From contig JAQUPD010000001.1 in NCBI GenBank assembly GCA_028716785.1, positions 73,114 through 137,113 of the forward strand: 64,000 nucleotides of DNA, read 5' to 3'. This document shows positions 1-64,000 of the stretch, one piece after another. The first letter of the stretch is position 1. Every line of letters starts with the position of its first letter. A program made the translations under genes and the position numbers. Below the pieces are notes generated by a model that saw nothing but the letters and a program-made list of their open reading frames with translations, had not been told where the DNA came from and did no database searches. Origin of the DNA: Fidelibacterota bacterium (GTDB lineage: Bacteria; Fidelibacterota; Fidelibacteria; Fidelibacterales; Fidelibacteraceae).

Positions 1-1
1 A

Positions 2-1135
2 AAGGAAAACAAGCCATACCGTTATCCGGGTACCTGTCGCACCCTTTCAGATGCAGAAATTGACCAAAAAGTACGTCAAAACATTCCTTATACTGTTCGT
101 CTCCACGTTCCTGATGAGGGAGTAACATGCTTTAAAGATATGGTTTTTAAAACGATTGAGATCCAAAATAAAGAGATTGATGATTTTATTATCATGCGGT
201 CAGATTCAACACCTGTGTACCAATTAGCTGTTGTTGTAGATGATGCCATGATGGGAATTACCCATGTCATTCGGGGAGAAGATCATTTATCCAACACGCC
301 AAAACAGATCCTTCTCTACCGTGCATTGGGATATCCAATTCCTCAATTTGCCCATGTCCCCTTGATACTTGCTCCTGATGGAAAACGGCTAAGCAAACGA
401 CATGGTGCAACATCCGTTCATGAATTCCGTGAAATGGGCTTTATACCCGATGGTTTTATCAATGGTTTAATTCATTTAGGCTGGGGAAAATCAGGAAATC
501 AAACACTTTTTACTCGTGAAGAACTTATTCAACTCTTTAAAATACAGGACATCTCCAAAAAAAGTGCCATTTTTGATCTTCAAAAAATGATTTGGATTAA
601 TGGCCAACATCTTTCTCGAAAACAGGCTGAAGAACTCTTCCCGATGGTTGTCGAGGTATGGAAAAAAGCTAATCTTCTTACTGAAGAAGAGGCCCAAAGT
701 CGTAAAGAATATCTTTACAAAGCAATTGATTTGTTAAAAACGCGAATGAAATTATTGCAAGATTTTGTTACTTTTGGCGCCTATATCTTAAAAGATCCCG
801 AAACGTATGATTCTGAAGCTGTTAAAAAATACTGGACACATCCAACCATTCTAAAAATGCTTAAGGAATATTATACCCAACTTGAAACATTAGAGCCTTT
901 TATGCCTTCCTTACTTGAAGAAACGTTGCGATCACTTACCGAGCAAGCTGGTGAAAAAGCCGCGACCCTTATTCATGCTGTTCGACTTGCAATAACGGGC
1001 TTTTCTGTGAGTCCGAGTCTTTTTGATTTACTCTCATTGCTTGGCAAGGAAACCGTCCTAAGAAGATTAGAAAAATCAATCACCTATCTTTCTACAAATT
1101 TTCCCGAACACCTTATTGAAAAGAGAGATACTTAG
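2..1135 (+). CDS. gltX: glutamyl-tRNA synthetase, 3' part (5' end outside window)
   Basis: Frame is open from base 2 (KENKPYRYPGTCRTLSDAEID...), upstream of the listed Met at 140; VIRGEDHLSNTPKQILLYRALGYPIPQFAHVPLILAPDGKRLSKRHGA is class I GluRS with a KLSKR-type motif. Confidence 0.95.
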   Translation, partial: KENKPYRYPGTCRTLSDAEIDQKVRQNIPYTVRLHVPDEGVTCFKDMVFKTIEIQNKEIDDFIIMRSDSTPVYQLAVVVDDAMMGITHVIRGEDHLSNTPKQILLYRALGYPIPQFAHVPLILAPDGKRLSKRHGATSVHEFREMGFIPDGFINGLIHLGWGKSGNQTLFTREELIQLFKIQDISKKSAIFDLQKMIWINGQHLSRKQAEELFPMVVEVWKKANLLTEEEAQSRKEYLYKAIDLLKTRMKLLQDFVTFGAYILKDPETYDSEAVKKYWTHPTILKMLKEYYTQLETLEPFMPSLLEETLRSLTEQAGEKAATLIHAVRLAITGFSVSPSLFDLLSLLGKETVLRRLEKSITYLSTNFPEHLIEKRDT

Positions 1136-1247
1136 AAAACGCACAGCACCATAATTTTGATTGAAAAATAATCTTGACTCTTTTTTGAGTCTTTAAAATT
1201 CCTTGTCATTTTTTCAATTTTTTTTGTATAATTCTTCGCTTTTTGAT

Positions 1248-1321
1248 GGCGAAGTAGCTCAGTTGGTTAGAGCAGCGGAATCATAATCCGCGTGTCCGGG
1301 GTTCGAGTCCCTGCTTCGCTA
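1248..1321 (+). tRNA. tRNA-Met (anticodon CAT), elongator-like
   Basis: GGCGAAGTAGCTCAGTTGGTTAGAGCAGCGGAATCATAATCCGCGTGTCCGGGGTTCGAGTCCCTGCTTCGCTA: acceptor GGCGAAG/CTTCGCT, anticodon arm GCGGA-ATCATAA-TCCGC, T-loop GTTCGAGTC; CCA not encoded. Confidence 0.93.
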
Positions 1322-1375
1322 CACTAAAAAAAATAATGATACAGCAATGTTAACATGATCATTTAAGAGGTAATA

Positions 1376-1412
1376 TTAAAAGAGGATCAACATTTAATTG
1401 AACCTCTTTTAA
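1376..1412. terminator. stem-loop between convergent tRNA and hypothetical gene, probable terminator
   Basis: TTAAAAGAGGATCAA-CATTTAA-TTGAACCTCTTTTAA: 15-bp stem with one mismatch, followed by an A/T-rich tract. Confidence 0.6.
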
Positions 1413-1449
1413 AAATTTATTTTTAAAAACATAGTAGAAGTTTTATGAC

Positions 1450-1968
1450 TTATCGTTTTTTTCGTTTATCCTCTTCAGGAACTATAAGAACTTCAAGATC
1501 GTCAACTTTTTTCTGCAGCGCTTCAAGGTCACGGCTTATTTTTTGAATTTGTTGATTTGTTGTAATTTGATTTTGATTAACCATCGCGCGTAAGCTTGTA
1601 GTCACTTTTCGTAAGGCTTCGAGTTGTGTTTCCATATTAGTAGTATTATTTTCAACAACAGCACCTAACGAATCAACGCGCGTATTTAATAAAAAGACAT
1701 CTTGGCTATGAATCTTTTTTAATTCCTCAACTTTGCTATATAAATCCTTGATATCATTTTGATTTTGGCGGATATGTTTTGCTCTTCCAACAAATTTTAC
1801 CTCTAAATCATTGAGTTGATCTGTAAATTTCTGATAATTTTTTTCAATACTTTGTGCTTTTTCATTCATCGAATTAATTCGGGCATCAATGGTTGTTTGA
1901 TAATAATACATTGCGCCCAGACCCGCAAAGAGGGCAACCCATAATACAGACATCAAAAATTTCTTCAT
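1450..1968 (-). CDS. hypothetical membrane-anchored coiled-coil protein
   Basis: 172 aa; one N-terminal TM segment followed by heptad-rich, charged sequence. Confidence 0.6.
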   Translation of the reverse strand: MKKFLMSVLWVALFAGLGAMYYYQTTIDARINSMNEKAQSIEKNYQKFTDQLNDLEVKFVGRAKHIRQNQNDIKDLYSKVEELKKIHSQDVFLLNTRVDSLGAVVENNTTNMETQLEALRKVTTSLRAMVNQNQITTNQQIQKISRDLEALQKKVDDLEVLIVPEEDKRKKR

Positions 1969-2078
1969 TCCTTACTCCCACTATTTACAGCTTCTATATT
2001 CTTTCATTTAAGCTATTGAACGTACATAAAATGTAATTCAAAATCAACAATACAGAAATAAAAAAATGCATTAAAATA

Positions 2079-2104
2079 AAAAAGCCCCGATAACGGGGCT
2101 TTTT
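2079..2104 (-). terminator. Rho-independent terminator downstream of 2124..3416
   Basis: AAAAAGCCCCG-ATAA-CGGGGCTTTTT perfect hairpin with flanking A/T runs. Confidence 0.85.
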
Positions 2105-2123
2105 AAATGGCTAATAGATACCA

Positions 2124-3416
2124 CTATTTAAGCAATGTCATCTTACGAGTAATTGTTTGGCCATCAACGGTAAGTCTATAGAGATAGGTTCCAGAAGCTG
2201 CATGTGCACCATTCCATGTTGACGTATAATCTCCTGCTTGACGATATTCATCGACCAATGTTTCAACTAACTTTCCATTAATATCATAAATAGAGAGATT
2301 TACATTGGCTCCTTGAGTCAGGTTAAAATGAATAGTTGTAGTTGGGTTAAAGGGATTTGGATAATTTGCTTTGAGTGTAAAGGATTTAGGGCCAAAAATA
2401 CCTTCAGTTTCCCATACGCCATCCGGTGATTTTACAAATTTGTAGATACCATTATTATCCCATGTGTTGAAATATGTAACATAAGCGGTATTTTCATCAG
2501 CAAAGTCAATACCACGAGGTAAAATTGTCCAATTAAGTGTTTGTGCAGAATCAGGTACCATAGAGTCAACAAAGGCTTTTTCAACAGGATCCCATGCCAC
2601 ATGTGAGCAAGGAGTAAATGGAACAGAGCTTGTTGGATGTACACCAAACCAAATTAACCCATCGGGAGACCATGCCGCAGATTCGCAATTTAACCCATGG
2701 ATTGTATCAGCTGGGGCATATATACCATCCAGACCTTCATCACTATGAAAAATAACAATACCAACAGTTGTATAGGTAATAAAGTAAATGTCTTTTGCGT
2801 CTTCAGAAACTTCAATTGTTCTTGAATATCCCGAAATTAATTCACCTGGAACCACCGCATCAATCTCAAACCCATCTGGATCATACGCTTTTATGGGTTG
2901 ACCACCGGCAACAACCATATTTAAGAAAAAGTTACCTACCGCATCTGTCGCAACTTTTGTAATCGAACTACCTGGACCAAAAGGCTCTTTGACAAGTAAT
3001 TTTGCTGTATAATCGTCTTTATCAAGCACATAAAAGGCATCATACATTGATACAATTACATCACCATCAGGGGTGGTACCGAGTCCTCGAAGTGCATACC
3101 AAAATGTATCAATTTCATAGCCAAAATAACTTTCCTCGGGATCAAAAGGTCCAAAGGTTTTTATGATTTTTTCAACAGTTCCATCAGGATTAAACACCAG
3201 AAGTCTTTGACATGCTCTAAAACTATCTGCCGCAGCGACATAGATAGAATCCGTTTTATAGTATGACCCATACCAAATTCTTCCATTGCCGTCAACAGCC
3301 ACACCATGACCATAAGATTCAACAGAATCGGGAGGAAACACTGTCCCGCTGTCCCACCCTGCAAAAGCCATGGTAGCCGTTAGTAAAACAGCAATAACGA
3401 CTAACATTTTTTTCAT
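2124..3416 (-). CDS. secreted beta-propeller-like protein with T9SS-type (FlgD-like) C-terminal sorting domain
   Basis: Signal peptide; C-term NYPNPFNPTTTIHFNLTQGANVNLSIYDINGKLVETLVDEYRQAGDYTSTWNG...GTYLYRLTVDGQTITRKMTLLK. Confidence 0.85.
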   Translation of the reverse strand: MKKMLVVIAVLLTATMAFAGWDSGTVFPPDSVESYGHGVAVDGNGRIWYGSYYKTDSIYVAAADSFRACQRLLVFNPDGTVEKIIKTFGPFDPEESYFGYEIDTFWYALRGLGTTPDGDVIVSMYDAFYVLDKDDYTAKLLVKEPFGPGSSITKVATDAVGNFFLNMVVAGGQPIKAYDPDGFEIDAVVPGELISGYSRTIEVSEDAKDIYFITYTTVGIVIFHSDEGLDGIYAPADTIHGLNCESAAWSPDGLIWFGVHPTSSVPFTPCSHVAWDPVEKAFVDSMVPDSAQTLNWTILPRGIDFADENTAYVTYFNTWDNNGIYKFVKSPDGVWETEGIFGPKSFTLKANYPNPFNPTTTIHFNLTQGANVNLSIYDINGKLVETLVDEYRQAGDYTSTWNGAHAASGTYLYRLTVDGQTITRKMTLLK

Positions 3417-3451
3417 TTCATTCTCCTTTTTTGGTTTACCATTTCTTATTA

Positions 3452-4768
3452 TTATTGAGGACGTCCATAATAAGGTGCTCCTTTAACATCCAGGCTAATC
3501 CGGATTACCCGTGGTGTTGGAGCATTTTCATCCGTCCTCTCGCTTCTTCTTACCATATACAGGATCTTTTCATTCCCAAAATTCATATGAACTCCCTTTG
3601 TAAAAAGGGCAGGTGTTGGATAATTATAAATCGCTTTTGCAGTTCCATCGCTCAAATCAACATGGATAAGAGGAACACCATAATCATCCCCACTCACAAA
3701 AGCATCACCATTTTCATCCAGAACCATAAAAACAGGGATTGTTTCTTTAAAGCCTGTATTATTCCAATTTACAACCAGTTCTTTGTCACTCACTAAACCA
3801 TTCCCTTGAATAGCATGTTTATATATTCCGTACTTTGGAATTGTTTGATCACTTCCGGTATATTCTGCTAACGTATAAATGTCATTATTAAAAACTTTAA
3901 GAGACATAACGGTATAATCTTCATAGAAGTCATCATTTTCAACAATTGTGACTCCATCTGCAAGAAGGGCAAAAATTTTCTTCCCCATTCCTGCAGCGTA
4001 CATGATACCATTAGCATCCCAATCGATAGCAGAAACACGATCGCTAAATTTTACCCCTGTTTTTCGCGATCCCCCACCTGCTGGAAAATAATAGAGTGTT
4101 GAAAAGTTTCTTGCATAGATCAAATCCCCATTCGGAGCAAATTTTAAATCAGTCATATTAGTATGGCTGCTGCTTCCATAAATAATCATGGAATCATGTT
4201 TCGTAGGTAAAAGTTTATAGACTTTGGTATCAGCAGACGTTACATAAACATTTTCATCTTTATCAACAGCAACAGCTAAAGGGAGCGTTTGATCTGAAAA
4301 GGCACCATATTCTACAGCTGGTTTTTCCAGAGTATAGGGGACACTATTTCCATCCTCATCCTTATATTTTCCAAACAAATATGCACCCTGAACAGAAATT
4401 TTTACTTCTACAGAGTCAATGGACCATTGTGCGGGATCTTTAATGATTTTGGGGGCATACACTGCCATTTTTTGGGGATTTGCCGTTAAATCGCATTTAG
4501 CAGGTTCTGGGAATCCAATTCCCGCATTAAAGAATACAACATTTTCAGAGATAGTTTCAGAAAAGTTTGTCCCATATATTTCAACAAGTCCAACTGCTTC
4601 ATAAGAATTCCCAGCCGGGTTAACGAATGCAATAATTGGTGTGGGCTTTCCCGGATCATTGGGATCAAAAACGCTATCCGGGTAATCTGTATCTTCACAT
4701 CCTGTCAGACCAAATATTGCTAAAAGCAATATTATCAAGCCTAGTGTTAATCCCTTTTTTGTCATCAT
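3452..4768 (-). CDS. lipoprotein with IPT/TIG-like and beta-propeller-like region
   Basis: Lipobox LFGLTGCED at N-term; PTPIIAFVNPAGNSYEAVGLVEIYGTNFSE is IPT/TIG-like; repeated DENGDAFVSG-type segments. Confidence 0.7.
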   Translation of the reverse strand: MMTKKGLTLGLIILLLAIFGLTGCEDTDYPDSVFDPNDPGKPTPIIAFVNPAGNSYEAVGLVEIYGTNFSETISENVVFFNAGIGFPEPAKCDLTANPQKMAVYAPKIIKDPAQWSIDSVEVKISVQGAYLFGKYKDEDGNSVPYTLEKPAVEYGAFSDQTLPLAVAVDKDENVYVTSADTKVYKLLPTKHDSMIIYGSSSHTNMTDLKFAPNGDLIYARNFSTLYYFPAGGGSRKTGVKFSDRVSAIDWDANGIMYAAGMGKKIFALLADGVTIVENDDFYEDYTVMSLKVFNNDIYTLAEYTGSDQTIPKYGIYKHAIQGNGLVSDKELVVNWNNTGFKETIPVFMVLDENGDAFVSGDDYGVPLIHVDLSDGTAKAIYNYPTPALFTKGVHMNFGNEKILYMVRRSERTDENAPTPRVIRISLDVKGAPYYGRPQ

Positions 4769-4842
4769 TAGTCTCCTTCATGTAATATTAGTATCATTCT
4801 TGTCAAATGTCAATTATTTATACTTCTATCTTATTTTATGGG

Positions 4843-5844
4843 TTAAAATGTAAACCCCAAGGTGAATCGTTGGACATAATCAAAAACACCAAAAGGGGTA
4901 TAGGAGTAATTAAAGGAAAATCCAAATTTTTGAATGCCAACGCCAAAGGTAATGTCTTGCTCATCGCTAACAAACATATATCCACCTCTGAGAAAAAAGG
5001 TTTTCATAAACGCATATTCCAAGCCAAGATTAACTTGTTCAGGATAGGAGCGCGGGTGTGTAGCATCGACATAAGCCCATAACTCCTGTCCTTTTGGTTT
5101 CTCAGGCATAAGGTCAAGCAGATCCATGGTAATTCCAATGGTAAATGTGAGAGGTAACTGAAAGTTTTCCCGTTCATAATTAATCTCTTGAGAAAAATTT
5201 TGAAAGGTCATGCCAAACATTAAACTTTTATAACCAGTTTTAAACTGTGTTCCAAAATCGAGGGAGGTAGCATACGTTTTATTTTTTTTCACAACAAGAC
5301 TATCGCCCTTGGGAACAATACTTTTTCCCAACTGTTGACCCGAATATTTAACGCTACCGCCGACAGAGAATTTATCTGAAAGAGCAATCGCATATCCTAT
5401 TCCTCCAGAAAAGGCTGAAGGATACATAAGTTCCGTATCAATAAATCCTTGTTCATTCTGCCAAGCCATTGTTCCTTGGACTTCTCCATAGTCAACAGAT
5501 TGAGCAGTAATTCCAAACACACCGATTCGGCCGCCATACGGTCTAAAAGCAAGGGCATAGGTATTATGTTGAATATTATCAATCCATTCATTTTGACTTG
5601 CTGTAAATTCAAGAGTCTTATCTAATCGAGCCATACCAGCAGGATTGAAAAAGAGAGAGTTCACACCATTTTCAAGGGTTGTGGCTGCATTTCCTAAGGC
5701 ACTGCTTCGCGCATCATTAGTCACACTCAGAAATTGAAAGCCTGTTTGACCAAGCTTTTTATCCTCGCCATAAAGCCCAGTAATGATACTTACCAGCAAA
5801 AAGGTAATAAAGCAGCTTTTCAGATGAATTTGTTTTCTTATCAT
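4843..5844 (-). CDS. PorV/PorQ family outer-membrane protein (copy B)
   Basis: GQTGFQFLSVTNDARSSALGNAATTLENGVNSLFFNPAGMARL; C-terminal aromatic beta strand; paralog of 11304..12290. Confidence 0.85.
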   Translation of the reverse strand: MIRKQIHLKSCFITFLLVSIITGLYGEDKKLGQTGFQFLSVTNDARSSALGNAATTLENGVNSLFFNPAGMARLDKTLEFTASQNEWIDNIQHNTYALAFRPYGGRIGVFGITAQSVDYGEVQGTMAWQNEQGFIDTELMYPSAFSGGIGYAIALSDKFSVGGSVKYSGQQLGKSIVPKGDSLVVKKNKTYATSLDFGTQFKTGYKSLMFGMTFQNFSQEINYERENFQLPLTFTIGITMDLLDLMPEKPKGQELWAYVDATHPRSYPEQVNLGLEYAFMKTFFLRGGYMFVSDEQDITFGVGIQKFGFSFNYSYTPFGVFDYVQRFTLGFTF

Positions 5845-5849
5845 AATCG

Positions 5850-8033
5850 TTACCTGACAATAATGATTTTACGGGTTGCTGTTTCTCCCTTACGGTATAA
5901 AATTTCGCCCGTAAAGGGATCTTCCTGGTCTTCCGTCACTTCAAAGTGTGCAATATAGATACCACTTACAACAACTTGACGTGAAGAGCTCAGTGACTTC
6001 CAGGTTTCATCACCGCTACCATCATCATGATAAATTGTTTCAATCAAATCACCTCTTTCAGAAAAGATACGAATAATACAGTTCCCTGGAATATTCAAAA
6101 ACATAATTTTATCATCTTCACCGGTATATTGAAGTTGTTCAGCTCGAATGTTAAAAGGATTTGGAACAACGCGAATTGCCTTCAAACTTTCACCCGCCTG
6201 ACGCTTTAAATAGGCAGGTTCTGATGTTTTCGTATAAAAGCGAGAACTTTCAAGGGGACCTGTTGGGTTAAATTTACCATCACTATTAAGACTACCGTCC
6301 GAGTAAGCCGTGATATAATAATAATATGAAAAACCGCGAGCAGGACTTTCATCTTGATAATCTTGAGTACCTGGGGGCAGGTCAGCAATGAGATCAAAAA
6401 TAGTATCTGGTTTTGTAATAGCACGATAAATTCTATAACCTCCAAAATCGCTTTTACGATCATCAGGTGAGGGAGTCCATGTCAAATCAATACGATCTCC
6501 CTTTGATTCCACATTAAAAATCTCTGGGGGTCTTGGTGCTTGAGGAATTTGATATCCAGAAGAAAAATTTCTCAATGCCCTGCTCATTGTAAGCAAAAAG
6601 GAATCTCTTCCTGTAAATACCCACGTGTTTTTATAGATATCTTTATCAGTTGTTGTTGAACCATTTGGAAGAACAAAGGGTCCTTTATCATTTGGATTTT
6701 TATATGCTTGTAGCCAGCGGCGCCCAATATCTTCACACATGGGTCTACTTAACCCATTAATTGCTTCTACTTCAACAATTTTAATGGAATCTCCTGGGGG
6801 AATATCAAAGGGACCATAGGTAATCCAGATGTTTGTGCCACCGCCATCCCCATGAATCGTTGAGGGGTCAACTCTGTCTATAATGGATGTAACATTGTCT
6901 TCATAGAAACGGTTACCGCCCCCCTTTCCACTGCCGCCATAGGGAACACCGGATAGATGTTCGTATGCTAGAATCATTTTATCTTGATCAGCCGGTTTTA
7001 AGTCACCCGTTGATGGAAATGTATCTCCCGCATGCCATCCCATCATGGTTGGTTGTTGTGGATCATCGCTGTGATCAGACGCTGATTTATCCACATGTAA
7101 AACTCCCGTTCCTACATAATGAGGTGCTGTTAAACGTCCATTGGCTGTTGCATGAGGTCCACCAATATTATCATATGCCCACCCATCTATCTGACCTAAA
7201 AAGGAATACCCACAACGAATCCATTCTAACTGGCTAATGGGTGTATCCTCGGTAAGTGTTGCTATATTGGTATAATTATAAGGCATGGGATTAGGATCAT
7301 TGGGTCTAAACTGAGTTCTGCTTACCCATGAATATTGTCCCCATGAAATACCGCCCGCTCCCAGGCTCATATAGGCATCTCGACTGCATGAATATCGAGT
7401 TCCCCATCCTACGCGAAAGTCTTTAATCGTTTCATTTAGCACCCTTTCACTATCGTAGCCAACATATCCCGTATTTGTAAAAACAAGTTCTTTAATGAAA
7501 TAGTTATCGTGATACTGTTGGCTAAAAGCATACACACGCATCGTCATGGTAATGCCGGCAGTTGTATTTACAATATTTTCAACAATCCGATCTGGAATCT
7601 GATTAGGATTAATTGTGTCGATTTCTCCTTCATAGATTGTACTCAGATTGTTCCCATCAACATAGATAGTAGGGGGCATAAATTTTGCTGTTTGCTTTAA
7701 ACGAACAGGAAAAAGAGAGATATCCACATTGGCTTGTACAATAGTCGAAGCCCACTTTTCCCAATGATAGCCAGAGGCATCGGTAAAATCATCAACACCA
7801 AGCCAGGCTCTTTGGATTACATCATTATCCTGATAGTTATAATCTGCAGGCCAAATCATTCCTTCATAGTAGACATTATTCCAGGCTCGTTTTGAAAAGT
7901 ACGAATTAAAATGAGTCTGCAATGAACCAATTCTTACATATCGCCTGTCTGTAGCAGCAACCTGTGAGAAAGCTTGTCCTACCACACAAAAAACCAGAAT
8001 AATAATTGTCGTAATTTTTAACGTATATTTCAT
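5850..8033 (-). CDS. secreted protein with FN3-like domain and FlgD-like C-terminal region (copy B)
   Basis: RPPEIFNVESKGDRIDLTWTPSPDDRKSDFGGYRIYRA (FN3); C-term RVVPNPFN...IRIFSERGDLIETI...VVVSGIYIAHFEV; paralog of 13041..15317. Confidence 0.75.
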   Translation of the reverse strand: MKYTLKITTIIILVFCVVGQAFSQVAATDRRYVRIGSLQTHFNSYFSKRAWNNVYYEGMIWPADYNYQDNDVIQRAWLGVDDFTDASGYHWEKWASTIVQANVDISLFPVRLKQTAKFMPPTIYVDGNNLSTIYEGEIDTINPNQIPDRIVENIVNTTAGITMTMRVYAFSQQYHDNYFIKELVFTNTGYVGYDSERVLNETIKDFRVGWGTRYSCSRDAYMSLGAGGISWGQYSWVSRTQFRPNDPNPMPYNYTNIATLTEDTPISQLEWIRCGYSFLGQIDGWAYDNIGGPHATANGRLTAPHYVGTGVLHVDKSASDHSDDPQQPTMMGWHAGDTFPSTGDLKPADQDKMILAYEHLSGVPYGGSGKGGGNRFYEDNVTSIIDRVDPSTIHGDGGGTNIWITYGPFDIPPGDSIKIVEVEAINGLSRPMCEDIGRRWLQAYKNPNDKGPFVLPNGSTTTDKDIYKNTWVFTGRDSFLLTMSRALRNFSSGYQIPQAPRPPEIFNVESKGDRIDLTWTPSPDDRKSDFGGYRIYRAITKPDTIFDLIADLPPGTQDYQDESPARGFSYYYYITAYSDGSLNSDGKFNPTGPLESSRFYTKTSEPAYLKRQAGESLKAIRVVPNPFNIRAEQLQYTGEDDKIMFLNIPGNCIIRIFSERGDLIETIYHDDGSGDETWKSLSSSRQVVVSGIYIAHFEVTEDQEDPFTGEILYRKGETATRKIIIVR

Positions 8034-8045
8034 AGTTCAACTCTC

Positions 8046-11000
8046 TTAAAAAACGATTTTGATTCCAAATTTCAAAGCTCTTGGGTTTGCAAAGGTATTA
8101 AACTCAAGATTTGGCATATCAATATATGCTTTATCATCCAATGCTTTTTTAACATCTTCAGGATCAATTTTTTTCCAGACTTCAACCATCGTACCAGGAT
8201 TATTGGGATCTTCTATTTCTACTCTTTGAACATATCGATCGTTTGATGAAATATTATCGGTTGAAGAAAATAACTCTGGAAATTCTCTAACAAGTGTTGT
8301 GGTATTTCCAACGTAATACCATGTTTTATCGGCATTAATACTTGAGGAAAGATGTTCCAAATACCGCATGGGTTGAAATTCTGTATTCCAATCTCTGTAT
8401 GATCCCAGATTATCATCGCCAGTAATTCCGTTATATCCAAGTTCTTCATAGACTTTCGCACTAAAATGAAGGGATTCCCGATAATCATTATAATCATACG
8501 TATCTGCAATACCATTATAACTTAAGAATTTAGAATTCAATAAATTCGATACATCCATATAGAATTGGACATCGAATTTATCAAAGTTGAACGATTTTGT
8601 AAGTCTAAGATCTAAATTATAGGTATTAACCCATCTTACATTATTTACAAGGCCAGGAACACTTGTAGGATTCCATGTTGTTTTACTTCCAGCCGTCCAG
8701 GTAAAGAGAAAACTTGCACTCCAGCCTCCCAATGGATATAGACGACCAGCAGCAGGTCCAAATTGATTGGGTGTATGGAAATCAATATTAGCTCTTGTAT
8801 AGGGTTGAGGATTAAGTTTTTCTTGGTAAGGATTATCTCTCAGATACTCACGCATTGCATTGGGATCTTGGTAGTACATCTGATATCCAAACCATCCATA
8901 AGAACGAACCATATAGGTATAATTCACAAAACCTGTAATCCATGTACCCCATCGTTTATCAAGGGTGAGCTCAATTCCGCGGATGTCTTCATAATTATTA
9001 TTTGCAGGTTTTGAATAACGAACAGAACTGTTAACATTTTGATAAGTAATCCAACCAATTTGACTCGTGACATCTTTATAATAAGCAGCAATATTTACAA
9101 GAAACATATTGAGGATATTGTGAGAATACCCAATTTCATAAGCAACTGTCTTTTCAAATTTTAAATTTGGATCACCAATTGATGTAACCAAACCATTATA
9201 TTCACGTTGTAACCGGAAACGGTATGTTGATTCAGGTTCAGAACGAAAATGTCCATAGTTAAAATAGAGTTTTGAATTTTCCGTAATAGGATGGGAAATA
9301 CCAAGTCTGGGACTTAAAGCAACAATCGGTTTAGAATCTTCCCGAGGTGCTTGTTCCTCAATTAAGTGACCATTCCCTTGTTTAAAGAAATCATCATAAG
9401 GGTCAAGGAGATATTTATCCGTATTAGCATCAGAATAATCCAAACGGAGACCAACATTGGCAATAAATCCTTGAAATTCCATTTTATCTTGGATATAAGC
9501 ACCAAGACGATAGGGGTAGACTTGATAAACTTGTTCGCGGTTCCAGGTAGTCATGCTGGGACAATAGGTAAAAGATTTAATATCATAATCATTTATAACG
9601 AGTTCAATGCCTGTTCGAATTTGATGGGTGCGAGTAATTTGGTTTGTGTAATCAAATCGTGTGGTATAGGTAGTAACCACAGAATTATCTCTTCCAAGGT
9701 TCATCCAGCCGCCCGTTCGGATATTATCGCCAATAGAACCCGTGCTATATCCCCAATATCCATAAGGCGCTTCATCCATAAAATACCCAGGAAAAATCTC
9801 TACTGTTTTACTTGTATCTCTCAAATCACCTTGATGGGTATTATAAACATTCTTATTCATTTGAAGGGTCACTTCATAGTATGAATTATTATCAATAATA
9901 TGGTTTAATTTTCCACCGATAATTGTTCGATAAATCGATGCTGGGCTGTAATAGTAGGGAACGTAGAGTGATTCTTTTGTTTTTGCAAGGCTGGCAACTG
10001 TGTAATCAGAACGAACCACATCGCCTGTTGGTGTTGTTGTCCAATTATAGGTAGAAACAGAATGTACCTCACCATACATACTATTGATTGTCAATTTTGT
10101 TTTATTTGAAATATCGGATGTTAATTTTAGGCGTGTAATATTTTCATCATAATCATCACGGGCTAAGGGAATGTAAAACATTTCCTGAAGATCACGATAG
10201 GAAAGATTGAAACGAAGATCGCCTAACTTTTTACTAACTACGGGAACTGGGCCACTTATAGAAAAATCACCTACATAATCTGGTTTTTTTATGTCTCCCT
10301 GCCGCCGATGGTTATATCGATACACACGCTGAGCACCTGTTGGCGAAAGATCATTGTCTGGATTTTCATCAGAGAGGGTTTCTTGTGAAATTGCGATCCA
10401 TCCTTTAAAAGAAGGATATTGTCGCCGCATAAAACGATCCCATGGTTCATAATTTTGTTCTGGAATTGGATTTGTACCATACCAACATACTTCATCATCA
10501 AGATAGGGACGATTATGATATGACATAGGATCATAAGGTGACATTCCAAAGTGTTTTGGTGCGGGTGGTTTAATTTGAAAGGAAAGAGCTCCATTATAGG
10601 AATCTTTACTTCCTTCAGTTGTTACAACATTGATAACACCCGAACGAATATTTCCATATTCAGCATTAAAACCGCCCGTTTGAACTTGTATCTCTTTTAC
10701 GGTGCTCAAACTTACAGCGGAATAGGGATTATGAGACCGTTCATCATTCATGACAATACCATCAACGATAAATGATGTTTGACGTGAAGCACCACCACGG
10801 ATAGTTAATCCCTGCACACCTGCTTGCAGACTTATAACATCTGTTACTTCATTTATGGGTAACGCTTCAATTTGTTCTGAATTAATGTTGAGTTGGCTAT
10901 TAGAAATATCGCGAATAACCACAGGTGTCTCAGCCATAACAACAATTTCAGACAAACCAATAGCCTGAGTACGTAATTTTACATCAATAATCGTTGTAAG

Positions 11001-11291
11001 TCCCATATTTACATTAACATTTTGGACTCTTACTCTTTCGTATCCTATCATGGATACATTTAATTGATAGGTCCCTGGTGGAACATTCAAGATAGTATAA
11101 TAGCCATCTTCATCTGTCGCAGCTCCCAACATGGTTCCTTCAACAATAACATTGGCACCTGGTAACGGATTTCCTTCTTCACTTGTAACCCGACCCGTAA
11201 TTTTACCGGTTGTGGCCGCTTGTATCAGGACAGGTAAGAAAAGAAGTCCTGCTACAAAAATAATAATTTTTTTATTGAAAATCCTGCTCAT
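8046..11291 (-). CDS. TonB-dependent receptor with carboxypeptidase-regulatory-like domain (copy B)
   Basis: GKITGRVTSEEGNPLPGANVIVEGT...; plug domain IRGGASRQTSFIVDGIVMNDE...GGFNAEYGNIRSGVINVVT; 1081 aa beta-barrel; C-terminal ALKFGIKIVF. Confidence 0.92.
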   Translation of the reverse strand: MSRIFNKKIIIFVAGLLFLPVLIQAATTGKITGRVTSEEGNPLPGANVIVEGTMLGAATDEDGYYTILNVPPGTYQLNVSMIGYERVRVQNVNVNMGLTTIIDVKLRTQAIGLSEIVVMAETPVVIRDISNSQLNINSEQIEALPINEVTDVISLQAGVQGLTIRGGASRQTSFIVDGIVMNDERSHNPYSAVSLSTVKEIQVQTGGFNAEYGNIRSGVINVVTTEGSKDSYNGALSFQIKPPAPKHFGMSPYDPMSYHNRPYLDDEVCWYGTNPIPEQNYEPWDRFMRRQYPSFKGWIAISQETLSDENPDNDLSPTGAQRVYRYNHRRQGDIKKPDYVGDFSISGPVPVVSKKLGDLRFNLSYRDLQEMFYIPLARDDYDENITRLKLTSDISNKTKLTINSMYGEVHSVSTYNWTTTPTGDVVRSDYTVASLAKTKESLYVPYYYSPASIYRTIIGGKLNHIIDNNSYYEVTLQMNKNVYNTHQGDLRDTSKTVEIFPGYFMDEAPYGYWGYSTGSIGDNIRTGGWMNLGRDNSVVTTYTTRFDYTNQITRTHQIRTGIELVINDYDIKSFTYCPSMTTWNREQVYQVYPYRLGAYIQDKMEFQGFIANVGLRLDYSDANTDKYLLDPYDDFFKQGNGHLIEEQAPREDSKPIVALSPRLGISHPITENSKLYFNYGHFRSEPESTYRFRLQREYNGLVTSIGDPNLKFEKTVAYEIGYSHNILNMFLVNIAAYYKDVTSQIGWITYQNVNSSVRYSKPANNNYEDIRGIELTLDKRWGTWITGFVNYTYMVRSYGWFGYQMYYQDPNAMREYLRDNPYQEKLNPQPYTRANIDFHTPNQFGPAAGRLYPLGGWSASFLFTWTAGSKTTWNPTSVPGLVNNVRWVNTYNLDLRLTKSFNFDKFDVQFYMDVSNLLNSKFLSYNGIADTYDYNDYRESLHFSAKVYEELGYNGITGDDNLGSYRDWNTEFQPMRYLEHLSSSINADKTWYYVGNTTTLVREFPELFSSTDNISSNDRYVQRVEIEDPNNPGTMVEVWKKIDPEDVKKALDDKAYIDMPNLEFNTFANPRALKFGIKIVF

Positions 11292-11303
11292 TAGGATACT
11301 CCT

Positions 11304-12290
11304 CTATAGAGATATTCTTAAGGTAAATCTCTGAATATCATCAAAAGTTTTCATAAAAGAATAGCTGTAATCAAATACAACACCAAGGGCTTTTATACCA
11401 AATCCAAAACTCGAGCTTCTTTCATCTCTGTTTTGTTCATAGCCATATCGAAGAAAGAATTTTCTAACAAAGCTATATTCAATACCAAGATTTAGATATT
11501 CTGGATAAGCACGGGGATGTGCCCAATCAATATACACATCAACATTGTGATTTGGCATTTCCACAGGGATAAAATTCATAACATTTGCAGTAATACCAAT
11601 CGTAAATGTTAAAGGTAATTCAAAACTTTCTTCAATATACTTTATTTCATTGGAAAAATTCCGGACAGTCATTCCAAATTTTACATCTCGAAAACCTGTA
11701 TTAAAAAGTGTCCCAAAGTCAAAAGCAACAGCATTTGATTTATATTTTTTAGTTATCAATGAATCAATCATTTGTACATTACTTTTACCAAACTGTTGGG
11801 CAGTATATTTTATTTGTCCACCTACAGAAAACTTTGTAGACAAAGCGTTAGCATATCCCACACCAATTAGAAATGCCGAAGGATTAAAAACGTGGGTATC
11901 TACCCATCCCCTATCATTTGACCACACCATTGTCCCTTGCATTTCCCCGTAATCTACAGCATGGGCAGAAATTCCAAATACACCATATCGATTTTGTGCA
12001 GGATTGAAAGCTATGCTAAAGGTATTGTGTTTTATGTCAGCAATCCACGTATTTTGACTGGCCATAGCATCAACCGTTGATGGCATAATAGCCATTGTTG
12101 CAGGATTATAAAACAGAGAAGCAGATCCCATTTCAACTGTTGTCATGGCGCCAGCTAGAGCTGCTGCTCGCGCATCAGAATTTACCGACATGAACTGATA
12201 CCCCGTTTGAGCCAGTTTCTTATAAGCACCCATTGATTGTGACGCGCAGAAAAACAGCAAAATTAGCACGCAAACATTATATTTTTTCAT
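11304..12290 (-). CDS. PorV/PorQ family outer-membrane protein (copy A)
   Basis: LAQTGYQFMSVNSDARAAALAGAMTTVEMGSASLFYNPATMA; same architecture as 4843..5844. Confidence 0.85.
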   Translation of the reverse strand: MKKYNVCVLILLFFCASQSMGAYKKLAQTGYQFMSVNSDARAAALAGAMTTVEMGSASLFYNPATMAIMPSTVDAMASQNTWIADIKHNTFSIAFNPAQNRYGVFGISAHAVDYGEMQGTMVWSNDRGWVDTHVFNPSAFLIGVGYANALSTKFSVGGQIKYTAQQFGKSNVQMIDSLITKKYKSNAVAFDFGTLFNTGFRDVKFGMTVRNFSNEIKYIEESFELPLTFTIGITANVMNFIPVEMPNHNVDVYIDWAHPRAYPEYLNLGIEYSFVRKFFLRYGYEQNRDERSSSFGFGIKALGVVFDYSYSFMKTFDDIQRFTLRISL

Positions 12291-12309
12291 GATATCTGTT
12301 CCTCCGGAG

Positions 12310-13032
12310 TTATTTATTGATAATCACAGCATTAAACGATGATCCAAGTGTCTGCTCCAATTTTTGAATTCCTACAAGATATTTCCCACCAGATTGAAGT
12401 TCATAGACATATCTTGACTTAACAACAGGTTGAGCAATACGATTCGAAATTGTGAATATCCCGGATGAAAGTTCAAGAGGAATTGTTTCATCCAAAATTT
12501 CAAGGGAATCCGAGACAGAGATATCAACATCATAGACTTTTGTTCGAACATAATCGCTAAAATAAAAGACAACTTCTCCAGTATTTACCCCTTCCAAAAC
12601 AAAATAAGTCATTGGTGAAGTTGCACCGATCAACTGTTTTGTATAGGTTTCTACTTCTTCGTACACTTCTGTTGAATCCACTGTAAATGTAGTATCATTA
12701 ACAAAGGTTGTATCGTAAACAACAAGGGTGTCAATTCGTGTTAAAAGTTCATTAGCAGTAAAAATATAATTATCATTAAGTATAAGAACTTTATAAAGAG
12801 AATCAAGTTCAAGGGTATCTGGATTACTGTTGAGTATTACTTTGCCGCTAAATTTTTTATCTATTGTTGCACGGAATGATGTTGCGGCTATTTCATCAAA
12901 GGGTTCCATCTCATACGTTTCATCCTCAAAATCATCAAGAACATCGCAGCCAATCATAAATGCGAGCATTGTTATACTTATGAGCAGAACCAATTTCATC
13001 ATAAGATTTTTATTCATTTTTAATCTCCTCAT
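12310..13032 (-). CDS. hypothetical lipoprotein
   Basis: N-terminal hydrophobic segment and lipobox (MLAFMIGCDVLDD); 240 aa. Confidence 0.65.
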   Translation of the reverse strand: MRRLKMNKNLMMKLVLLISITMLAFMIGCDVLDDFEDETYEMEPFDEIAATSFRATIDKKFSGKVILNSNPDTLELDSLYKVLILNDNYIFTANELLTRIDTLVVYDTTFVNDTTFTVDSTEVYEEVETYTKQLIGATSPMTYFVLEGVNTGEVVFYFSDYVRTKVYDVDISVSDSLEILDETIPLELSSGIFTISNRIAQPVVKSRYVYELQSGGKYLVGIQKLEQTLGSSFNAVIINK

Positions 13033-13040
13033 TTTCTATA

Positions 13041-15317
13041 TTAGCGAATTACTACAAATTTGCGATATACCATATTGCCTTCCGGATCTTCAAATGTTGC
13101 GATATACACACCGCTCACAACAATTTGTCTTGAAGAAGTAATCAGATCCCAGCGATGTTCGCCACTTCCGGAATGATCTATTTCATTGATTAAATCGCCG
13201 CGTTCCGTAAAAATTTTAATTTTGCACTCCTCAGGAAGGTTCACAAACATAATTTTATTCGGTTCTCCGGCATACTGGTAATTTATATTAGAAATGTTAT
13301 AAGGATTCGGAACAACGCGTATTTCACTCATATCAAGAGCGGGAGGCTTTTGAAGGGTTGCAGGGGTATTTGTCCGGGTAAGATGAGGGCTGCTATAAAG
13401 GGACACACCAGGTTGGATAGTATTTCGACTTCCATCATCATAGGAAATGATAAAATAGTAATAACTTTGCCCACGAACGGCACTATAATCAAAAAATTCA
13501 TTTGCTAATGAACCTTCTGTTTTGTTCAGGTCCCCAATTTCAACATAGGTTGAATCCCATCGATCACCCTGGGCGCGATAAATTCTATAGCCTTCAAACC
13601 AAGTTTCCCCTTCATCTTCACTTGGCTCCCAGTATAAAGCAATTCTGTTTCCTTGTGACAAGACTTCAAAGAAGGGTGGGGCTGCTGGGGGATATTCATT
13701 TCCAAGATCAAGATTTTTATTCCGGTAAAGATCGATGGCTCTGCGAAAAGCTTGGACAATCGAATCCCGGCCTGTATAAACCCATTTATTTTTATAAAGA
13801 TTAGCGTCATCTTTTGTGTTAACAGTTTTTGTTGTTCCATCGGGGAAAGTAAGTGTTTTTGTTTCACTATTCGCCACCACATCAAACCAATTTCTTCCCA
13901 CTTCTGCCCGAAGGTCACCTTCTCGTCCAAAAGGAGATCGTTTTAAACCACCAGCTGCTTCAGCAAAAACAATTTTTACACTTTCGCCTGGAGCTAATGT
14001 ATATGGTCCAAAAGCAAATGTTTGAGAATATCCTCCTGCAGGATTTTGAAATTCATTAGGATTTGCAAATCCAACCTGAATAGCATGACTTCCCGCAACA
14101 AGATGACCAACGCTAAGAAGCTTCAAATATTCATTTTGCATGCGTGTAGCACTAAACTGATCATTTGGTTGCGTTTCTTGAGCATTTGATTCAACAAAAG
14201 GAGTACTCGAAGGTTGATTAATATTATCTGTAGGATCAGAGGGAGATTTATCTGCATGAATCGTTACAGCTCCCATATATTGCCAAGCACCAAGACGTCC
14301 ATCAGGATTCCATCCCCGATAGTTGGGGGAACCAATATTATCATAGACATCTCTTAATTCACTGTGATAGCCATGCCACGTTACAAAAAACCGCATAATA
14401 TTATCGGGGCTTACCCCAGCTTCGGGATCAATCAATTGGTCTACACCGGTTTTTGTGTCTAAAATAGTCGTCTTATAACGATCGTCACTTTCCCAAGTAT
14501 TTTCAAAATTTGGGCTATTCGGTTTTGTCCCTAGGACATCATTCATGGTATTAATGCCCCATCGCATATCCCGAGGTGTACCCCAACCTGGTCTGCCGAG
14601 CCAATCGCTGGCTACTGCGGTTTCTACGGTTCCTTCTCCGGCAATAGCATTTCGGAATTGCCAGTGAAAATAAACACCCTCCAACGTTCGGTCACCAAAT
14701 GTATCACCATTAATATTCCATATTCCTGTATTTGTAAACGTGTATTCATAAATAAAAAAGTTATCATAGTACTGTTGGGTATATGCATAAATTTTCCGTG
14801 TAAAAGAAATACCAATAGAGGTATTGCATTCATTATATATCATTCTATCAGCTGGGAGCCCAAAATCAAGTTCATCAACCACGTCATCATAAAAAAGATC
14901 TGTAGCCATCAATCCATCTACGAGAACGACAGGAGCGTTATACCGACCGACCATTTTTAATTCCACAGGCATAATTTCGTTGGTCTGAGAACCAGCGACT
15001 GGGCGAGGACCTGTATGAACAACTTTATAGGGGTAACGTTGATTGGCTATTGGATCGTCAAAATCTTTTACACCGATCCAGATTGCTTTTGCAGCTTGCA
15101 TATCTTGATGATCATACCATGCAGGCCACCGAAATCCAAACTGTTGTTCAGACCCATAAGCCTCTTCTGGTTCAGACCCATGTGCCTGATAAAAATTATG
15201 CAGATTACTGACCTTTATCCATTTTGCCTCGACTTGAGCATACACGGGTGTCATAAGGCAAAAGAAAAGAAAGATCAGTATGAGTGCTGTCCATTTCTTT
15301 GAGGTTTTATTCATCAT
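13041..15317 (-). CDS. secreted protein with FN3-like domain and FlgD-like C-terminal region (copy A)
   Basis: Paralog of 5850..8033: shared RVVPNPYN, KIMFVNLPEECKIKIFTERGDL, SSRQIVVSGVYIATFE. Confidence 0.75.
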   Translation of the reverse strand: MMNKTSKKWTALILIFLFFCLMTPVYAQVEAKWIKVSNLHNFYQAHGSEPEEAYGSEQQFGFRWPAWYDHQDMQAAKAIWIGVKDFDDPIANQRYPYKVVHTGPRPVAGSQTNEIMPVELKMVGRYNAPVVLVDGLMATDLFYDDVVDELDFGLPADRMIYNECNTSIGISFTRKIYAYTQQYYDNFFIYEYTFTNTGIWNINGDTFGDRTLEGVYFHWQFRNAIAGEGTVETAVASDWLGRPGWGTPRDMRWGINTMNDVLGTKPNSPNFENTWESDDRYKTTILDTKTGVDQLIDPEAGVSPDNIMRFFVTWHGYHSELRDVYDNIGSPNYRGWNPDGRLGAWQYMGAVTIHADKSPSDPTDNINQPSSTPFVESNAQETQPNDQFSATRMQNEYLKLLSVGHLVAGSHAIQVGFANPNEFQNPAGGYSQTFAFGPYTLAPGESVKIVFAEAAGGLKRSPFGREGDLRAEVGRNWFDVVANSETKTLTFPDGTTKTVNTKDDANLYKNKWVYTGRDSIVQAFRRAIDLYRNKNLDLGNEYPPAAPPFFEVLSQGNRIALYWEPSEDEGETWFEGYRIYRAQGDRWDSTYVEIGDLNKTEGSLANEFFDYSAVRGQSYYYFIISYDDGSRNTIQPGVSLYSSPHLTRTNTPATLQKPPALDMSEIRVVPNPYNISNINYQYAGEPNKIMFVNLPEECKIKIFTERGDLINEIDHSGSGEHRWDLITSSRQIVVSGVYIATFEDPEGNMVYRKFVVIR

Positions 15318-15344
15318 TCATTTCCTTTTTTTTTCGTTACCTTA

Positions 15345-18300
15345 TTAGAAATCGTAAGAAATCCGGATGCCAAAGTAAACATCCCGAGGGGCTAGAAAGA
15401 GGAAAGACTCATTGACGGGATTAAAAATATAGGCTTTGTCATCCAAGACATTTTGGACTGTACTCTTTTCAACGCGGGTCCATTGATTATCAACATACTG
15501 GACATACCGTTCTGTATCAGAAATATTTTCAGTAATATTATCATCTGGAAAAAGTTGTTGAAGGTCTGCAATATCCCCGATATAATAGTATATTTTTGGA
15601 TCAGGCTGGATAAGACCGGTAGCACGTGATGTATATTTCATCGGTTGATAAGGAACATCAGGATCACGATAATATCCCATCTTGTCATTGCCAGTGATAT
15701 GTTTAAGTCCTAATTCTTCATAAACACTGGCTTTAAAATGAAGTGATTCCTGATACATATCATACACACCAGGAACCAGATAAGAATCACCAAGAGCCGC
15801 AGTCGACAATGTTTTTCTATTAAGAATATTATAGATATCAGCAACAATCTGGACTCTAAAGTTATTAAAAATAAAAGACTTGGAACCTCTCATATCAAGT
15901 CCCCAACTATCTACCCATCGCACATTGTTTATGATAGAAGGATTATTGCCATAAGAGAAGTATCCGCCCTTTCGCCACGTGCCTGTAAAGGCAATCTGCC
16001 AATTTGCAAGAGGAGCAAGACCATTCATATCAGGACCAAAGTAATAAGGAGTTTTAAAAGCTATATTATATTTAATTCGTGGTAATGCTACTGGTTTATA
16101 GGGTTTTTGAAGATTAATATTTCTTTCTATATCTCGTTGAACGGCAGGGTTTTCATTATAGGTTGTTACACTAAAATTCCCCGATGAATAGACAGAATAT
16201 TCATAATTGACAAAACCTGTTACCCAATCGCCTATCCGTTTTCTGAGTTCGACTTCAAATCCTCGAATATCCTGATATAAAATATTGCTGTATTGATAAT
16301 AATCGACAACGCCACCTACGCCCTGATAATGGACAGTGGTTGCTTGGTCAGATTTATCTTTATAATAGGCTGCAATGTGAATGAGGTATTGTTCAAAAAG
16401 AGAATGGTCATAGCCTAGCTCGTAAGCAATTGTTTTCTCCATAGGGAGTTCAGGGTCGCCAAGATAATAAAGGGATCCACCATAAACACGGCGAACACCA
16501 AAAAGTTGATCGGGTGAAAAGCGTTGTCTCATGTGGCCATAATTAAAATAGAGTTTAGAATTCACTGTAATGGGATGTGATATTCCAATACGCGGCATGA
16601 GTGTAAAAAGTCCTTTTGCCCGTTTCATTGGCAAATTATCTTCTGGGGTAACTTCCCGAGATGCTAATATCTTTAAGTTTTTGTCAAAGGGTTCATAATC
16701 ATACCAATCAGTATTGGGGTTAAAATATTCCGCTCTTAAGCCAACAGTTGCAATCCATCCTTCAAATTCCATTTTATCCTGAATATAAGCCCCGAGTTGC
16801 CATGGTGATTTTTCCCATTTTGTCCATGGACGACCTGCAGGAAGAGCTGGATTGATTGCTCCATAATTCATTTTATAATTAAAATATTCAAACTGAAGTC
16901 CTGTTTTAATTTGGTTGTTCCTGTTTACTTGAGAAATAAAATCCCACCGTGCTTTAAAAGCCCAGGTTTTGGTTGAATCACGGGCATTGCTTTTAGCACC
17001 CATCATAAAGCCATCGATACCTGTTGTTAATTGTGTGTCAAATCCCCAAGGTGCTTCATCGACTAAATATTGATCCTCTCCTTCTGTTCCGGGTAAAATA
17101 TTATATCGTGGCGTAAAATCCCGTGGAGGAATAGGTCTTGTTAAATATTCCGTTGCTCTATATTCAATAAGGGCTTCATGATAAGATTTCCCACTTAATT
17201 GCTGTGTTACTTTTGCCGAAACCACATCATTCCAGATATCTGTCTTACAATAGTATGAGGGATAAAAGATTTTTGCCCTTTGCTGAGAACTACTTCCAAA
17301 AGCTCCTGCAACATCCCAAATAGGATCAGAAAAATAAGAAGGGAGACCAGTTTCACTGGATGAAGAAGCCTTGGTTTCTTTATGAAAAGCAGTCAGCTGA
17401 AATTTAATACGTTCAGTAATATCTGATGTTACCTTCGTTGATAAAGACCATTCATTATAAGCATCTCTTGAAAGTGGAATTAAATACATGGATTTTTCTT
17501 TTCGAAAAGAGGTATAAAACCGGAGATTGCCAAGATATTGACTGACGAAAGGAACAGGTCCTCCTAACCCAAAATCAATATTATAATCGGGTTCTGTAAT
17601 ATCCCCTTGCCGACGACGTTGCCATTTAAAAAGTTGTTGAGCTCCTGTGGGAGAGAGATCATCAGAAGGATTATCATTCGATAAAAGATCACTGGAAGTC
17701 TGATTCCATCCTTGAAAAGAAGGATACATTTTACGGATATGTTCGTCCCAGGGGTAGTAATACTCCCCATCGCCATTTCGGTCAACAAAGGGTTCTCCCG
17801 GATCCCAATATCCATCTTTATTGACGTCAGTAAATGTTTCAGGTTCTGTCCCCCACCAGGCAACATCGTCATCCAGCCATGGACGCATATAAATAGACAT
17901 CGGATCATAGATTGACATGCCAAAATGTTTGGGTGCAGGGGGACTATATTTTATGATAGCATCAAAAGAATATCTATCAGGCCGACCTTCTTTTGTCACT
18001 ACATTAACCACACCTGCTTGGAGGTCACTATACTCTGCATTAAAACCTCCAGACTGAATCATAATTTCTTGAACGGAACTCAAAGGAACACCTGTAACAG
18101 GCTGACCTGTTCGATCATCTTTTAAAGAGACACCATCCATCAGATATGCTAGTTCATCTACGCCGCCCTGCCGGACTTCAAGACCACTAACACCTGCTTG
18201 CATACCAATAACATCTTCAAGGCTTGACGCCGGTAAATCTTCAATTTGTTCAGAACTCAAGTTTGTCTGGCTGGAAGCAACATCTACTCGCAGTACTTTT

Positions 18301-18647
18301 CTCTCTGCAACGACTGTAATAGTTTCACCTTGGAATGCTTGAGGCTTCAACGCAAAATCCACGTTTGTTGTTAAATCAATTTCTACACGAACGCCTGCTT
18401 GTGTTAATGAGGCATATCCTATATATGATGCCGTTACTGAATAAACTCCTGGGGGAACATTGAGGATTACATAAAACCCCTCTTCATTCGCTGCAGCACC
18501 GTAAACAGTCCCATTTACTATAACATTCGCTCCCGCTAAAGGATTTCCGTTTTGATCGGTAACTGTTCCCATAATCTTACCTGATGTTTGACCATAGGCA
18601 AGACCACACAGCAACGTTAATAACAGTAAACCTCTAAAAAATTTCAT
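15345..18647 (-). CDS. TonB-dependent receptor with carboxypeptidase-regulatory-like domain (copy A)
   Basis: GKIMGTVTDQNGNPLAGANVIVNGTVYGAAANEEGFYVILNVPPG; plug ...VRQGGVDELAYLMDGVSLKDDRTG; paralog of 8046..11291. Confidence 0.92.
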   Translation of the reverse strand: MKFFRGLLLLTLLCGLAYGQTSGKIMGTVTDQNGNPLAGANVIVNGTVYGAAANEEGFYVILNVPPGVYSVTASYIGYASLTQAGVRVEIDLTTNVDFALKPQAFQGETITVVAERKVLRVDVASSQTNLSSEQIEDLPASSLEDVIGMQAGVSGLEVRQGGVDELAYLMDGVSLKDDRTGQPVTGVPLSSVQEIMIQSGGFNAEYSDLQAGVVNVVTKEGRPDRYSFDAIIKYSPPAPKHFGMSIYDPMSIYMRPWLDDDVAWWGTEPETFTDVNKDGYWDPGEPFVDRNGDGEYYYPWDEHIRKMYPSFQGWNQTSSDLLSNDNPSDDLSPTGAQQLFKWQRRRQGDITEPDYNIDFGLGGPVPFVSQYLGNLRFYTSFRKEKSMYLIPLSRDAYNEWSLSTKVTSDITERIKFQLTAFHKETKASSSSETGLPSYFSDPIWDVAGAFGSSSQQRAKIFYPSYYCKTDIWNDVVSAKVTQQLSGKSYHEALIEYRATEYLTRPIPPRDFTPRYNILPGTEGEDQYLVDEAPWGFDTQLTTGIDGFMMGAKSNARDSTKTWAFKARWDFISQVNRNNQIKTGLQFEYFNYKMNYGAINPALPAGRPWTKWEKSPWQLGAYIQDKMEFEGWIATVGLRAEYFNPNTDWYDYEPFDKNLKILASREVTPEDNLPMKRAKGLFTLMPRIGISHPITVNSKLYFNYGHMRQRFSPDQLFGVRRVYGGSLYYLGDPELPMEKTIAYELGYDHSLFEQYLIHIAAYYKDKSDQATTVHYQGVGGVVDYYQYSNILYQDIRGFEVELRKRIGDWVTGFVNYEYSVYSSGNFSVTTYNENPAVQRDIERNINLQKPYKPVALPRIKYNIAFKTPYYFGPDMNGLAPLANWQIAFTGTWRKGGYFSYGNNPSIINNVRWVDSWGLDMRGSKSFIFNNFRVQIVADIYNILNRKTLSTAALGDSYLVPGVYDMYQESLHFKASVYEELGLKHITGNDKMGYYRDPDVPYQPMKYTSRATGLIQPDPKIYYYIGDIADLQQLFPDDNITENISDTERYVQYVDNQWTRVEKSTVQNVLDDKAYIFNPVNESFLFLAPRDVYFGIRISYDF

Positions 18648-18978
18648 ATATAAGCTCCTTTTTTTTCAGAGTTCCTACATAAAAATACGATTAATTTGTA
18701 AAACATGTATAACCTCTATCAATTTGTCGTCTTTTTCTCCTCTTATGCTTATCCCTCAATGATATCTTTATGATTGGACAGAATATTTCACAGTTGATAA
18801 TGCCTTACCATTACTTTTTAGTTCTTTTGAAATAAATGTTACAGAAAAAACAATATGATGTCAAGATACAAAATGATAAAAAAATAACTTTTTTAATAAT
18901 TTTACAAAATGCATTGTTAACTCATTTTATACTGACTATGTTTTAACTATTTAATTTTGTATTTTTAAAGAGGAGGAT

Positions 18979-20241
18979 ATGCCAATGATAAATAAACATA
19001 TTTTGACTATTTTTTGTTGTTTGCTCTTATTTCCTTTATTTATAATAGCAGCTGAAGATGTAACCTTTAACGAGGTAGATAAAATTATCGAAGCAGCAAT
19101 TAGCGATAGTGCCTGGCCAGGTGCTGTATTAGTTGTCGGGAATCGTGATGGCATTATTTATGAAAAGGCCTATGGGTATCATACTTATCAAAAAGAGGAA
19201 AAGACAAAAAGTGATGATATTTTCGATCTTGCTTCCATTACAAAAGTCATGGCAACAACACCTGCTGTTATGAAATTGTATGAAGAGGACAAAATATCTT
19301 TAGATGACCCCATTGTTAAATATATCCCTGAATTTACAGGTAGTACAGAAACCGCCACTTTAATGAAAGAGTTGGTCTCTATTCGACACTTGTTGACTCA
19401 TACGAGTGGTTTACCCGCTTATAAAAGTTTCTACTATGAAAAAGAAACTCCCGAGAGCATATTATCATCTATTTTAAAGACAGATTTGGATACGTTTCCG
19501 GGTGTCCGGTATGAATATTCCTGTCTTGGATTTATAACCTTAGGAGAAATGGTAAAACGGGTCTCTGGACTTCCATTAAATGAATATGTTGAAAAAAACA
19601 TTTACACGCCTTTAGGCATGAATAATACGTGTTATCTTCCCCCAGAAGAATGGAGAGATCGAATTGTTCCTACCGAATACTCTGAAAAAGAAAATGGTTT
19701 TATTCGTGGGCATGTTCATGATGAAATTGCTGCAGGGTTGGGTGGTGTTTCAGGAAATGCAGGATTATTTTCAACGGGTAACGATATGGCAATATATGCC
19801 GAAATGTTTTTAAACAAGGGGACCTACAAAGGCACGCAAATTTTTAACCCTGAAACGGTAGAGCTTTTTACCAAAAGAGCAAATCTTCTTTTAGGAAATT
19901 CCCGCTGCTTAGGTTGGGACAGTCCACAAGGGGAAGCATCTGCCGGTGTCTATGCAAGTCCAAATAGTTTTGGTCATACCGGTTTCACAGGCACAACCAT
20001 GTGGATTGATCCTGACAATAATCTCTATGTTATTTTACTCACAAATGCAGTTCACCCTCATCGACGATATAAATCTCCCAACTACTTTGACTGGCGGCAG
20101 ATTGTTCATTCAAAAGTCTATGAAAATTTAGGGATAACGGAAAAAAATCCTGAATGTGAATGGAAAGAGCGTTGGCAAGACCCAAAAGTGCGCGATCAAT
20201 TTAAAGAAAAAACATTTTGGCAAAAGGTTTTTAACCGTTAA
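18979..20241 (+). CDS. serine hydrolase, class C beta-lactamase / PBP4* family, exported
   Basis: Signal peptide; SITKVMATTPAVMKLYEEDKISLDDPI (SxxK), YEYSCLGFITLG (YxS-like), GHTGFTGTTMW; AGGAGG RBS upstream. Confidence 0.88.
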   Translation: MPMINKHILTIFCCLLLFPLFIIAAEDVTFNEVDKIIEAAISDSAWPGAVLVVGNRDGIIYEKAYGYHTYQKEEKTKSDDIFDLASITKVMATTPAVMKLYEEDKISLDDPIVKYIPEFTGSTETATLMKELVSIRHLLTHTSGLPAYKSFYYEKETPESILSSILKTDLDTFPGVRYEYSCLGFITLGEMVKRVSGLPLNEYVEKNIYTPLGMNNTCYLPPEEWRDRIVPTEYSEKENGFIRGHVHDEIAAGLGGVSGNAGLFSTGNDMAIYAEMFLNKGTYKGTQIFNPETVELFTKRANLLLGNSRCLGWDSPQGEASAGVYASPNSFGHTGFTGTTMWIDPDNNLYVILLTNAVHPHRRYKSPNYFDWRQIVHSKVYENLGITEKNPECEWKERWQDPKVRDQFKEKTFWQKVFNR

Positions 20242-20258
20242 AAAACCAGAGGAATGAC

Positions 20259-21110
20259 CTATTGCATGGCATTATTGTCTGGTGGATAGCGGGTATAAAT
20301 CGACTGAAAAACCTGACATTTTTGAAGTTTTAGCACAATTTGGTCAAATATAAGTGAGGCATCGGGTGCGGTATAATATTTATAAAAAACAGATCTTGCT
20401 TTTGCGTATTCACCACTATAAAAGAGGGTAATAACCACTTCCATTAACTGAGAAAATAGATCTACATCTGGAGAACTCCCTTCAATTGGCTTATAAAGTG
20501 GGGATGAATTTTGAAGGATCTGGTAGGGTGCATGAATATCTTGTAAAAGAATCTCTTTAAACTCTGGATTTGCAGGATAAAATCCATTCGTATCATAGCG
20601 AAATATAATGGGAATAAGAGGAGAAACGGCATGACTCAATATCAAAAAGTAATCAAACGTGAGAAGAGATTGAATCCATTCTGCAATTCCATCATCATTT
20701 AAATCTTGAATTTTTACGGGATATCCCACAGGATAATCTGACGATTTAAAAAAGAGTCGAAGCGAATCCCCAACCATATCAAAAATGGTATATGTCCAAC
20801 AACAATGGGCTCCTCCGCTAAATTGTTCAACCATAAACATAGAATCTTCGTTATGGGGTATAGGTAAAAATGCACTTTGTGTCATTTGGCGATGAAATCC
20901 TTGATTAAAAAGCGCCAGAGTATCTTGACTTTTCAGGAGTATTGCATACCAAACGTGTCCATCATCGGACACTTTTTTAAAGGTATAATTTTTCCACCTT
21001 ATGGTATCGGGAAGGTATTTTATTTCTTCATAGGATTGACCTAAAAGGCATTGAAGGTTAAGGCATAAGATCAGTGATAAATATAGTGTTTTTTTGAGTA
21101 TGGTTTTCAC
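20259..21110 (-). CDS. hypothetical exported protein
   Basis: 283 aa with signal peptide; no family recognised. Confidence 0.5.
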   Translation of the reverse strand: MKTILKKTLYLSLILCLNLQCLLGQSYEEIKYLPDTIRWKNYTFKKVSDDGHVWYAILLKSQDTLALFNQGFHRQMTQSAFLPIPHNEDSMFMVEQFSGGAHCCWTYTIFDMVGDSLRLFFKSSDYPVGYPVKIQDLNDDGIAEWIQSLLTFDYFLILSHAVSPLIPIIFRYDTNGFYPANPEFKEILLQDIHAPYQILQNSSPLYKPIEGSSPDVDLFSQLMEVVITLFYSGEYAKARSVFYKYYTAPDASLIFDQIVLKLQKCQVFQSIYTRYPPDNNAMQ

Positions 21111-21134
21111 ATCATCCTGCCTAAAATATAATAC

Positions 21135-22271
21135 TTATCCTAAAACGGCAAGAAGAATACCCGCGGCAACGGCTGAACCAATCACACCAGCAACATTTGG
21201 ACCCATAGCATGCATTAGCAAGTAATTTGTTTTATCATATTCTGTCCCTACATGTTGAACTACTCGAGCTGAGTCGGGGACAGCACTGACTCCTGCGGCA
21301 CCAATTAACGGATTAATTTTATTTCCCTTTTTTAAAAAAAGATTCATGAATTTTGCAAACAGTACGCCGCTTGCAGTTGCCACCATAAATGAAGCAGCTC
21401 CCAAGATAAAAATCATAATAGATTGTTTTGTTAAAAATGTCGTTGCTTGGGTTGAGGCTCCCACGGTCAAGCCTAAAAGTATAGTTACAGAATCTACAAT
21501 AGGGCCTCGTGCTGCATTTGCTAAGCGTTCAGTAACTCCGCTTTCTTTGAGTAAATTTCCAAAGAAAAACATACCAAGAAGAGGTAAAGCTCCAGGAGAA
21601 ATAAACGTTGTAGCAATAAATCCCAAAACAGGAAAAAGGATTTTTTCAATTTTTTTTACTTGTCGAGCGGGTTTCATGTGAATTTTACGTTCTTTTTCAG
21701 ACGTTAAGAGTTTCATGATAGGTGGTTGAATGAGAGGAACTAATGCCATATAAGAATAGGCAGCAATTGCAATAGCACCTATCAAGTGAGGGGCAAGTTT
21801 TGAGGAGAGAAAAATGGCCGTTGGTCCATCGGCACCTCCTATAATGCCAATAGCAGCTGCTTCTTGAATTGAAAACCCTAAAAATTTTGCAACAAGAAAT
21901 GTTAGAAAAATACCCATTTGCGCTGCAGCACCAAGCATCACAAGTTTTGGATTTGACAAAAGGGCGGAAAAATCTGTCATTGCTCCAATGCCCAGAAATA
22001 TCAAGGGGGGATAAATTCCATTAAGAACTCCATAATACAAATAATTGAGGACAGACCCTTTCTCATAGATTCCAATTTGTAATCCACCCTCTTCTAGAAA
22101 AGGAATATTACCAACAATAATTCCAAAACCAATAGGTATAAGGAGCAAAGGCTCATAGTTTTTTGCTGCTCCTAAATAAATACATACACCCCCTATAACA
22201 ATCATAAATACATGACCAATCGTAATATTTGCAAATCCAGAATAACGTATAAATTCAAAGACAATATCCAT
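21135..22271 (-). CDS. oadB: sodium-ion-translocating decarboxylase, beta subunit
   Basis: Multi-TM with AAAIGIIGGADGPTAIFLSSKLAPHLIGAIAIAAYSYMALVP and AGVSAVPDSARVVQ, typical of OadB/GcdB/MmdB. Confidence 0.95.
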   Translation of the reverse strand: MDIVFEFIRYSGFANITIGHVFMIVIGGVCIYLGAAKNYEPLLLIPIGFGIIVGNIPFLEEGGLQIGIYEKGSVLNYLYYGVLNGIYPPLIFLGIGAMTDFSALLSNPKLVMLGAAAQMGIFLTFLVAKFLGFSIQEAAAIGIIGGADGPTAIFLSSKLAPHLIGAIAIAAYSYMALVPLIQPPIMKLLTSEKERKIHMKPARQVKKIEKILFPVLGFIATTFISPGALPLLGMFFFGNLLKESGVTERLANAARGPIVDSVTILLGLTVGASTQATTFLTKQSIMIFILGAASFMVATASGVLFAKFMNLFLKKGNKINPLIGAAGVSAVPDSARVVQHVGTEYDKTNYLLMHAMGPNVAGVIGSAVAAGILLAVLG

Positions 22272-22708
22272 TAATCCTCCAGAGTAATAATCACTTCACC
22301 TTCCAATACAGAACTCCCTGGCTGTACATTTACCGTTTTTACCACACCATCTGAAGAAGCCAAAATATTATTTTCCATTTTCATAGCTTCCATTTTAGCA
22401 ACAACCTGGCCTATTTTGACTATATCTCCTGGTTTTACCAAGATAGCTAAAATAATCCCTGGAATCGGCGCTTTAATATATTGACTCCCTACGTGTTCAG
22501 TTGGTTTATGAGTCCGCTCTACCTTCTCTGAATCCAATGGTGCTGCATCTTTCCTCACCAATCGAGGTGTTTTTTGTTCAGGTCGAGATTCTAAAATTTC
22601 CACCTCATAATCCACACCGTTACATTCAACAACCGCCGTATTATCGGTTATGGATTTTACCGTTATTTCATAAGGATTCCTGTTAATAAGAAATTTTATT
22701 TTTTTCAT
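22271..22708 (-). CDS. biotin carboxyl carrier protein (decarboxylase gamma/biotin subunit)
   Basis: Biotinylation motif EAMKMENNILA; IKAPIPGIILAILVKPGDIV. Confidence 0.92.
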   Translation of the reverse strand: MKKIKFLINRNPYEITVKSITDNTAVVECNGVDYEVEILESRPEQKTPRLVRKDAAPLDSEKVERTHKPTEHVGSQYIKAPIPGIILAILVKPGDIVKIGQVVAKMEAMKMENNILASSDGVVKTVNVQPGSSVLEGEVIITLED

Positions 22709-22711
22709 GCG

Positions 22712-23161
22712 TTATTTTCCTGTCCGTTTAATTTCCACAACGGGTCGTCTTAATCCATAGATTTTGCTTGACCATGGTGAATATGGTTTTACTAACCGCT
22801 CAAACGTAAGTTTTGCCCTTTCTTCTTCCATACTCTGCCGTTGTACGAGATAAAGAGCCATCATAATAGCCATAGCCGTTTCATCAGGGATTTTGCCTTC
22901 TTTTATTTTCATCTCATCTTTTGATTGTCCTTTTTGTTCCGCTAAAATCTTTTTTTTATGGCGATATTCAAAAAAATGCTTAAGAATTGCATTTACCAAC
23001 GCCACAAAAAGGTAAACAACAAAGAGAGCCACTATTACAATGAGAAAACCCCAGATGGTTATTTTAAGAATAAGATTTCGTTCTCCTTCTGACACCGCTG
23101 AAAAAAGGGGTCTTGAGTAGAGCAAAAGGAATCCGTAAGTGATATACTTGAACATAATCAC
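22712..23161 (-). CDS. OadG-family decarboxylase small membrane subunit
   Basis: One TM then charged cytoplasmic tail; position between BCCP and carboxyltransferase genes. Confidence 0.65.
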   Translation of the reverse strand: MIMFKYITYGFLLLYSRPLFSAVSEGERNLILKITIWGFLIVIVALFVVYLFVALVNAILKHFFEYRHKKKILAEQKGQSKDEMKIKEGKIPDETAMAIMMALYLVQRQSMEEERAKLTFERLVKPYSPWSSKIYGLRRPVVEIKRTGK

Positions 23162-23164
23162 CTC

Positions 23165-24712
23165 CTAAAGGGGAATATTCCCATGTTTTTTTAGGGGATT
23201 TGTCAGTTTTTTTGTCACGAGACTTTCAAAAGCTCGAATGATGCGAAACCGCGTATTTTTAGGCTCGATCACATCATCTATAAATCCAAGGCTTGCCGCA
23301 ATAAAGGGATTGGAAAACTTTTCTGTATATTCTTCAATCAATTCCTTCATGCGCTCATCGGAAGGATTATTTTCCAATTCTTTTTGATAGAGAATTTGTA
23401 CAGCTCCTTCAGCACCCATCACGGCAATTTCTGCTGTTGGCCAGGCATAATTTACATCTCCCCGCAAATGTTTTGAGCTCATAACATCATAGGCTCCACC
23501 ATAAGCCTTTCGTGTAATAAGGGTAACCTTGGGGACCGTTGCTTCGGCATATGCATAGATAAGCTTAGCCCCTTCACTAATAATACCACGATATTCCTGG
23601 GCTGTGCCTGGTAAAAAACCCGGGACATCTACAAGGGTAAGAATAGGAATGTTAAACGCGTCGCAGAATCGAACAAAACGGGCAGCTTTTTTGCTTGCGT
23701 TAATATCCAGCACCCCTGCAAGATAATTGGGTTGATTGGCAACAATGCCTACCGAGCGACCATTGAATCTGGCATATCCTGTAATAATATTAGGAGCGAA
23801 ATGACGAGAGACTTCCAGAAATTCCTCATCATCAACAATTCGGTAAATAATATCTTTCATGTCGTAAGGTTGATTAGATGCATCAGGAATAATATCCGCC
23901 AGTTCTTCATCTATCCTGTTTATGGGATCATTTGTTGAAAATAAGGGGGGTTCTTCCAAATTATTTTGAGGAATATAACTAAGGAGTTTACGGATGATTC
24001 CCAATGCTTCTTCTTCGTTTTCAGCCGAAAATTGCGCCACGCCCGATTTTGAAGCATGCACCATTGCACCGCCCAATTGTTCCTCATTAACATTCTCATT
24101 TGTTACAGTTTTTACCACTTTAGGACCCGTTATAAACATATAGGATGTTAACTCAGTCATAATAATAAAATCTGTAAGCGCAGGCGAATAAACGGCTCCC
24201 CCAGCACAAGGGCCTAAAATTGCTGAAATTTGGGGAATTACACCAGAAGCTTCAACATTTCTCTGGAAAATTTCAGCATACCCAGCAAGAGACATAATTC
24301 CTTCCTGTATCCTGGCACCCCCTGAATCGTTGAGACCAATAACTGGTGCACCCATTTTCATGGCCATATCCATGATTTTACATATTTTATTTGCGAATGT
24401 CTCACTCAAGCTTCCCCCAAACACCGTAAAATCCTGAGAAAAAACATAGACAAGTCTGCCGTCAATCGTTCCGTAACCTGTGACCACACCATCCCCTAAA
24501 ATTTTCTTTTTATCCATGTCAAAATCCTGGCAACGATGGGTAACAAAGGCATCAAATTCCTCAAATGAATCTTTATCTAAGAGTAAATCAATTCGTTCAC
24601 GGGCAGTTAATTTTCCTTTTTCATGTTGTTTGTCAATTCTTGCTTTACCGCCTCCCTCCAACGCTTTTTGTCGCATTTCCTGAAGTTTTTTTAAATTATC
24701 ATGCATAGACAT
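23165..24712 (-). CDS. mmdA: methylmalonyl-CoA decarboxylase / propionyl-CoA carboxylase carboxyltransferase subunit
   Basis: [75 protein letters not shown]. Confidence 0.93.
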
Positions 24713-24742
24713 AATGTGTTTTCTCCCTTACTTATAGGAATC

Positions 24743-25219
24743 TTAAGGTTTTTTATGTTCTTGTGTTAATTCTGTAAGGACACCAAAAGTTGATTTGGGA
24801 TGAAGAAATCCAATAAGGTGGCCATCTGCACCAAAGCGCGGTTCATTATCTATCAGCCGAATTCCCATTCCTTCCGCTTTTTTAAGGGATATTTTACAAT
24901 CGTCTACAGAATAGGCTATATGGTGAAATCCCTCGCCCCGTTTTTCAATAAATTTCGCCACAGGACTTTCAGGGGAGATGGGCTCTAAAAGTTCAATGCG
25001 CGTATCACCTACTTTAAACATAGCAACATGCACGCCTTGATCTTCAACAGTTTCTTTTCCTAAAAAAGAAAGCCCTAAAACATCACGATAGTAGGGAATT
25101 TGCTCATCCAAGGAACAGACTGCAATTCCAATATGTGATATACCCTTTACCATTTTTCCCTCTTCTTTCTTTTTTTCTTTGTGTTTGTTGTGGCTACAAT
25201 AAAATTTGCCGTTCATCAT
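24743..25219 (-). CDS. mce: methylmalonyl-CoA epimerase
   Basis: ISHIGIAVCSLDEQIPYYRDVLGL...EGFHHIAYSVDDCKISL...LIGFLHPKSTFGVLTELTQ; start may be internal (MVKGISHIGIAV). Confidence 0.93.
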   Translation of the reverse strand: MMNGKFYCSHNKHKEKKKEEGKMVKGISHIGIAVCSLDEQIPYYRDVLGLSFLGKETVEDQGVHVAMFKVGDTRIELLEPISPESPVAKFIEKRGEGFHHIAYSVDDCKISLKKAEGMGIRLIDNEPRFGADGHLIGFLHPKSTFGVLTELTQEHKKP

Positions 25220-26410
25220 TTACTTTTCTTTGTGAGCAGAAATATTTTTTAAAAAGTACGTCATCATTTGTTCTGCCCCCACAGTAGGTAACAACTCTCC
25301 TGATTCTATTTTCTTTTTGAGTGTTTCAATATAGGATTGAATTCCCGAATGGGTATAGAACCACGTGCGTATTTTTTCTTCAATCATGCTATAGAACCAA
25401 TTAACAGCTTGTTCTTTCCGCCGTTTCTGAAAAACTCCTTCAGCTATCATCTTTTCTTTGAACTCCCAAATCATGTCCCGAATTTCAGGAATACCAAAAC
25501 CTGTTAAAGCAGAGCATGCAAGCACCCGACATGTCCACCCTTTTGTAGAAGGTTTTAAGTAGTTTAGGGCGGTTTCCAATTGTTTTCGTGTAAGTTCAGC
25601 TTTTTCTTTATTATCGCCATCTGCCTTATTGATTACTATAGCATCGGCGAGTTCAATCACGCCTTTTTTCATCCCTTGCAATTCATCGCCTGCACCAGAA
25701 ATTTGCAGGAGGAGAAAAAAATCTACCATTGAGCGGACCGTTATTTCGCTTTGTCCAACACCCACTGTTTCAACCAAAATCACATCATAGCCTGCCGCTT
25801 CACACACTGTAATTGCTTCACGGGTTTTTGATGCAACTCCCCCTAAAGTTCCCCCGGAAGGAGAGGGACGTATAAAGGCATGTTCATGGCGAGAAAGTTT
25901 TTCCATGCGGGTTTTATCCCCTAAAATACTCCCTTTTGTCAGCGAGGAACTGGGATCGACTGCTAAAACAGCAACGTGATGGCCATCCTCAATGACCTTG
26001 AGTCCGAAAGTTTCAATAAAGGTGCTCTTCCCTGCGCCTGGAACACCTGAAATACCAATTCTAAGGGATTTTTCAGCATGGGGTAATAAGCGGTGAAGAA
26101 CCTGGGTTGCCATTTCTCGATGGTGGGGTGCCTGACTTTCAATCAAGGTAATTGTTTGCGCCAAAAGGGAACGATCACCGTTTAACACACCTGTTACATA
26201 GTCATCAATTGAAAGATTTTTTCGGCGTATTCGTTTGGATGTTTTGGGTTCTGAGTGTGATAACGTACTTCCTCGGACAATTTTTACCGCAAAGGCTTCA
26301 TGGTTACCTGGAGGTGCCCAATCGGGACGATAACTTTTCTCTTCCACGCCAGCTTCTTGATGCAAATTCTGTGCGTGTTTACGATCTTGTTGTGATTCTT
26401 TATGCTTCAT
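25220..26410 (-). CDS. meaB: methylmalonyl-CoA mutase-associated GTPase MeaB
   Basis: [62 protein letters not shown] overlap with mutB. Confidence 0.93.
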
Positions 26411-28602
26411 TCATGTCCAAGTCGTTCATTGATTTCTTTCATGACCTTCATGGCAGCTTCAGGAATCTTTGTCCCCGGCCCAAAAATCGCAGCTGCTCCT
26501 TGCTGATAGAGAACCTCATAATCTTGTGAAGGAATAACGCCCCCAACAATAACAATAATATCCTCACGTCCAAGGCGTTTCAAGGCTTCCATTAACTGAG
26601 GAAGTAAGGATTTGTGTCCACCTGCCAGAGAACTCATTCCAATAACATGGACATCATTTTCCACGGCTTGTCGTGCTGTTTCTTCCGGCGTTTGAAAGAG
26701 AGGACCCATATCGACATCAAAGCCCATATCGGCAAAGGCTGTAGCGACAACTTTTGCACCTCGATCATGGCCATCTTGTCCCATTTTTGCTATAAGAATC
26801 CGAGGTCGTCGCCCTTCCCGGGTTTCAAATTCATCTGCCAAGGTTCTAACCTTTTGCACAAGATTCTCTTCGTCGTTGGCATATTCACTGCTATATACAC
26901 CTGATATTGATCGTGTCACAGCTTGATACCTTCCACATACTTTTTCTATTGAATATGAAATTTCTCCCAAGGTTGCCCTGTATCTAGCGGCGTTAACACA
27001 TAATTCCAGCAAATTACCCTTTTTGGTCTCTGCACATGTTGTAAGTGCATCAAGGGCTTGTTGAACCTTTTTCTCATCTCGTTTTGCACGAACTTCACGA
27101 AGTCTTCGAATTTGTGCTTGACGCACCGAGGTATTATCCACCTCAAGAATTTCAATGGGGTCTTTTTCTTCAGGCTGATATTTATTAACCCCCACAATTG
27201 TTTCCTGCCCTGAATCGATGCGTGCCTGTTGTCGTGCAGCTGCTTCTTCAATATGCATTTGGGGGATCCCTGCTTCAATCGCTTTTGTCATCCCGCCATA
27301 TTTCTCAATTTCAAGGAGGTGTTCCCAACCTTTTCGAAGAAGTTCATGGGTTAATGTTTCAACAAAATAGGAGCCACCCCAGGGATCAATCACTTTAGTT
27401 ATCCATGTTTCTTCTTGTAAATAGAGTTGAGTATTTCGGGCAATTCGTGCAGAAAAATCCGTAGGCAACGCAATGGCTTCATCCAAGGCATTTGTATGGA
27501 GAGACTGCGTATGACCAAGAGCTGCTGCCATTGCTTCAAGACATGTTCGTGCTACATTATTATAGGGATCTTGTTCCGTAAGGCTCCAACCAGATGTTTG
27601 GGAGTGAGTCCGAAGGGACATAGATTTAGGATTTTGGGGACTAAATTGTTTCATGAGTTTTGCCCACATAAGTCGAGCTGCTCGTAATTTGGCAATTTCC
27701 ATAAAATAGTTCATCCCTTCTGCCCAGAAAAAGGAGAGTCGCGGTGCAAAAGTATCAATTTCTAGTCCTGCCCGTATGCCGGTTCTCACGTATTCAAGGC
27801 CATCCGCCAGCGTATAGGCCATTTCCAAATCAGCCGTTGCACCCGCTTCTTGCATGTGATAGCCAGAGATACTAATGCTGTTAAATTTTGGCATCTTTTG
27901 TGAGGTATAAATAAAAATATCGGCAACTATCCGCATTGACATTTCAGGAGGATAAATATACGTATTGCGAACCATATACTCTTTCAGGATATCATTCTGA
28001 ATGGTCCCGCTTAATTGTTCAGGACAAACGCCTTGTTCTTCTGCGGCAACGATATAAAACGCCATAATTGGCAAAACCGCGCCATTCATGGTCATTGAGA
28101 CAGACATTTTATCGAGAGGAATTCCATCAAAGAGAATTTTCATATCTTCCACGGAATCAATGGCAACGCCTGCTTTTCCCACATCACTTATAACCCTGGA
28201 ATGATCAGAATCATATCCCCGATGGGTTGGAAGATCAAAAGCAACTGAAAGTCCCATTTGTCCTGCAGCTAAATTTCGTCGATAAAAAGCATTGCTTTCT
28301 TCTGCTGTTGAAAATCCTGCATACTGACGAACCGTCCAAGGGCGCCCAACATACATGGTAGAATAGGGTCCCCGCAAAAAGGGTGGCAAACCTGGATAGT
28401 AATCAAGATGTTCACATTCTTCTATATCAAACTCATCATAGAGAGGTTTTATGGAAATTTTTTCCATCGTTTTCCATACCGCTTCTTGGACAGATAGACC
28501 TGTTCTTTTTTCAAAAGCCTTTTCCCATTCTTCCCGGCTTCTATGGGGAGTATCACCTTGTAAATCTATCGTAGTAAAATCAGGTTTAGGCATTTTTATC
28601 AC
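26407..28602 (-). CDS. mutB: methylmalonyl-CoA mutase large (catalytic) subunit
   Basis: [35 protein letters not shown]; cobalamin motif [15 protein letters not shown]. Confidence 0.97.
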
Positions 28603-30760
28603 CCTTCGCTATTTTCCACAGATCTTCATAAACGTCAACAGCATCAGCCCCTAAATATAAGAATCGATAAACACCCGCTCTTTCCAAAAGATCAAGACTC
28701 TCTTTGGGTTTGCCAGCCACAATTACTTTGAGCGGCGATTTTAGAGCCTGTAACTTCTCGATAAAAGGAGGGACAATTTCTGGGTATGTTTCATCGGTGG
28801 AACAAAGAACAGCCACAAAGCAACCGCTTTTCGAAGCCGTTATTGCAGCTTCTTCGGGAGATGACTGATTGGGTGTTGTAAGAATATCAAATCCCCCTGG
28901 TTCTAAAAATCCTCGACAAAAATCAGCACGTATTTTATGTTGGCTCGGGGAACCCATCGTCACTAGAAGAATTTTGGGTCTGCCTTCAGGACTTTCTTCT
29001 GCCTCCCACCCTCGATCTCGAAAATGTTCAAACATGGAAGATGCCCGAAAAAGGGGGATGGGAGAGATTCTGATAGGATTTTCGGCAGTATAACGAAGAT
29101 TTTTTGCAATATCCCCAAGCGTTGCACCTGTTAACATAGCTTGGGTACCGGTTGAAATATGTAGAGCATCTTTTTCTCTCAACATGTTTAGAAGATGAGT
29201 CACATGAAGATTGTTTTTTTCTTTTTGCGCATGCCGATAGGCCTTTAAGGCAGCTGATCGTTTTTGCTGTATTTCTTCATGATTCACGGGGTGATATTGG
29301 AGTTTTTTCTGCTTGATATCAGCATACACATTGATACCAACAATCCCCTTCTTTCGTTTTCGAATATCTTTTTCCCGTGCTTCTCGAACAGCCATAACTT
29401 CCTGAAATATCCAGCCTGACGAAAGTGCCTTAAGAAGGCCTCCTTGTCTTTCTGTTTCCTGAAAATATTTCCAGCTTTCCTTTGCAAGTTGCCAGGTAAG
29501 GGACTCGATAAAATAAGAGCCTCCTGCAGGATCAATAATCCGATCCAGATGACTCTCTTCACAAAGAATCAGCTGAATATTTCGGGCAATTCGGCGAGAA
29601 AAAAGGGTTGGTTCTTCCACGGCTATTTCATCAAAGCGGTTTGTATGCAAGCTATCAACACCCCCAAGAATTGCTGACAGTGCCTCGGTTGTTGTACGAA
29701 GCATATTTACATAGGGATCATACAGCGTTTGGTTCCATAATGAAGGCCTGGCATGCCATGTGATTGTGGCGGCTCTTCTTTCAAGATTATATTCCTTCAA
29801 AACCTTTTTTACTAACAGTCGAGCAGCACGAAATTTTGCAATTTCCATAAAAAAGAATGGTCCTACGCCCAAGGTTACTTGGAGATTTTGAATAGTTATT
29901 TCAGGAGAAATCTTTTTTTCTTCCAGCTGGGTTATCCATTCAAGGAGGGTAGAGAGCATCCACGCCAATTCTTGAACAGCACTTGCGCCTCCATTATGGT
30001 AAGCAAGAGTTGAAATCCCAAGTCCTTTCAGGTGGGGAGTATTATTTGTAAGCCATGTTATTCCTTCAGCAATTTCCTGAAAGAGAGTTGAAAAATCCAT
30101 CGGTAAAAAACCGTATCGTGCCAAAAAATCAAAGGGATCTTGTGTTATTACCCCCCGAATAGATGATCCATCAATGCCCTGTTTTTCAAGATAGGCATTA
30201 AAAAGTGTTAAAAAAGGAAGGGCTGAAAAACCGCCATCAATCTGAAGGGTAATGGCAGACAGGTCAACGCCTTTTAATGCTGTTTCCAGACCTTGAAGGT
30301 CTGAAATAGAAAGTCCTTCTGCTCCAACATCTTCTGTTTTAGCTTCGTCAGCATCCAGCCCCAAGCGTGTGGCTATGTCTAATTTTAACTGGACACCCGT
30401 TTGTCCCCTTTGCAAATCATGAAGGAGTGCTTTATTAAAGACTTCTGGTAATGCAAAAGAAAGTTCTTGACTCACGACCCAGGGATTTTCTATATATCCT
30501 TCGGGTGTTTTTCCACGAAGTTCATGCTCCATTCCAGGGTACATATCGGTGAGAATTTCCTTTCGATGGCTTCGAATGTACAAGGGATTTAAAGAGAATC
30601 CTTCATAGGTAGGAGTACACAATTTTTTTTCAAAAGATGACCCCTTTAAAAAGGGCGTTATTTCCTCAAGCCATTCTTCATACGAAGGCACAGGAAAATC
30701 CTTTTTCAGCGAAAATTCTTTATCTAAATTAATCAGGGGATCTTTTTTTGAAGCTGTCAT
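28586..30760 (-). CDS. mutA: methylmalonyl-CoA mutase small subunit
   Basis: Paralog of MutB; C-terminal B12-like domain lacks DxHxxG ([11 protein letters not shown]). Confidence 0.92.
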
Positions 30761-30778
30761 TTTATTTCCTCACACCTA

Positions 30779-32017
30779 TCAAATAATAATTCCATCTTCC
30801 AGAATTGCTCCTTTTTTAACAACGACGATACCATCTCGAATCCAATATTGGCTTTCTTCTTTGTAATCGATGCTATTTTTATTGAGAATTTGGACATCAT
30901 TTCCAATGTGGACATTTTTATCAATAATTGCATTTTTAATAATACAGTTTCGACCAATTCCCAAGGGGATATCCGTCTCGATATCTTCCTCAAAAAAATC
31001 ATTCCCCATAATGTATGAGGATTCAATAGTTGTTCCAAAATCAATGATACTCCGAATTCCAATAACCGATTTTCGGATGGATGTTGCTTTAATTGCTGAT
31101 CCTTCGCCCAACACAGAGGAAACGATACAAGAATCCATAATATGACTTCCTGGCAGCATACGGGCATGGGTATAAATTGGCATCAGGGGATCCTGAAAAG
31201 AGAAGGGTGGCTTTTTGGACGTGAGGGCAATATTTGCATAATAAAAGGATCGAATCGTTCCAATATCTTCCCAATAGCCATTAAAAAAGTAAGCTTGAAC
31301 ATGATATCCCTTTTCAATGGCAGAGGGTATAATATCGCCACCAAAGTCATCGCCACGAATATCCGTTAGGGCTTTGCGCAGAATTTTTTTACTGAAGACA
31401 TAAATGCCCATGGATCCCCAATAGGGTTTTTCAGGATCACCTGTCTCACTGGTCATTTCGTCCAAAATTTTATCATCTTTGGGTTTTTCTGCAAAACGAA
31501 TGATCCGTCCGCTTGAATTTACTTTTAAAACGCCAAACTCTCTGGCATCATCTCGGGTAATTGCTTTTACAGAAACGGTAATATCGGCTGTATTAAAGCG
31601 ATGGTGATTAACAAATTTACCATAATTCATGCGATACAGATGATCGCCTGCAAGAATCAGGTATTCTGTAAAATCCCATTTTTCAAAGTGATGAAGATTA
31701 TGGCGTACAGCATCAGCAGTTCCTTGGTACCAATTGGCATTTTCAAACGACTGGGATGCTGCAAGGACTTCCAAAAAACCTTGAGAAAAAGCATCAAATT
31801 TATAGGTACTATTTAGGTGACGGTGAAGGGACTCACTGTTAAATTGCGTAAGGACATAAATTCTTCGAAGATTAGAATTCAGGCAATTGCTGATGGGAAT
31901 ATCAATCAATCGGTATTTTCCCCCGATGGGTACAGCAGGTTTTGAACGCACACTGGTAAGTGGTGCTAAGCGCGTCCCCCTTCCACCTCCTAAAATGAGC
32001 GATAAAACATGTCTCAT
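30779..32017 (-). CDS. glgC: glucose-1-phosphate adenylyltransferase
   Basis: LILGGGRGTRLAPLTSVRSKPAVPIGGKYRLIDIPISNCLNS; LILAGDHLYRMNYGKF. Confidence 0.95.
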   Translation of the reverse strand: MRHVLSLILGGGRGTRLAPLTSVRSKPAVPIGGKYRLIDIPISNCLNSNLRRIYVLTQFNSESLHRHLNSTYKFDAFSQGFLEVLAASQSFENANWYQGTADAVRHNLHHFEKWDFTEYLILAGDHLYRMNYGKFVNHHRFNTADITVSVKAITRDDAREFGVLKVNSSGRIIRFAEKPKDDKILDEMTSETGDPEKPYWGSMGIYVFSKKILRKALTDIRGDDFGGDIIPSAIEKGYHVQAYFFNGYWEDIGTIRSFYYANIALTSKKPPFSFQDPLMPIYTHARMLPGSHIMDSCIVSSVLGEGSAIKATSIRKSVIGIRSIIDFGTTIESSYIMGNDFFEEDIETDIPLGIGRNCIIKNAIIDKNVHIGNDVQILNKNSIDYKEESQYWIRDGIVVVKKGAILEDGIII

Positions 32018-32031
32018 AGTTGCCTCACACC

Positions 32032-32673
32032 TTATAAAATATTAAACCAATAATCTGCCAACCAGAGTTCTATCCATGTAAATCCACCCCCAAGCAGAGC
32101 ACCAAGAATTGTTTGCATAGGTGTATGTGCTTTCAGCCGGACTCTCGACCAACAGAGAAAGGGGACAAAAAGCCAGAGAAAGTCATGTTGGTGACCAAAA
32201 ATAAAGGTAGTGGCGGATAAATATCCCGCAATTCCGGCACAGTGGACACTGATTTTCCATCGGAGAGTAATTATCCCATAAATAACGGTGTTTATACAAA
32301 TCGCACCTAACATGGCAATAAACACGGGAGGCAAACCAATTTTTAATGAGATGAAAAAGCTAATAAGATAAACGATTGAAAAAATGATATAGGGAACAAT
32401 TCGCTGAGACCGTTCAGGAATATCCATATGGGATGTCTTCCCCTTTTTTATCATATACCTAATAATCAAAACAGGCAAAACAAAGGAAGAAAGAGATCCT
32501 ACAAGAATAATTCCTATCGTATCTCTCCTATCATAGTGCATTGCAGCAACAAGATAAATAATAAATAAAAGACTAAACCATAAGGGATTAAAGATAAGAG
32601 AAATCCCGCGCGCTATTAAGTCATCATTATATTTACGCGATTTTGTCATTCGTGGGGAATATACAAAATTCAA
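32032..32673 (-). CDS. PAP2-like integral membrane protein
   Basis: KISVHCAGIAGYLSATTFIFGH...CWSRVRLKAHTPMQTILGALLG; multiple TM segments. Confidence 0.55.
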   Translation of the reverse strand: MNFVYSPRMTKSRKYNDDLIARGISLIFNPLWFSLLFIIYLVAAMHYDRRDTIGIILVGSLSSFVLPVLIIRYMIKKGKTSHMDIPERSQRIVPYIIFSIVYLISFFISLKIGLPPVFIAMLGAICINTVIYGIITLRWKISVHCAGIAGYLSATTFIFGHQHDFLWLFVPFLCWSRVRLKAHTPMQTILGALLGGGFTWIELWLADYWFNIL

Positions 32674-32688
32674 CCCTCAGGTTCAGGT

Positions 32689-33369
32689 CTATTCCACATC
32701 CTTTTGAAAAAACTCATAAAGAGACGGATCGTTAATATAGTAGTTTGAGAAGCGGATAGACATGGTGCCAGATTTTTCATCATTGGGTAGACCAATGCGC
32801 TGTTTTCGGGGATTGGGAACCTGTTTATTTTCGTCCGATGATATCATTTCTACTTCGACCGAAGAAGGGAGGAAAAGATCAGGTTGGACCTTTTTTTGTC
32901 GAAAACGAATCTTAACGGTATTTCCAGGAGGATCTGTGATAAAAATGTCACGGATATACCATGAAATCGTGTCCATAGACACAATCCATTTCAGCTGTCC
33001 CACGGAAGGATCCTCAACATAAATATTCATTGCTACTCCGCCGGCAATCATTTCAACATCTGGAAGGATTGTCACTGAAGAATCCATAAGAACATGGTGG
33101 AGATTAATCAAAATAACTTCTGGAGGAATAACGTCTTTTAAGCCTCCACTGATATCCACTTTATCGGGCGATACATACCGAAGTTTTCCCTTTTGATCTG
33201 CTAAAGTTAGTCCGGGCATTCGCGAACTTACCAGAAGGTCGGCAGAAAGGGTGGTTATTTGATTCATCTTCTCATTGTATCGTACAAGGTAAGAGCGCGC
33301 ATCCAACGCATAAACACTTACAACAAAAAAATTGCTTAAGATAAAAAGCCTTAGAAGAAAACGTTTCAT
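32689..33369 (-). CDS. LolA-like outer-membrane lipoprotein carrier family protein
   Basis: Signal peptide; YNEKMNQITTLSADLLVSSRMPGLTLADQKGKLRYVSPDKV... Confidence 0.5.
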   Translation of the reverse strand: MKRFLLRLFILSNFFVVSVYALDARSYLVRYNEKMNQITTLSADLLVSSRMPGLTLADQKGKLRYVSPDKVDISGGLKDVIPPEVILINLHHVLMDSSVTILPDVEMIAGGVAMNIYVEDPSVGQLKWIVSMDTISWYIRDIFITDPPGNTVKIRFRQKKVQPDLFLPSSVEVEMISSDENKQVPNPRKQRIGLPNDEKSGTMSIRFSNYYINDPSLYEFFQKDVE

Positions 33370-33863
33370 CGTTCACTCACTTTTTCTGGTGATTCTGCCT
33401 TGTCTACCGGATGGACTGTCCAATGTTGTTCAGGGAAAAATTCCTCTGTACTTCCATCAGGTTTTTGAAGCACAACTCGTTTAATAAAAGCATTAGCAAT
33501 CATTGCTTTGCACATGTTACAAATGAATTCATGGCCATACACATACATGGTCCCATCCGCTGTTGAGTGTCCATTTCGGGCTGCGAGAACAATGGCATTG
33601 GATTCGGCATGGGAGCCAACAGCCCGACAAAGTTCCAGGTTTGTGCCCGATTGAATATTATGTGTTTCACGATAACAAAAGCCGTATTCCAGACTGTTTT
33701 TTTGAAAGCTTGGAGCACCATTATAGCCTGTCGATATGATATCCTTATTGTGGACAATCACAGCACCCACTTGTTTCCTTAGGCAAGATGACCGTCGGGA
33801 AACCACTTTCGCAATTTCCAAAAAATACTCATCCCATGTGGGACGTTCAGGTCGTTTATTCAT
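33366..33863 (-). CDS. dCMP deaminase family protein
   Basis: SRRSSCLRKQVGAVIVHNKDIISTGYNGAP; HAESNAI zinc motif; CNMCKAMI. Confidence 0.88.
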   Translation of the reverse strand: MNKRPERPTWDEYFLEIAKVVSRRSSCLRKQVGAVIVHNKDIISTGYNGAPSFQKNSLEYGFCYRETHNIQSGTNLELCRAVGSHAESNAIVLAARNGHSTADGTMYVYGHEFICNMCKAMIANAFIKRVVLQKPDGSTEEFFPEQHWTVHPVDKAESPEKVSER

Positions 33864-34803
33864 CGTTTTTCCTTATTGTTTCAATGGTTAGTTTTCCAGT
33901 TTTGAACTCCAAGGTATATCGCAAAAAATCGTGGGCTGCATAACTTCGGGGAAAAATATCCCGCAGCTCTTTTTCTATAACATTTGTATCACCATAGCGT
34001 TCCGAAAAATGTGTGGCAATCAAATACTTTACTTCATTTTCTTTTGCCGCTGTTGCAGCATATTTGGTAGTAAGATGTTTATATTGCAAGGCAAGTTCGG
34101 CATCATCTTTTAAATAGGTTGTTTCACACAACACAAGATCAGCATCTTTCATCAAAGTCTTTAGATGGTTGCCAGGAGCAGTATCGGCCACATAGGCAAA
34201 GATTTGTGGAGGGACTTCTTTTGAAACATGATCTTGAGTTACAATCCCCTTTGGCGTTTGAAGTTTTCCATTTTTTTGCAGGATTCCAACAGATTTCCCT
34301 GAAATTTCTAATGCCTGGAGTTTTTCTTTATCAAACCGATATCCTTTTGGTTTTACTAGACGATAGCCATAGGTAGGAATACGGTGTTGAAGGGCTACGG
34401 CTTCAATATGGAGCTTTCCTGCCTGCGCTATAACGCCCTCTTTAACAATTGGAATTTTTTGGAGAATAAGATCATTTTGAAATTCTGAACAGCTTAAGAG
34501 CTTTGTAAGATACGCTTCCCCCTCTTGAGGATAAATAAGCATAATAGGATAAGGAACCCGTGCAAGAGCTAATCGCTGGATAACTCCAGGGAGTCCAAGA
34601 CAATGATCCCCATGAAAATGTGAAAGACAAATTATCCGGACCGACGGGACAGACAATCCTCCTAAAATAAACTGCCGTTGAATTCCCTCTCCTGGATCAA
34701 AAAGAATGGCTTGGTCTTCCCACCGAAGAAAATATCCCCCATGGTTCCGAGTTTCTGTTGGTAACTGGGAAGCTGTTCCCAGGATGTTCAATTCCATAGA
34801 CAT
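33856..34803 (-). CDS. rnz: ribonuclease Z
   Basis: MELNILGTASQLPTETRNHGGYFLRW; LSHFHGDHCLGLPG; ATHFSERYGD. Confidence 0.92.
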   Translation of the reverse strand: MSMELNILGTASQLPTETRNHGGYFLRWEDQAILFDPGEGIQRQFILGGLSVPSVRIICLSHFHGDHCLGLPGVIQRLALARVPYPIMLIYPQEGEAYLTKLLSCSEFQNDLILQKIPIVKEGVIAQAGKLHIEAVALQHRIPTYGYRLVKPKGYRFDKEKLQALEISGKSVGILQKNGKLQTPKGIVTQDHVSKEVPPQIFAYVADTAPGNHLKTLMKDADLVLCETTYLKDDAELALQYKHLTTKYAATAAKENEVKYLIATHFSERYGDTNVIEKELRDIFPRSYAAHDFLRYTLEFKTGKLTIETIRKNDE

Positions 34804-34894
34804 CGTTTGGTTTGAATGTAATGGGTTTTAAACAGATTTAAAATATTGGACATTATTTTCTTGCTATTCCGAAGGATTCCATGAAAATTTTACC

Positions 34895-35980
34895 ATGGCT
34901 GATTCAACGCTTCAGATAATTCACTATCTTGCATCTCGTTATTGTGCTGGTCGGCGGACAGGAACAGAAGGATCTATAAACGCCCGAAAGTATATAATTC
35001 GTCAAATGCAGGATTTGGGAATTCTTCCTTTTTACGGGGAAGAATATATTCAACCACTTTTGAATTTACCAGGGGGGATTGAGGGCGCTAATATTTTAGG
35101 TTATATTCCGGGAAGGGGACACTTAAAAAATCGTTATATCATGATAGAAGCTCACTACGATCATTTGGGCTTGCAGGAAGAAGATCTGGGTTATTTTCCT
35201 GGTGCCGATGACAATGCTGCAGCCATAGGGATAATCCTTAAAGCGGCAGGACTTTTTCATGCAACCCCTCCAGAAGCAAAGAATTGGCGATCTATCCTTG
35301 TGGCATTTTTTGATGCAGAAGAGCCCCCCTTCTTTAATTCTCCCTACATGGGTATTGAACATTTTTGTCATGAAAATTCTGATGTTCTTCAAACCATTGA
35401 TTTGGCTATATTTCTGGATCTTATTGGACATGGATTAGGATCAGGGACGCATGAAAAAATTATGGACTCCTTTTTTCTCACAGGTGCTGAAAAATGTTAT
35501 GTCTATTCTATTTTAACAGATTTAGAAACGGCTATTGAAGGAATTTATCCACGGCAAATGGGCATCCACGCTGTTCCTCCATCAGGAAATTATCTTGCAT
35601 TTAAAAAGCGAGAGCGCCCTTTTATCTTTGCAACGTGTGGAAGAAATCACTTTTATCACACCCTCTTCGATTCTGCAGAAAAATTGGATTATCCAAAAAT
35701 AAACCGATTAGCTCTCTACTTCTCCCATCTTCTTTGCGCTTTATCTACTGCAACACCTTCTTATTTTGTGTATAATCCAAAGGGTGCCGCCGATGCCGAA
35801 TCCCTCAAATCCTTAAAAGCCCTCTTCCAGGTTATGGATCCCAATACTCCAAATTTGACAAATATCCTTAAGTTTATTGAAAAAGCTGAAAAAATCTGTG
35901 AAATCCAGGGAAATCTTCCCCCCAATGAACAATCAAAATTCCTTCATCTGGTTTCACTTATTGAACATTATGTGTCCTGA
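34895..35980 (+). CDS. M28-family metallopeptidase
   Basis: GYIPGRGHLKNRYIMIEAHYDHLG...PGADDNAAAIG...FFDAEEPP...DLIGHG: M28 metal ligands. Confidence 0.85.
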   Translation: MADSTLQIIHYLASRYCAGRRTGTEGSINARKYIIRQMQDLGILPFYGEEYIQPLLNLPGGIEGANILGYIPGRGHLKNRYIMIEAHYDHLGLQEEDLGYFPGADDNAAAIGIILKAAGLFHATPPEAKNWRSILVAFFDAEEPPFFNSPYMGIEHFCHENSDVLQTIDLAIFLDLIGHGLGSGTHEKIMDSFFLTGAEKCYVYSILTDLETAIEGIYPRQMGIHAVPPSGNYLAFKKRERPFIFATCGRNHFYHTLFDSAEKLDYPKINRLALYFSHLLCALSTATPSYFVYNPKGAADAESLKSLKALFQVMDPNTPNLTNILKFIEKAEKICEIQGNLPPNEQSKFLHLVSLIEHYVS

Positions 35981-36077
35981 AACACAACAATCCTAAGAGG
36001 TAAGAAATTTTTTGATAACAACAAGTATTTTCACAAAATTAGACAATTGAACACAACAGCATCATAAGGAGAAAATT

Positions 36078-37217
36078 ATGAAAGCTAAAAAAGGTCTTAG
36101 TGTTTTACTTATTCTCATTTTGTGTATTCCCTTTAACACATTAAAAGCCCAGAGTTTGGAAGAAACATTGCGACAATTGCTGGGTGAGAATGCCAAAGGT
36201 TATGTAAAACCTATCGTCAATGCCCTTGGTGTTGGAATAAATAGCGGATTGTACCGAAAGGCTTCAACACAAACGGCAACAATCCCTCTGCCTCTTGGTT
36301 TTGATCTTGGTATTATCATGAATGTTATCCCAATCCCCGATTCATACATGACATTTGAGTATTCTTTGATGGAAAACAGCGTCACATTCCCTTTAAGTAC
36401 AATCGAAGCGCTTATTGCTCTCCCCGAAGATAAACGTCCTGACGATGTTACTCTCTATTTTAATGAAATTTATGATAACGGCGGGATTACAGAAACACCC
36501 ACAATTGCAAGTGATGAAGAGGGCGTTCACCTTACAACACGGTCAGAAGATGAAGTATATATGGCTCTTCGAACCCATTTGATAGAAGATCAAGGAATGT
36601 CTGCTACTGATGTTGATACCTACCTTCAGCCCCATATCATGAACTTTCTTGATCAAAATCTTGATGTGCTTGCTCCTAATTTTCCCTTTCCCGATGGATT
36701 AAATCTAAGCATTGTGCCGACCGCAAATATTCAGGCAAACGTCCGAATTCCTTTTGGCATTGAACTTCAAGCCCGCTATATTCCAAAAATTAAAATCAAC
36801 GATGATTTAGGCAACTTCACCATGTATGGTGCTGGCCTTCGCAAAGACTTGCCAGTTCCTATTGTTGATGTCTCAGTTGGTGCCTTCTATCAAATCGCAA
36901 AAGTTGGGACTATTATTGAAGCCACAAATATTAACTACCATGCAGAGATTGGGAAATCACTTCCTATTATAAGTCCTTATGTTGGGATTGGTTACGATCA
37001 ATCCACCATTGATGTAAATTACACCATCCCAGCAGGAATAATCCCTGGGATAAATGAAGAACAGAAAATAGCCTTATCTATGGATGGGGATAATCATCTT
37101 CGCTTTACGGGCGGTTTTACGCTTAAAGTTATTCCCTTCACCTTTATCAATGCAGAAGTTGCCTGGGTTGAGGATTATTTTATCGCCACAGCGGGCTTGG
37201 GATTTATTTTTAAATAG
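36078..37217 (+). CDS. hypothetical outer-membrane protein, DUF6588-like
   Basis: Signal peptide; alternating beta strands; ends in FIATAGLGFIFK. Confidence 0.55.
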   Translation: MKAKKGLSVLLILILCIPFNTLKAQSLEETLRQLLGENAKGYVKPIVNALGVGINSGLYRKASTQTATIPLPLGFDLGIIMNVIPIPDSYMTFEYSLMENSVTFPLSTIEALIALPEDKRPDDVTLYFNEIYDNGGITETPTIASDEEGVHLTTRSEDEVYMALRTHLIEDQGMSATDVDTYLQPHIMNFLDQNLDVLAPNFPFPDGLNLSIVPTANIQANVRIPFGIELQARYIPKIKINDDLGNFTMYGAGLRKDLPVPIVDVSVGAFYQIAKVGTIIEATNINYHAEIGKSLPIISPYVGIGYDQSTIDVNYTIPAGIIPGINEEQKIALSMDGDNHLRFTGGFTLKVIPFTFINAEVAWVEDYFIATAGLGFIFK

Positions 37218-37244
37218 AAAATTAATTAAAATTTTTTATGAATA

Positions 37245-37267
37245 GGGCAGCCAAACTGCCCCTTTTT
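37245..37267 (+). terminator. Rho-independent terminator of 36078..37217
   Basis: GGGCAG-CCAAA-CTGCCC-CTTTTT; overlaps the 3' end of cysS. Confidence 0.75.
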
Positions 37268-38684
37268 ACTGTTTTTTTCGATAAGTAGTCTCTTCTTTAC
37301 GATCAATCAATTCAATACCTGCTTTTAATAAGGTATCTCGGATTGCATCGGCTTTAGACCACTCTCGATTTTTACGCGCTTTATTTCGTTCTTCGATTAA
37401 CGCTTCTATAGTTTTTGTATCCAGCGTTGGGGCACTGTTTTTTTCCTCCCAGAAAATAATGCCTAACACGTTATCTATTTTTTTAAAAGCATCAAGAATA
37501 ATCTGGCGATCCCTTGAAGTAAAAAGAGATGTTGTCTTTAAACGATTCACAGATCGAATCATTTCATAGAGAGCCGCCAGAGCAGAAGAGATATTCAAAT
37601 CATCATCCATGGCCATTTCAAATTTTTCAAGCATCTGAGATATTTCTTTTTTCACAGGTTCGTGGGGTAACCCTTCTTGATGAATGTTTTCCAGTTCAAA
37701 CAAAAAATCATCAATCCGTTTCAAAGCCTTCTCAGATTGCTCTAAAAGGGAAAAGCCAAAATTTAGTTTTTGACGATAGTGGGTAGAAAGAAGGGTATAG
37801 CGAATAACTCGAGGTGAATAACCTTTTTTCATTAAACCATGAATATAAATAATATTTCCCAAAGACTTGCTCATTTTTTCGCCTTCCCACAGAAGGTGTT
37901 CACAATGTAACCAGTAGTGAGCAAAGGGTTTCCCTGTTGCGCTTTCACTTTGGGCAATTTCATTTTCGTGGTGAGGAAAAATATTATCAACGCCTCCTGT
38001 GTGAATATCAAAGGTCTCTCCTAAATATTTCATAGACATGGCAGAGCACTCAATATGCCAGCCTGGCCGCCCTTTTCCTAAAGGGGTTTCCCAGTATATA
38101 TCCCCATCTTCCGGTTTCCATGCTTTCCACAAAGCAAAATCGTGAACAGATTCTTTTTCATATTCGTCACTCTCCACCCGGTTACCAACACGAAGATTCT
38201 CTGTATCTAAATTTTGCAAGCGACCATAGCGAGGAAAGGTTGAAATTTTAAAGAAAATATTACCATCTGCTGTCCGATAAGCAAAACCCTTGTCCAACAG
38301 TCGCTGAACTAATGCGACCATGTCATCAATATGTTCCGTTGCCAAAGGAAAAACTTCCGCTTTGTCAATCTTTAAGGTATTAAGGTCATGAAAAAAAGCG
38401 TCAATATAGGGCTGCGTATACTCTTTCAGAGGAATTCTTTCCTCATAACACCGACGGATAATTTTATCATCCACATCTGTCAGGTTCATTACTTGTTTTA
38501 CAGCATAGCCTTTATATTTTAAATACCTTTTTAGTTGATCTTCAAAAAGATAGGCTCTGAAATTTCCAATATGGGCATAGTTATACACTGTTGGGCCACA
38601 GGTATACATTTTTACAATGCCTTCATTTAAAGGTATAAATAGCTCTTTTTTTCGCGTAAGGGTATTGTAAAATATTAGGCTCAT
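37266..38684 (-). CDS. cysS: cysteinyl-tRNA synthetase
   Basis: MYTCGPTVYNYAHIGNFRAYLFED; GRPGWHIECSAM; KMSKSLGN. Confidence 0.97.
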   Translation of the reverse strand: MSLIFYNTLTRKKELFIPLNEGIVKMYTCGPTVYNYAHIGNFRAYLFEDQLKRYLKYKGYAVKQVMNLTDVDDKIIRRCYEERIPLKEYTQPYIDAFFHDLNTLKIDKAEVFPLATEHIDDMVALVQRLLDKGFAYRTADGNIFFKISTFPRYGRLQNLDTENLRVGNRVESDEYEKESVHDFALWKAWKPEDGDIYWETPLGKGRPGWHIECSAMSMKYLGETFDIHTGGVDNIFPHHENEIAQSESATGKPFAHYWLHCEHLLWEGEKMSKSLGNIIYIHGLMKKGYSPRVIRYTLLSTHYRQKLNFGFSLLEQSEKALKRIDDFLFELENIHQEGLPHEPVKKEISQMLEKFEMAMDDDLNISSALAALYEMIRSVNRLKTTSLFTSRDRQIILDAFKKIDNVLGIIFWEEKNSAPTLDTKTIEALIEERNKARKNREWSKADAIRDTLLKAGIELIDRKEETTYRKKQ

Positions 38685-39697
38685 CGTAACTTCTTTTTGT
38701 GAAAACGAGTTAAGGCATCATTTACAATCCATGCGATCAGTTCGGGGAATGACATACCGTGGACTTTTGCAGATTTAGGTAATAAACTTGTCGCCGTCAT
38801 TCCTGGTAGAGTATTTGCTTCTAAAAAATAGATGTCTTTTTCGTCTTTTACTCGAAAATCAATACGCGCATAACTTTCAAGTCCCAAAATATTCCACACG
38901 GCAAGAGCTTGTTCTTTAAGCTGATTCGTAAGAACGTGCGAAAGCGGTGCAGGTACAAGATAGTGGCTTTTCCCAGAGATATACTTCGTCTCAAAGGTAT
39001 ACACCCCTCCTTCGGGAACAATTTCAATAAGGGGAAAGGGGATTCCGCCCACAATGGGAACGGTGAGTTCCTGACCTGGAATATATTCCTCAATTAAAAG
39101 AGTCGTATCATATTTTAAAGCATCCTTGAGGAATGGCTTCAGATCACAGGGCTCCATAAGGACATGGAGACCAACGGAAGACCCAGCATTATTAGGCTTT
39201 ATCACGAGGGGAAACTGAAGCGATTTTTGATCTATTTTTTCAGGATCAGAAATTTGAATTACATCAGCACTTTTAACACCAACCGTTTTGGCAAGGGTTT
39301 TTGAAAGGAACTTATCCATAGCTAGGGCAGAGGCCAAAGGCCCTGAACCAGTATAGGGAATATCTGCCATTTCCAAAACAGCCGGGATAATGCCATTTTC
39401 CCCACTTCCACCATGAAGAGCATTAAAAATTACATCGATTTTCATCGTTTTTAATTCACGGATATGTTCGATAAAGACACTTTCATCTCTCGTAACCATA
39501 TTCTCAAAGTGATCATCGGCAACATTGGATGTTTCCAACGATTCCCGAAAAGAATCCATGGTGTCCCAAGGAGTTGAAGGATCAACATAGATCACAGAAT
39601 GTCCCAACGATTCCAATGCCTTTCCCACGGCCATGCCTGTTGCAAGGGAAACATTTCTTTCAGAAGAAGCACCCCCGAGTAAAATACAAAGATTCAT
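38681..39697 (-). CDS. ddl: D-alanine--D-alanine ligase
   Basis: VIFNALHGGSGENGIIPAVLEMADIPYTGSGPLASALAMDK; EANTLPGMTATSLLPKSA. Confidence 0.95.
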   Translation of the reverse strand: MNLCILLGGASSERNVSLATGMAVGKALESLGHSVIYVDPSTPWDTMDSFRESLETSNVADDHFENMVTRDESVFIEHIRELKTMKIDVIFNALHGGSGENGIIPAVLEMADIPYTGSGPLASALAMDKFLSKTLAKTVGVKSADVIQISDPEKIDQKSLQFPLVIKPNNAGSSVGLHVLMEPCDLKPFLKDALKYDTTLLIEEYIPGQELTVPIVGGIPFPLIEIVPEGGVYTFETKYISGKSHYLVPAPLSHVLTNQLKEQALAVWNILGLESYARIDFRVKDEKDIYFLEANTLPGMTATSLLPKSAKVHGMSFPELIAWIVNDALTRFHKKKLR

Positions 39698-40254
39698 GGA
39701 ATATCCTTTACAAGAAACGATACAGCGCTTTCAAGATTGTCAACAACCATAAATTTAGCACCTTTTTCTTTCAGTTTCTCCTCGGTTCTTTTTCCCTTTC
39801 CTGTTCGGACAAGGATAAAGGGGATCCCTGCATTGTTGGCCATTTCATAATCCGTTAAAGCATCGCCTATCATGATTGATTCCTTCAGAGATAGTTGATA
39901 CTCTTTGACCGCCTTTTGAAGCATCCCTGTTTTTGGCTTTCGGCATGAACATTCTTCCTCCGGAAGATGAGGACAATAATAATAATCTGTGATTTTTCCC
40001 CCGGTGGATTCAGTATATGTTATAACCTTTTGGAACATTTTCTCTACAGTTTTTTCATCAAAAAATCGACGATTAATGCCAGATTGATTACTTATAATAA
40101 AAATTCGAATTCCCTTTTCAGTCAATTTACGAATGGCTTCCGGCACAAAAGGATAAACAATTATTTCTTCTTCAGATCGGAGGTACTCATCCTTATCTTC
40201 TTTATCTTCATTTAAAACACCATCTCTATCCAGAAAAACTGTCTGTATCTTCAT
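39694..40254 (-). CDS. HAD-family D,D-heptose 1,7-bisphosphate / histidinol phosphatase-like
   Basis: VFLDRDGVLNED; ISNQSGINRRFF; CPHLPEEECSCRKPKTGML (Zn loop); MIGDALTDYEMANNAGI. Confidence 0.88.
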   Translation of the reverse strand: MKIQTVFLDRDGVLNEDKEDKDEYLRSEEEIIVYPFVPEAIRKLTEKGIRIFIISNQSGINRRFFDEKTVEKMFQKVITYTESTGGKITDYYYCPHLPEEECSCRKPKTGMLQKAVKEYQLSLKESIMIGDALTDYEMANNAGIPFILVRTGKGKRTEEKLKEKGAKFMVVDNLESAVSFLVKDIP

Positions 40255-40334
40255 GGATGAAATTTAAGAGGAAGGAAGATAAAAATCAGCCGAATATCCT
40301 TGAAGAAATGAAATAATAATCAGTAATTTGATAT

Positions 40335-41771
40335 ATGATTCATTTTTCTTTCCCTTCCAAAGTAATCATAGTGAGTTTTCTCCTATGGATTTCTGGGATA
40401 AAAGCAGGTGAACAACACACCATAATCAATGGGACTTTTTTAGGTGGACCGGAACGAAATTATTATGGAAATGAGGCCCCCTCGCAGTTAAAACTTTATT
40501 GGTCACACTCTTTAGGTAAAGGAAAAACAACCCTTTCACGCAATGCACAGACTCGTACCTGGCAAGGATGCGGATGGACAGGCCAACCCTTATTAGTCAA
40601 AACACAGGATACTCTTTTTCTCATTCAAGGGGCATACGATTATCATCTGAAAAAAATTCGTGCTCAAGATGGGAAAATCGTATGGCAGTATGCTTTTGAT
40701 GATGTCATTAAAGGCACAGGCACCCTTTATTCTCACCCCAATACTGAACAACTCATCCTTCTTCAAGGAAGTCGTCTGGGATATAATACCTATCTTGATG
40801 CACCCTTTGTGACAAGTTACAGAGCCATTGATTTTGATACGGGTAATGAATTATGGAAATATAACGTTCCCTTCTATAACAGTTATAGTCGTGATGTTGA
40901 TGGTTCAGCTCTTATTGTAGATAGTCTAGCATATCTCGGCTTGGAAAATGGTCAATTTATTGTTTTTGATCCGCGCCCAGAAAAGGGCATCATTCGCGAT
41001 GGTTTTTTACAGCCTTCTCTTTTAGAAACCCATCCCCTATATTCTCCAAAGGATAAGGAAACCCATGGTTTAAATTTAGTGACAGAAAGTTCCCCCTGTT
41101 TATTGGGAGATCATATTTACATCACAGCAGGTTCAGGACATGTTTATGGATACAACTTGCAAACACGGAGCATTGATTGGGATTTTTATATCGGGAGTGA
41201 CATGGATGGTTCGCCAGTTGTAACATCGGATAGTTGTTTACTCATAACACTTGAAAAACAATACATCCCGGGAAAAGGCGGAGTAATGAAAATCAATCCA
41301 CAAAAATCGCCGACAGCTGAGTGTGTTGAATGGTTTTTACCCACAGGAAATTCACAGATAGCAGAATGGATGGGGGGTATTATAGGAAGTGCCGCAGTCA
41401 ATGATAAAACACGTCCTGAAGACTACCCTCATGTTGCTATTGTTAGTGCCCTTGATAGCGTGATGTATCTTATCGATTATAAAAAAATATCTGAGAAAAA
41501 AGTGTTGGGACCCGATAGCATTACTCTCTATCACAAACCAATCGTCTTGGATTCTGTGGTTATTGGTCCTTCAATTTCAACGCCTATTATTGTACAAGAT
41601 AAAATTATTGCTGCCAGTTATTGGGGGATTTATCTTTTTACTTATACATCTAAAGGAAGCATAAAACGCTTAGATACTCAACCTTTTGGGTGTGAAGCAA
41701 CGCCTGTTGTTTATAATAAAAAAATTTATATTGGTTCACGCAATGGTTATTTATATTGTTTTGGGGACTAA
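40335..41771 (+). CDS. exported PQQ-like beta-propeller repeat protein
   Basis: Signal peptide; repeated blades (KIRAQDGKIVWQYAF; AIDFDTGNELWKYNV; YGYNLQTRSIDWDFYIG; YIGSRNGYLYCFGD). Confidence 0.8.
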   Translation: MIHFSFPSKVIIVSFLLWISGIKAGEQHTIINGTFLGGPERNYYGNEAPSQLKLYWSHSLGKGKTTLSRNAQTRTWQGCGWTGQPLLVKTQDTLFLIQGAYDYHLKKIRAQDGKIVWQYAFDDVIKGTGTLYSHPNTEQLILLQGSRLGYNTYLDAPFVTSYRAIDFDTGNELWKYNVPFYNSYSRDVDGSALIVDSLAYLGLENGQFIVFDPRPEKGIIRDGFLQPSLLETHPLYSPKDKETHGLNLVTESSPCLLGDHIYITAGSGHVYGYNLQTRSIDWDFYIGSDMDGSPVVTSDSCLLITLEKQYIPGKGGVMKINPQKSPTAECVEWFLPTGNSQIAEWMGGIIGSAAVNDKTRPEDYPHVAIVSALDSVMYLIDYKKISEKKVLGPDSITLYHKPIVLDSVVIGPSISTPIIVQDKIIAASYWGIYLFTYTSKGSIKRLDTQPFGCEATPVVYNKKIYIGSRNGYLYCFGD

Positions 41772-42703
41772 AGAGATTCGTCTGTCCAAATATATTCAAT
41801 AGGATTCATAGGGTTATTATTATAACGTACTTCGTAGTGTAGGTGGGGGCCTGTTGATCGACCGGAATTACCAACATAGCCAATAAGTTCGCCACGGCGG
41901 ACTGTCTGACCTTTTTGAACATTCATTCGACTTAAATGGGCATAGATGGTTGAATATCCATAACCATGTTCAATTTTAACGGTATACCCATATCCTCCGT
42001 TATATCGTGCATAAACAACCCTTCCTCCAGCAGTGGCATAGGTATGTGTCCCAGATTTACATGCAATATCAATTCCCTGATGAAAGGTTCGTTCGCCATT
42101 AAAAGGATCACGCCGATAACCGTAATGTGATGAAACGTAACCTATTTTTGTAGGTGATATGGAGGGAATACTTTCCAAACGATCTTTTTGTGCCTGGAGC
42201 GTTTCAAAAAGCGCCTCATAGCTCATAAGTTCAAGCTTAACCGTTTGAGAAAGAGCTTTTAGATTCAAATCCATCGTTTCAAAAGCGGCTTTTTTATCGT
42301 CTTCCAGATTATTTAGATTTAACTCTCGAGTTACTCGGCCTCCCATGCCCATTTTTCGAATATCCTGATCAATTTCAGGCAAATTTGCATAGAGACGCAG
42401 TGCTTTATCTTTTTCAACAATAACATCGATTTGATTTTTAAGGGTTGAAATTCGGGTTTGCATTTCAGAAAGAATTGCATCTAAATCGTCGTTATTTGCA
42501 GTTACTGCTTTAATTTTTTCATCATAATAAATACCCGCAAAATATTGTGCAGTCCCATAAATAGTTAAAGATAAAACAAGAAAAACCAAGCACACAAGCT
42601 GAATCATACGGCGAATAGGAATGACTGTTTCGCGCATTTCTGAAGCGTTTTCATAAAAGATAAGAAACCGCTTATGATGATTTTTCTTTGAGTGCGATGC
42701 CAT
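41768..42703 (-). CDS. M23-family murein endopeptidase, membrane-anchored
   Basis: HQGIDIACKSGTHTYATAGGRVVYARYNGGYGYTVKIEHGYGYSTIYAHLSRM...GSTGPHLHYEVR-type motif (SGRSTGPHLHYEVRYN). Confidence 0.92.
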   Translation of the reverse strand: MASHSKKNHHKRFLIFYENASEMRETVIPIRRMIQLVCLVFLVLSLTIYGTAQYFAGIYYDEKIKAVTANNDDLDAILSEMQTRISTLKNQIDVIVEKDKALRLYANLPEIDQDIRKMGMGGRVTRELNLNNLEDDKKAAFETMDLNLKALSQTVKLELMSYEALFETLQAQKDRLESIPSISPTKIGYVSSHYGYRRDPFNGERTFHQGIDIACKSGTHTYATAGGRVVYARYNGGYGYTVKIEHGYGYSTIYAHLSRMNVQKGQTVRRGELIGYVGNSGRSTGPHLHYEVRYNNNPMNPIEYIWTDESL

Positions 42704-42743
42704 ACTTTTATAGTTTAAGTATGATTTTCATTTCATTCAAGGA

Positions 42744-43616
42744 TTAACCTAAAAATTTTTGCAAAAGTCTGGCGCGACTAATATGACGAAGTTTTTGAAT
42801 TCCTTTTTCTTTAATTTGTCTTACCCGTTCTCGAGTAAGATGCATCTCTTCACCAATTTCTTCGAGGGTCATTTTGGAATAATTTTCCAATCCGTAATAC
42901 ATTTTTATAATCTTTTGCTCCCGTTCTGTAAGACTTTTCAAAACATCATGGAGTTCATATTTTAAGGATTCATCCATTAAATCCTGATCGGGTTCTTCCG
43001 CTTCTTTATCCTCAATGATATCCAAAAAAAAAGAGTCACTCTCGTCCACCACCGGCGCATCAACAGAAAGGGGTGATGCACTAAGCTGTAATGTTTTTTC
43101 CAGCATTACCTGATTTATATTCATATTTTGTGCTAATTCGTTAAAATTTGGTTCCCGCTCATATTGTTGTTCAAGATGTTCTAATTCCCGGGCATATTTA
43201 TTCATAACAGACACCATGGTGAGTGGAATACGAATAGTACGGGATTGCTCAGCCAATGCCTGGAGAATAGTTTGTTTAATCCACCAAACAGCATACGAAA
43301 TAAACTTAAATCCTCGACTTTCATCAAAGCGATGAGCAGCTTTAATAAGCCCTAAATTTCCAATATTAATCAGATCCTCCAGAGGAATTCCCCGATTTTG
43401 ATACTTTTTTGCAATGGAAACCACAAAACGAAGATTGGCACAAAGCATTTGATTGAGCGCTTTTTTATCACCCTGTTTTATTAAGCGACTGAGTCGAATC
43501 TCTTCTTCCGGCGAAAGGGGTTCTGTTTCAGCAATTTCTTTAAGATAGGTGGATAATTTAGGGCTCACCCCATCCTTCCGCATTCCATAAGAGATATTTT
43601 TTTTATTCTTCGTCAT
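42744..43616 (-). CDS. RNA polymerase sigma-70 factor (short SigA/RpoD-type)
   Basis: NLRFVVSIAKKYQNRGIPLEDLINIGNLGLIKAAHRFDESRGFKFISYAVWWIKQTILQAL; region 4 LTREREQ..YGL...TLEEIGEEMHLTRERVRQIKEKGIQKLR. Confidence 0.95.
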   Translation of the reverse strand: MTKNKKNISYGMRKDGVSPKLSTYLKEIAETEPLSPEEEIRLSRLIKQGDKKALNQMLCANLRFVVSIAKKYQNRGIPLEDLINIGNLGLIKAAHRFDESRGFKFISYAVWWIKQTILQALAEQSRTIRIPLTMVSVMNKYARELEHLEQQYEREPNFNELAQNMNINQVMLEKTLQLSASPLSVDAPVVDESDSFFLDIIEDKEAEEPDQDLMDESLKYELHDVLKSLTEREQKIIKMYYGLENYSKMTLEEIGEEMHLTRERVRQIKEKGIQKLRHISRARLLQKFLG

Positions 43617-43630
43617 CCCTTAAAAAATAT

Positions 43631-44053
43631 TTATCTCTCTTTTTTTTCATCAACAATATCGGGAACATCACCAGCAATGATATCTGCCGGATTTTCTTCT
43701 TCTGGAGATGATTCCTCTTCTGGCACTTTCCCGATTTTCGATATTTCATCCTTTATATCCTGAATCTTTTTTTCGTAACCCTTAATCTGATCAATGATCT
43801 CCTGAAACTCATTATCAGTAGAAAAATCTAATGTGTTATGCTCCTTTATCTCTTGATAAACCTTCTTACCTAGTTTTTCATAACCCTTCGTTAAATCTCT
43901 CCTTGCTTGATATAAATCATAATTCAATCGGGCTTTTTGAGTAAGATTTTCAGCTTTTTCAGCGGTGGTTTTTACAGCATCTTCTACTTTTGGACCATTT
44001 CTGTTCCACCAATCATCAAAAAATTTTTTTACATCATCATAGATTTTTGCCAT
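43631..44053 (-). CDS. hypothetical charged coiled-coil protein
   Basis: 140 aa; helical charged sequence; RBS (AAGGAGGCG) upstream. Confidence 0.6.
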   Translation of the reverse strand: MAKIYDDVKKFFDDWWNRNGPKVEDAVKTTAEKAENLTQKARLNYDLYQARRDLTKGYEKLGKKVYQEIKEHNTLDFSTDNEFQEIIDQIKGYEKKIQDIKDEISKIGKVPEEESSPEEENPADIIAGDVPDIVDEKKER

Positions 44054-44195
44054 TTTTCGCCTCCTTGATCTTCAATCTTTATATATTGAGTTATAATACT
44101 ACCATGAATTTACTAACCTTACAATAATTATTTTTATCGATAAATTGCTTTCATCACTTGTTGACGGTAATTTTAACCACTTTTGGAGATAAGAT

Positions 44196-45080
44196 ATGCT
44201 GATACTGGAAAACGTCACAAAATCCTTTGATAAAATAAAAGCGGTCCAAAATATTTCTTTCAACGTTCATCGTGGCTCCATTTATGGCCTCTTGGGTCCT
44301 AATGGTGCCGGAAAAACAACCATAATACGAATGATTATGAATGTCATCCAACCTGATTCTGGTAAAATTATCATCGAGAATACTGCTTTCCGTAAAGTAA
44401 GGGTGCGTAATTTAGGCTATTTACCTGAAGATCGAGGGCTCTATCAAAAACGAAAGGTTCGTGAAGTAATCCATTTTTTTGGGCAGTTAAAGGGACTCTC
44501 TCTAAAAGAAGCGGCAGACCATTGTAATTACTGGCTTAATCGTTTTGAGATGGCTGATCAAGGAGAACGAAAAATCGGAGAATTATCCAAAGGGAATCAA
44601 CAGAAAATTCAATTTATTGTGGCTTCAATAACCTTTCCAGATCTTCTAATTCTTGATGAGCCTTTTACGGGATTAGATCCAGTAAACCAACTTATTTTGA
44701 AGGATATTATTAAGGAATTTCGTGACAAAGGAAAAACGGTCATCCTCAGTACACACCAAATGGAACAAGTTGAAAAATTGTGTGATCATCTCTGCTTAAT
44801 TAATAAAGGAAACGTTGTTTTAGAAGGGGCTTTAGAAAAAATAAAAGAAATGTATGGTGATGAGCAGCTTGAAATTCGATTTCGCAATGTCCCCCATAAC
44901 ATTCCTCAAGAATTGTTTATATCCTATCGATGGAATAACAAAACTCTTTATGGATATTTGCAACCAACTGTCCCCTTTAAAAAGGCTGTTTGTTATTTCA
45001 CTGAAAACTTTGAAATAGAGGGTATATCCCACTATTCGCCGTCGTTGGAAGATATTTTTATTAAATTGGTTGAGGCATAG
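44196..45080 (+). CDS. ABC transporter ATP-binding protein (NatA-like)
   Basis: GLLGPNGAGKTTIIRMIMN Walker A; LSKGNQQKIQFI signature; LLILDEPFTGLD Walker B. Confidence 0.92.
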   Translation: MLILENVTKSFDKIKAVQNISFNVHRGSIYGLLGPNGAGKTTIIRMIMNVIQPDSGKIIIENTAFRKVRVRNLGYLPEDRGLYQKRKVREVIHFFGQLKGLSLKEAADHCNYWLNRFEMADQGERKIGELSKGNQQKIQFIVASITFPDLLILDEPFTGLDPVNQLILKDIIKEFRDKGKTVILSTHQMEQVEKLCDHLCLINKGNVVLEGALEKIKEMYGDEQLEIRFRNVPHNIPQELFISYRWNNKTLYGYLQPTVPFKKAVCYFTENFEIEGISHYSPSLEDIFIKLVEA

Positions 45081-45081
45081 A

Positions 45082-46341
45082 ATGGGGAAAAATACGTGGA
45101 TAATTCTTCAGTGGGAATATCTTCACAGAATTCGGTCTAAGACGTTTTTGCTTTCTATTCTTTTGCCTTTTATTATTTTTGCTCTAGCTCTGGGTCCTCA
45201 ATTGCTAGCTACTAAAAGCGAAACAGAACCTGAATATTTAGTTCTTATCTGCAACAATAAAGCCTTAGCAGATACTATTGAGAGCACCTTTACCCGCAAC
45301 TATCGTCTTGAAAATAATAGACCGCGATATCTTTTTTCACACCACAATTCTCAACTTTTTGAAGAAACCGATACCCTAATTTACCAAATTATTCACCAAC
45401 AAATCGCTGATGCTGTGCTAAAAGTAACCCTTACCAATTTCGATTCTGTCCAAGCAGAAATTTACTATGAAACCCTAGGCCTCGATCAAATTAATCGCAT
45501 TCATAATGGACTTCAGGATGCCGTGGAATCCTATCGAATGGAAAAATTAAGGCTGAACAAAAATCTCCTTGAGTATATCCGAATGCCTGTTTCTCTCGAA
45601 GAATTTCAATTGACTCAAGAGGGCATATATTCAGGGAATCAACTTCTTCTTCGATATATCACTCCCTTTGTTTTTATGTTTGTCCTTATTTTGGGCATTA
45701 TCACTACATCCCAAAGTATTATTTCAAGCATTATTGAAGAGCGAACTCATAGAATCGTAGAGATTCTTTTATCTACCGTTAAACCTGCTGAAATTATGGC
45801 AGGAAAAATTCTAGGTATGGGCTTTTTGGGGTTGACTCAAATTTTTATTTACTTCGTTATCCTTTTTTTTCTTGGAAATCATTTTTTCCCCGATGACTTT
45901 GCAGCTGAAATCGTAAAGACAAATTATCTGATGTGGTATTTTATCTTTTTTATTTTAGGATATCTTATGTTTAGTACACTTTATGTAGCCTTAGGTGCGT
46001 TATTTGATAATGAACGAGATGCCCAGCAACTGGGGGGTGTTTTATCCCTCATTGCTTTGATTCCCATTTATTTTATCTCCTTTATGATGGAACACCCAGA
46101 AAGTAATCTAACAACTATTTTATCCTATATACCTTTAATTACGCCCTTTTTAATGATTCTTCATATTGGTATTATGTCCCCCTCTTTTGGACACATTTTA
46201 GGAATGGCACTTTATCTTCTTGTCTGGATTGTTCTCTTAATAAAAGTGTCATCGCGAATCTTCCGCTTATCCATTTTAATGTATGGGAAACGCCCAACTT
46301 TTCAGGAAATTCTTCACTGGAATCGGAATATCTCTCCGTAA
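45082..46341 (+). CDS. ABC transporter permease (NatB-like)
   Basis: SIIEERTHRIVEILLSTVKPAEIMAGKILGMGFLGLTQ; ATG at 45082 preferred over the TTG at 45070. Confidence 0.88.
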   Translation: MGKNTWIILQWEYLHRIRSKTFLLSILLPFIIFALALGPQLLATKSETEPEYLVLICNNKALADTIESTFTRNYRLENNRPRYLFSHHNSQLFEETDTLIYQIIHQQIADAVLKVTLTNFDSVQAEIYYETLGLDQINRIHNGLQDAVESYRMEKLRLNKNLLEYIRMPVSLEEFQLTQEGIYSGNQLLLRYITPFVFMFVLILGIITTSQSIISSIIEERTHRIVEILLSTVKPAEIMAGKILGMGFLGLTQIFIYFVILFFLGNHFFPDDFAAEIVKTNYLMWYFIFFILGYLMFSTLYVALGALFDNERDAQQLGGVLSLIALIPIYFISFMMEHPESNLTTILSYIPLITPFLMILHIGIMSPSFGHILGMALYLLVWIVLLIKVSSRIFRLSILMYGKRPTFQEILHWNRNISP

Positions 46342-46422
46342 CGAAACAAAACAGGTGCGAACTAAATTATGAAATAGTATCTTAATCACTTAGAAAACAA
46401 ATAAAATTAGGAGCAGAACAAA

Positions 46423-46749
46423 ATGGCCAAAAACATCATTGAGGTAAACGATGAGACTTTTGAAAAAGAGGTTTTAAAGAGTGACATTCCCGTTGTTGTT
46501 GACTTTTGGGCAGAGTGGTGCATGCCCTGCCGAATGATTGCACCATCTCTGGAAGAAATCGCAAAAGAAATGTCTGGAAAAGTTTTAATTGCTAAACTCA
46601 ATGTTGATAAATCTCCCTTAATTGCCCAAAAATATGGTATCCGCTCAATTCCTACCCTTCTTATTTTTAAAAATGGCACAGTTGCAGAAACAATTGTTGG
46701 TGCTGTTCCTAAAAATGTTATTCGACAGAAGATACAAACAGTACTTTAA
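46423..46749 (+). CDS. trxA: thioredoxin
   Basis: VVVDFWAEWCMPCRMIAPSLEEIA; RSIPTLLIFKNG. Confidence 0.95.
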   Translation: MAKNIIEVNDETFEKEVLKSDIPVVVDFWAEWCMPCRMIAPSLEEIAKEMSGKVLIAKLNVDKSPLIAQKYGIRSIPTLLIFKNGTVAETIVGAVPKNVIRQKIQTVL

Positions 46750-46757
46750 GGCCTTTA

Positions 46758-48602
46758 ATGAGATTGCTTCTTTTTAGGTATGTTTTTTTGATTCTTCTCA
46801 TTTCAGCAGAATCGCTTTTTTCATTAACACTTTCAAAGGTAGAGCCACCAAACTGGTGGCAGGACATGGAGACTGATACGGTTTCTTTACTTTTTTATGG
46901 CGATGATTTTACAGGATATTCTGCTCGTTCAACAGGCAATGTTGTTGAAATTCTTGAAGGATATCCCTATCCAAATTCTTCCTATTATCATCTTTCCGTG
47001 AAAATTTTAAAAAGTGGCAAAGAAACAATAACCTTCTTTAACAAAAATTCCCGAAAACATAAACCCGTTTCTGTGGAATTCCCTGTATATGAACGAAGTG
47101 GAAAGAAACCTCTTCCTATTGATCAATGTGATGTCATTTATTTACTCATTCCTGATCGTTTTTCAGATGGCAATGCTGACCGCAATTTTATCCCTAATCA
47201 CAACGATCCTATCCGTCCCAACCACCCCTGGGGCCGGCGTGGCGGCGATCTTGAAGGAGTTATAAATCATGTTAATTATCTCAATGAACTCGGAATTACT
47301 GTCCTTTGGATGACACCTGTCTTTGAAAATAACTACCTTAATTGTTACCATGGCTATACTCCTACAGACCTCTATGAAATTGATCCCCATTTAGGTGATT
47401 TTGATGACTACCAGCACCTTGTGACCTTGTGTCAGGAACATGGCATTAAAGTTATTATGGATCATATTGTCAATCATATCGCCCCATCACATCCCTTAGC
47501 TGTGAATCCTCCCTCTCCTGAATGGATAAATTATTCTACTAATGATTTTGTCCCGTGTAATTACCGAATTTTCGATATTATCAATGCATGGGGCCTTGAT
47601 TCCCTTCGCCAAATTGTCCAGTCTGGCTGGTTCGCTGGCTACTTAGCCGATATGAATTTGCAACATAAACCTGTGGTAGACTATTGGATTATGCATGCCA
47701 TTTGGTGGATTGAAAAATTTGGGTTGGATGGTATCCGTCAAGACACATGGCCCTATTCTGATACAGACGGAACCCGAAAATGGGTCCAAGAAGTCCGGAG
47801 AGAATATCCAACAATTTTTATCCTCGGTGAAACCATGGTTTTTGATAAAACACCTCTCTCTTACTTTTTTAGCAGCCGAGAGGATTTACAAAACGGACTT
47901 AGTTCTGTTACAGATTTTGCCCATTCTAACCAGATTTTTCAAATAACCAAAGGACAAATTTCTCTTAAAACATTTTACGAACAGCTCTCTATGGATTTTA
48001 TATATCGCGAACCTGAAATGATGACCGTATTTATGGATAATCACGATATGAGACGTTTTTTTACGGATGTTGAAGAAGATATTCATACATATTTAAATGC
48101 CTTTATCCTTCTTTACGGTCTTCGGGGCATTCCCCAACTCTATTATGGAGACGAACTAGGTATGTCAGGAGGACATGATCCAGAAAACCGAAAAGAATTT
48201 CCTGGGGGATTCCCAGACAATCCTCGTTCAGCGTTTCGTCCAGAAGAACGAACAGAAACAGAAAGCCTTCTCATTACTCAATTTCAACGTTTGAATCAAC
48301 ATCGACAAGAATATCCAATCCTTTATAAGGCTCCCTTAAAACACCATTTAATCAATGATTCCCTTTATACTGCATGGCATCAGGATGATAAAAATTTGCT
48401 TTTTCTGAGCTATAATACGGCAAAAACAACATTATCTGTCCAATTAAAAACCTTACTTCCTAACCTTGCTATCGATAAAAATGAACGGATTGCTCCGTTA
48501 TATTCTTCTGAACCAATATTTTTTGATTCCACAAAAGCCATATTGTTTATTCCTCCCCATACAGCCCTTATGTGGCATTTCTCTTTCAAGAAAGACAAAT
48601 AG
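46758..48602 (+). CDS. exported GH13 alpha-amylase family glycosidase
   Basis: GGDLEGVINHVNYLNELGITVLWMTPVFEN; VIMDHIVNH; DGIRQDTWPY; ILGETM; FMDNHDM. Confidence 0.92.
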   Translation: MRLLLFRYVFLILLISAESLFSLTLSKVEPPNWWQDMETDTVSLLFYGDDFTGYSARSTGNVVEILEGYPYPNSSYYHLSVKILKSGKETITFFNKNSRKHKPVSVEFPVYERSGKKPLPIDQCDVIYLLIPDRFSDGNADRNFIPNHNDPIRPNHPWGRRGGDLEGVINHVNYLNELGITVLWMTPVFENNYLNCYHGYTPTDLYEIDPHLGDFDDYQHLVTLCQEHGIKVIMDHIVNHIAPSHPLAVNPPSPEWINYSTNDFVPCNYRIFDIINAWGLDSLRQIVQSGWFAGYLADMNLQHKPVVDYWIMHAIWWIEKFGLDGIRQDTWPYSDTDGTRKWVQEVRREYPTIFILGETMVFDKTPLSYFFSSREDLQNGLSSVTDFAHSNQIFQITKGQISLKTFYEQLSMDFIYREPEMMTVFMDNHDMRRFFTDVEEDIHTYLNAFILLYGLRGIPQLYYGDELGMSGGHDPENRKEFPGGFPDNPRSAFRPEERTETESLLITQFQRLNQHRQEYPILYKAPLKHHLINDSLYTAWHQDDKNLLFLSYNTAKTTLSVQLKTLLPNLAIDKNERIAPLYSSEPIFFDSTKAILFIPPHTALMWHFSFKKDK

Positions 48603-48660
48603 TGATTTTCACTTTTTCTCTCACTATTTTATCTGTTAGTAAAAAGGATTATTGGAGATT

Positions 48661-49695
48661 AAGATGAAACGACTGATTCTTATTGGCTTAACAATAATAT
48701 CCATTGTTGGATGTGAACCGTATAAAAAATTAGCTGTAGGTGATGATTGCCCTGTTTACACTTTCGTAGATGACTCTCTCTGGGCAAAAATTGAAGAAGA
48801 CATTCGAAAACCCGTGGAAAAAGTAATCCGCACACCCCAGCCCGAGAAGATTTTTTATTTTGTACCTGTCCCTCTTTCAGATCTTAAAGATTATCAATTT
48901 TCTAAAAATCTCATATTTATTACAACCTTAGATCGAACAGACAATACTTCGCAATATATCCAAAACATGTTGCCTGATTCTGCACTTCGCATGATTGAAC
49001 GAGGAGAACGATATCTTTTCCCCATTAAAGAAAAATTGGCAAGACGACAAATTTTTATTATTCTAGCGGCTCCCAATGATGAATCCCTTCTTACATATAT
49101 TCAAAATGAAGGCAATACTATTTATGAGGCTTTAAATGAGGCTTTCATTGAACGTCAATTTGAACAAATGTACTATAAAGTAGAAGGAGTTGAGATTACA
49201 AAATATTTATTTGAAACGTATGGTTTTTCTTTCCGAGTTCCCCATACATATGAAATTCTGGAAGAAAATCCCGAAGAAAGAGTTATCCAACTAGGTCGGC
49301 CAAGCCCCTATCGATGGGTCACAATTTATTGGCAAAAAGGGGGATTTACATCTTTGCTCGATGAAAAATGGGCTATAAAAATGCGATATTGGTTAAGCAC
49401 AAATTATTTAGATGGTACCTATGTTGAAGATCGCTTTCTGACGTACCGTATAGTTTATTGGGGAAGCAGACCTGTTTATAATATACGGGGGTTATGGGGG
49501 CATCCAGAGAAAGCAATGGGTGGCCCTTTTTCAAGTTTTTATTTTTATGATGGTGTAACCGACAGAATTTATTTCATTGATCTTTGTGTTTGGGCACCAG
49601 ACCAAAATAAAAATGTCTACCTTCGACAAATGGAACTTATGGTTAGTACCTTTTTTACGAGTGAAAGCGTTTTGGAAGAATATTTGAAAAAATAA
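48661..49695 (+). CDS. DUF4837-like lipoprotein
   Basis: Lipobox SIVGCEPYKK; start at ATG 48664 region (MKRLILIGLTIISIVGC) more likely than the upstream Met at 48652. Confidence 0.55.
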   Translation, partial: KMKRLILIGLTIISIVGCEPYKKLAVGDDCPVYTFVDDSLWAKIEEDIRKPVEKVIRTPQPEKIFYFVPVPLSDLKDYQFSKNLIFITTLDRTDNTSQYIQNMLPDSALRMIERGERYLFPIKEKLARRQIFIILAAPNDESLLTYIQNEGNTIYEALNEAFIERQFEQMYYKVEGVEITKYLFETYGFSFRVPHTYEILEENPEERVIQLGRPSPYRWVTIYWQKGGFTSLLDEKWAIKMRYWLSTNYLDGTYVEDRFLTYRIVYWGSRPVYNIRGLWGHPEKAMGGPFSSFYFYDGVTDRIYFIDLCVWAPDQNKNVYLRQMELMVSTFFTSESVLEEYLKK

Positions 49696-49908
49696 AGTAC
49701 CAAGTATTTTACACCATTATTAATCACACTCATTTATTTGATAAAACACCTATAACAAACGATACATTTTTGTCTATCAGTGTTTATGGACCATGTGAAT
49801 CGCAAAAACAATTATCTTTCGCTCTTCTTTAAGTATACACGCTACTTTTAAGATAAAACAATATTTTATTTTAGGGTAATTATTCTTCTTCTTAGCAAGA
49901 GATGATTA

Positions 49909-51138
49909 TTATTCGTATCGAAGGGCTTCGATGGGATCCAAGCGAGCTGCTTTAACTGCAGGATAGGTGCCAAAGATAACCCCAATTACAGAACAAACAA
50001 CCACGCCAATAATAGCCCATTGAATAGGAAAAACACCGCTGACTTTCATGGAAAGTGCAACCAAATTTCCTGCCAGAACTCCCAATATAATTCCAATCAA
50101 AGCCCCTATTTCTGTAAGCACCAACGCTTCCAGGAGAAATTGATTACGGATATCCCGTTTTCTTGCACCAATACTTTTACGGATTCCAATTTCTCGTGTT
50201 CTTTCTGTAACGCTTACAAGCATGATATTCATAATGCCAATGCCTGCCGCCAACAGAGCAATAGAACTAATCAATAAAGCTGCAACTTTTATAGCTCCTG
50301 TAATCTGATTAAATGTATCAATAAGAGAAGTATTTGAAACAACTTCAAAATCATTTTCTTCTGTAAGGGGGACTTCTCGTACAAGACGGAGATGAAAAAT
50401 AATTTCCTCTTTCACATCTTCAAAGTGTTCCATATCTATCACTGAAATTGAGTAGCCTAAAGATGTCCAGCGGTTTGCAAACATTTTAAGATGAGTTGTT
50501 AAGGGAAGAATCACCAAATTATCTTCAGATTGACCAAAAATAGACCCTTTCCGTTCCAGAGTTCCTATCACTTGAAATTTTACACCGCGAAGTGTCACTG
50601 TTTGTCCTAAAGGATTGTACTGAGGCATAAGAACGTCAATCACATCCTGACCTAGGATAATAACATTGCGCATTTGTTCCATATCGGTTCGACTGATCAT
50701 TCTGCCACTTTCGAGAAAATATCCTGAAGAAAATTCCCATTCAGGTGTAACACCTTGTATAATAACACTATTTTTTGTTTGTTTATCTTTAAACTTTATT
50801 GGATCCCCATTATGCCAATTTTCAGCGGATATCATTGCTGGCCCCGAATAACGCTCTTTCAATTTTAAATAGTCATCATAGGTTAAATTTTTCCGATTTC
50901 GATATTTCCAATGAGCACTTCCTCCTACTTGAATGGCTGGATACTTCTGAATGTAAAATGTATTGGTTCCAAGGATATTTAAATTTGATTCTACAGATTT
51001 TTGTAAAACATTGATAGCCGTCATCACGCTGATAATCGAAAAAACACCGATAATCACCCCAAGAAGTGTCAAAAAAGACCGAAGTTTATTTTGTCGAATT
51101 GAATTAATCGAAGAGATGAAAACTTCATGGAGATTCAT
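49909..51138 (-). CDS. MacB/FtsX-like ABC permease
   Basis: LRSFLTLLGVIIGVFSIISVMTA; GIGIMNIMLVSVTERTREIGIRKSIGARKRDI; C-term LDPIEALRYE. Confidence 0.93.
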   Translation of the reverse strand: MNLHEVFISSINSIRQNKLRSFLTLLGVIIGVFSIISVMTAINVLQKSVESNLNILGTNTFYIQKYPAIQVGGSAHWKYRNRKNLTYDDYLKLKERYSGPAMISAENWHNGDPIKFKDKQTKNSVIIQGVTPEWEFSSGYFLESGRMISRTDMEQMRNVIILGQDVIDVLMPQYNPLGQTVTLRGVKFQVIGTLERKGSIFGQSEDNLVILPLTTHLKMFANRWTSLGYSISVIDMEHFEDVKEEIIFHLRLVREVPLTEENDFEVVSNTSLIDTFNQITGAIKVAALLISSIALLAAGIGIMNIMLVSVTERTREIGIRKSIGARKRDIRNQFLLEALVLTEIGALIGIILGVLAGNLVALSMKVSGVFPIQWAIIGVVVCSVIGVIFGTYPAVKAARLDPIEALRYE

Positions 51139-51186
51139 ACAATTCCTTTTTCACTCTTGAGGATAAAGAGAGTGAAAGTTAACACA

Positions 51187-52404
51187 TTATTCATAGCGAA
51201 TTGCCTCTATCGGATTGAGTCTGGCCGCCTGATTCGCAGGAATAATTCCAGAGAGAACACCTGTAAGAATCGAGACCAACAGGGATATTACAACAAGTCC
51301 GAAAGATAAATTTGCAACAAAAAATCGTTGAACAACTCCCACAAGACCAACGGTCAGCAAAATACCGATAATACCTCCTATGAGCGATATAATCACGGCT
51401 TCACTAAGAAACTGAAAAAGAATAATGCTTTTTTTAGCTCCCAAGGCCTTTCGAATGCCAATTTCTTTGGTCCGCTCTCTCACGCTTACAAACATAATAT
51501 TCATAATACCAATCCCACCAACAATGAGGGAGAGAGCCGTTATACCAAGTCCGACAGCACGAATGGCAAAGCGAATATTAGCAAACTGTTGGCGGAAGGC
51601 TTCTTGTTGATTAATAGCAAAATCATTTTCATCCCTAGGTTTCAATTTTCGTAGTCCCCGCATAATAAATGTGAGCTCTTCTTTTGCTTGTTCAACGGGT
51701 ATGCCATCTTTTGGTTTTACACTAATTGATATCCCCCGACGTCGCCCATAAAGCATTTGAAAGGCTTTTAGAGGAACTATCACAATATTATCCATACTCA
51801 TTAGGCCTAAAAACTTACCCTGTTGAGCAATGACGCCAATAACTCTGAATTTATTTCCCCGAATGGTAATTTCTTTTCCCAGAGGATCCTCATTGGGAAA
51901 AAGTGCTGTTTTAATATCATATCCAATGACAATGACACGACTGCCATACCGGCTTTCCGGTTCAGAAAAAAATCTTCCAGATTCCAATTTGAGGGCACTG
52001 ATATAAGCTTCCTGCCAGGTAGTTCCGTTAATCTCAACACCTTCAACAGTATTTTTTTTATATTTCACTTCATCCGATCGGCTTGAAGAAGGTGTTGCAA
52101 AAGCAATTGATGAAGCTCTTTCCAGAATTTGTTCGGCATATTCCTCCTTAATTTCAGGACGGTTTCGATATTCCCACCACTCATCGTTAACCATAAACCA
52201 AGGATATTTTTGAACATAAAGGACATCTTGTCCCATTCCCTCAATGCTACTTTCAAAAACTTGATCAATTCCAGAAATGGCAGTTCCCATAAGAGAAACA
52301 GATAAAATGCCAATAATGATTCCAAGCATCGTTAAAAAAGCTCTGGTTTTATTTTGAAGAATGGCCTTAATAGCCATTACAACACTTTCAAAAATCACGC
52401 CCAA
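51187..52404 (-). CDS. MacB/FtsX-like ABC permease (paralog)
   Basis: TRAFLTMLGIIIGILSVSLMGTA; GGIGIMNIMFVSVRERTKEIGIRKALGAKK; C-term LNPIEAIRYE. Confidence 0.93.
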   Translation of the reverse strand: MGVIFESVVMAIKAILQNKTRAFLTMLGIIIGILSVSLMGTAISGIDQVFESSIEGMGQDVLYVQKYPWFMVNDEWWEYRNRPEIKEEYAEQILERASSIAFATPSSSRSDEVKYKKNTVEGVEINGTTWQEAYISALKLESGRFFSEPESRYGSRVIVIGYDIKTALFPNEDPLGKEITIRGNKFRVIGVIAQQGKFLGLMSMDNIVIVPLKAFQMLYGRRRGISISVKPKDGIPVEQAKEELTFIMRGLRKLKPRDENDFAINQQEAFRQQFANIRFAIRAVGLGITALSLIVGGIGIMNIMFVSVRERTKEIGIRKALGAKKSIILFQFLSEAVIISLIGGIIGILLTVGLVGVVQRFFVANLSFGLVVISLLVSILTGVLSGIIPANQAARLNPIEAIRYE

Positions 52405-53130
52405 TTAACTATTTCCTTTAGGTGTTGTTTCATCCCGATCAATTTTACCATCCAAAAGATGGACAATGCGATGGGCATGTTGGGCAATTTCTGTTTCATG
52501 GGTAACAAGAATAATGGTATTCCCTTCATCGTGAAGTTTATCCATGAGTTTCATAATTTCGCGTGATGTTACGCTGTCCAGATTTCCCGTAGGTTCATCA
52601 GCAAGAAGAATTGAGGGATTATTAACGAGTGCGCGGGCAATTGCCACGCGTTGCCGCTGTCCACCTGAAAGTTCATTAGGTTGGTGATGCATCCTATCCT
52701 CTAAATTCACTTTGCGAAGTGCTTCTTTTGCCATTTCAATTCGCTCTTTTTTATGAATACCGGCATAAATTAATGGAAGTTCTACATTGTGTAAGGCTGT
52801 AATACGGGGTAAAAGGTTAAATGTTTGAAAGACAAACCCAATTTTTTGGTTTCGAATAAATGCCAGCTCATCTTCAGAAAGTTTACCATTTCCATTTTGG
52901 CCAATATTATCATCATGGACTGTTTTTCCATCCAAAATATAGGTCCCTGAGGTAGGTGTATCTAAGCACCCGATGACATTCATAAGGGTTGATTTTCCTG
53001 AGCCGGAAGGTCCCATAATAGAGACATACTCATTTTTTTCTACCATTAAATCGATACCTCGAAGGGCATGAACCGCTACAGCACCCACTTGATACACCTT
53101 TGTTACATTTGTCAATGCCAATAAAGCCAT
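52405..53130 (-). CDS. ABC transporter ATP-binding protein (MacB/LolD-like)
   Basis: [59 protein letters not shown]. Confidence 0.95.
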
Positions 53131-53160
53131 TCTTAGTTCCTTAAAATTTCGCGTGTCAGT

Positions 53161-54360
53161 TCAAAATGCAGGTTGCACAGTATTTTTGCGGATATACATA
53201 CCTGTTTGTAAATCCCGACTTAGAGCCTTATGATTCCCAATCACGATTTCATCTCCCTCCTCAATCCCCGATGTTATTTGAAAGAGGTCTTGACTGCTAA
53301 GTCCTATGGTAACAGGAACTGCTTTTACCGTATCTTGGTCTACACGAAAAACAACTTCAATCATTTCATCCCCTTTTCGTTTCCCAAGTGAAGGAATTCC
53401 AGAAGAAAGACTATCTTCTTTTTCACCTGTAAAAACCATGTTAGCAGGCCGAACTGTAACACTTTGAATAGGGACAGCAATGGCATTTTCAACTTTATCA
53501 GTCAGAATTTCTACGGTTGCACTCATACCGGGTCGCATCTGATTGGGAATTTCAAGCATTTTTACAAGAACCGTAAAATAGGTTACCGCCGTTTGTGTAC
53601 CTATCCCCGTAGATTGTGCCAAGTTAGCAATATCTGTCACAATTCCTTTAAATGATGTATCAGGAATGGCATCAATTTCAATATCCACAGAATCACCTAA
53701 AAAAACCCGAACAACATCATTTTCATTCACATCCACTTCAACTTCCATCTTGGCAAGGTCTGCCACAACCATGATAATATCCGCTTGAAATTGGGAACCC
53801 AAAGCTATTTCACCAGCTTCCTTTCGTACTTGAATAATCGTTCCATCCAGAGGCGAGACAATGGTCGTTTTTGCTAAATTATCTTCTGCCTGTTTTAAAT
53901 TGGATTCTGCTTGCGCTAAATTACCTTGAACCCTTTCATATTCCGTAAGTGTTTGATCCAAATCGGCCTGACTTAAATTGCCAGATTCAAAAAGAGCTTG
54001 CGCACGTTGTAAATCTTTTTTGGCTTTTTCAAAAGCAGCTTTCGTGGAGGAATAAGTCGCTTCTGCACTCGTTACCGCTGCTTCATACCGGACTTTATCT
54101 AACTCTGCCAAAATTTGACCTTTATGAACTTTTTGCCCATCTTTCACATTCATTTGAACAATTTCACCTGCAACGTTTGCACTGATATCAACTTGCATGA
54201 CAGGTTTAATACGTCCACTTGCTGAGACTTTTTCTTCAACAGTATGACGCTTAACAACAGCTGTTTGTACTTCTATCACTTCTTCTTTATTCATCCTTAG
54301 ATTGAAATACACAATAACTGCAATAACTATGACAACAAGAGGGATAATCCACTTTTTCAT
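53161..54360 (-). CDS. periplasmic adaptor subunit (MacA/HlyD family)
   Basis: VSASGRIKPVMQVDISANVAGEIVQMNVKDGQKVHKGQILAELD...TTIVSPLDGTIIQVRKEAGE. Confidence 0.93.
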   Translation of the reverse strand: MKKWIIPLVVIVIAVIVYFNLRMNKEEVIEVQTAVVKRHTVEEKVSASGRIKPVMQVDISANVAGEIVQMNVKDGQKVHKGQILAELDKVRYEAAVTSAEATYSSTKAAFEKAKKDLQRAQALFESGNLSQADLDQTLTEYERVQGNLAQAESNLKQAEDNLAKTTIVSPLDGTIIQVRKEAGEIALGSQFQADIIMVVADLAKMEVEVDVNENDVVRVFLGDSVDIEIDAIPDTSFKGIVTDIANLAQSTGIGTQTAVTYFTVLVKMLEIPNQMRPGMSATVEILTDKVENAIAVPIQSVTVRPANMVFTGEKEDSLSSGIPSLGKRKGDEMIEVVFRVDQDTVKAVPVTIGLSSQDLFQITSGIEEGDEIVIGNHKALSRDLQTGMYIRKNTVQPAF

Positions 54361-54361
54361 C

Positions 54362-55612
54362 TTATTTTCCTAATAATTGATTAATGTTTGCTTCTGTTAT
54401 TTTTGTATTGTAGCGTGCCTGAACCAGTTGACTTTTTGAAGAAAGGACGGAGATTTGAGCATCTAACTGATCCAAAATAGTTCCTGCACCTAATTCAACT
54501 TGCTGTGTGATAAGATTATAATCTCGCTGCGCAGATTCTAAACTTAAAGTATGTATCTCTGTCAATTTCTGATACGTTTCCAGAACCTGATACAATTCAT
54601 CTAAACGAGCAAATACCTTATCAACACTATTTTTATACTGAATTTCCAATGCTTTTAAATCAATTTCAGCCTTTTGCTTCTCTATCTTTCGATGAAATCC
54701 TTCAAAAAGAGTAATATTCGCTGATACGCCAACAGATTGAGATTTCATTGTTCCTCCATCATCATCCCGATAGGAATAAGTATAGTCACCTGCAATGGTT
54801 GGAAGATAAGACTCCTTTTTCATTTTAACTGATAATTTTTGAAGATCCATTTGCTTTTGAAGGGTTAAGAGTGAATAATTGTTCTTTGTTATCATCTCTC
54901 GCGCTTCTTCAAGTGTCGGAAGGGGTAAGTGATCGGGCTCGAGGGGTTGAAGGGTTAGTTCATCACTGGGATCACGCCCCATTAAGAGATTTAACTCACG
55001 CAATAAACTACAATTCCGCTGTTCTTCATTTATAAGTTGGGTTTCAAATTGTCCTTTTTGAACCTTTACTTTTAAAAGATCAGATTCGGTGCGAACCCCC
55101 AAATCCATCATCGTTTGGACTCTCTTAATGTTCTCTTCTGCAAAGCGAATGTTTTCCTTATAAACAACAATTAATTCATTAGAAGCCAAAATACTAAAAT
55201 AATAATTAATTACCGATGTCTCTAACAAGGATATGGCATCCTGTAAAGTGAGTCCTGCAATTTCCTCAGAAATTTTTGCCGCCTTTACACCTGAAAAAAG
55301 TCCGGGATAAAAAACATTCTGACGAATCGTCCCAGAAAGAGTGTATCCTGAATTTTCAGTGGTTATGATTGAATTGTCGGTATGAGAATAACTCGTTGAT
55401 AAACGCCCACTGACCGATGGATATAAATCTGAAGCGCTCTGTGTCTTGATTAAGCTTGTTTTTTGTGTTTCCAGTTTTGTTCTTAATAACTCACTATTTT
55501 CCCTCAATGCCAATTCCTGACATTCCTGAAGCGTTATAACGGGACCTGCATTAAGCCATGACGTTATTACCATTAGAACAAAAAAAACAAGTCCCCATTT
55601 TTTCCTTTTCAT
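54362..55612 (-). CDS. TolC-family outer-membrane efflux protein
   Basis: Signal peptide; ITLQECQELALRENSELLRTKLE; GVRTESDLLKVKVQKGQFETQLINEE; ELGAGTILDQLDAQISVLSSKSQLVQARYN. Confidence 0.93.
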   Translation of the reverse strand: MKRKKWGLVFFVLMVITSWLNAGPVITLQECQELALRENSELLRTKLETQKTSLIKTQSASDLYPSVSGRLSTSYSHTDNSIITTENSGYTLSGTIRQNVFYPGLFSGVKAAKISEEIAGLTLQDAISLLETSVINYYFSILASNELIVVYKENIRFAEENIKRVQTMMDLGVRTESDLLKVKVQKGQFETQLINEEQRNCSLLRELNLLMGRDPSDELTLQPLEPDHLPLPTLEEAREMITKNNYSLLTLQKQMDLQKLSVKMKKESYLPTIAGDYTYSYRDDDGGTMKSQSVGVSANITLFEGFHRKIEKQKAEIDLKALEIQYKNSVDKVFARLDELYQVLETYQKLTEIHTLSLESAQRDYNLITQQVELGAGTILDQLDAQISVLSSKSQLVQARYNTKITEANINQLLGK

Positions 55613-55671
55613 AATCCATTTATCCTATGTTTTAAAACTGACACTGTCTTAATTATAAAGTTGTCCATTAT

Positions 55672-56406
55672 TTAGGCAATTATTGAATATCCCTGGATTA
55701 TCACTGTAAAAATAGCACCAAGAAGCCAAATAATACCTGTTAAAATAAAGGCTTTTTTGGGTGAGTAATGATAGATAACCTTAAAAGCTATAATCCACAA
55801 GATCCATTTCCAAATTTTAAATATATCCACTTGCATGGCAAGGCGAAACCACACATTCCCTAAATCAAAATCAGGGAAAAACATGGCTAAACTTGTATGT
55901 ACCATCATTGTTTGTTGGGCAAGCATAATAGGGACTTTAACAATGCTTGCCAAAACATCCACCATACTTATATAAAGCGTTGTTGCTAATAACGTTATGT
56001 ATTTTGCATAGCCCCCTCCAAAAAAATTCCCTACAAAAAGATAAATTACTGCAATAAAAAAAGCAGAAATAATGGGCGTTAATCCTCCCATAATAAGATT
56101 TTGAATAGGCACTTTGTCAGGAGATAACCGTTGAAGCATTACTTCTTTTTGTTGATCAGTTAAATTATCTAACCGTGCTATCATCTGAGTACTTTCTTTC
56201 ACTTGAATAGGATGGGTAAGCTGGATTGTTACCATAGATGCAAGAACTAAAAGTAAAACAGGAAACCATAAATCTTTCCACGTAATCTTTTCCCCCAATG
56301 ATGAAAATGTCTTTTCAGGATTAAAAAAAACATTCCAAACACGTTTAACTGACTCTGTTATCTTATGACCTTGTTCTACCATCTGTGAAGCTCCTATTCC
56401 TTGCAA
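55672..56406 (-). CDS. Yip1-like multi-TM membrane protein
   Basis: VFFNPEKTFSSLGEKITWKDLWFPVLLLVLASM... then several TM segments. Confidence 0.6.
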   Translation of the reverse strand: MQGIGASQMVEQGHKITESVKRVWNVFFNPEKTFSSLGEKITWKDLWFPVLLLVLASMVTIQLTHPIQVKESTQMIARLDNLTDQQKEVMLQRLSPDKVPIQNLIMGGLTPIISAFFIAVIYLFVGNFFGGGYAKYITLLATTLYISMVDVLASIVKVPIMLAQQTMMVHTSLAMFFPDFDLGNVWFRLAMQVDIFKIWKWILWIIAFKVIYHYSPKKAFILTGIIWLLGAIFTVIIQGYSIIA

Positions 56407-56468
56407 GAAAATTAATATACTTCAAGACACATTTTTAAGGATAAAGTTAAAAACAAAATTAGGAATCT

Positions 56469-57020
56469 TTACATAAAATCTAAATCTTCAAATCCTGTAC
56501 TGTCATAAAAAAAGATATTTTCGATATTTATATTATAAAAATTCATTAAATAATATATTAAATTTTGAAGTGAATTCTTTTGTTTTTTGGGAAGCCATTC
56601 TCGCGGAGGGAATTTTAAACTTGAAATGCAGCAGATATGAATATTTGTATCTTTGCCCTGGCGTGTTTCTGAAAAGTAAAGAGCATCACGCCCCTCATAG
56701 ATTTTCCCTTTTCGATCAATGATAAAATGATATGTCACGTCAGGATACTGCAGCCGAAATATATGATAATGTTGAAGTGAAGCAGGAGAGATCTGATCGC
56801 TGAATCCAGAATAATGAATACATATTCCATCAAATGTTTCTCTATTACGTTTTGATTTTTCAAGAGGAATCGTATGTATTGGTTCAATGGCATGCCACCC
56901 TTCACGAGAAATAATAATTGGCGTTTTAGGGTGTTTTTCACAAGCAATACAAAAGAACAAAATACTTATAAGGAAGTAGACATTACTGGTTCGTTTTGAA
57001 CGTTTTTGTATAATATTCAT
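56469..57020 (-). CDS. amidase_2/PGRP-fold lipoprotein (C-terminal ligand region degenerate)
   Basis: ATG at 57020 gives MNIIQKRSKRTSNVYFLISILFFCIAC lipobox; ICIHYSG, YHFIIDRKGKIYEGRDA and NIHICCIS are amidase_2-like. Confidence 0.72.
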   Translation of the reverse strand: MNIIQKRSKRTSNVYFLISILFFCIACEKHPKTPIIISREGWHAIEPIHTIPLEKSKRNRETFDGICIHYSGFSDQISPASLQHYHIFRLQYPDVTYHFIIDRKGKIYEGRDALYFSETRQGKDTNIHICCISSLKFPPREWLPKKQKNSLQNLIYYLMNFYNINIENIFFYDSTGFEDLDFM

Positions 57021-57579
57021 ACGCTGTAAGACCAAGTTCATTTAAGTAAAATTCATTGTTAAGTCCCTTCCCATAGTCTATCCCACACCCATAATAGGAA
57101 GCAATTGTAGCAACATCAGGGTAATAGCCAAACTGTTCCTTAAATTCGTCCTTGATAATTTGGCAATACACCGCACTGTAAACAATGTTAGTATCTGGAT
57201 AAGCAAGTCGACGAATAAGCGCTGACCGATTTTTTGAAGGATTAAAAGGTAAAAGATGTGAATAATGACTTTCAATCCACTCGCTCGTAGAAATTTTAAG
57301 TTGAGCAAATCCTACCGAGGCATTAAACCCCATATAGGCTCTGCTATAATCTGCTTTATCCAGATTATTAATATTGTGAAGGCGTTCAGCATAAATAACA
57401 CTAAAATAAACCTCAGGGGATAATGAAAAGTAATGACAGATAGAATCAATCACCTCTTTATAAGATAGCATATAGCGTTCTGTTTGGTAGGCTTTTCTAG
57501 TAGGTTTCAGAGAAAGCCAAAAAATTAAAAAAACACACATCACACCCCCTATTAAAAATCTTTTAGTAATCATTTTCAT
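56983..57579 (-). CDS. lysozyme-like / lytic transglycosylase-like exported protein
   Basis: N-terminal TM/signal; SPEVYFSVIYAERLHN...FNASVGFAQLKISTSEWI resembles SLT-fold E...S.G..Q pattern. Confidence 0.5.
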   Translation of the reverse strand: MKMITKRFLIGGVMCVFLIFWLSLKPTRKAYQTERYMLSYKEVIDSICHYFSLSPEVYFSVIYAERLHNINNLDKADYSRAYMGFNASVGFAQLKISTSEWIESHYSHLLPFNPSKNRSALIRRLAYPDTNIVYSAVYCQIIKDEFKEQFGYYPDVATIASYYGCGIDYGKGLNNEFYLNELGLTAYEYYTKTFKTNQ

Positions 57580-58063
57580 AAAACTTCCTTAGTATTTTTA
57601 AATTTGATTCCAACAACCAGGGATTGGCAGGTTCATAGACAAAAAGATAACGGATTGTATCTGTTGAGTAATAACAAAGAATATTCTGTGAAACATCAAA
57701 ATCTTGAGGAAAATTACGTTTGGAAGTGTACCATTCATTCTCAGAAAGAATACGTTTTTTATTGGCAATCACTGTAAGGGGCGATAGTGGAAAACACTCC
57801 TTTAAATAAGCACAAAAGTATGGAAGTTGTTCATCACTATTAACCAAAAGCAACAATCCTTTGCGAAAATGTATGAGAGACGAAAAGGCTGAATCTATCG
57901 GGGTGTATCCATACATTTCCCATAGTTGCTGAGATTGAATAATATCCCCCATCGATCGTTCTGCGTGAAGATTGACACGAAGTAATTCTTTATTTCGATG
58001 AAGGAGAATCGCGACCCATAGAAAAAGTAGAACGGTAATAAGAAATATAATTCGTTTATTCAT
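57563..58063 (-). CDS. hypothetical membrane-anchored protein
   Basis: N-terminal TM (MNKRIIFLITVLLFLWVAILL); ~166 aa; LLLLVNSDEQLPYFCAYLKECFP could be thioredoxin-like fold without CxxC. Confidence 0.5.
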   Translation of the reverse strand: MNKRIIFLITVLLFLWVAILLHRNKELLRVNLHAERSMGDIIQSQQLWEMYGYTPIDSAFSSLIHFRKGLLLLVNSDEQLPYFCAYLKECFPLSPLTVIANKKRILSENEWYTSKRNFPQDFDVSQNILCYYSTDTIRYLFVYEPANPWLLESNLKILRKFYENDY

Positions 58064-58784
58064 AGTTCCTTTCAAGTGTTTTTATCTCCTCTATACCCAA
58101 AAGGTTCACTTCCTTTTCAAGATGTTCTATACGGTTTTGAAACCTTCGATTTTTCTGGTTATTTTTGACAAATTTCCAATGTGATTTTGGATTGGGAAGA
58201 CCTGCGACCAAAGAGATCATTTCCTCAAGGGTTAAATCTTCAACATCTTTATGATAAAGACTTTGTATTCCTGCAAGAAGTCCAACTGAATCAGGTGACC
58301 ATACAACACAGTTGATGTAGAGTTCAAGAATTTCATCTTTGGTCAAGCACCTTTCAAGAATTAATGCACCTATCATTTCATTGAATTTTACGATGAATGT
58401 TCTTTTTGGAGATCCCCATAGTGTTTTTATCAGTTGTTGTGTTAACGTGCTTCCTCCAATGCGCTGTTCGTTAAACAATGAACCATCAATAACAATTTTT
58501 AGGATCCTGAAAAAATCCACACCAGGATGCTCATAAAAACGGCGATCTTCAGAAACTAAGAGGAGTAAAATCAATTCATCAGGAAGCTGATTTCGGTCAA
58601 TCCATGTTACGGTAACTTCTGAAAGATTATTAATCTCCTTCTGAAGAAAGGGTGACGTTCGCAAACATTGCATGAGTTCCTCCGGCGTAGCATTTTTTAA
58701 GCTGCGCGCTCTTTTAACCCAAATACTACTATTGATAAAAAGTAGACAAACCACAAGCCCAACAATAACCTGTGATACTTTCAT
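58056..58784 (-). CDS. monofunctional peptidoglycan glycosyltransferase (GT51, MtgA-like)
   Basis: SEDRRFYEHPGVDFFRI, GGSTLTQQLIKTLWG, KFNEMIGALILERCLTKDEILELYIN; no transpeptidase domain. Confidence 0.88.
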   Translation of the reverse strand: MKVSQVIVGLVVCLLFINSSIWVKRARSLKNATPEELMQCLRTSPFLQKEINNLSEVTVTWIDRNQLPDELILLLLVSEDRRFYEHPGVDFFRILKIVIDGSLFNEQRIGGSTLTQQLIKTLWGSPKRTFIVKFNEMIGALILERCLTKDEILELYINCVVWSPDSVGLLAGIQSLYHKDVEDLTLEEMISLVAGLPNPKSHWKFVKNNQKNRRFQNRIEHLEKEVNLLGIEEIKTLERNYE

Positions 58785-59504
58785 TTACTCAAACACTCTT
58801 TCAAAAACGGCGGTTGTTTTACCTAAACTAACACCCATAATTTTTGCAACTCGTGTTGTTGAAATGATTTTCATAATTTCAAAGGGCCCTTGCTCCCGAA
58901 TCCAAACTTCATCATTCTGACCCACAAGGGGTGTTGATTCCATAGAAATGTGCCATACATGACAAGGAATATCTTCATTTTGGATTCTCAACGTATCTTG
59001 TCCTTTATGTTCAAAGAGATATGAAACCGTTTTACCATTGTAAAGATAGAGATCAACTGACATTGTTTGACTCGGTTCATAATATAAAAGCTGCACAAAC
59101 CGTGCATAAGAAGGAAATGCACATATATCAAAAGGAGTTTGCATAGAATATGATTTATCATCCATTCTTTTTTTAACTAAATATTGTCTATTCTCATAAT
59201 CAACCTTGACCTCTTCACCAAGTGCAGGAATTTTAAACCATAGGGGAAAACCCGTTTCTTTGCAAAATATCACATCAACACCACCAAGGGCAGACGCCGA
59301 ATATACTTCTTGATAACGAATACAAGCCACGGAGTCTACAAGGGTATCCTTAAAGGTTATAGTCAACATGTTCATGCTATTTTGTTGTCTAAAAACCCAT
59401 GGCGTATTCATGGAATTCTTGGCAACATCAGGACTCGCAAAAGAATAGCTAGCAATAAGTATTATTATTAAGATAACATTATGTTTTACAGGTAGAACTT
59501 TCAT
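58785..59504 (-). CDS. hypothetical exported protein, DUF3108-like
   Basis: Signal peptide; GFPLWFKIPALGEEVKVDYENRQYLVKKR...; RBS AAAAGGAAGTACAATG. Confidence 0.5.
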   Translation of the reverse strand: MKVLPVKHNVILIIILIASYSFASPDVAKNSMNTPWVFRQQNSMNMLTITFKDTLVDSVACIRYQEVYSASALGGVDVIFCKETGFPLWFKIPALGEEVKVDYENRQYLVKKRMDDKSYSMQTPFDICAFPSYARFVQLLYYEPSQTMSVDLYLYNGKTVSYLFEHKGQDTLRIQNEDIPCHVWHISMESTPLVGQNDEVWIREQGPFEIMKIISTTRVAKIMGVSLGKTTAVFERVFE

Positions 59505-59551
59505 TGTACTTCCTTTTATTAAGAACTCTTATATTGTCACTATCTTTTAGA

Positions 59552-59576
59552 TGGGAGAGCCACCTTGGCTCTCCCA
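59552..59576 (-). terminator. strong intercistronic hairpin 3' of the GG-leader peptide gene (partial terminator or mRNA stabiliser)
   Basis: TGGGAGAGCCA-CCT-TGGCTCTCCCA: perfect 11-bp stem, 3-nt loop; no long T-tract on the minus strand. Confidence 0.65.
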
Positions 59577-59591
59577 CCTTGCCCCCTTGTT

Positions 59592-59759
59592 TTAGTCACA
59601 ATAGCGATAAATTAGTTGTGCCGCGATATTGATGACCATTCCTTGTGCAGTAACAATCCCGTACCCTAAAGCAGCAATACCTGCTAAGCATGCTAGATAA
59701 GATGCAGGTAAGTAGCCACCAGCATGCTCTTTCATTTCTTGTTCGCTAAGTTCACGCAT
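59592..59759 (-). CDS. double-glycine leader peptide precursor (class II microcin/bacteriocin-like), not in supplied ORF track
   Basis: Translation by hand: MRELSEQEMKEHAGG|YLPASYLACLAGIAALGYGIVTAQGMVINIAAQLIYRYCD*; RBS GAAGGAGATCTAACATG; 1 nt after upstream stop; C39 exporter in same run. Confidence 0.85.
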   Translation of the reverse strand: MRELSEQEMKEHAGGYLPASYLACLAGIAALGYGIVTAQGMVINIAAQLIYRYCD

Positions 59760-59760
59760 G

Positions 59761-60285
59761 TTAGATCTCCTTCTTTTCTTGTTTCTGGTTGTTCCCCGGG
59801 AGACACTTTAACAATTCCCGGATATTTCTATCACCGCGCAGTGAATATATATGATGATTCTCTTGATTATAAATAAAGCTAATAGGTAACGGGGGATCAC
59901 TAAATAATGCATATGCTGTGCTTATTTCTATAATACCTATTTTAATCCGTGGATCCTGCCGAATCGCATCCCATGTTTCATAAAATGAAGAGGTAAATAA
60001 GGTTTTATCCGTTGTAAATAAACCATATTGGTGATCGGGTAATAACATGGTCATCTCATTTATGTGGGTTAAGTATTGCAGACAAAAGGGACAATAAAGT
60101 GAAAAAAGAATAACTACTTTATACGTTTGTGGATCCGGGACAAAAACTTCTGGACCCGAAGGAGATATATATGTAAAAGATGAAAGGTCTTTACACGGTT
60201 TTTCAATACGAATAACTGCTAAAATCATTACAACACTTAAAGCAAACACCCCAATTAATATCACCTTTTTCAACCATCTTCTCAT
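59761..60285 (-). CDS. membrane-anchored thioredoxin-like (TlpA-type) protein
   Basis: N-terminal TM; TYKVVILFSLYCPFCLQYLTHIN with CPFC motif; LPISFIYN cis-Pro-like region. Confidence 0.72.
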   Translation of the reverse strand: MRRWLKKVILIGVFALSVVMILAVIRIEKPCKDLSSFTYISPSGPEVFVPDPQTYKVVILFSLYCPFCLQYLTHINEMTMLLPDHQYGLFTTDKTLFTSSFYETWDAIRQDPRIKIGIIEISTAYALFSDPPLPISFIYNQENHHIYSLRGDRNIRELLKCLPGNNQKQEKKEI

Positions 60286-60289
60286 TTAT

Positions 60290-60958
60290 TTATACCATAA
60301 AAATTTCATAAAAAATACCTAAGCCCCAAAGCAAAACAATACTTAACCAACGAGCAAGAATAAGAGGCCCTATGATTTTTTTTACCTTTATTCCTGTCCA
60401 AATCGTTATTATAAAAGCAACTAAAATCATCCACATGCCTTCAAAAATATTTATAGCATTGAGAAGACGATTCAACATAGGATGAAATGAAAAAGAAAAT
60501 GCAGAACTGAGTGATAAAGGGACAATAAGGATGTTATTTGTAATGTTACTAGAAGAGTTTTCTAGAAAAAGAGGGAAAATTTTTGAGATATCTTTAAGCA
60601 CCATCATACCAAAAACAGTCATAATAACATAAAAAACTTTTTTAAACGGAATTTCTAGTTGCCATAAAAGAAAAAAAAGATGAAGAATTAGAGCCATGAA
60701 CAAGGTACGACACAAGATTAAGAGGGGAATTAAAAGAATAGAAATATATGTCATATCTTGTATTCTTGCAAATATCAGATCAATATAGACGGGGGAAAAC
60801 TGATCTCCAAGAAATTGTTCGACCGTTTCACGCGTTGTAAAATGATCTTGATAAAACCAAAGTGTAATCATAGACAAAAGGCTCCACAAACCCCAAAAAA
60901 CTGACCAATGAACTGTTTGTAAATTTTTTAAAGCATTTCGATAGACACTTAGAACCAT
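60290..60958 (-). CDS. multi-TM membrane protein, Yip1-like or putative immunity/accessory
   Basis: Internal ATG (MVLSVYRNALKNL) at 60958 starts just after the exporter stop at 60963; several TM segments. Confidence 0.65.
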   Translation of the reverse strand: MVLSVYRNALKNLQTVHWSVFWGLWSLLSMITLWFYQDHFTTRETVEQFLGDQFSPVYIDLIFARIQDMTYISILLIPLLILCRTLFMALILHLFFLLWQLEIPFKKVFYVIMTVFGMMVLKDISKIFPLFLENSSSNITNNILIVPLSLSSAFSFSFHPMLNRLLNAINIFEGMWMILVAFIITIWTGIKVKKIIGPLILARWLSIVLLWGLGIFYEIFMV

Positions 60959-60962
60959 TTTT

Positions 60963-63038
60963 TTATCCTGCTGTTTCTTTATCCAAAGACACCACGTCAC
61001 TGGCAAAATTAGAAATTTGGTGATCATGACTAATTATGATCACCGCGTGATTTTCTGAGTACATTTTGATCCATTGCAGAACCCAACTCTGTGTTATTGT
61101 ATCAAGAGAATTAAATCCTTCATCCAGTATCAAAACATCTGGTTCGTCAAGAATAGCCCGAAGAAGTCCCACAAGTTGCTTTTCACCCCCTGAAAGCTGC
61201 CGATATCCCTCTCCCAAAAGAGTAAATAAACCCAATTCAAATTTTTGAAAAAACCAGTTAAAATCTCGGAATATTTCTTTTAACCATGTTTTATTTTGAA
61301 CATTTCGCCCCAAAAAAATATTATCCTGGAGTGTCATATTAAATATTTTTACTTCTTGACTAACAACTCCAAAATGGCTTCGATATACCGTCAAATCTAT
61401 TTGCATCACGTGCTTTCCATTCCAATACATATTGCCTTCACTGAAACGATATTGTTGTAAAATAGCATGAATTAATGTTGTTTTTCCTGTCCCATTTTCT
61501 CCAAGAATATGAATCATTGATCCTTTTCGGACTGAAAAACTAACTTTTTCGAAGAGGGGTTGATATTTTGGCCATTGGAAACTGCATTTCTGAATATCCA
61601 GCAAAAAATCAGGACGATCGATTTCTTGTTCTCCTTCAGTCTTTTCAATAGGATGAATCAAAAAATCTCTTAATCGTGTGATAGATTCACGAGCTTCAGC
61701 TCCTTTCAGGGCGTTTTCCATTAACCTGAAAACTGAAGGAATAAAATTCCCTGTCAAAACGAAGGCAGCAAGCCAATTGCCGAATGTTAACCCTCCTTTT
61801 AAAACGAACCTTATTCCTAGCCCTATAAACACAAGCTGAAAAACACCTAGAAAACCTTCAGAAAAAACCAGTATCCGGCTGTTTATCAACCCCACCCTCT
61901 TCCAGCAGTCCAGAAATTTTTTAAATTCGTCTTCATTAAGATGAATAAAATAGGAATGCACATCTAAAGCACTTATTTCATCTAATCCTTCCAAGGTTTC
62001 TATGAGTCCCTGACTAAAAGCAGCCCCTTTTCGTAATGTGGTATTTTGAATTCTTCTCAAGGTGGGATAAAATCCCACCAATGTCCCTCCAAGGAGCAAG
62101 ACAAAAAGAGCAGATATCCCAGCAAGGAGAGGCGAAAAAAAATACATGACAACAATACTGCCCAGAAGAATAAAAAGATCAGAAAGTCCATATAAAAGAG
62201 TAAAATGATAAAAGGATTGAATCCGAAAAAGATCTAAAAATCTGGCAGTCATTTCCCCCGTCGTGAAACGGGAAATAAGCCGATAAGGTAAATGGATAAA
62301 ATGCTTGAAAGATTTACTAAAAATCGTTTGAAAAAGTGAGTTGCCATGACGGAAAAAAAGAACCTTTCGGACATATTCTGCTCCACTGCGGAGAAGAAGA
62401 AAAGCCATGAGAAAAATTAAACTGAGTGTTAAAAGATGCCAATCCTGTTCAGGAACAACACGTTCTGTAACTGTTCTCATTAAAAAAGCTGTGAAAAATC
62501 CTGCTAAAATAGAGATGATGCCACAGAAAAAAATCTGAAGAATCGAATCGGAGTAATCCCGAATATAACCCCAAAACCATGACCAATCTGATCGATAAAC
62601 AGGATCACGATATGGTAATTGATAATCAAAAGTAAGTAATATTCTGCTTTCCCATAGGTCATCTAACTCTTTTTTATCTAACCAATATAAGCCTTTTGCA
62701 GGATCACCAATAAGAAATCGCCCTTTTCGAACTGCATAGACAATCACATAATGGGTAAGATAGTTCGGGAGCTGACAATGAAGAATCACAGGCAAATTAT
62801 CACTTGGATATCTACCCTTATCTATACGATAAGCAGAACAACGAAATCCTAATTTTTCTGCGGCTGATTTAAGATCATACAACCTACAACCTCTGTAATC
62901 AGTATGACATAACACGCGAAGCTTATCCAAATAAGCTCGACCTCCAAAATACCGAATCAAACTTAGAAGACAGGCAGGACCGCAATCCGATGGTTGTTGT
63001 TGCTTTACAATTCGATATTTGAAATAGTTAATAATCAT
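60963..63038 (-). CDS. peptidase-containing ABC transporter (C39 protease + TM + ATPase)
   Basis: VKQQQPSDCGPACLLSLIRYFGG (Q, Cys), LPNYLTHYVIVYAV (His), FLIGDPAKG (Asp); ILGENGTGKTTLIHAI; LSGGEKQLVGLLRAILDEPDVLILDEGFNSLD. Confidence 0.96.
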   Translation of the reverse strand: MIINYFKYRIVKQQQPSDCGPACLLSLIRYFGGRAYLDKLRVLCHTDYRGCRLYDLKSAAEKLGFRCSAYRIDKGRYPSDNLPVILHCQLPNYLTHYVIVYAVRKGRFLIGDPAKGLYWLDKKELDDLWESRILLTFDYQLPYRDPVYRSDWSWFWGYIRDYSDSILQIFFCGIISILAGFFTAFLMRTVTERVVPEQDWHLLTLSLIFLMAFLLLRSGAEYVRKVLFFRHGNSLFQTIFSKSFKHFIHLPYRLISRFTTGEMTARFLDLFRIQSFYHFTLLYGLSDLFILLGSIVVMYFFSPLLAGISALFVLLLGGTLVGFYPTLRRIQNTTLRKGAAFSQGLIETLEGLDEISALDVHSYFIHLNEDEFKKFLDCWKRVGLINSRILVFSEGFLGVFQLVFIGLGIRFVLKGGLTFGNWLAAFVLTGNFIPSVFRLMENALKGAEARESITRLRDFLIHPIEKTEGEQEIDRPDFLLDIQKCSFQWPKYQPLFEKVSFSVRKGSMIHILGENGTGKTTLIHAILQQYRFSEGNMYWNGKHVMQIDLTVYRSHFGVVSQEVKIFNMTLQDNIFLGRNVQNKTWLKEIFRDFNWFFQKFELGLFTLLGEGYRQLSGGEKQLVGLLRAILDEPDVLILDEGFNSLDTITQSWVLQWIKMYSENHAVIIISHDHQISNFASDVVSLDKETAG

Positions 63039-63128
63039 TTCTCTAAAGTATATTTTCTGTAAATATATTATCCTATTTAAAATTATAAATCAACCCAACA
63101 AAATTTCTACAGATTCTCAACTAAACAC

Positions 63129-63154
63129 AAAAACCCGGCCAACACCGGGTTTTT
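63129..63154 (-). terminator. Rho-independent terminator between outer-membrane protein gene and the peptide-export operon
   Basis: AAAAACCCGG-CCAACA-CCGGGTTTTT perfect hairpin with A/T flanks. Confidence 0.85.
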
Positions 63155-63176
63155 AAAAAATTATTTCAAAAAATAA

Positions 63177-64000
63177 TTAGAAATACCAATTATTAACCAT
63201 TTTAATCCCGACACCTCGAATTTTTTCCGTAAAGCCAGCACTTCCAAGTGTATAGGTATAAATTCCCATGTCCCAAACGCGAGTGTTAAATCCTAATCCT
63301 AATTTTAGGTACCCATTCCCATGATTAAACCCTGTCCCAACATTCAAGACAAGCCAACTCACAGGAAAAACATCCAAATCTATATACGTTCTTGGAGAAT
63401 CCTCATGACCAAGACCTTCATTTAAAAATGCTGTTAGACCTGTCCGAACCATGATATATGGAATCGGTTGCCAGGTAATATCAAATTTCATACGTGACGC
63501 CAGTTTTTCAGTCATTACAACGTTTGAATCCAATGTTGTATGCTGGACATTCAGAAGAGAATCGATATCTAAATCATCTTCAGAAAAAGTTCCCACAGGA
63601 TCTTCAACCTGTGCATCCCATACATATTCTCTTTTGATCATGTTCGTGCTTTTAAGGGTAGCTCCTACATCTAAAAAGGAAAGCTGAACATCAATTTTAT
63701 TTGACACATAGGGGATATCAATAAAATCTTTAAATTTTACACCAACACCAACATCAACACCAAACGTAGGATCAGGAATTGCAATATCTTCATCAGAATT
63801 TATATAACTGTAAACAGCCGTTCCAGAGGTGGTAACTGTTGTCTCATCCACTCCAAATGAAACATTCTTGGCATTAGCCAGACTGAATCCTCCAAGATAC
63901 GCATTCACAGCCATACCTACACGAATCTCAACGATCTCTTTAACTGTTGGAATGTATTGACTCACCTGATGGCCAACACCTAACGAACTTCGCGTATATG
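63177..64000 (-). CDS. hypothetical outer-membrane protein, partial (5' end beyond window)
   Basis: Frame is open to the window edge (YTRSSLGVGHQVSQYIPTVKEIVEIRVGMAVNAYLGGFSLANAKN...), so the listed start at 63965 is a GTG inside the ORF. Confidence 0.7.
   Translation of the reverse strand, partial: YTRSSLGVGHQVSQYIPTVKEIVEIRVGMAVNAYLGGFSLANAKNVSFGVDETTVTTSGTAVYSYINSDEDIAIPDPTFGVDVGVGVKFKDFIDIPYVSNKIDVQLSFLDVGATLKSTNMIKREYVWDAQVEDPVGTFSEDDLDIDSLLNVQHTTLDSNVVMTEKLASRMKFDITWQPIPYIMVRTGLTAFLNEGLGHEDSPRTYIDLDVFPVSWLVLNVGTGFNHGNGYLKLGLGFNTRVWDMGIYTYTLGSAGFTEKIRGVGIKMVNNWYF

Follow-up and report, generated by a model that had tools for sequence, protein, structure and literature searches.

Does a 55-residue reading frame that is absent from the annotation of its genome encode an exported peptide, and would such a peptide be aimed at other bacteria or at the cells that make it? 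The question is raised by positions 59592-59759 of a 64,000-nucleotide stretch of DNA from an uncultured member of the Fidelibacterota (Marinimicrobia), referred to here as the window. A first-pass annotation had placed there a microcin-like precursor with a double-glycine (GG) leader. Its translation is exact; the frame sits on the minus strand, with the start codon at 59759 and the stop at 59592, and the plus-strand reading of the same positions is riddled with stops. The ribosome-binding site that had been proposed, GAAGGAG at a 7-nt spacing, is borne out by the minus-strand 5′ sequence (...GAAGGAG-ATCTAAC-ATG), and the gene is the last of a four-gene operon.

The precursor consists of a 15-residue leader, MRELSEQEMKEHAGG, and a 40-residue core, YLPASYLACLAGIAALGYGIVTAQGMVINIAAQLIYRYCD, with the predicted cleavage site at Gly14-Gly15. 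The residues originally listed as fitting the GG-leader consensus (L-12, S-11, E-8, M-7, G-2 and G-1) are correct as given. Position -4, which is usually hydrophobic in GG leaders, is His in the window peptide and Tyr in its relatives. The core has a net charge of 0, a GRAVY of 1.04, a calculated average mass of 4225.0 Da (reduced) or 4222.9 Da (oxidized) and only two cysteines, core Cys9 and Cys39, that is, one in the first quarter and the other at the core's end. Small residues follow the spacing A26-x3-A30-x3-G34 (A26-x3-G30-x3-G34 in the congeneric genome G001), reminiscent of helix-helix packing in membranes.

The shortness of the frame, together with scores below the cut-offs of the available models, could be taken to mean that it arose by chance and is not a gene. 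Among all possible starts of 30-120-residue frames in the window, however, two ORFs fit the GG-leader pattern, and only this one does so with a Shine-Dalgarno sequence; 30 Markov-1 sequences of window length gave a mean of 0.37 fits, and 0 with a Shine-Dalgarno sequence. A DNA pattern of the leader, which recovered 7/7 known peptides, has the peptide gene as its only match in its own genome, along with 8 other matches in relatives. The peptide is found in all six genomes of the genus, at 54-71% identity to the window peptide, and all six also retain the exporter. Five of these genomes carry it on the exporter's contig, with the thioredoxin-fold gene immediately before it; in G001 the unit is split by a contig break. 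Wherever it is visible, the order is C39-ABC exporter, membrane protein TM245, thioredoxin-fold protein, peptide and hairpin.

The GG site is invariant in the seven peptides of the six genomes, in which L-12, E-8 and M-7 also fit the leader pattern. Invariant positions include E3, L4, E8, M9, G14, G15, C24, G27, G34, C54 and D55, and thus both cysteines and the C-terminal Asp. Loss of the leader or the GG site in relatives with the exporter had been named at the outset as evidence against the double-glycine reading; both are present wherever a relative has retained the exporter, and the reading is therefore not refuted. Among four species (G002-G005), dS of the peptide gene is 0.10-0.45 and dN is 0.007-0.024; for the three pairs compared, dN is 0.007-0.016 and dN/dS is 0.036, 0.037 and 0.14, the last of which is based on very few changes. 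Purifying selection, syntenic conservation and the cognate exporter contradict a chance ORF, an explanation that conservation already refutes and to which we assign a negligible probability. The 55-residue ORF is thus confirmed as a genuine gene. It is present in a single copy in five of the six species. In G001, a second, tandem GG peptide (L056:1202-1414, minus strand) is 25% identical, with the core FWSFGCILGLNMLLSGVMIDINWHVKAGTAFIRWFCD, two cysteines and a final CD.

The peptide belongs to a block of nine genes that is restricted to one genus among 246 genomes of the phylum. A search of the other 240 Fidelibacterota genomes with the peptide profile returned no true relative; its three marginal matches (E about 0.005) can be traced to a stop-containing fragment or to portions of long frames. 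Searches for the exporter on viral contigs and for the peptide on plasmids yielded nothing convincing. Within the block, the peptide is the most conserved protein: among close relatives it is 96-98% identical, as against 65-94% for its operon and cassette neighbors. For G002 and G004, the values are 96% for the peptide, 87% for the exporter, 75% for TM245, 74% for the thioredoxin-fold protein and 65-74% for the cassette genes.

C39 domains cleave after the GG motif and pass the core to an ABC channel. The operon encodes an exporter of this type, of 691 residues (60963-63038, minus strand; PF03412 at 9.6e-31, ABC_membrane, ABC_tran), which is the only C39 exporter in the genome. Named relatives of this protein place the genome in the Fidelibacterota/Marinimicrobia. 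Its best relative in the PDB is a bacteriocin transporter (4ry2, 4.7e-73), and its C39 site (Cys19, His96 and Asp112) is kept in the relatives, as are the Walker A, signature and Walker B motifs. Immediately upstream of the peptide gene is that of a thioredoxin-fold thiol oxidoreductase of 174 residues (59761-60285, minus strand), anchored by an N-terminal transmembrane (TM) segment; its CPFC motif (Cys65/Cys68) is invariant across the six genomes.

The remaining operon gene encodes TM245, an orphan membrane protein of 245 residues and 5-6 TM segments (60290-61027, minus strand), which has no Pfam or NCBIfam match and, among the 246 phylum genomes, is restricted to this genus. TM245 is probably Yip1-like. 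It aligns with the Yip1 protein of a different GG-peptide locus, L081, with an E value of 3.4e-4 over 185 columns, the best score against 36 TM decoys, and the L081 protein is itself a genuine Yip1 protein (PF04893, 3.6e-14). With the five-TM protein of a Flammeovirga plasmid locus, profile comparison gave an E value of 4e-4 and single-sequence scores lay inside the decoy range, so that homology between these two is only suggested. The link to Yip1 runs only through the L081 and Flammeovirga proteins, with one moderate pairwise score, and the TM245 profile gave no signal against the window's own Yip1 family. The AF2 model of TM245 is poor (pLDDT 61) and had no match in a PDB fold search; profile searches of the PDB, run for TM245 and for the oxidoreductase, also returned nothing.

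A candidate promoter of the operon, recognized by weak consensus evidence only (TAGAAA-16-TATAAT), lies at 63082-63109 on the minus strand, and a hairpin resembling an intrinsic terminator (63128-63155, minus strand) divides the operon from the upstream gene of an outer-membrane protein (OMP). Just 3′ of the peptide gene is a second hairpin (59552-59576, minus strand; MFE -26.1 kcal/mol, z -5.6), which in the window has no U-tract. In G002-G005, a U-rich stretch follows the hairpin at the same position and makes it resemble a normal terminator; there, bases of stem and loop have changed and the pairing is kept. In G001 the equivalent hairpin follows the second of the two tandem peptide genes. 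An Rfam search returned nothing. This hairpin, between the peptide and the five genes that follow, argues for a separate transcription unit.

This set of genes has a tested counterpart. In the locus of bacteroidetocins A/B (Bacteroidales), a C39-ABC exporter and a thiol oxidoreductase accompany a five-TM protein and a peptide with a 15-residue GG leader and a 42-residue core. Full activity depends on each of three genes, those of the TM protein, the peptide and the oxidoreductase; neither accessory gene (five-TM or oxidoreductase) confers immunity, and the four genes together yield active toxin in E. coli (PMC6671954). The target of bacteroidetocins is BamA (PMC8546649). Peptides of bacteroidetocin loci have leaders of 15-16 residues, cores of 35-50 residues and at least two cysteines; the window locus has 15 and 40 residues, core Cys9 and Cys39, and the complete four-gene set. 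It shares with bacteroidetocin loci the C39-ABC exporter, the thiol oxidoreductase, a multi-TM protein, the 15-residue GG leader, a Cys-bearing core of about 40 residues, the lack of a dedicated immunity gene, and a host in the FCB group, and TM245 would be the counterpart of their five-TM protein. The two differ in several respects: the window core has two cysteines rather than four and is hydrophobic and neutral, its gene is last in the operon whereas theirs is second, and the locus lies in another phylum, is chromosomal and genus-fixed, and has a genus-locked peptidoglycan cassette behind it.

The same gene set was found on two Flammeovirga plasmids (L135 and L138), with the peptides MKKLTFNQMGKINGG-GTCHYQ...MVC and MKKLKTKQMKKVRGG-LIHESC...YYVC. 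As in the window, these loci combine a five-TM protein, a redoxin, a C39-ABC exporter and a two-Cys GG peptide whose second cysteine is C-terminal, and the window oxidoreductase aligns over its whole domain with a redoxin of a Flammeovirga plasmid locus (E 1.6e-4). Unlike the window locus, they are plasmid-borne, and the core sequences are unrelated, with only the leaders aligning. The presence of the bacteroidetocin gene set both here and on these plasmids lends good support to a GG precursor with a cognate exporter. Directly behind the plasmid peptide genes is a gene for a GLPGLI-family protein (L135:7412-8320 and L138:6828-7628, both plus strand), which is where the window has exp239, the first cassette gene; sequence comparison revealed no link that would make exp239 a GLPGLI protein.

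From the tested bacteroidetocin system we infer the following sequence of events. The C39 domain of the co-encoded exporter would recognize the 55-residue precursor through its 15-residue leader, the precursor would be cut after Gly14-Gly15, and the core would be exported. The membrane-anchored CxxC oxidoreductase would join core Cys9 and Cys39 in a disulfide, and TM245 may aid maturation or export, or protect the producer. The product would be a hydrophobic, net-neutral peptide of 40 residues, closed by a disulfide and released outside the cytoplasm, where its most likely targets would be the membranes or envelope proteins that related bacteria possess. We consider it probable that the operon is a secretion operon of the bacteroidetocin type, with an exported disulfide peptide acting on related bacteria. 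Killing and its target are more conjectural than these steps; by analogy with bacteroidetocins, a membrane-active or envelope-protein-directed antibacterial would be the likeliest product.

The description of the peptide as microcin-like had to be narrowed. Its part concerning a GG precursor with a cognate C39 exporter upstream in the operon holds; the assignment to the colicin-V type does not, as the operon has neither a membrane-fusion protein nor a recognizable immunity gene. Class II microcins such as colicin V (MccV) do share with the window locus the 15-residue GG leader, C39-ABC export, a hydrophobic core and a Gram-negative host, but differ from it in both of these genes and in the presence of an oxidoreductase here. 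Within the four-gene unit no membrane-fusion gene was found, the nearest MacA/TolC-like genes lying in a separate block at 53-56 kb, and no dedicated immunity gene is recognizable in the operon. The HMM check that had been suggested gave no match to bacteriocin models at the curated cut-off; the best, weak matches were to TIGR03949 (15.5 versus 21.5 bits) and PF10439 (14.4 versus 27.1 bits). These class IIb/IIc families (PF10439; TIGR03949, lactobin/cerein) resemble the window peptide in the GG leader, whereas the latter has two conserved cysteines and, except in G001, is a single peptide. In pediocin-type operons that carry a PedC accessory, a thiol-disulfide oxidoreductase likewise adjoins a GG peptide and a C39 exporter; the window locus differs from them in its core and in lacking the pediocin motif and an immunity gene. 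The locus is therefore better stated to be a bacteroidetocin-type operon with an unrelated, two-Cys hydrophobic core in a new phylum.

Taken together, the bacteroidetocin-type reading is favored by the conservation of gene order, leader, GG site, cysteines, Asp and C39 residues, by the low dN/dS, by best matches, albeit weak, to class II bacteriocins and by the divergent tandem peptide of G001. Against it stand model scores below cut-off, the core charge of 0, the lack of a clear immunity gene, and a peptide that is fixed in six of six species and more conserved than its surroundings. Many class II bacteriocins are cationic, and bacteriocins are usually variable and sporadic in occurrence.

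The question of immunity bears on a different reading, in which the peptide is an SDP-type, self-limiting membrane toxin and Yip1-type proteins serve as protection, either TM245 or a nearby block of genes, or both. This block (49909-56406, minus strand) consists of Yip1 (YknW-like), TolC, MacA and MacB genes, with two permease genes, and its make-up is similar to that of Bacillus YknWXYZ. It is headed by a Yip1/YknW-like membrane protein (55672-56406, minus strand; PF04893 at 1.6e-11; NF052650 at 6.4e-19, below its cut-off). According to PMC4887032, YknWXYZ is the SDP efflux pump that protects the Bacillus producer; for this reason, TM245 and the Yip1-TolC-MacA-MacB block are candidates for protection. 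That a Yip1/YknW homologue heads the adjoining MacAB-TolC block and that TM245 aligns over its full length with the Yip1 protein of another GG-peptide locus are consistent with an SDP-like toxin. However, the Yip1 gene, with TolC adjoining where the contig permits, also occurs in sister genera that have no peptide, the five-TM protein and oxidoreductase of bacteroidetocins gave no protection, and the TM245-Yip1 link is the single moderate score described above, to which the window's own Yip1 family adds no signal. We regard such a toxin as quite improbable. That the nine-gene block was simply inserted between Yip1 and the OMP gene upstream could not be demonstrated, since these two genes are on different contigs in sister genera.

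A more serious rival to the bacteroidetocin-type reading emerges from the five cassette genes directly 3′ of the peptide operon, which have the same order in 6/6 genomes and all lie on the minus strand. The first, exp239 (58785-59504), is an exported orphan beta-sheet protein of 239 residues found in the genus only; its AF2 model (pLDDT 80), a predicted beta-sheet shell, has lipoprotein YmcC (2in5) as best, distant PDB match, with an E value of 1.3e-3 and a low TM-score, and the protein may carry a hydrophobic ligand. It is followed by a monofunctional GT51 peptidoglycan glycosyltransferase of 242 residues (58056-58784; PF00912, 2.9e-40), by p170, an orphan membrane-anchored protein of 170 residues again found in the genus only (57563-58075), and by an exported lysozyme/SLT-like protein of 198 residues (56983-57579), which matches PF22115 weakly (0.02) and in which the E of YAERLHN and an ASVGFxQ motif are conserved. 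The last gene encodes an Amidase_2 (PGRP-like) lipoprotein of 190 residues (56469-57041; PF01510, 7.8e-10). Read by eye, this lipoprotein ends in FFYDSTGFEDLDFM, at the place where the last zinc ligands of PGRP-type amidases are usually found; it may lack enzyme activity or serve to bind peptidoglycan.

The exported peptide might thus act on the producer's own population or envelope, in the role of a signal or of a structural peptide governing the periplasmic peptidoglycan cassette. The peptide is the best-conserved protein of the block; the distribution of exp239, p170 and TM245 coincides exactly with that of the peptide (6 of 246 phylum genomes), and their order is constant; the cassette encodes an SLT-like protein and an amidase in addition to a GT51 synthase; and a developmental role for a C39 exporter of a Gram-negative has precedent in HetC, since PMC10986499 describes HetC-dependent peptide export in Nostoc cell differentiation, which is comparable in kind. 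Such extreme conservation, with vertical inheritance and a genus-locked peptidoglycan cassette, is unusual for a bacteriocin, and an envelope or signaling role therefore remains a serious rival. On the other hand, a hairpin that is terminator-like in most relatives separates the peptide operon from the cassette, the block contains no receptor or kinase, the operon has the content of a proven bacteriocin operon, and the divergent second peptide of G001 fits diversification. We give a self-directed peptide a minor but appreciable probability. Bolder, and of low probability in our estimate, is the proposal that operon and cassette form one genus-specific machine, in which the peptide steers localized synthesis and cutting of peptidoglycan in its own or sister cells and does not kill competitors; if true, this would be an envelope-remodeling system controlled by a GG peptide.

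Our literature search found no paper on such peptides in Fidelibacterota, and the bacteroidetocin-type reading would extend this style of peptide secretion from Bacteroidota to a largely uncultured phylum. The contrast between a near-frozen peptide and fast-drifting accessory genes, with a genus-locked cassette following them, makes the alternative of weapon or self-directed signal directly testable, and the 40-mer is small and synthesizable, which allows activity assays with no need to grow the producer.

A different C39 module was observed in three other families of the phylum (L081:8117-8425 and L070:1103-1360, minus strand; L082:7359-7631, plus strand). Here the C39 peptidase stands alone, with an N-terminal TM segment and no ABC part, and the adjoining peptides are small and hydrophobic, with a Sec-type signal, a GG-like site and two cysteines; in L081 and L070, a redoxin and a Yip1 protein also adjoin the module. 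These look like GG peptides that leave by the Sec route and would be trimmed beyond the inner membrane. In L082, the intact signal-GG peptide is preceded by a second copy (6137-6432, plus strand) that is seemingly broken, with its N-terminal half and its hydrophobic C-terminal half in different frames.
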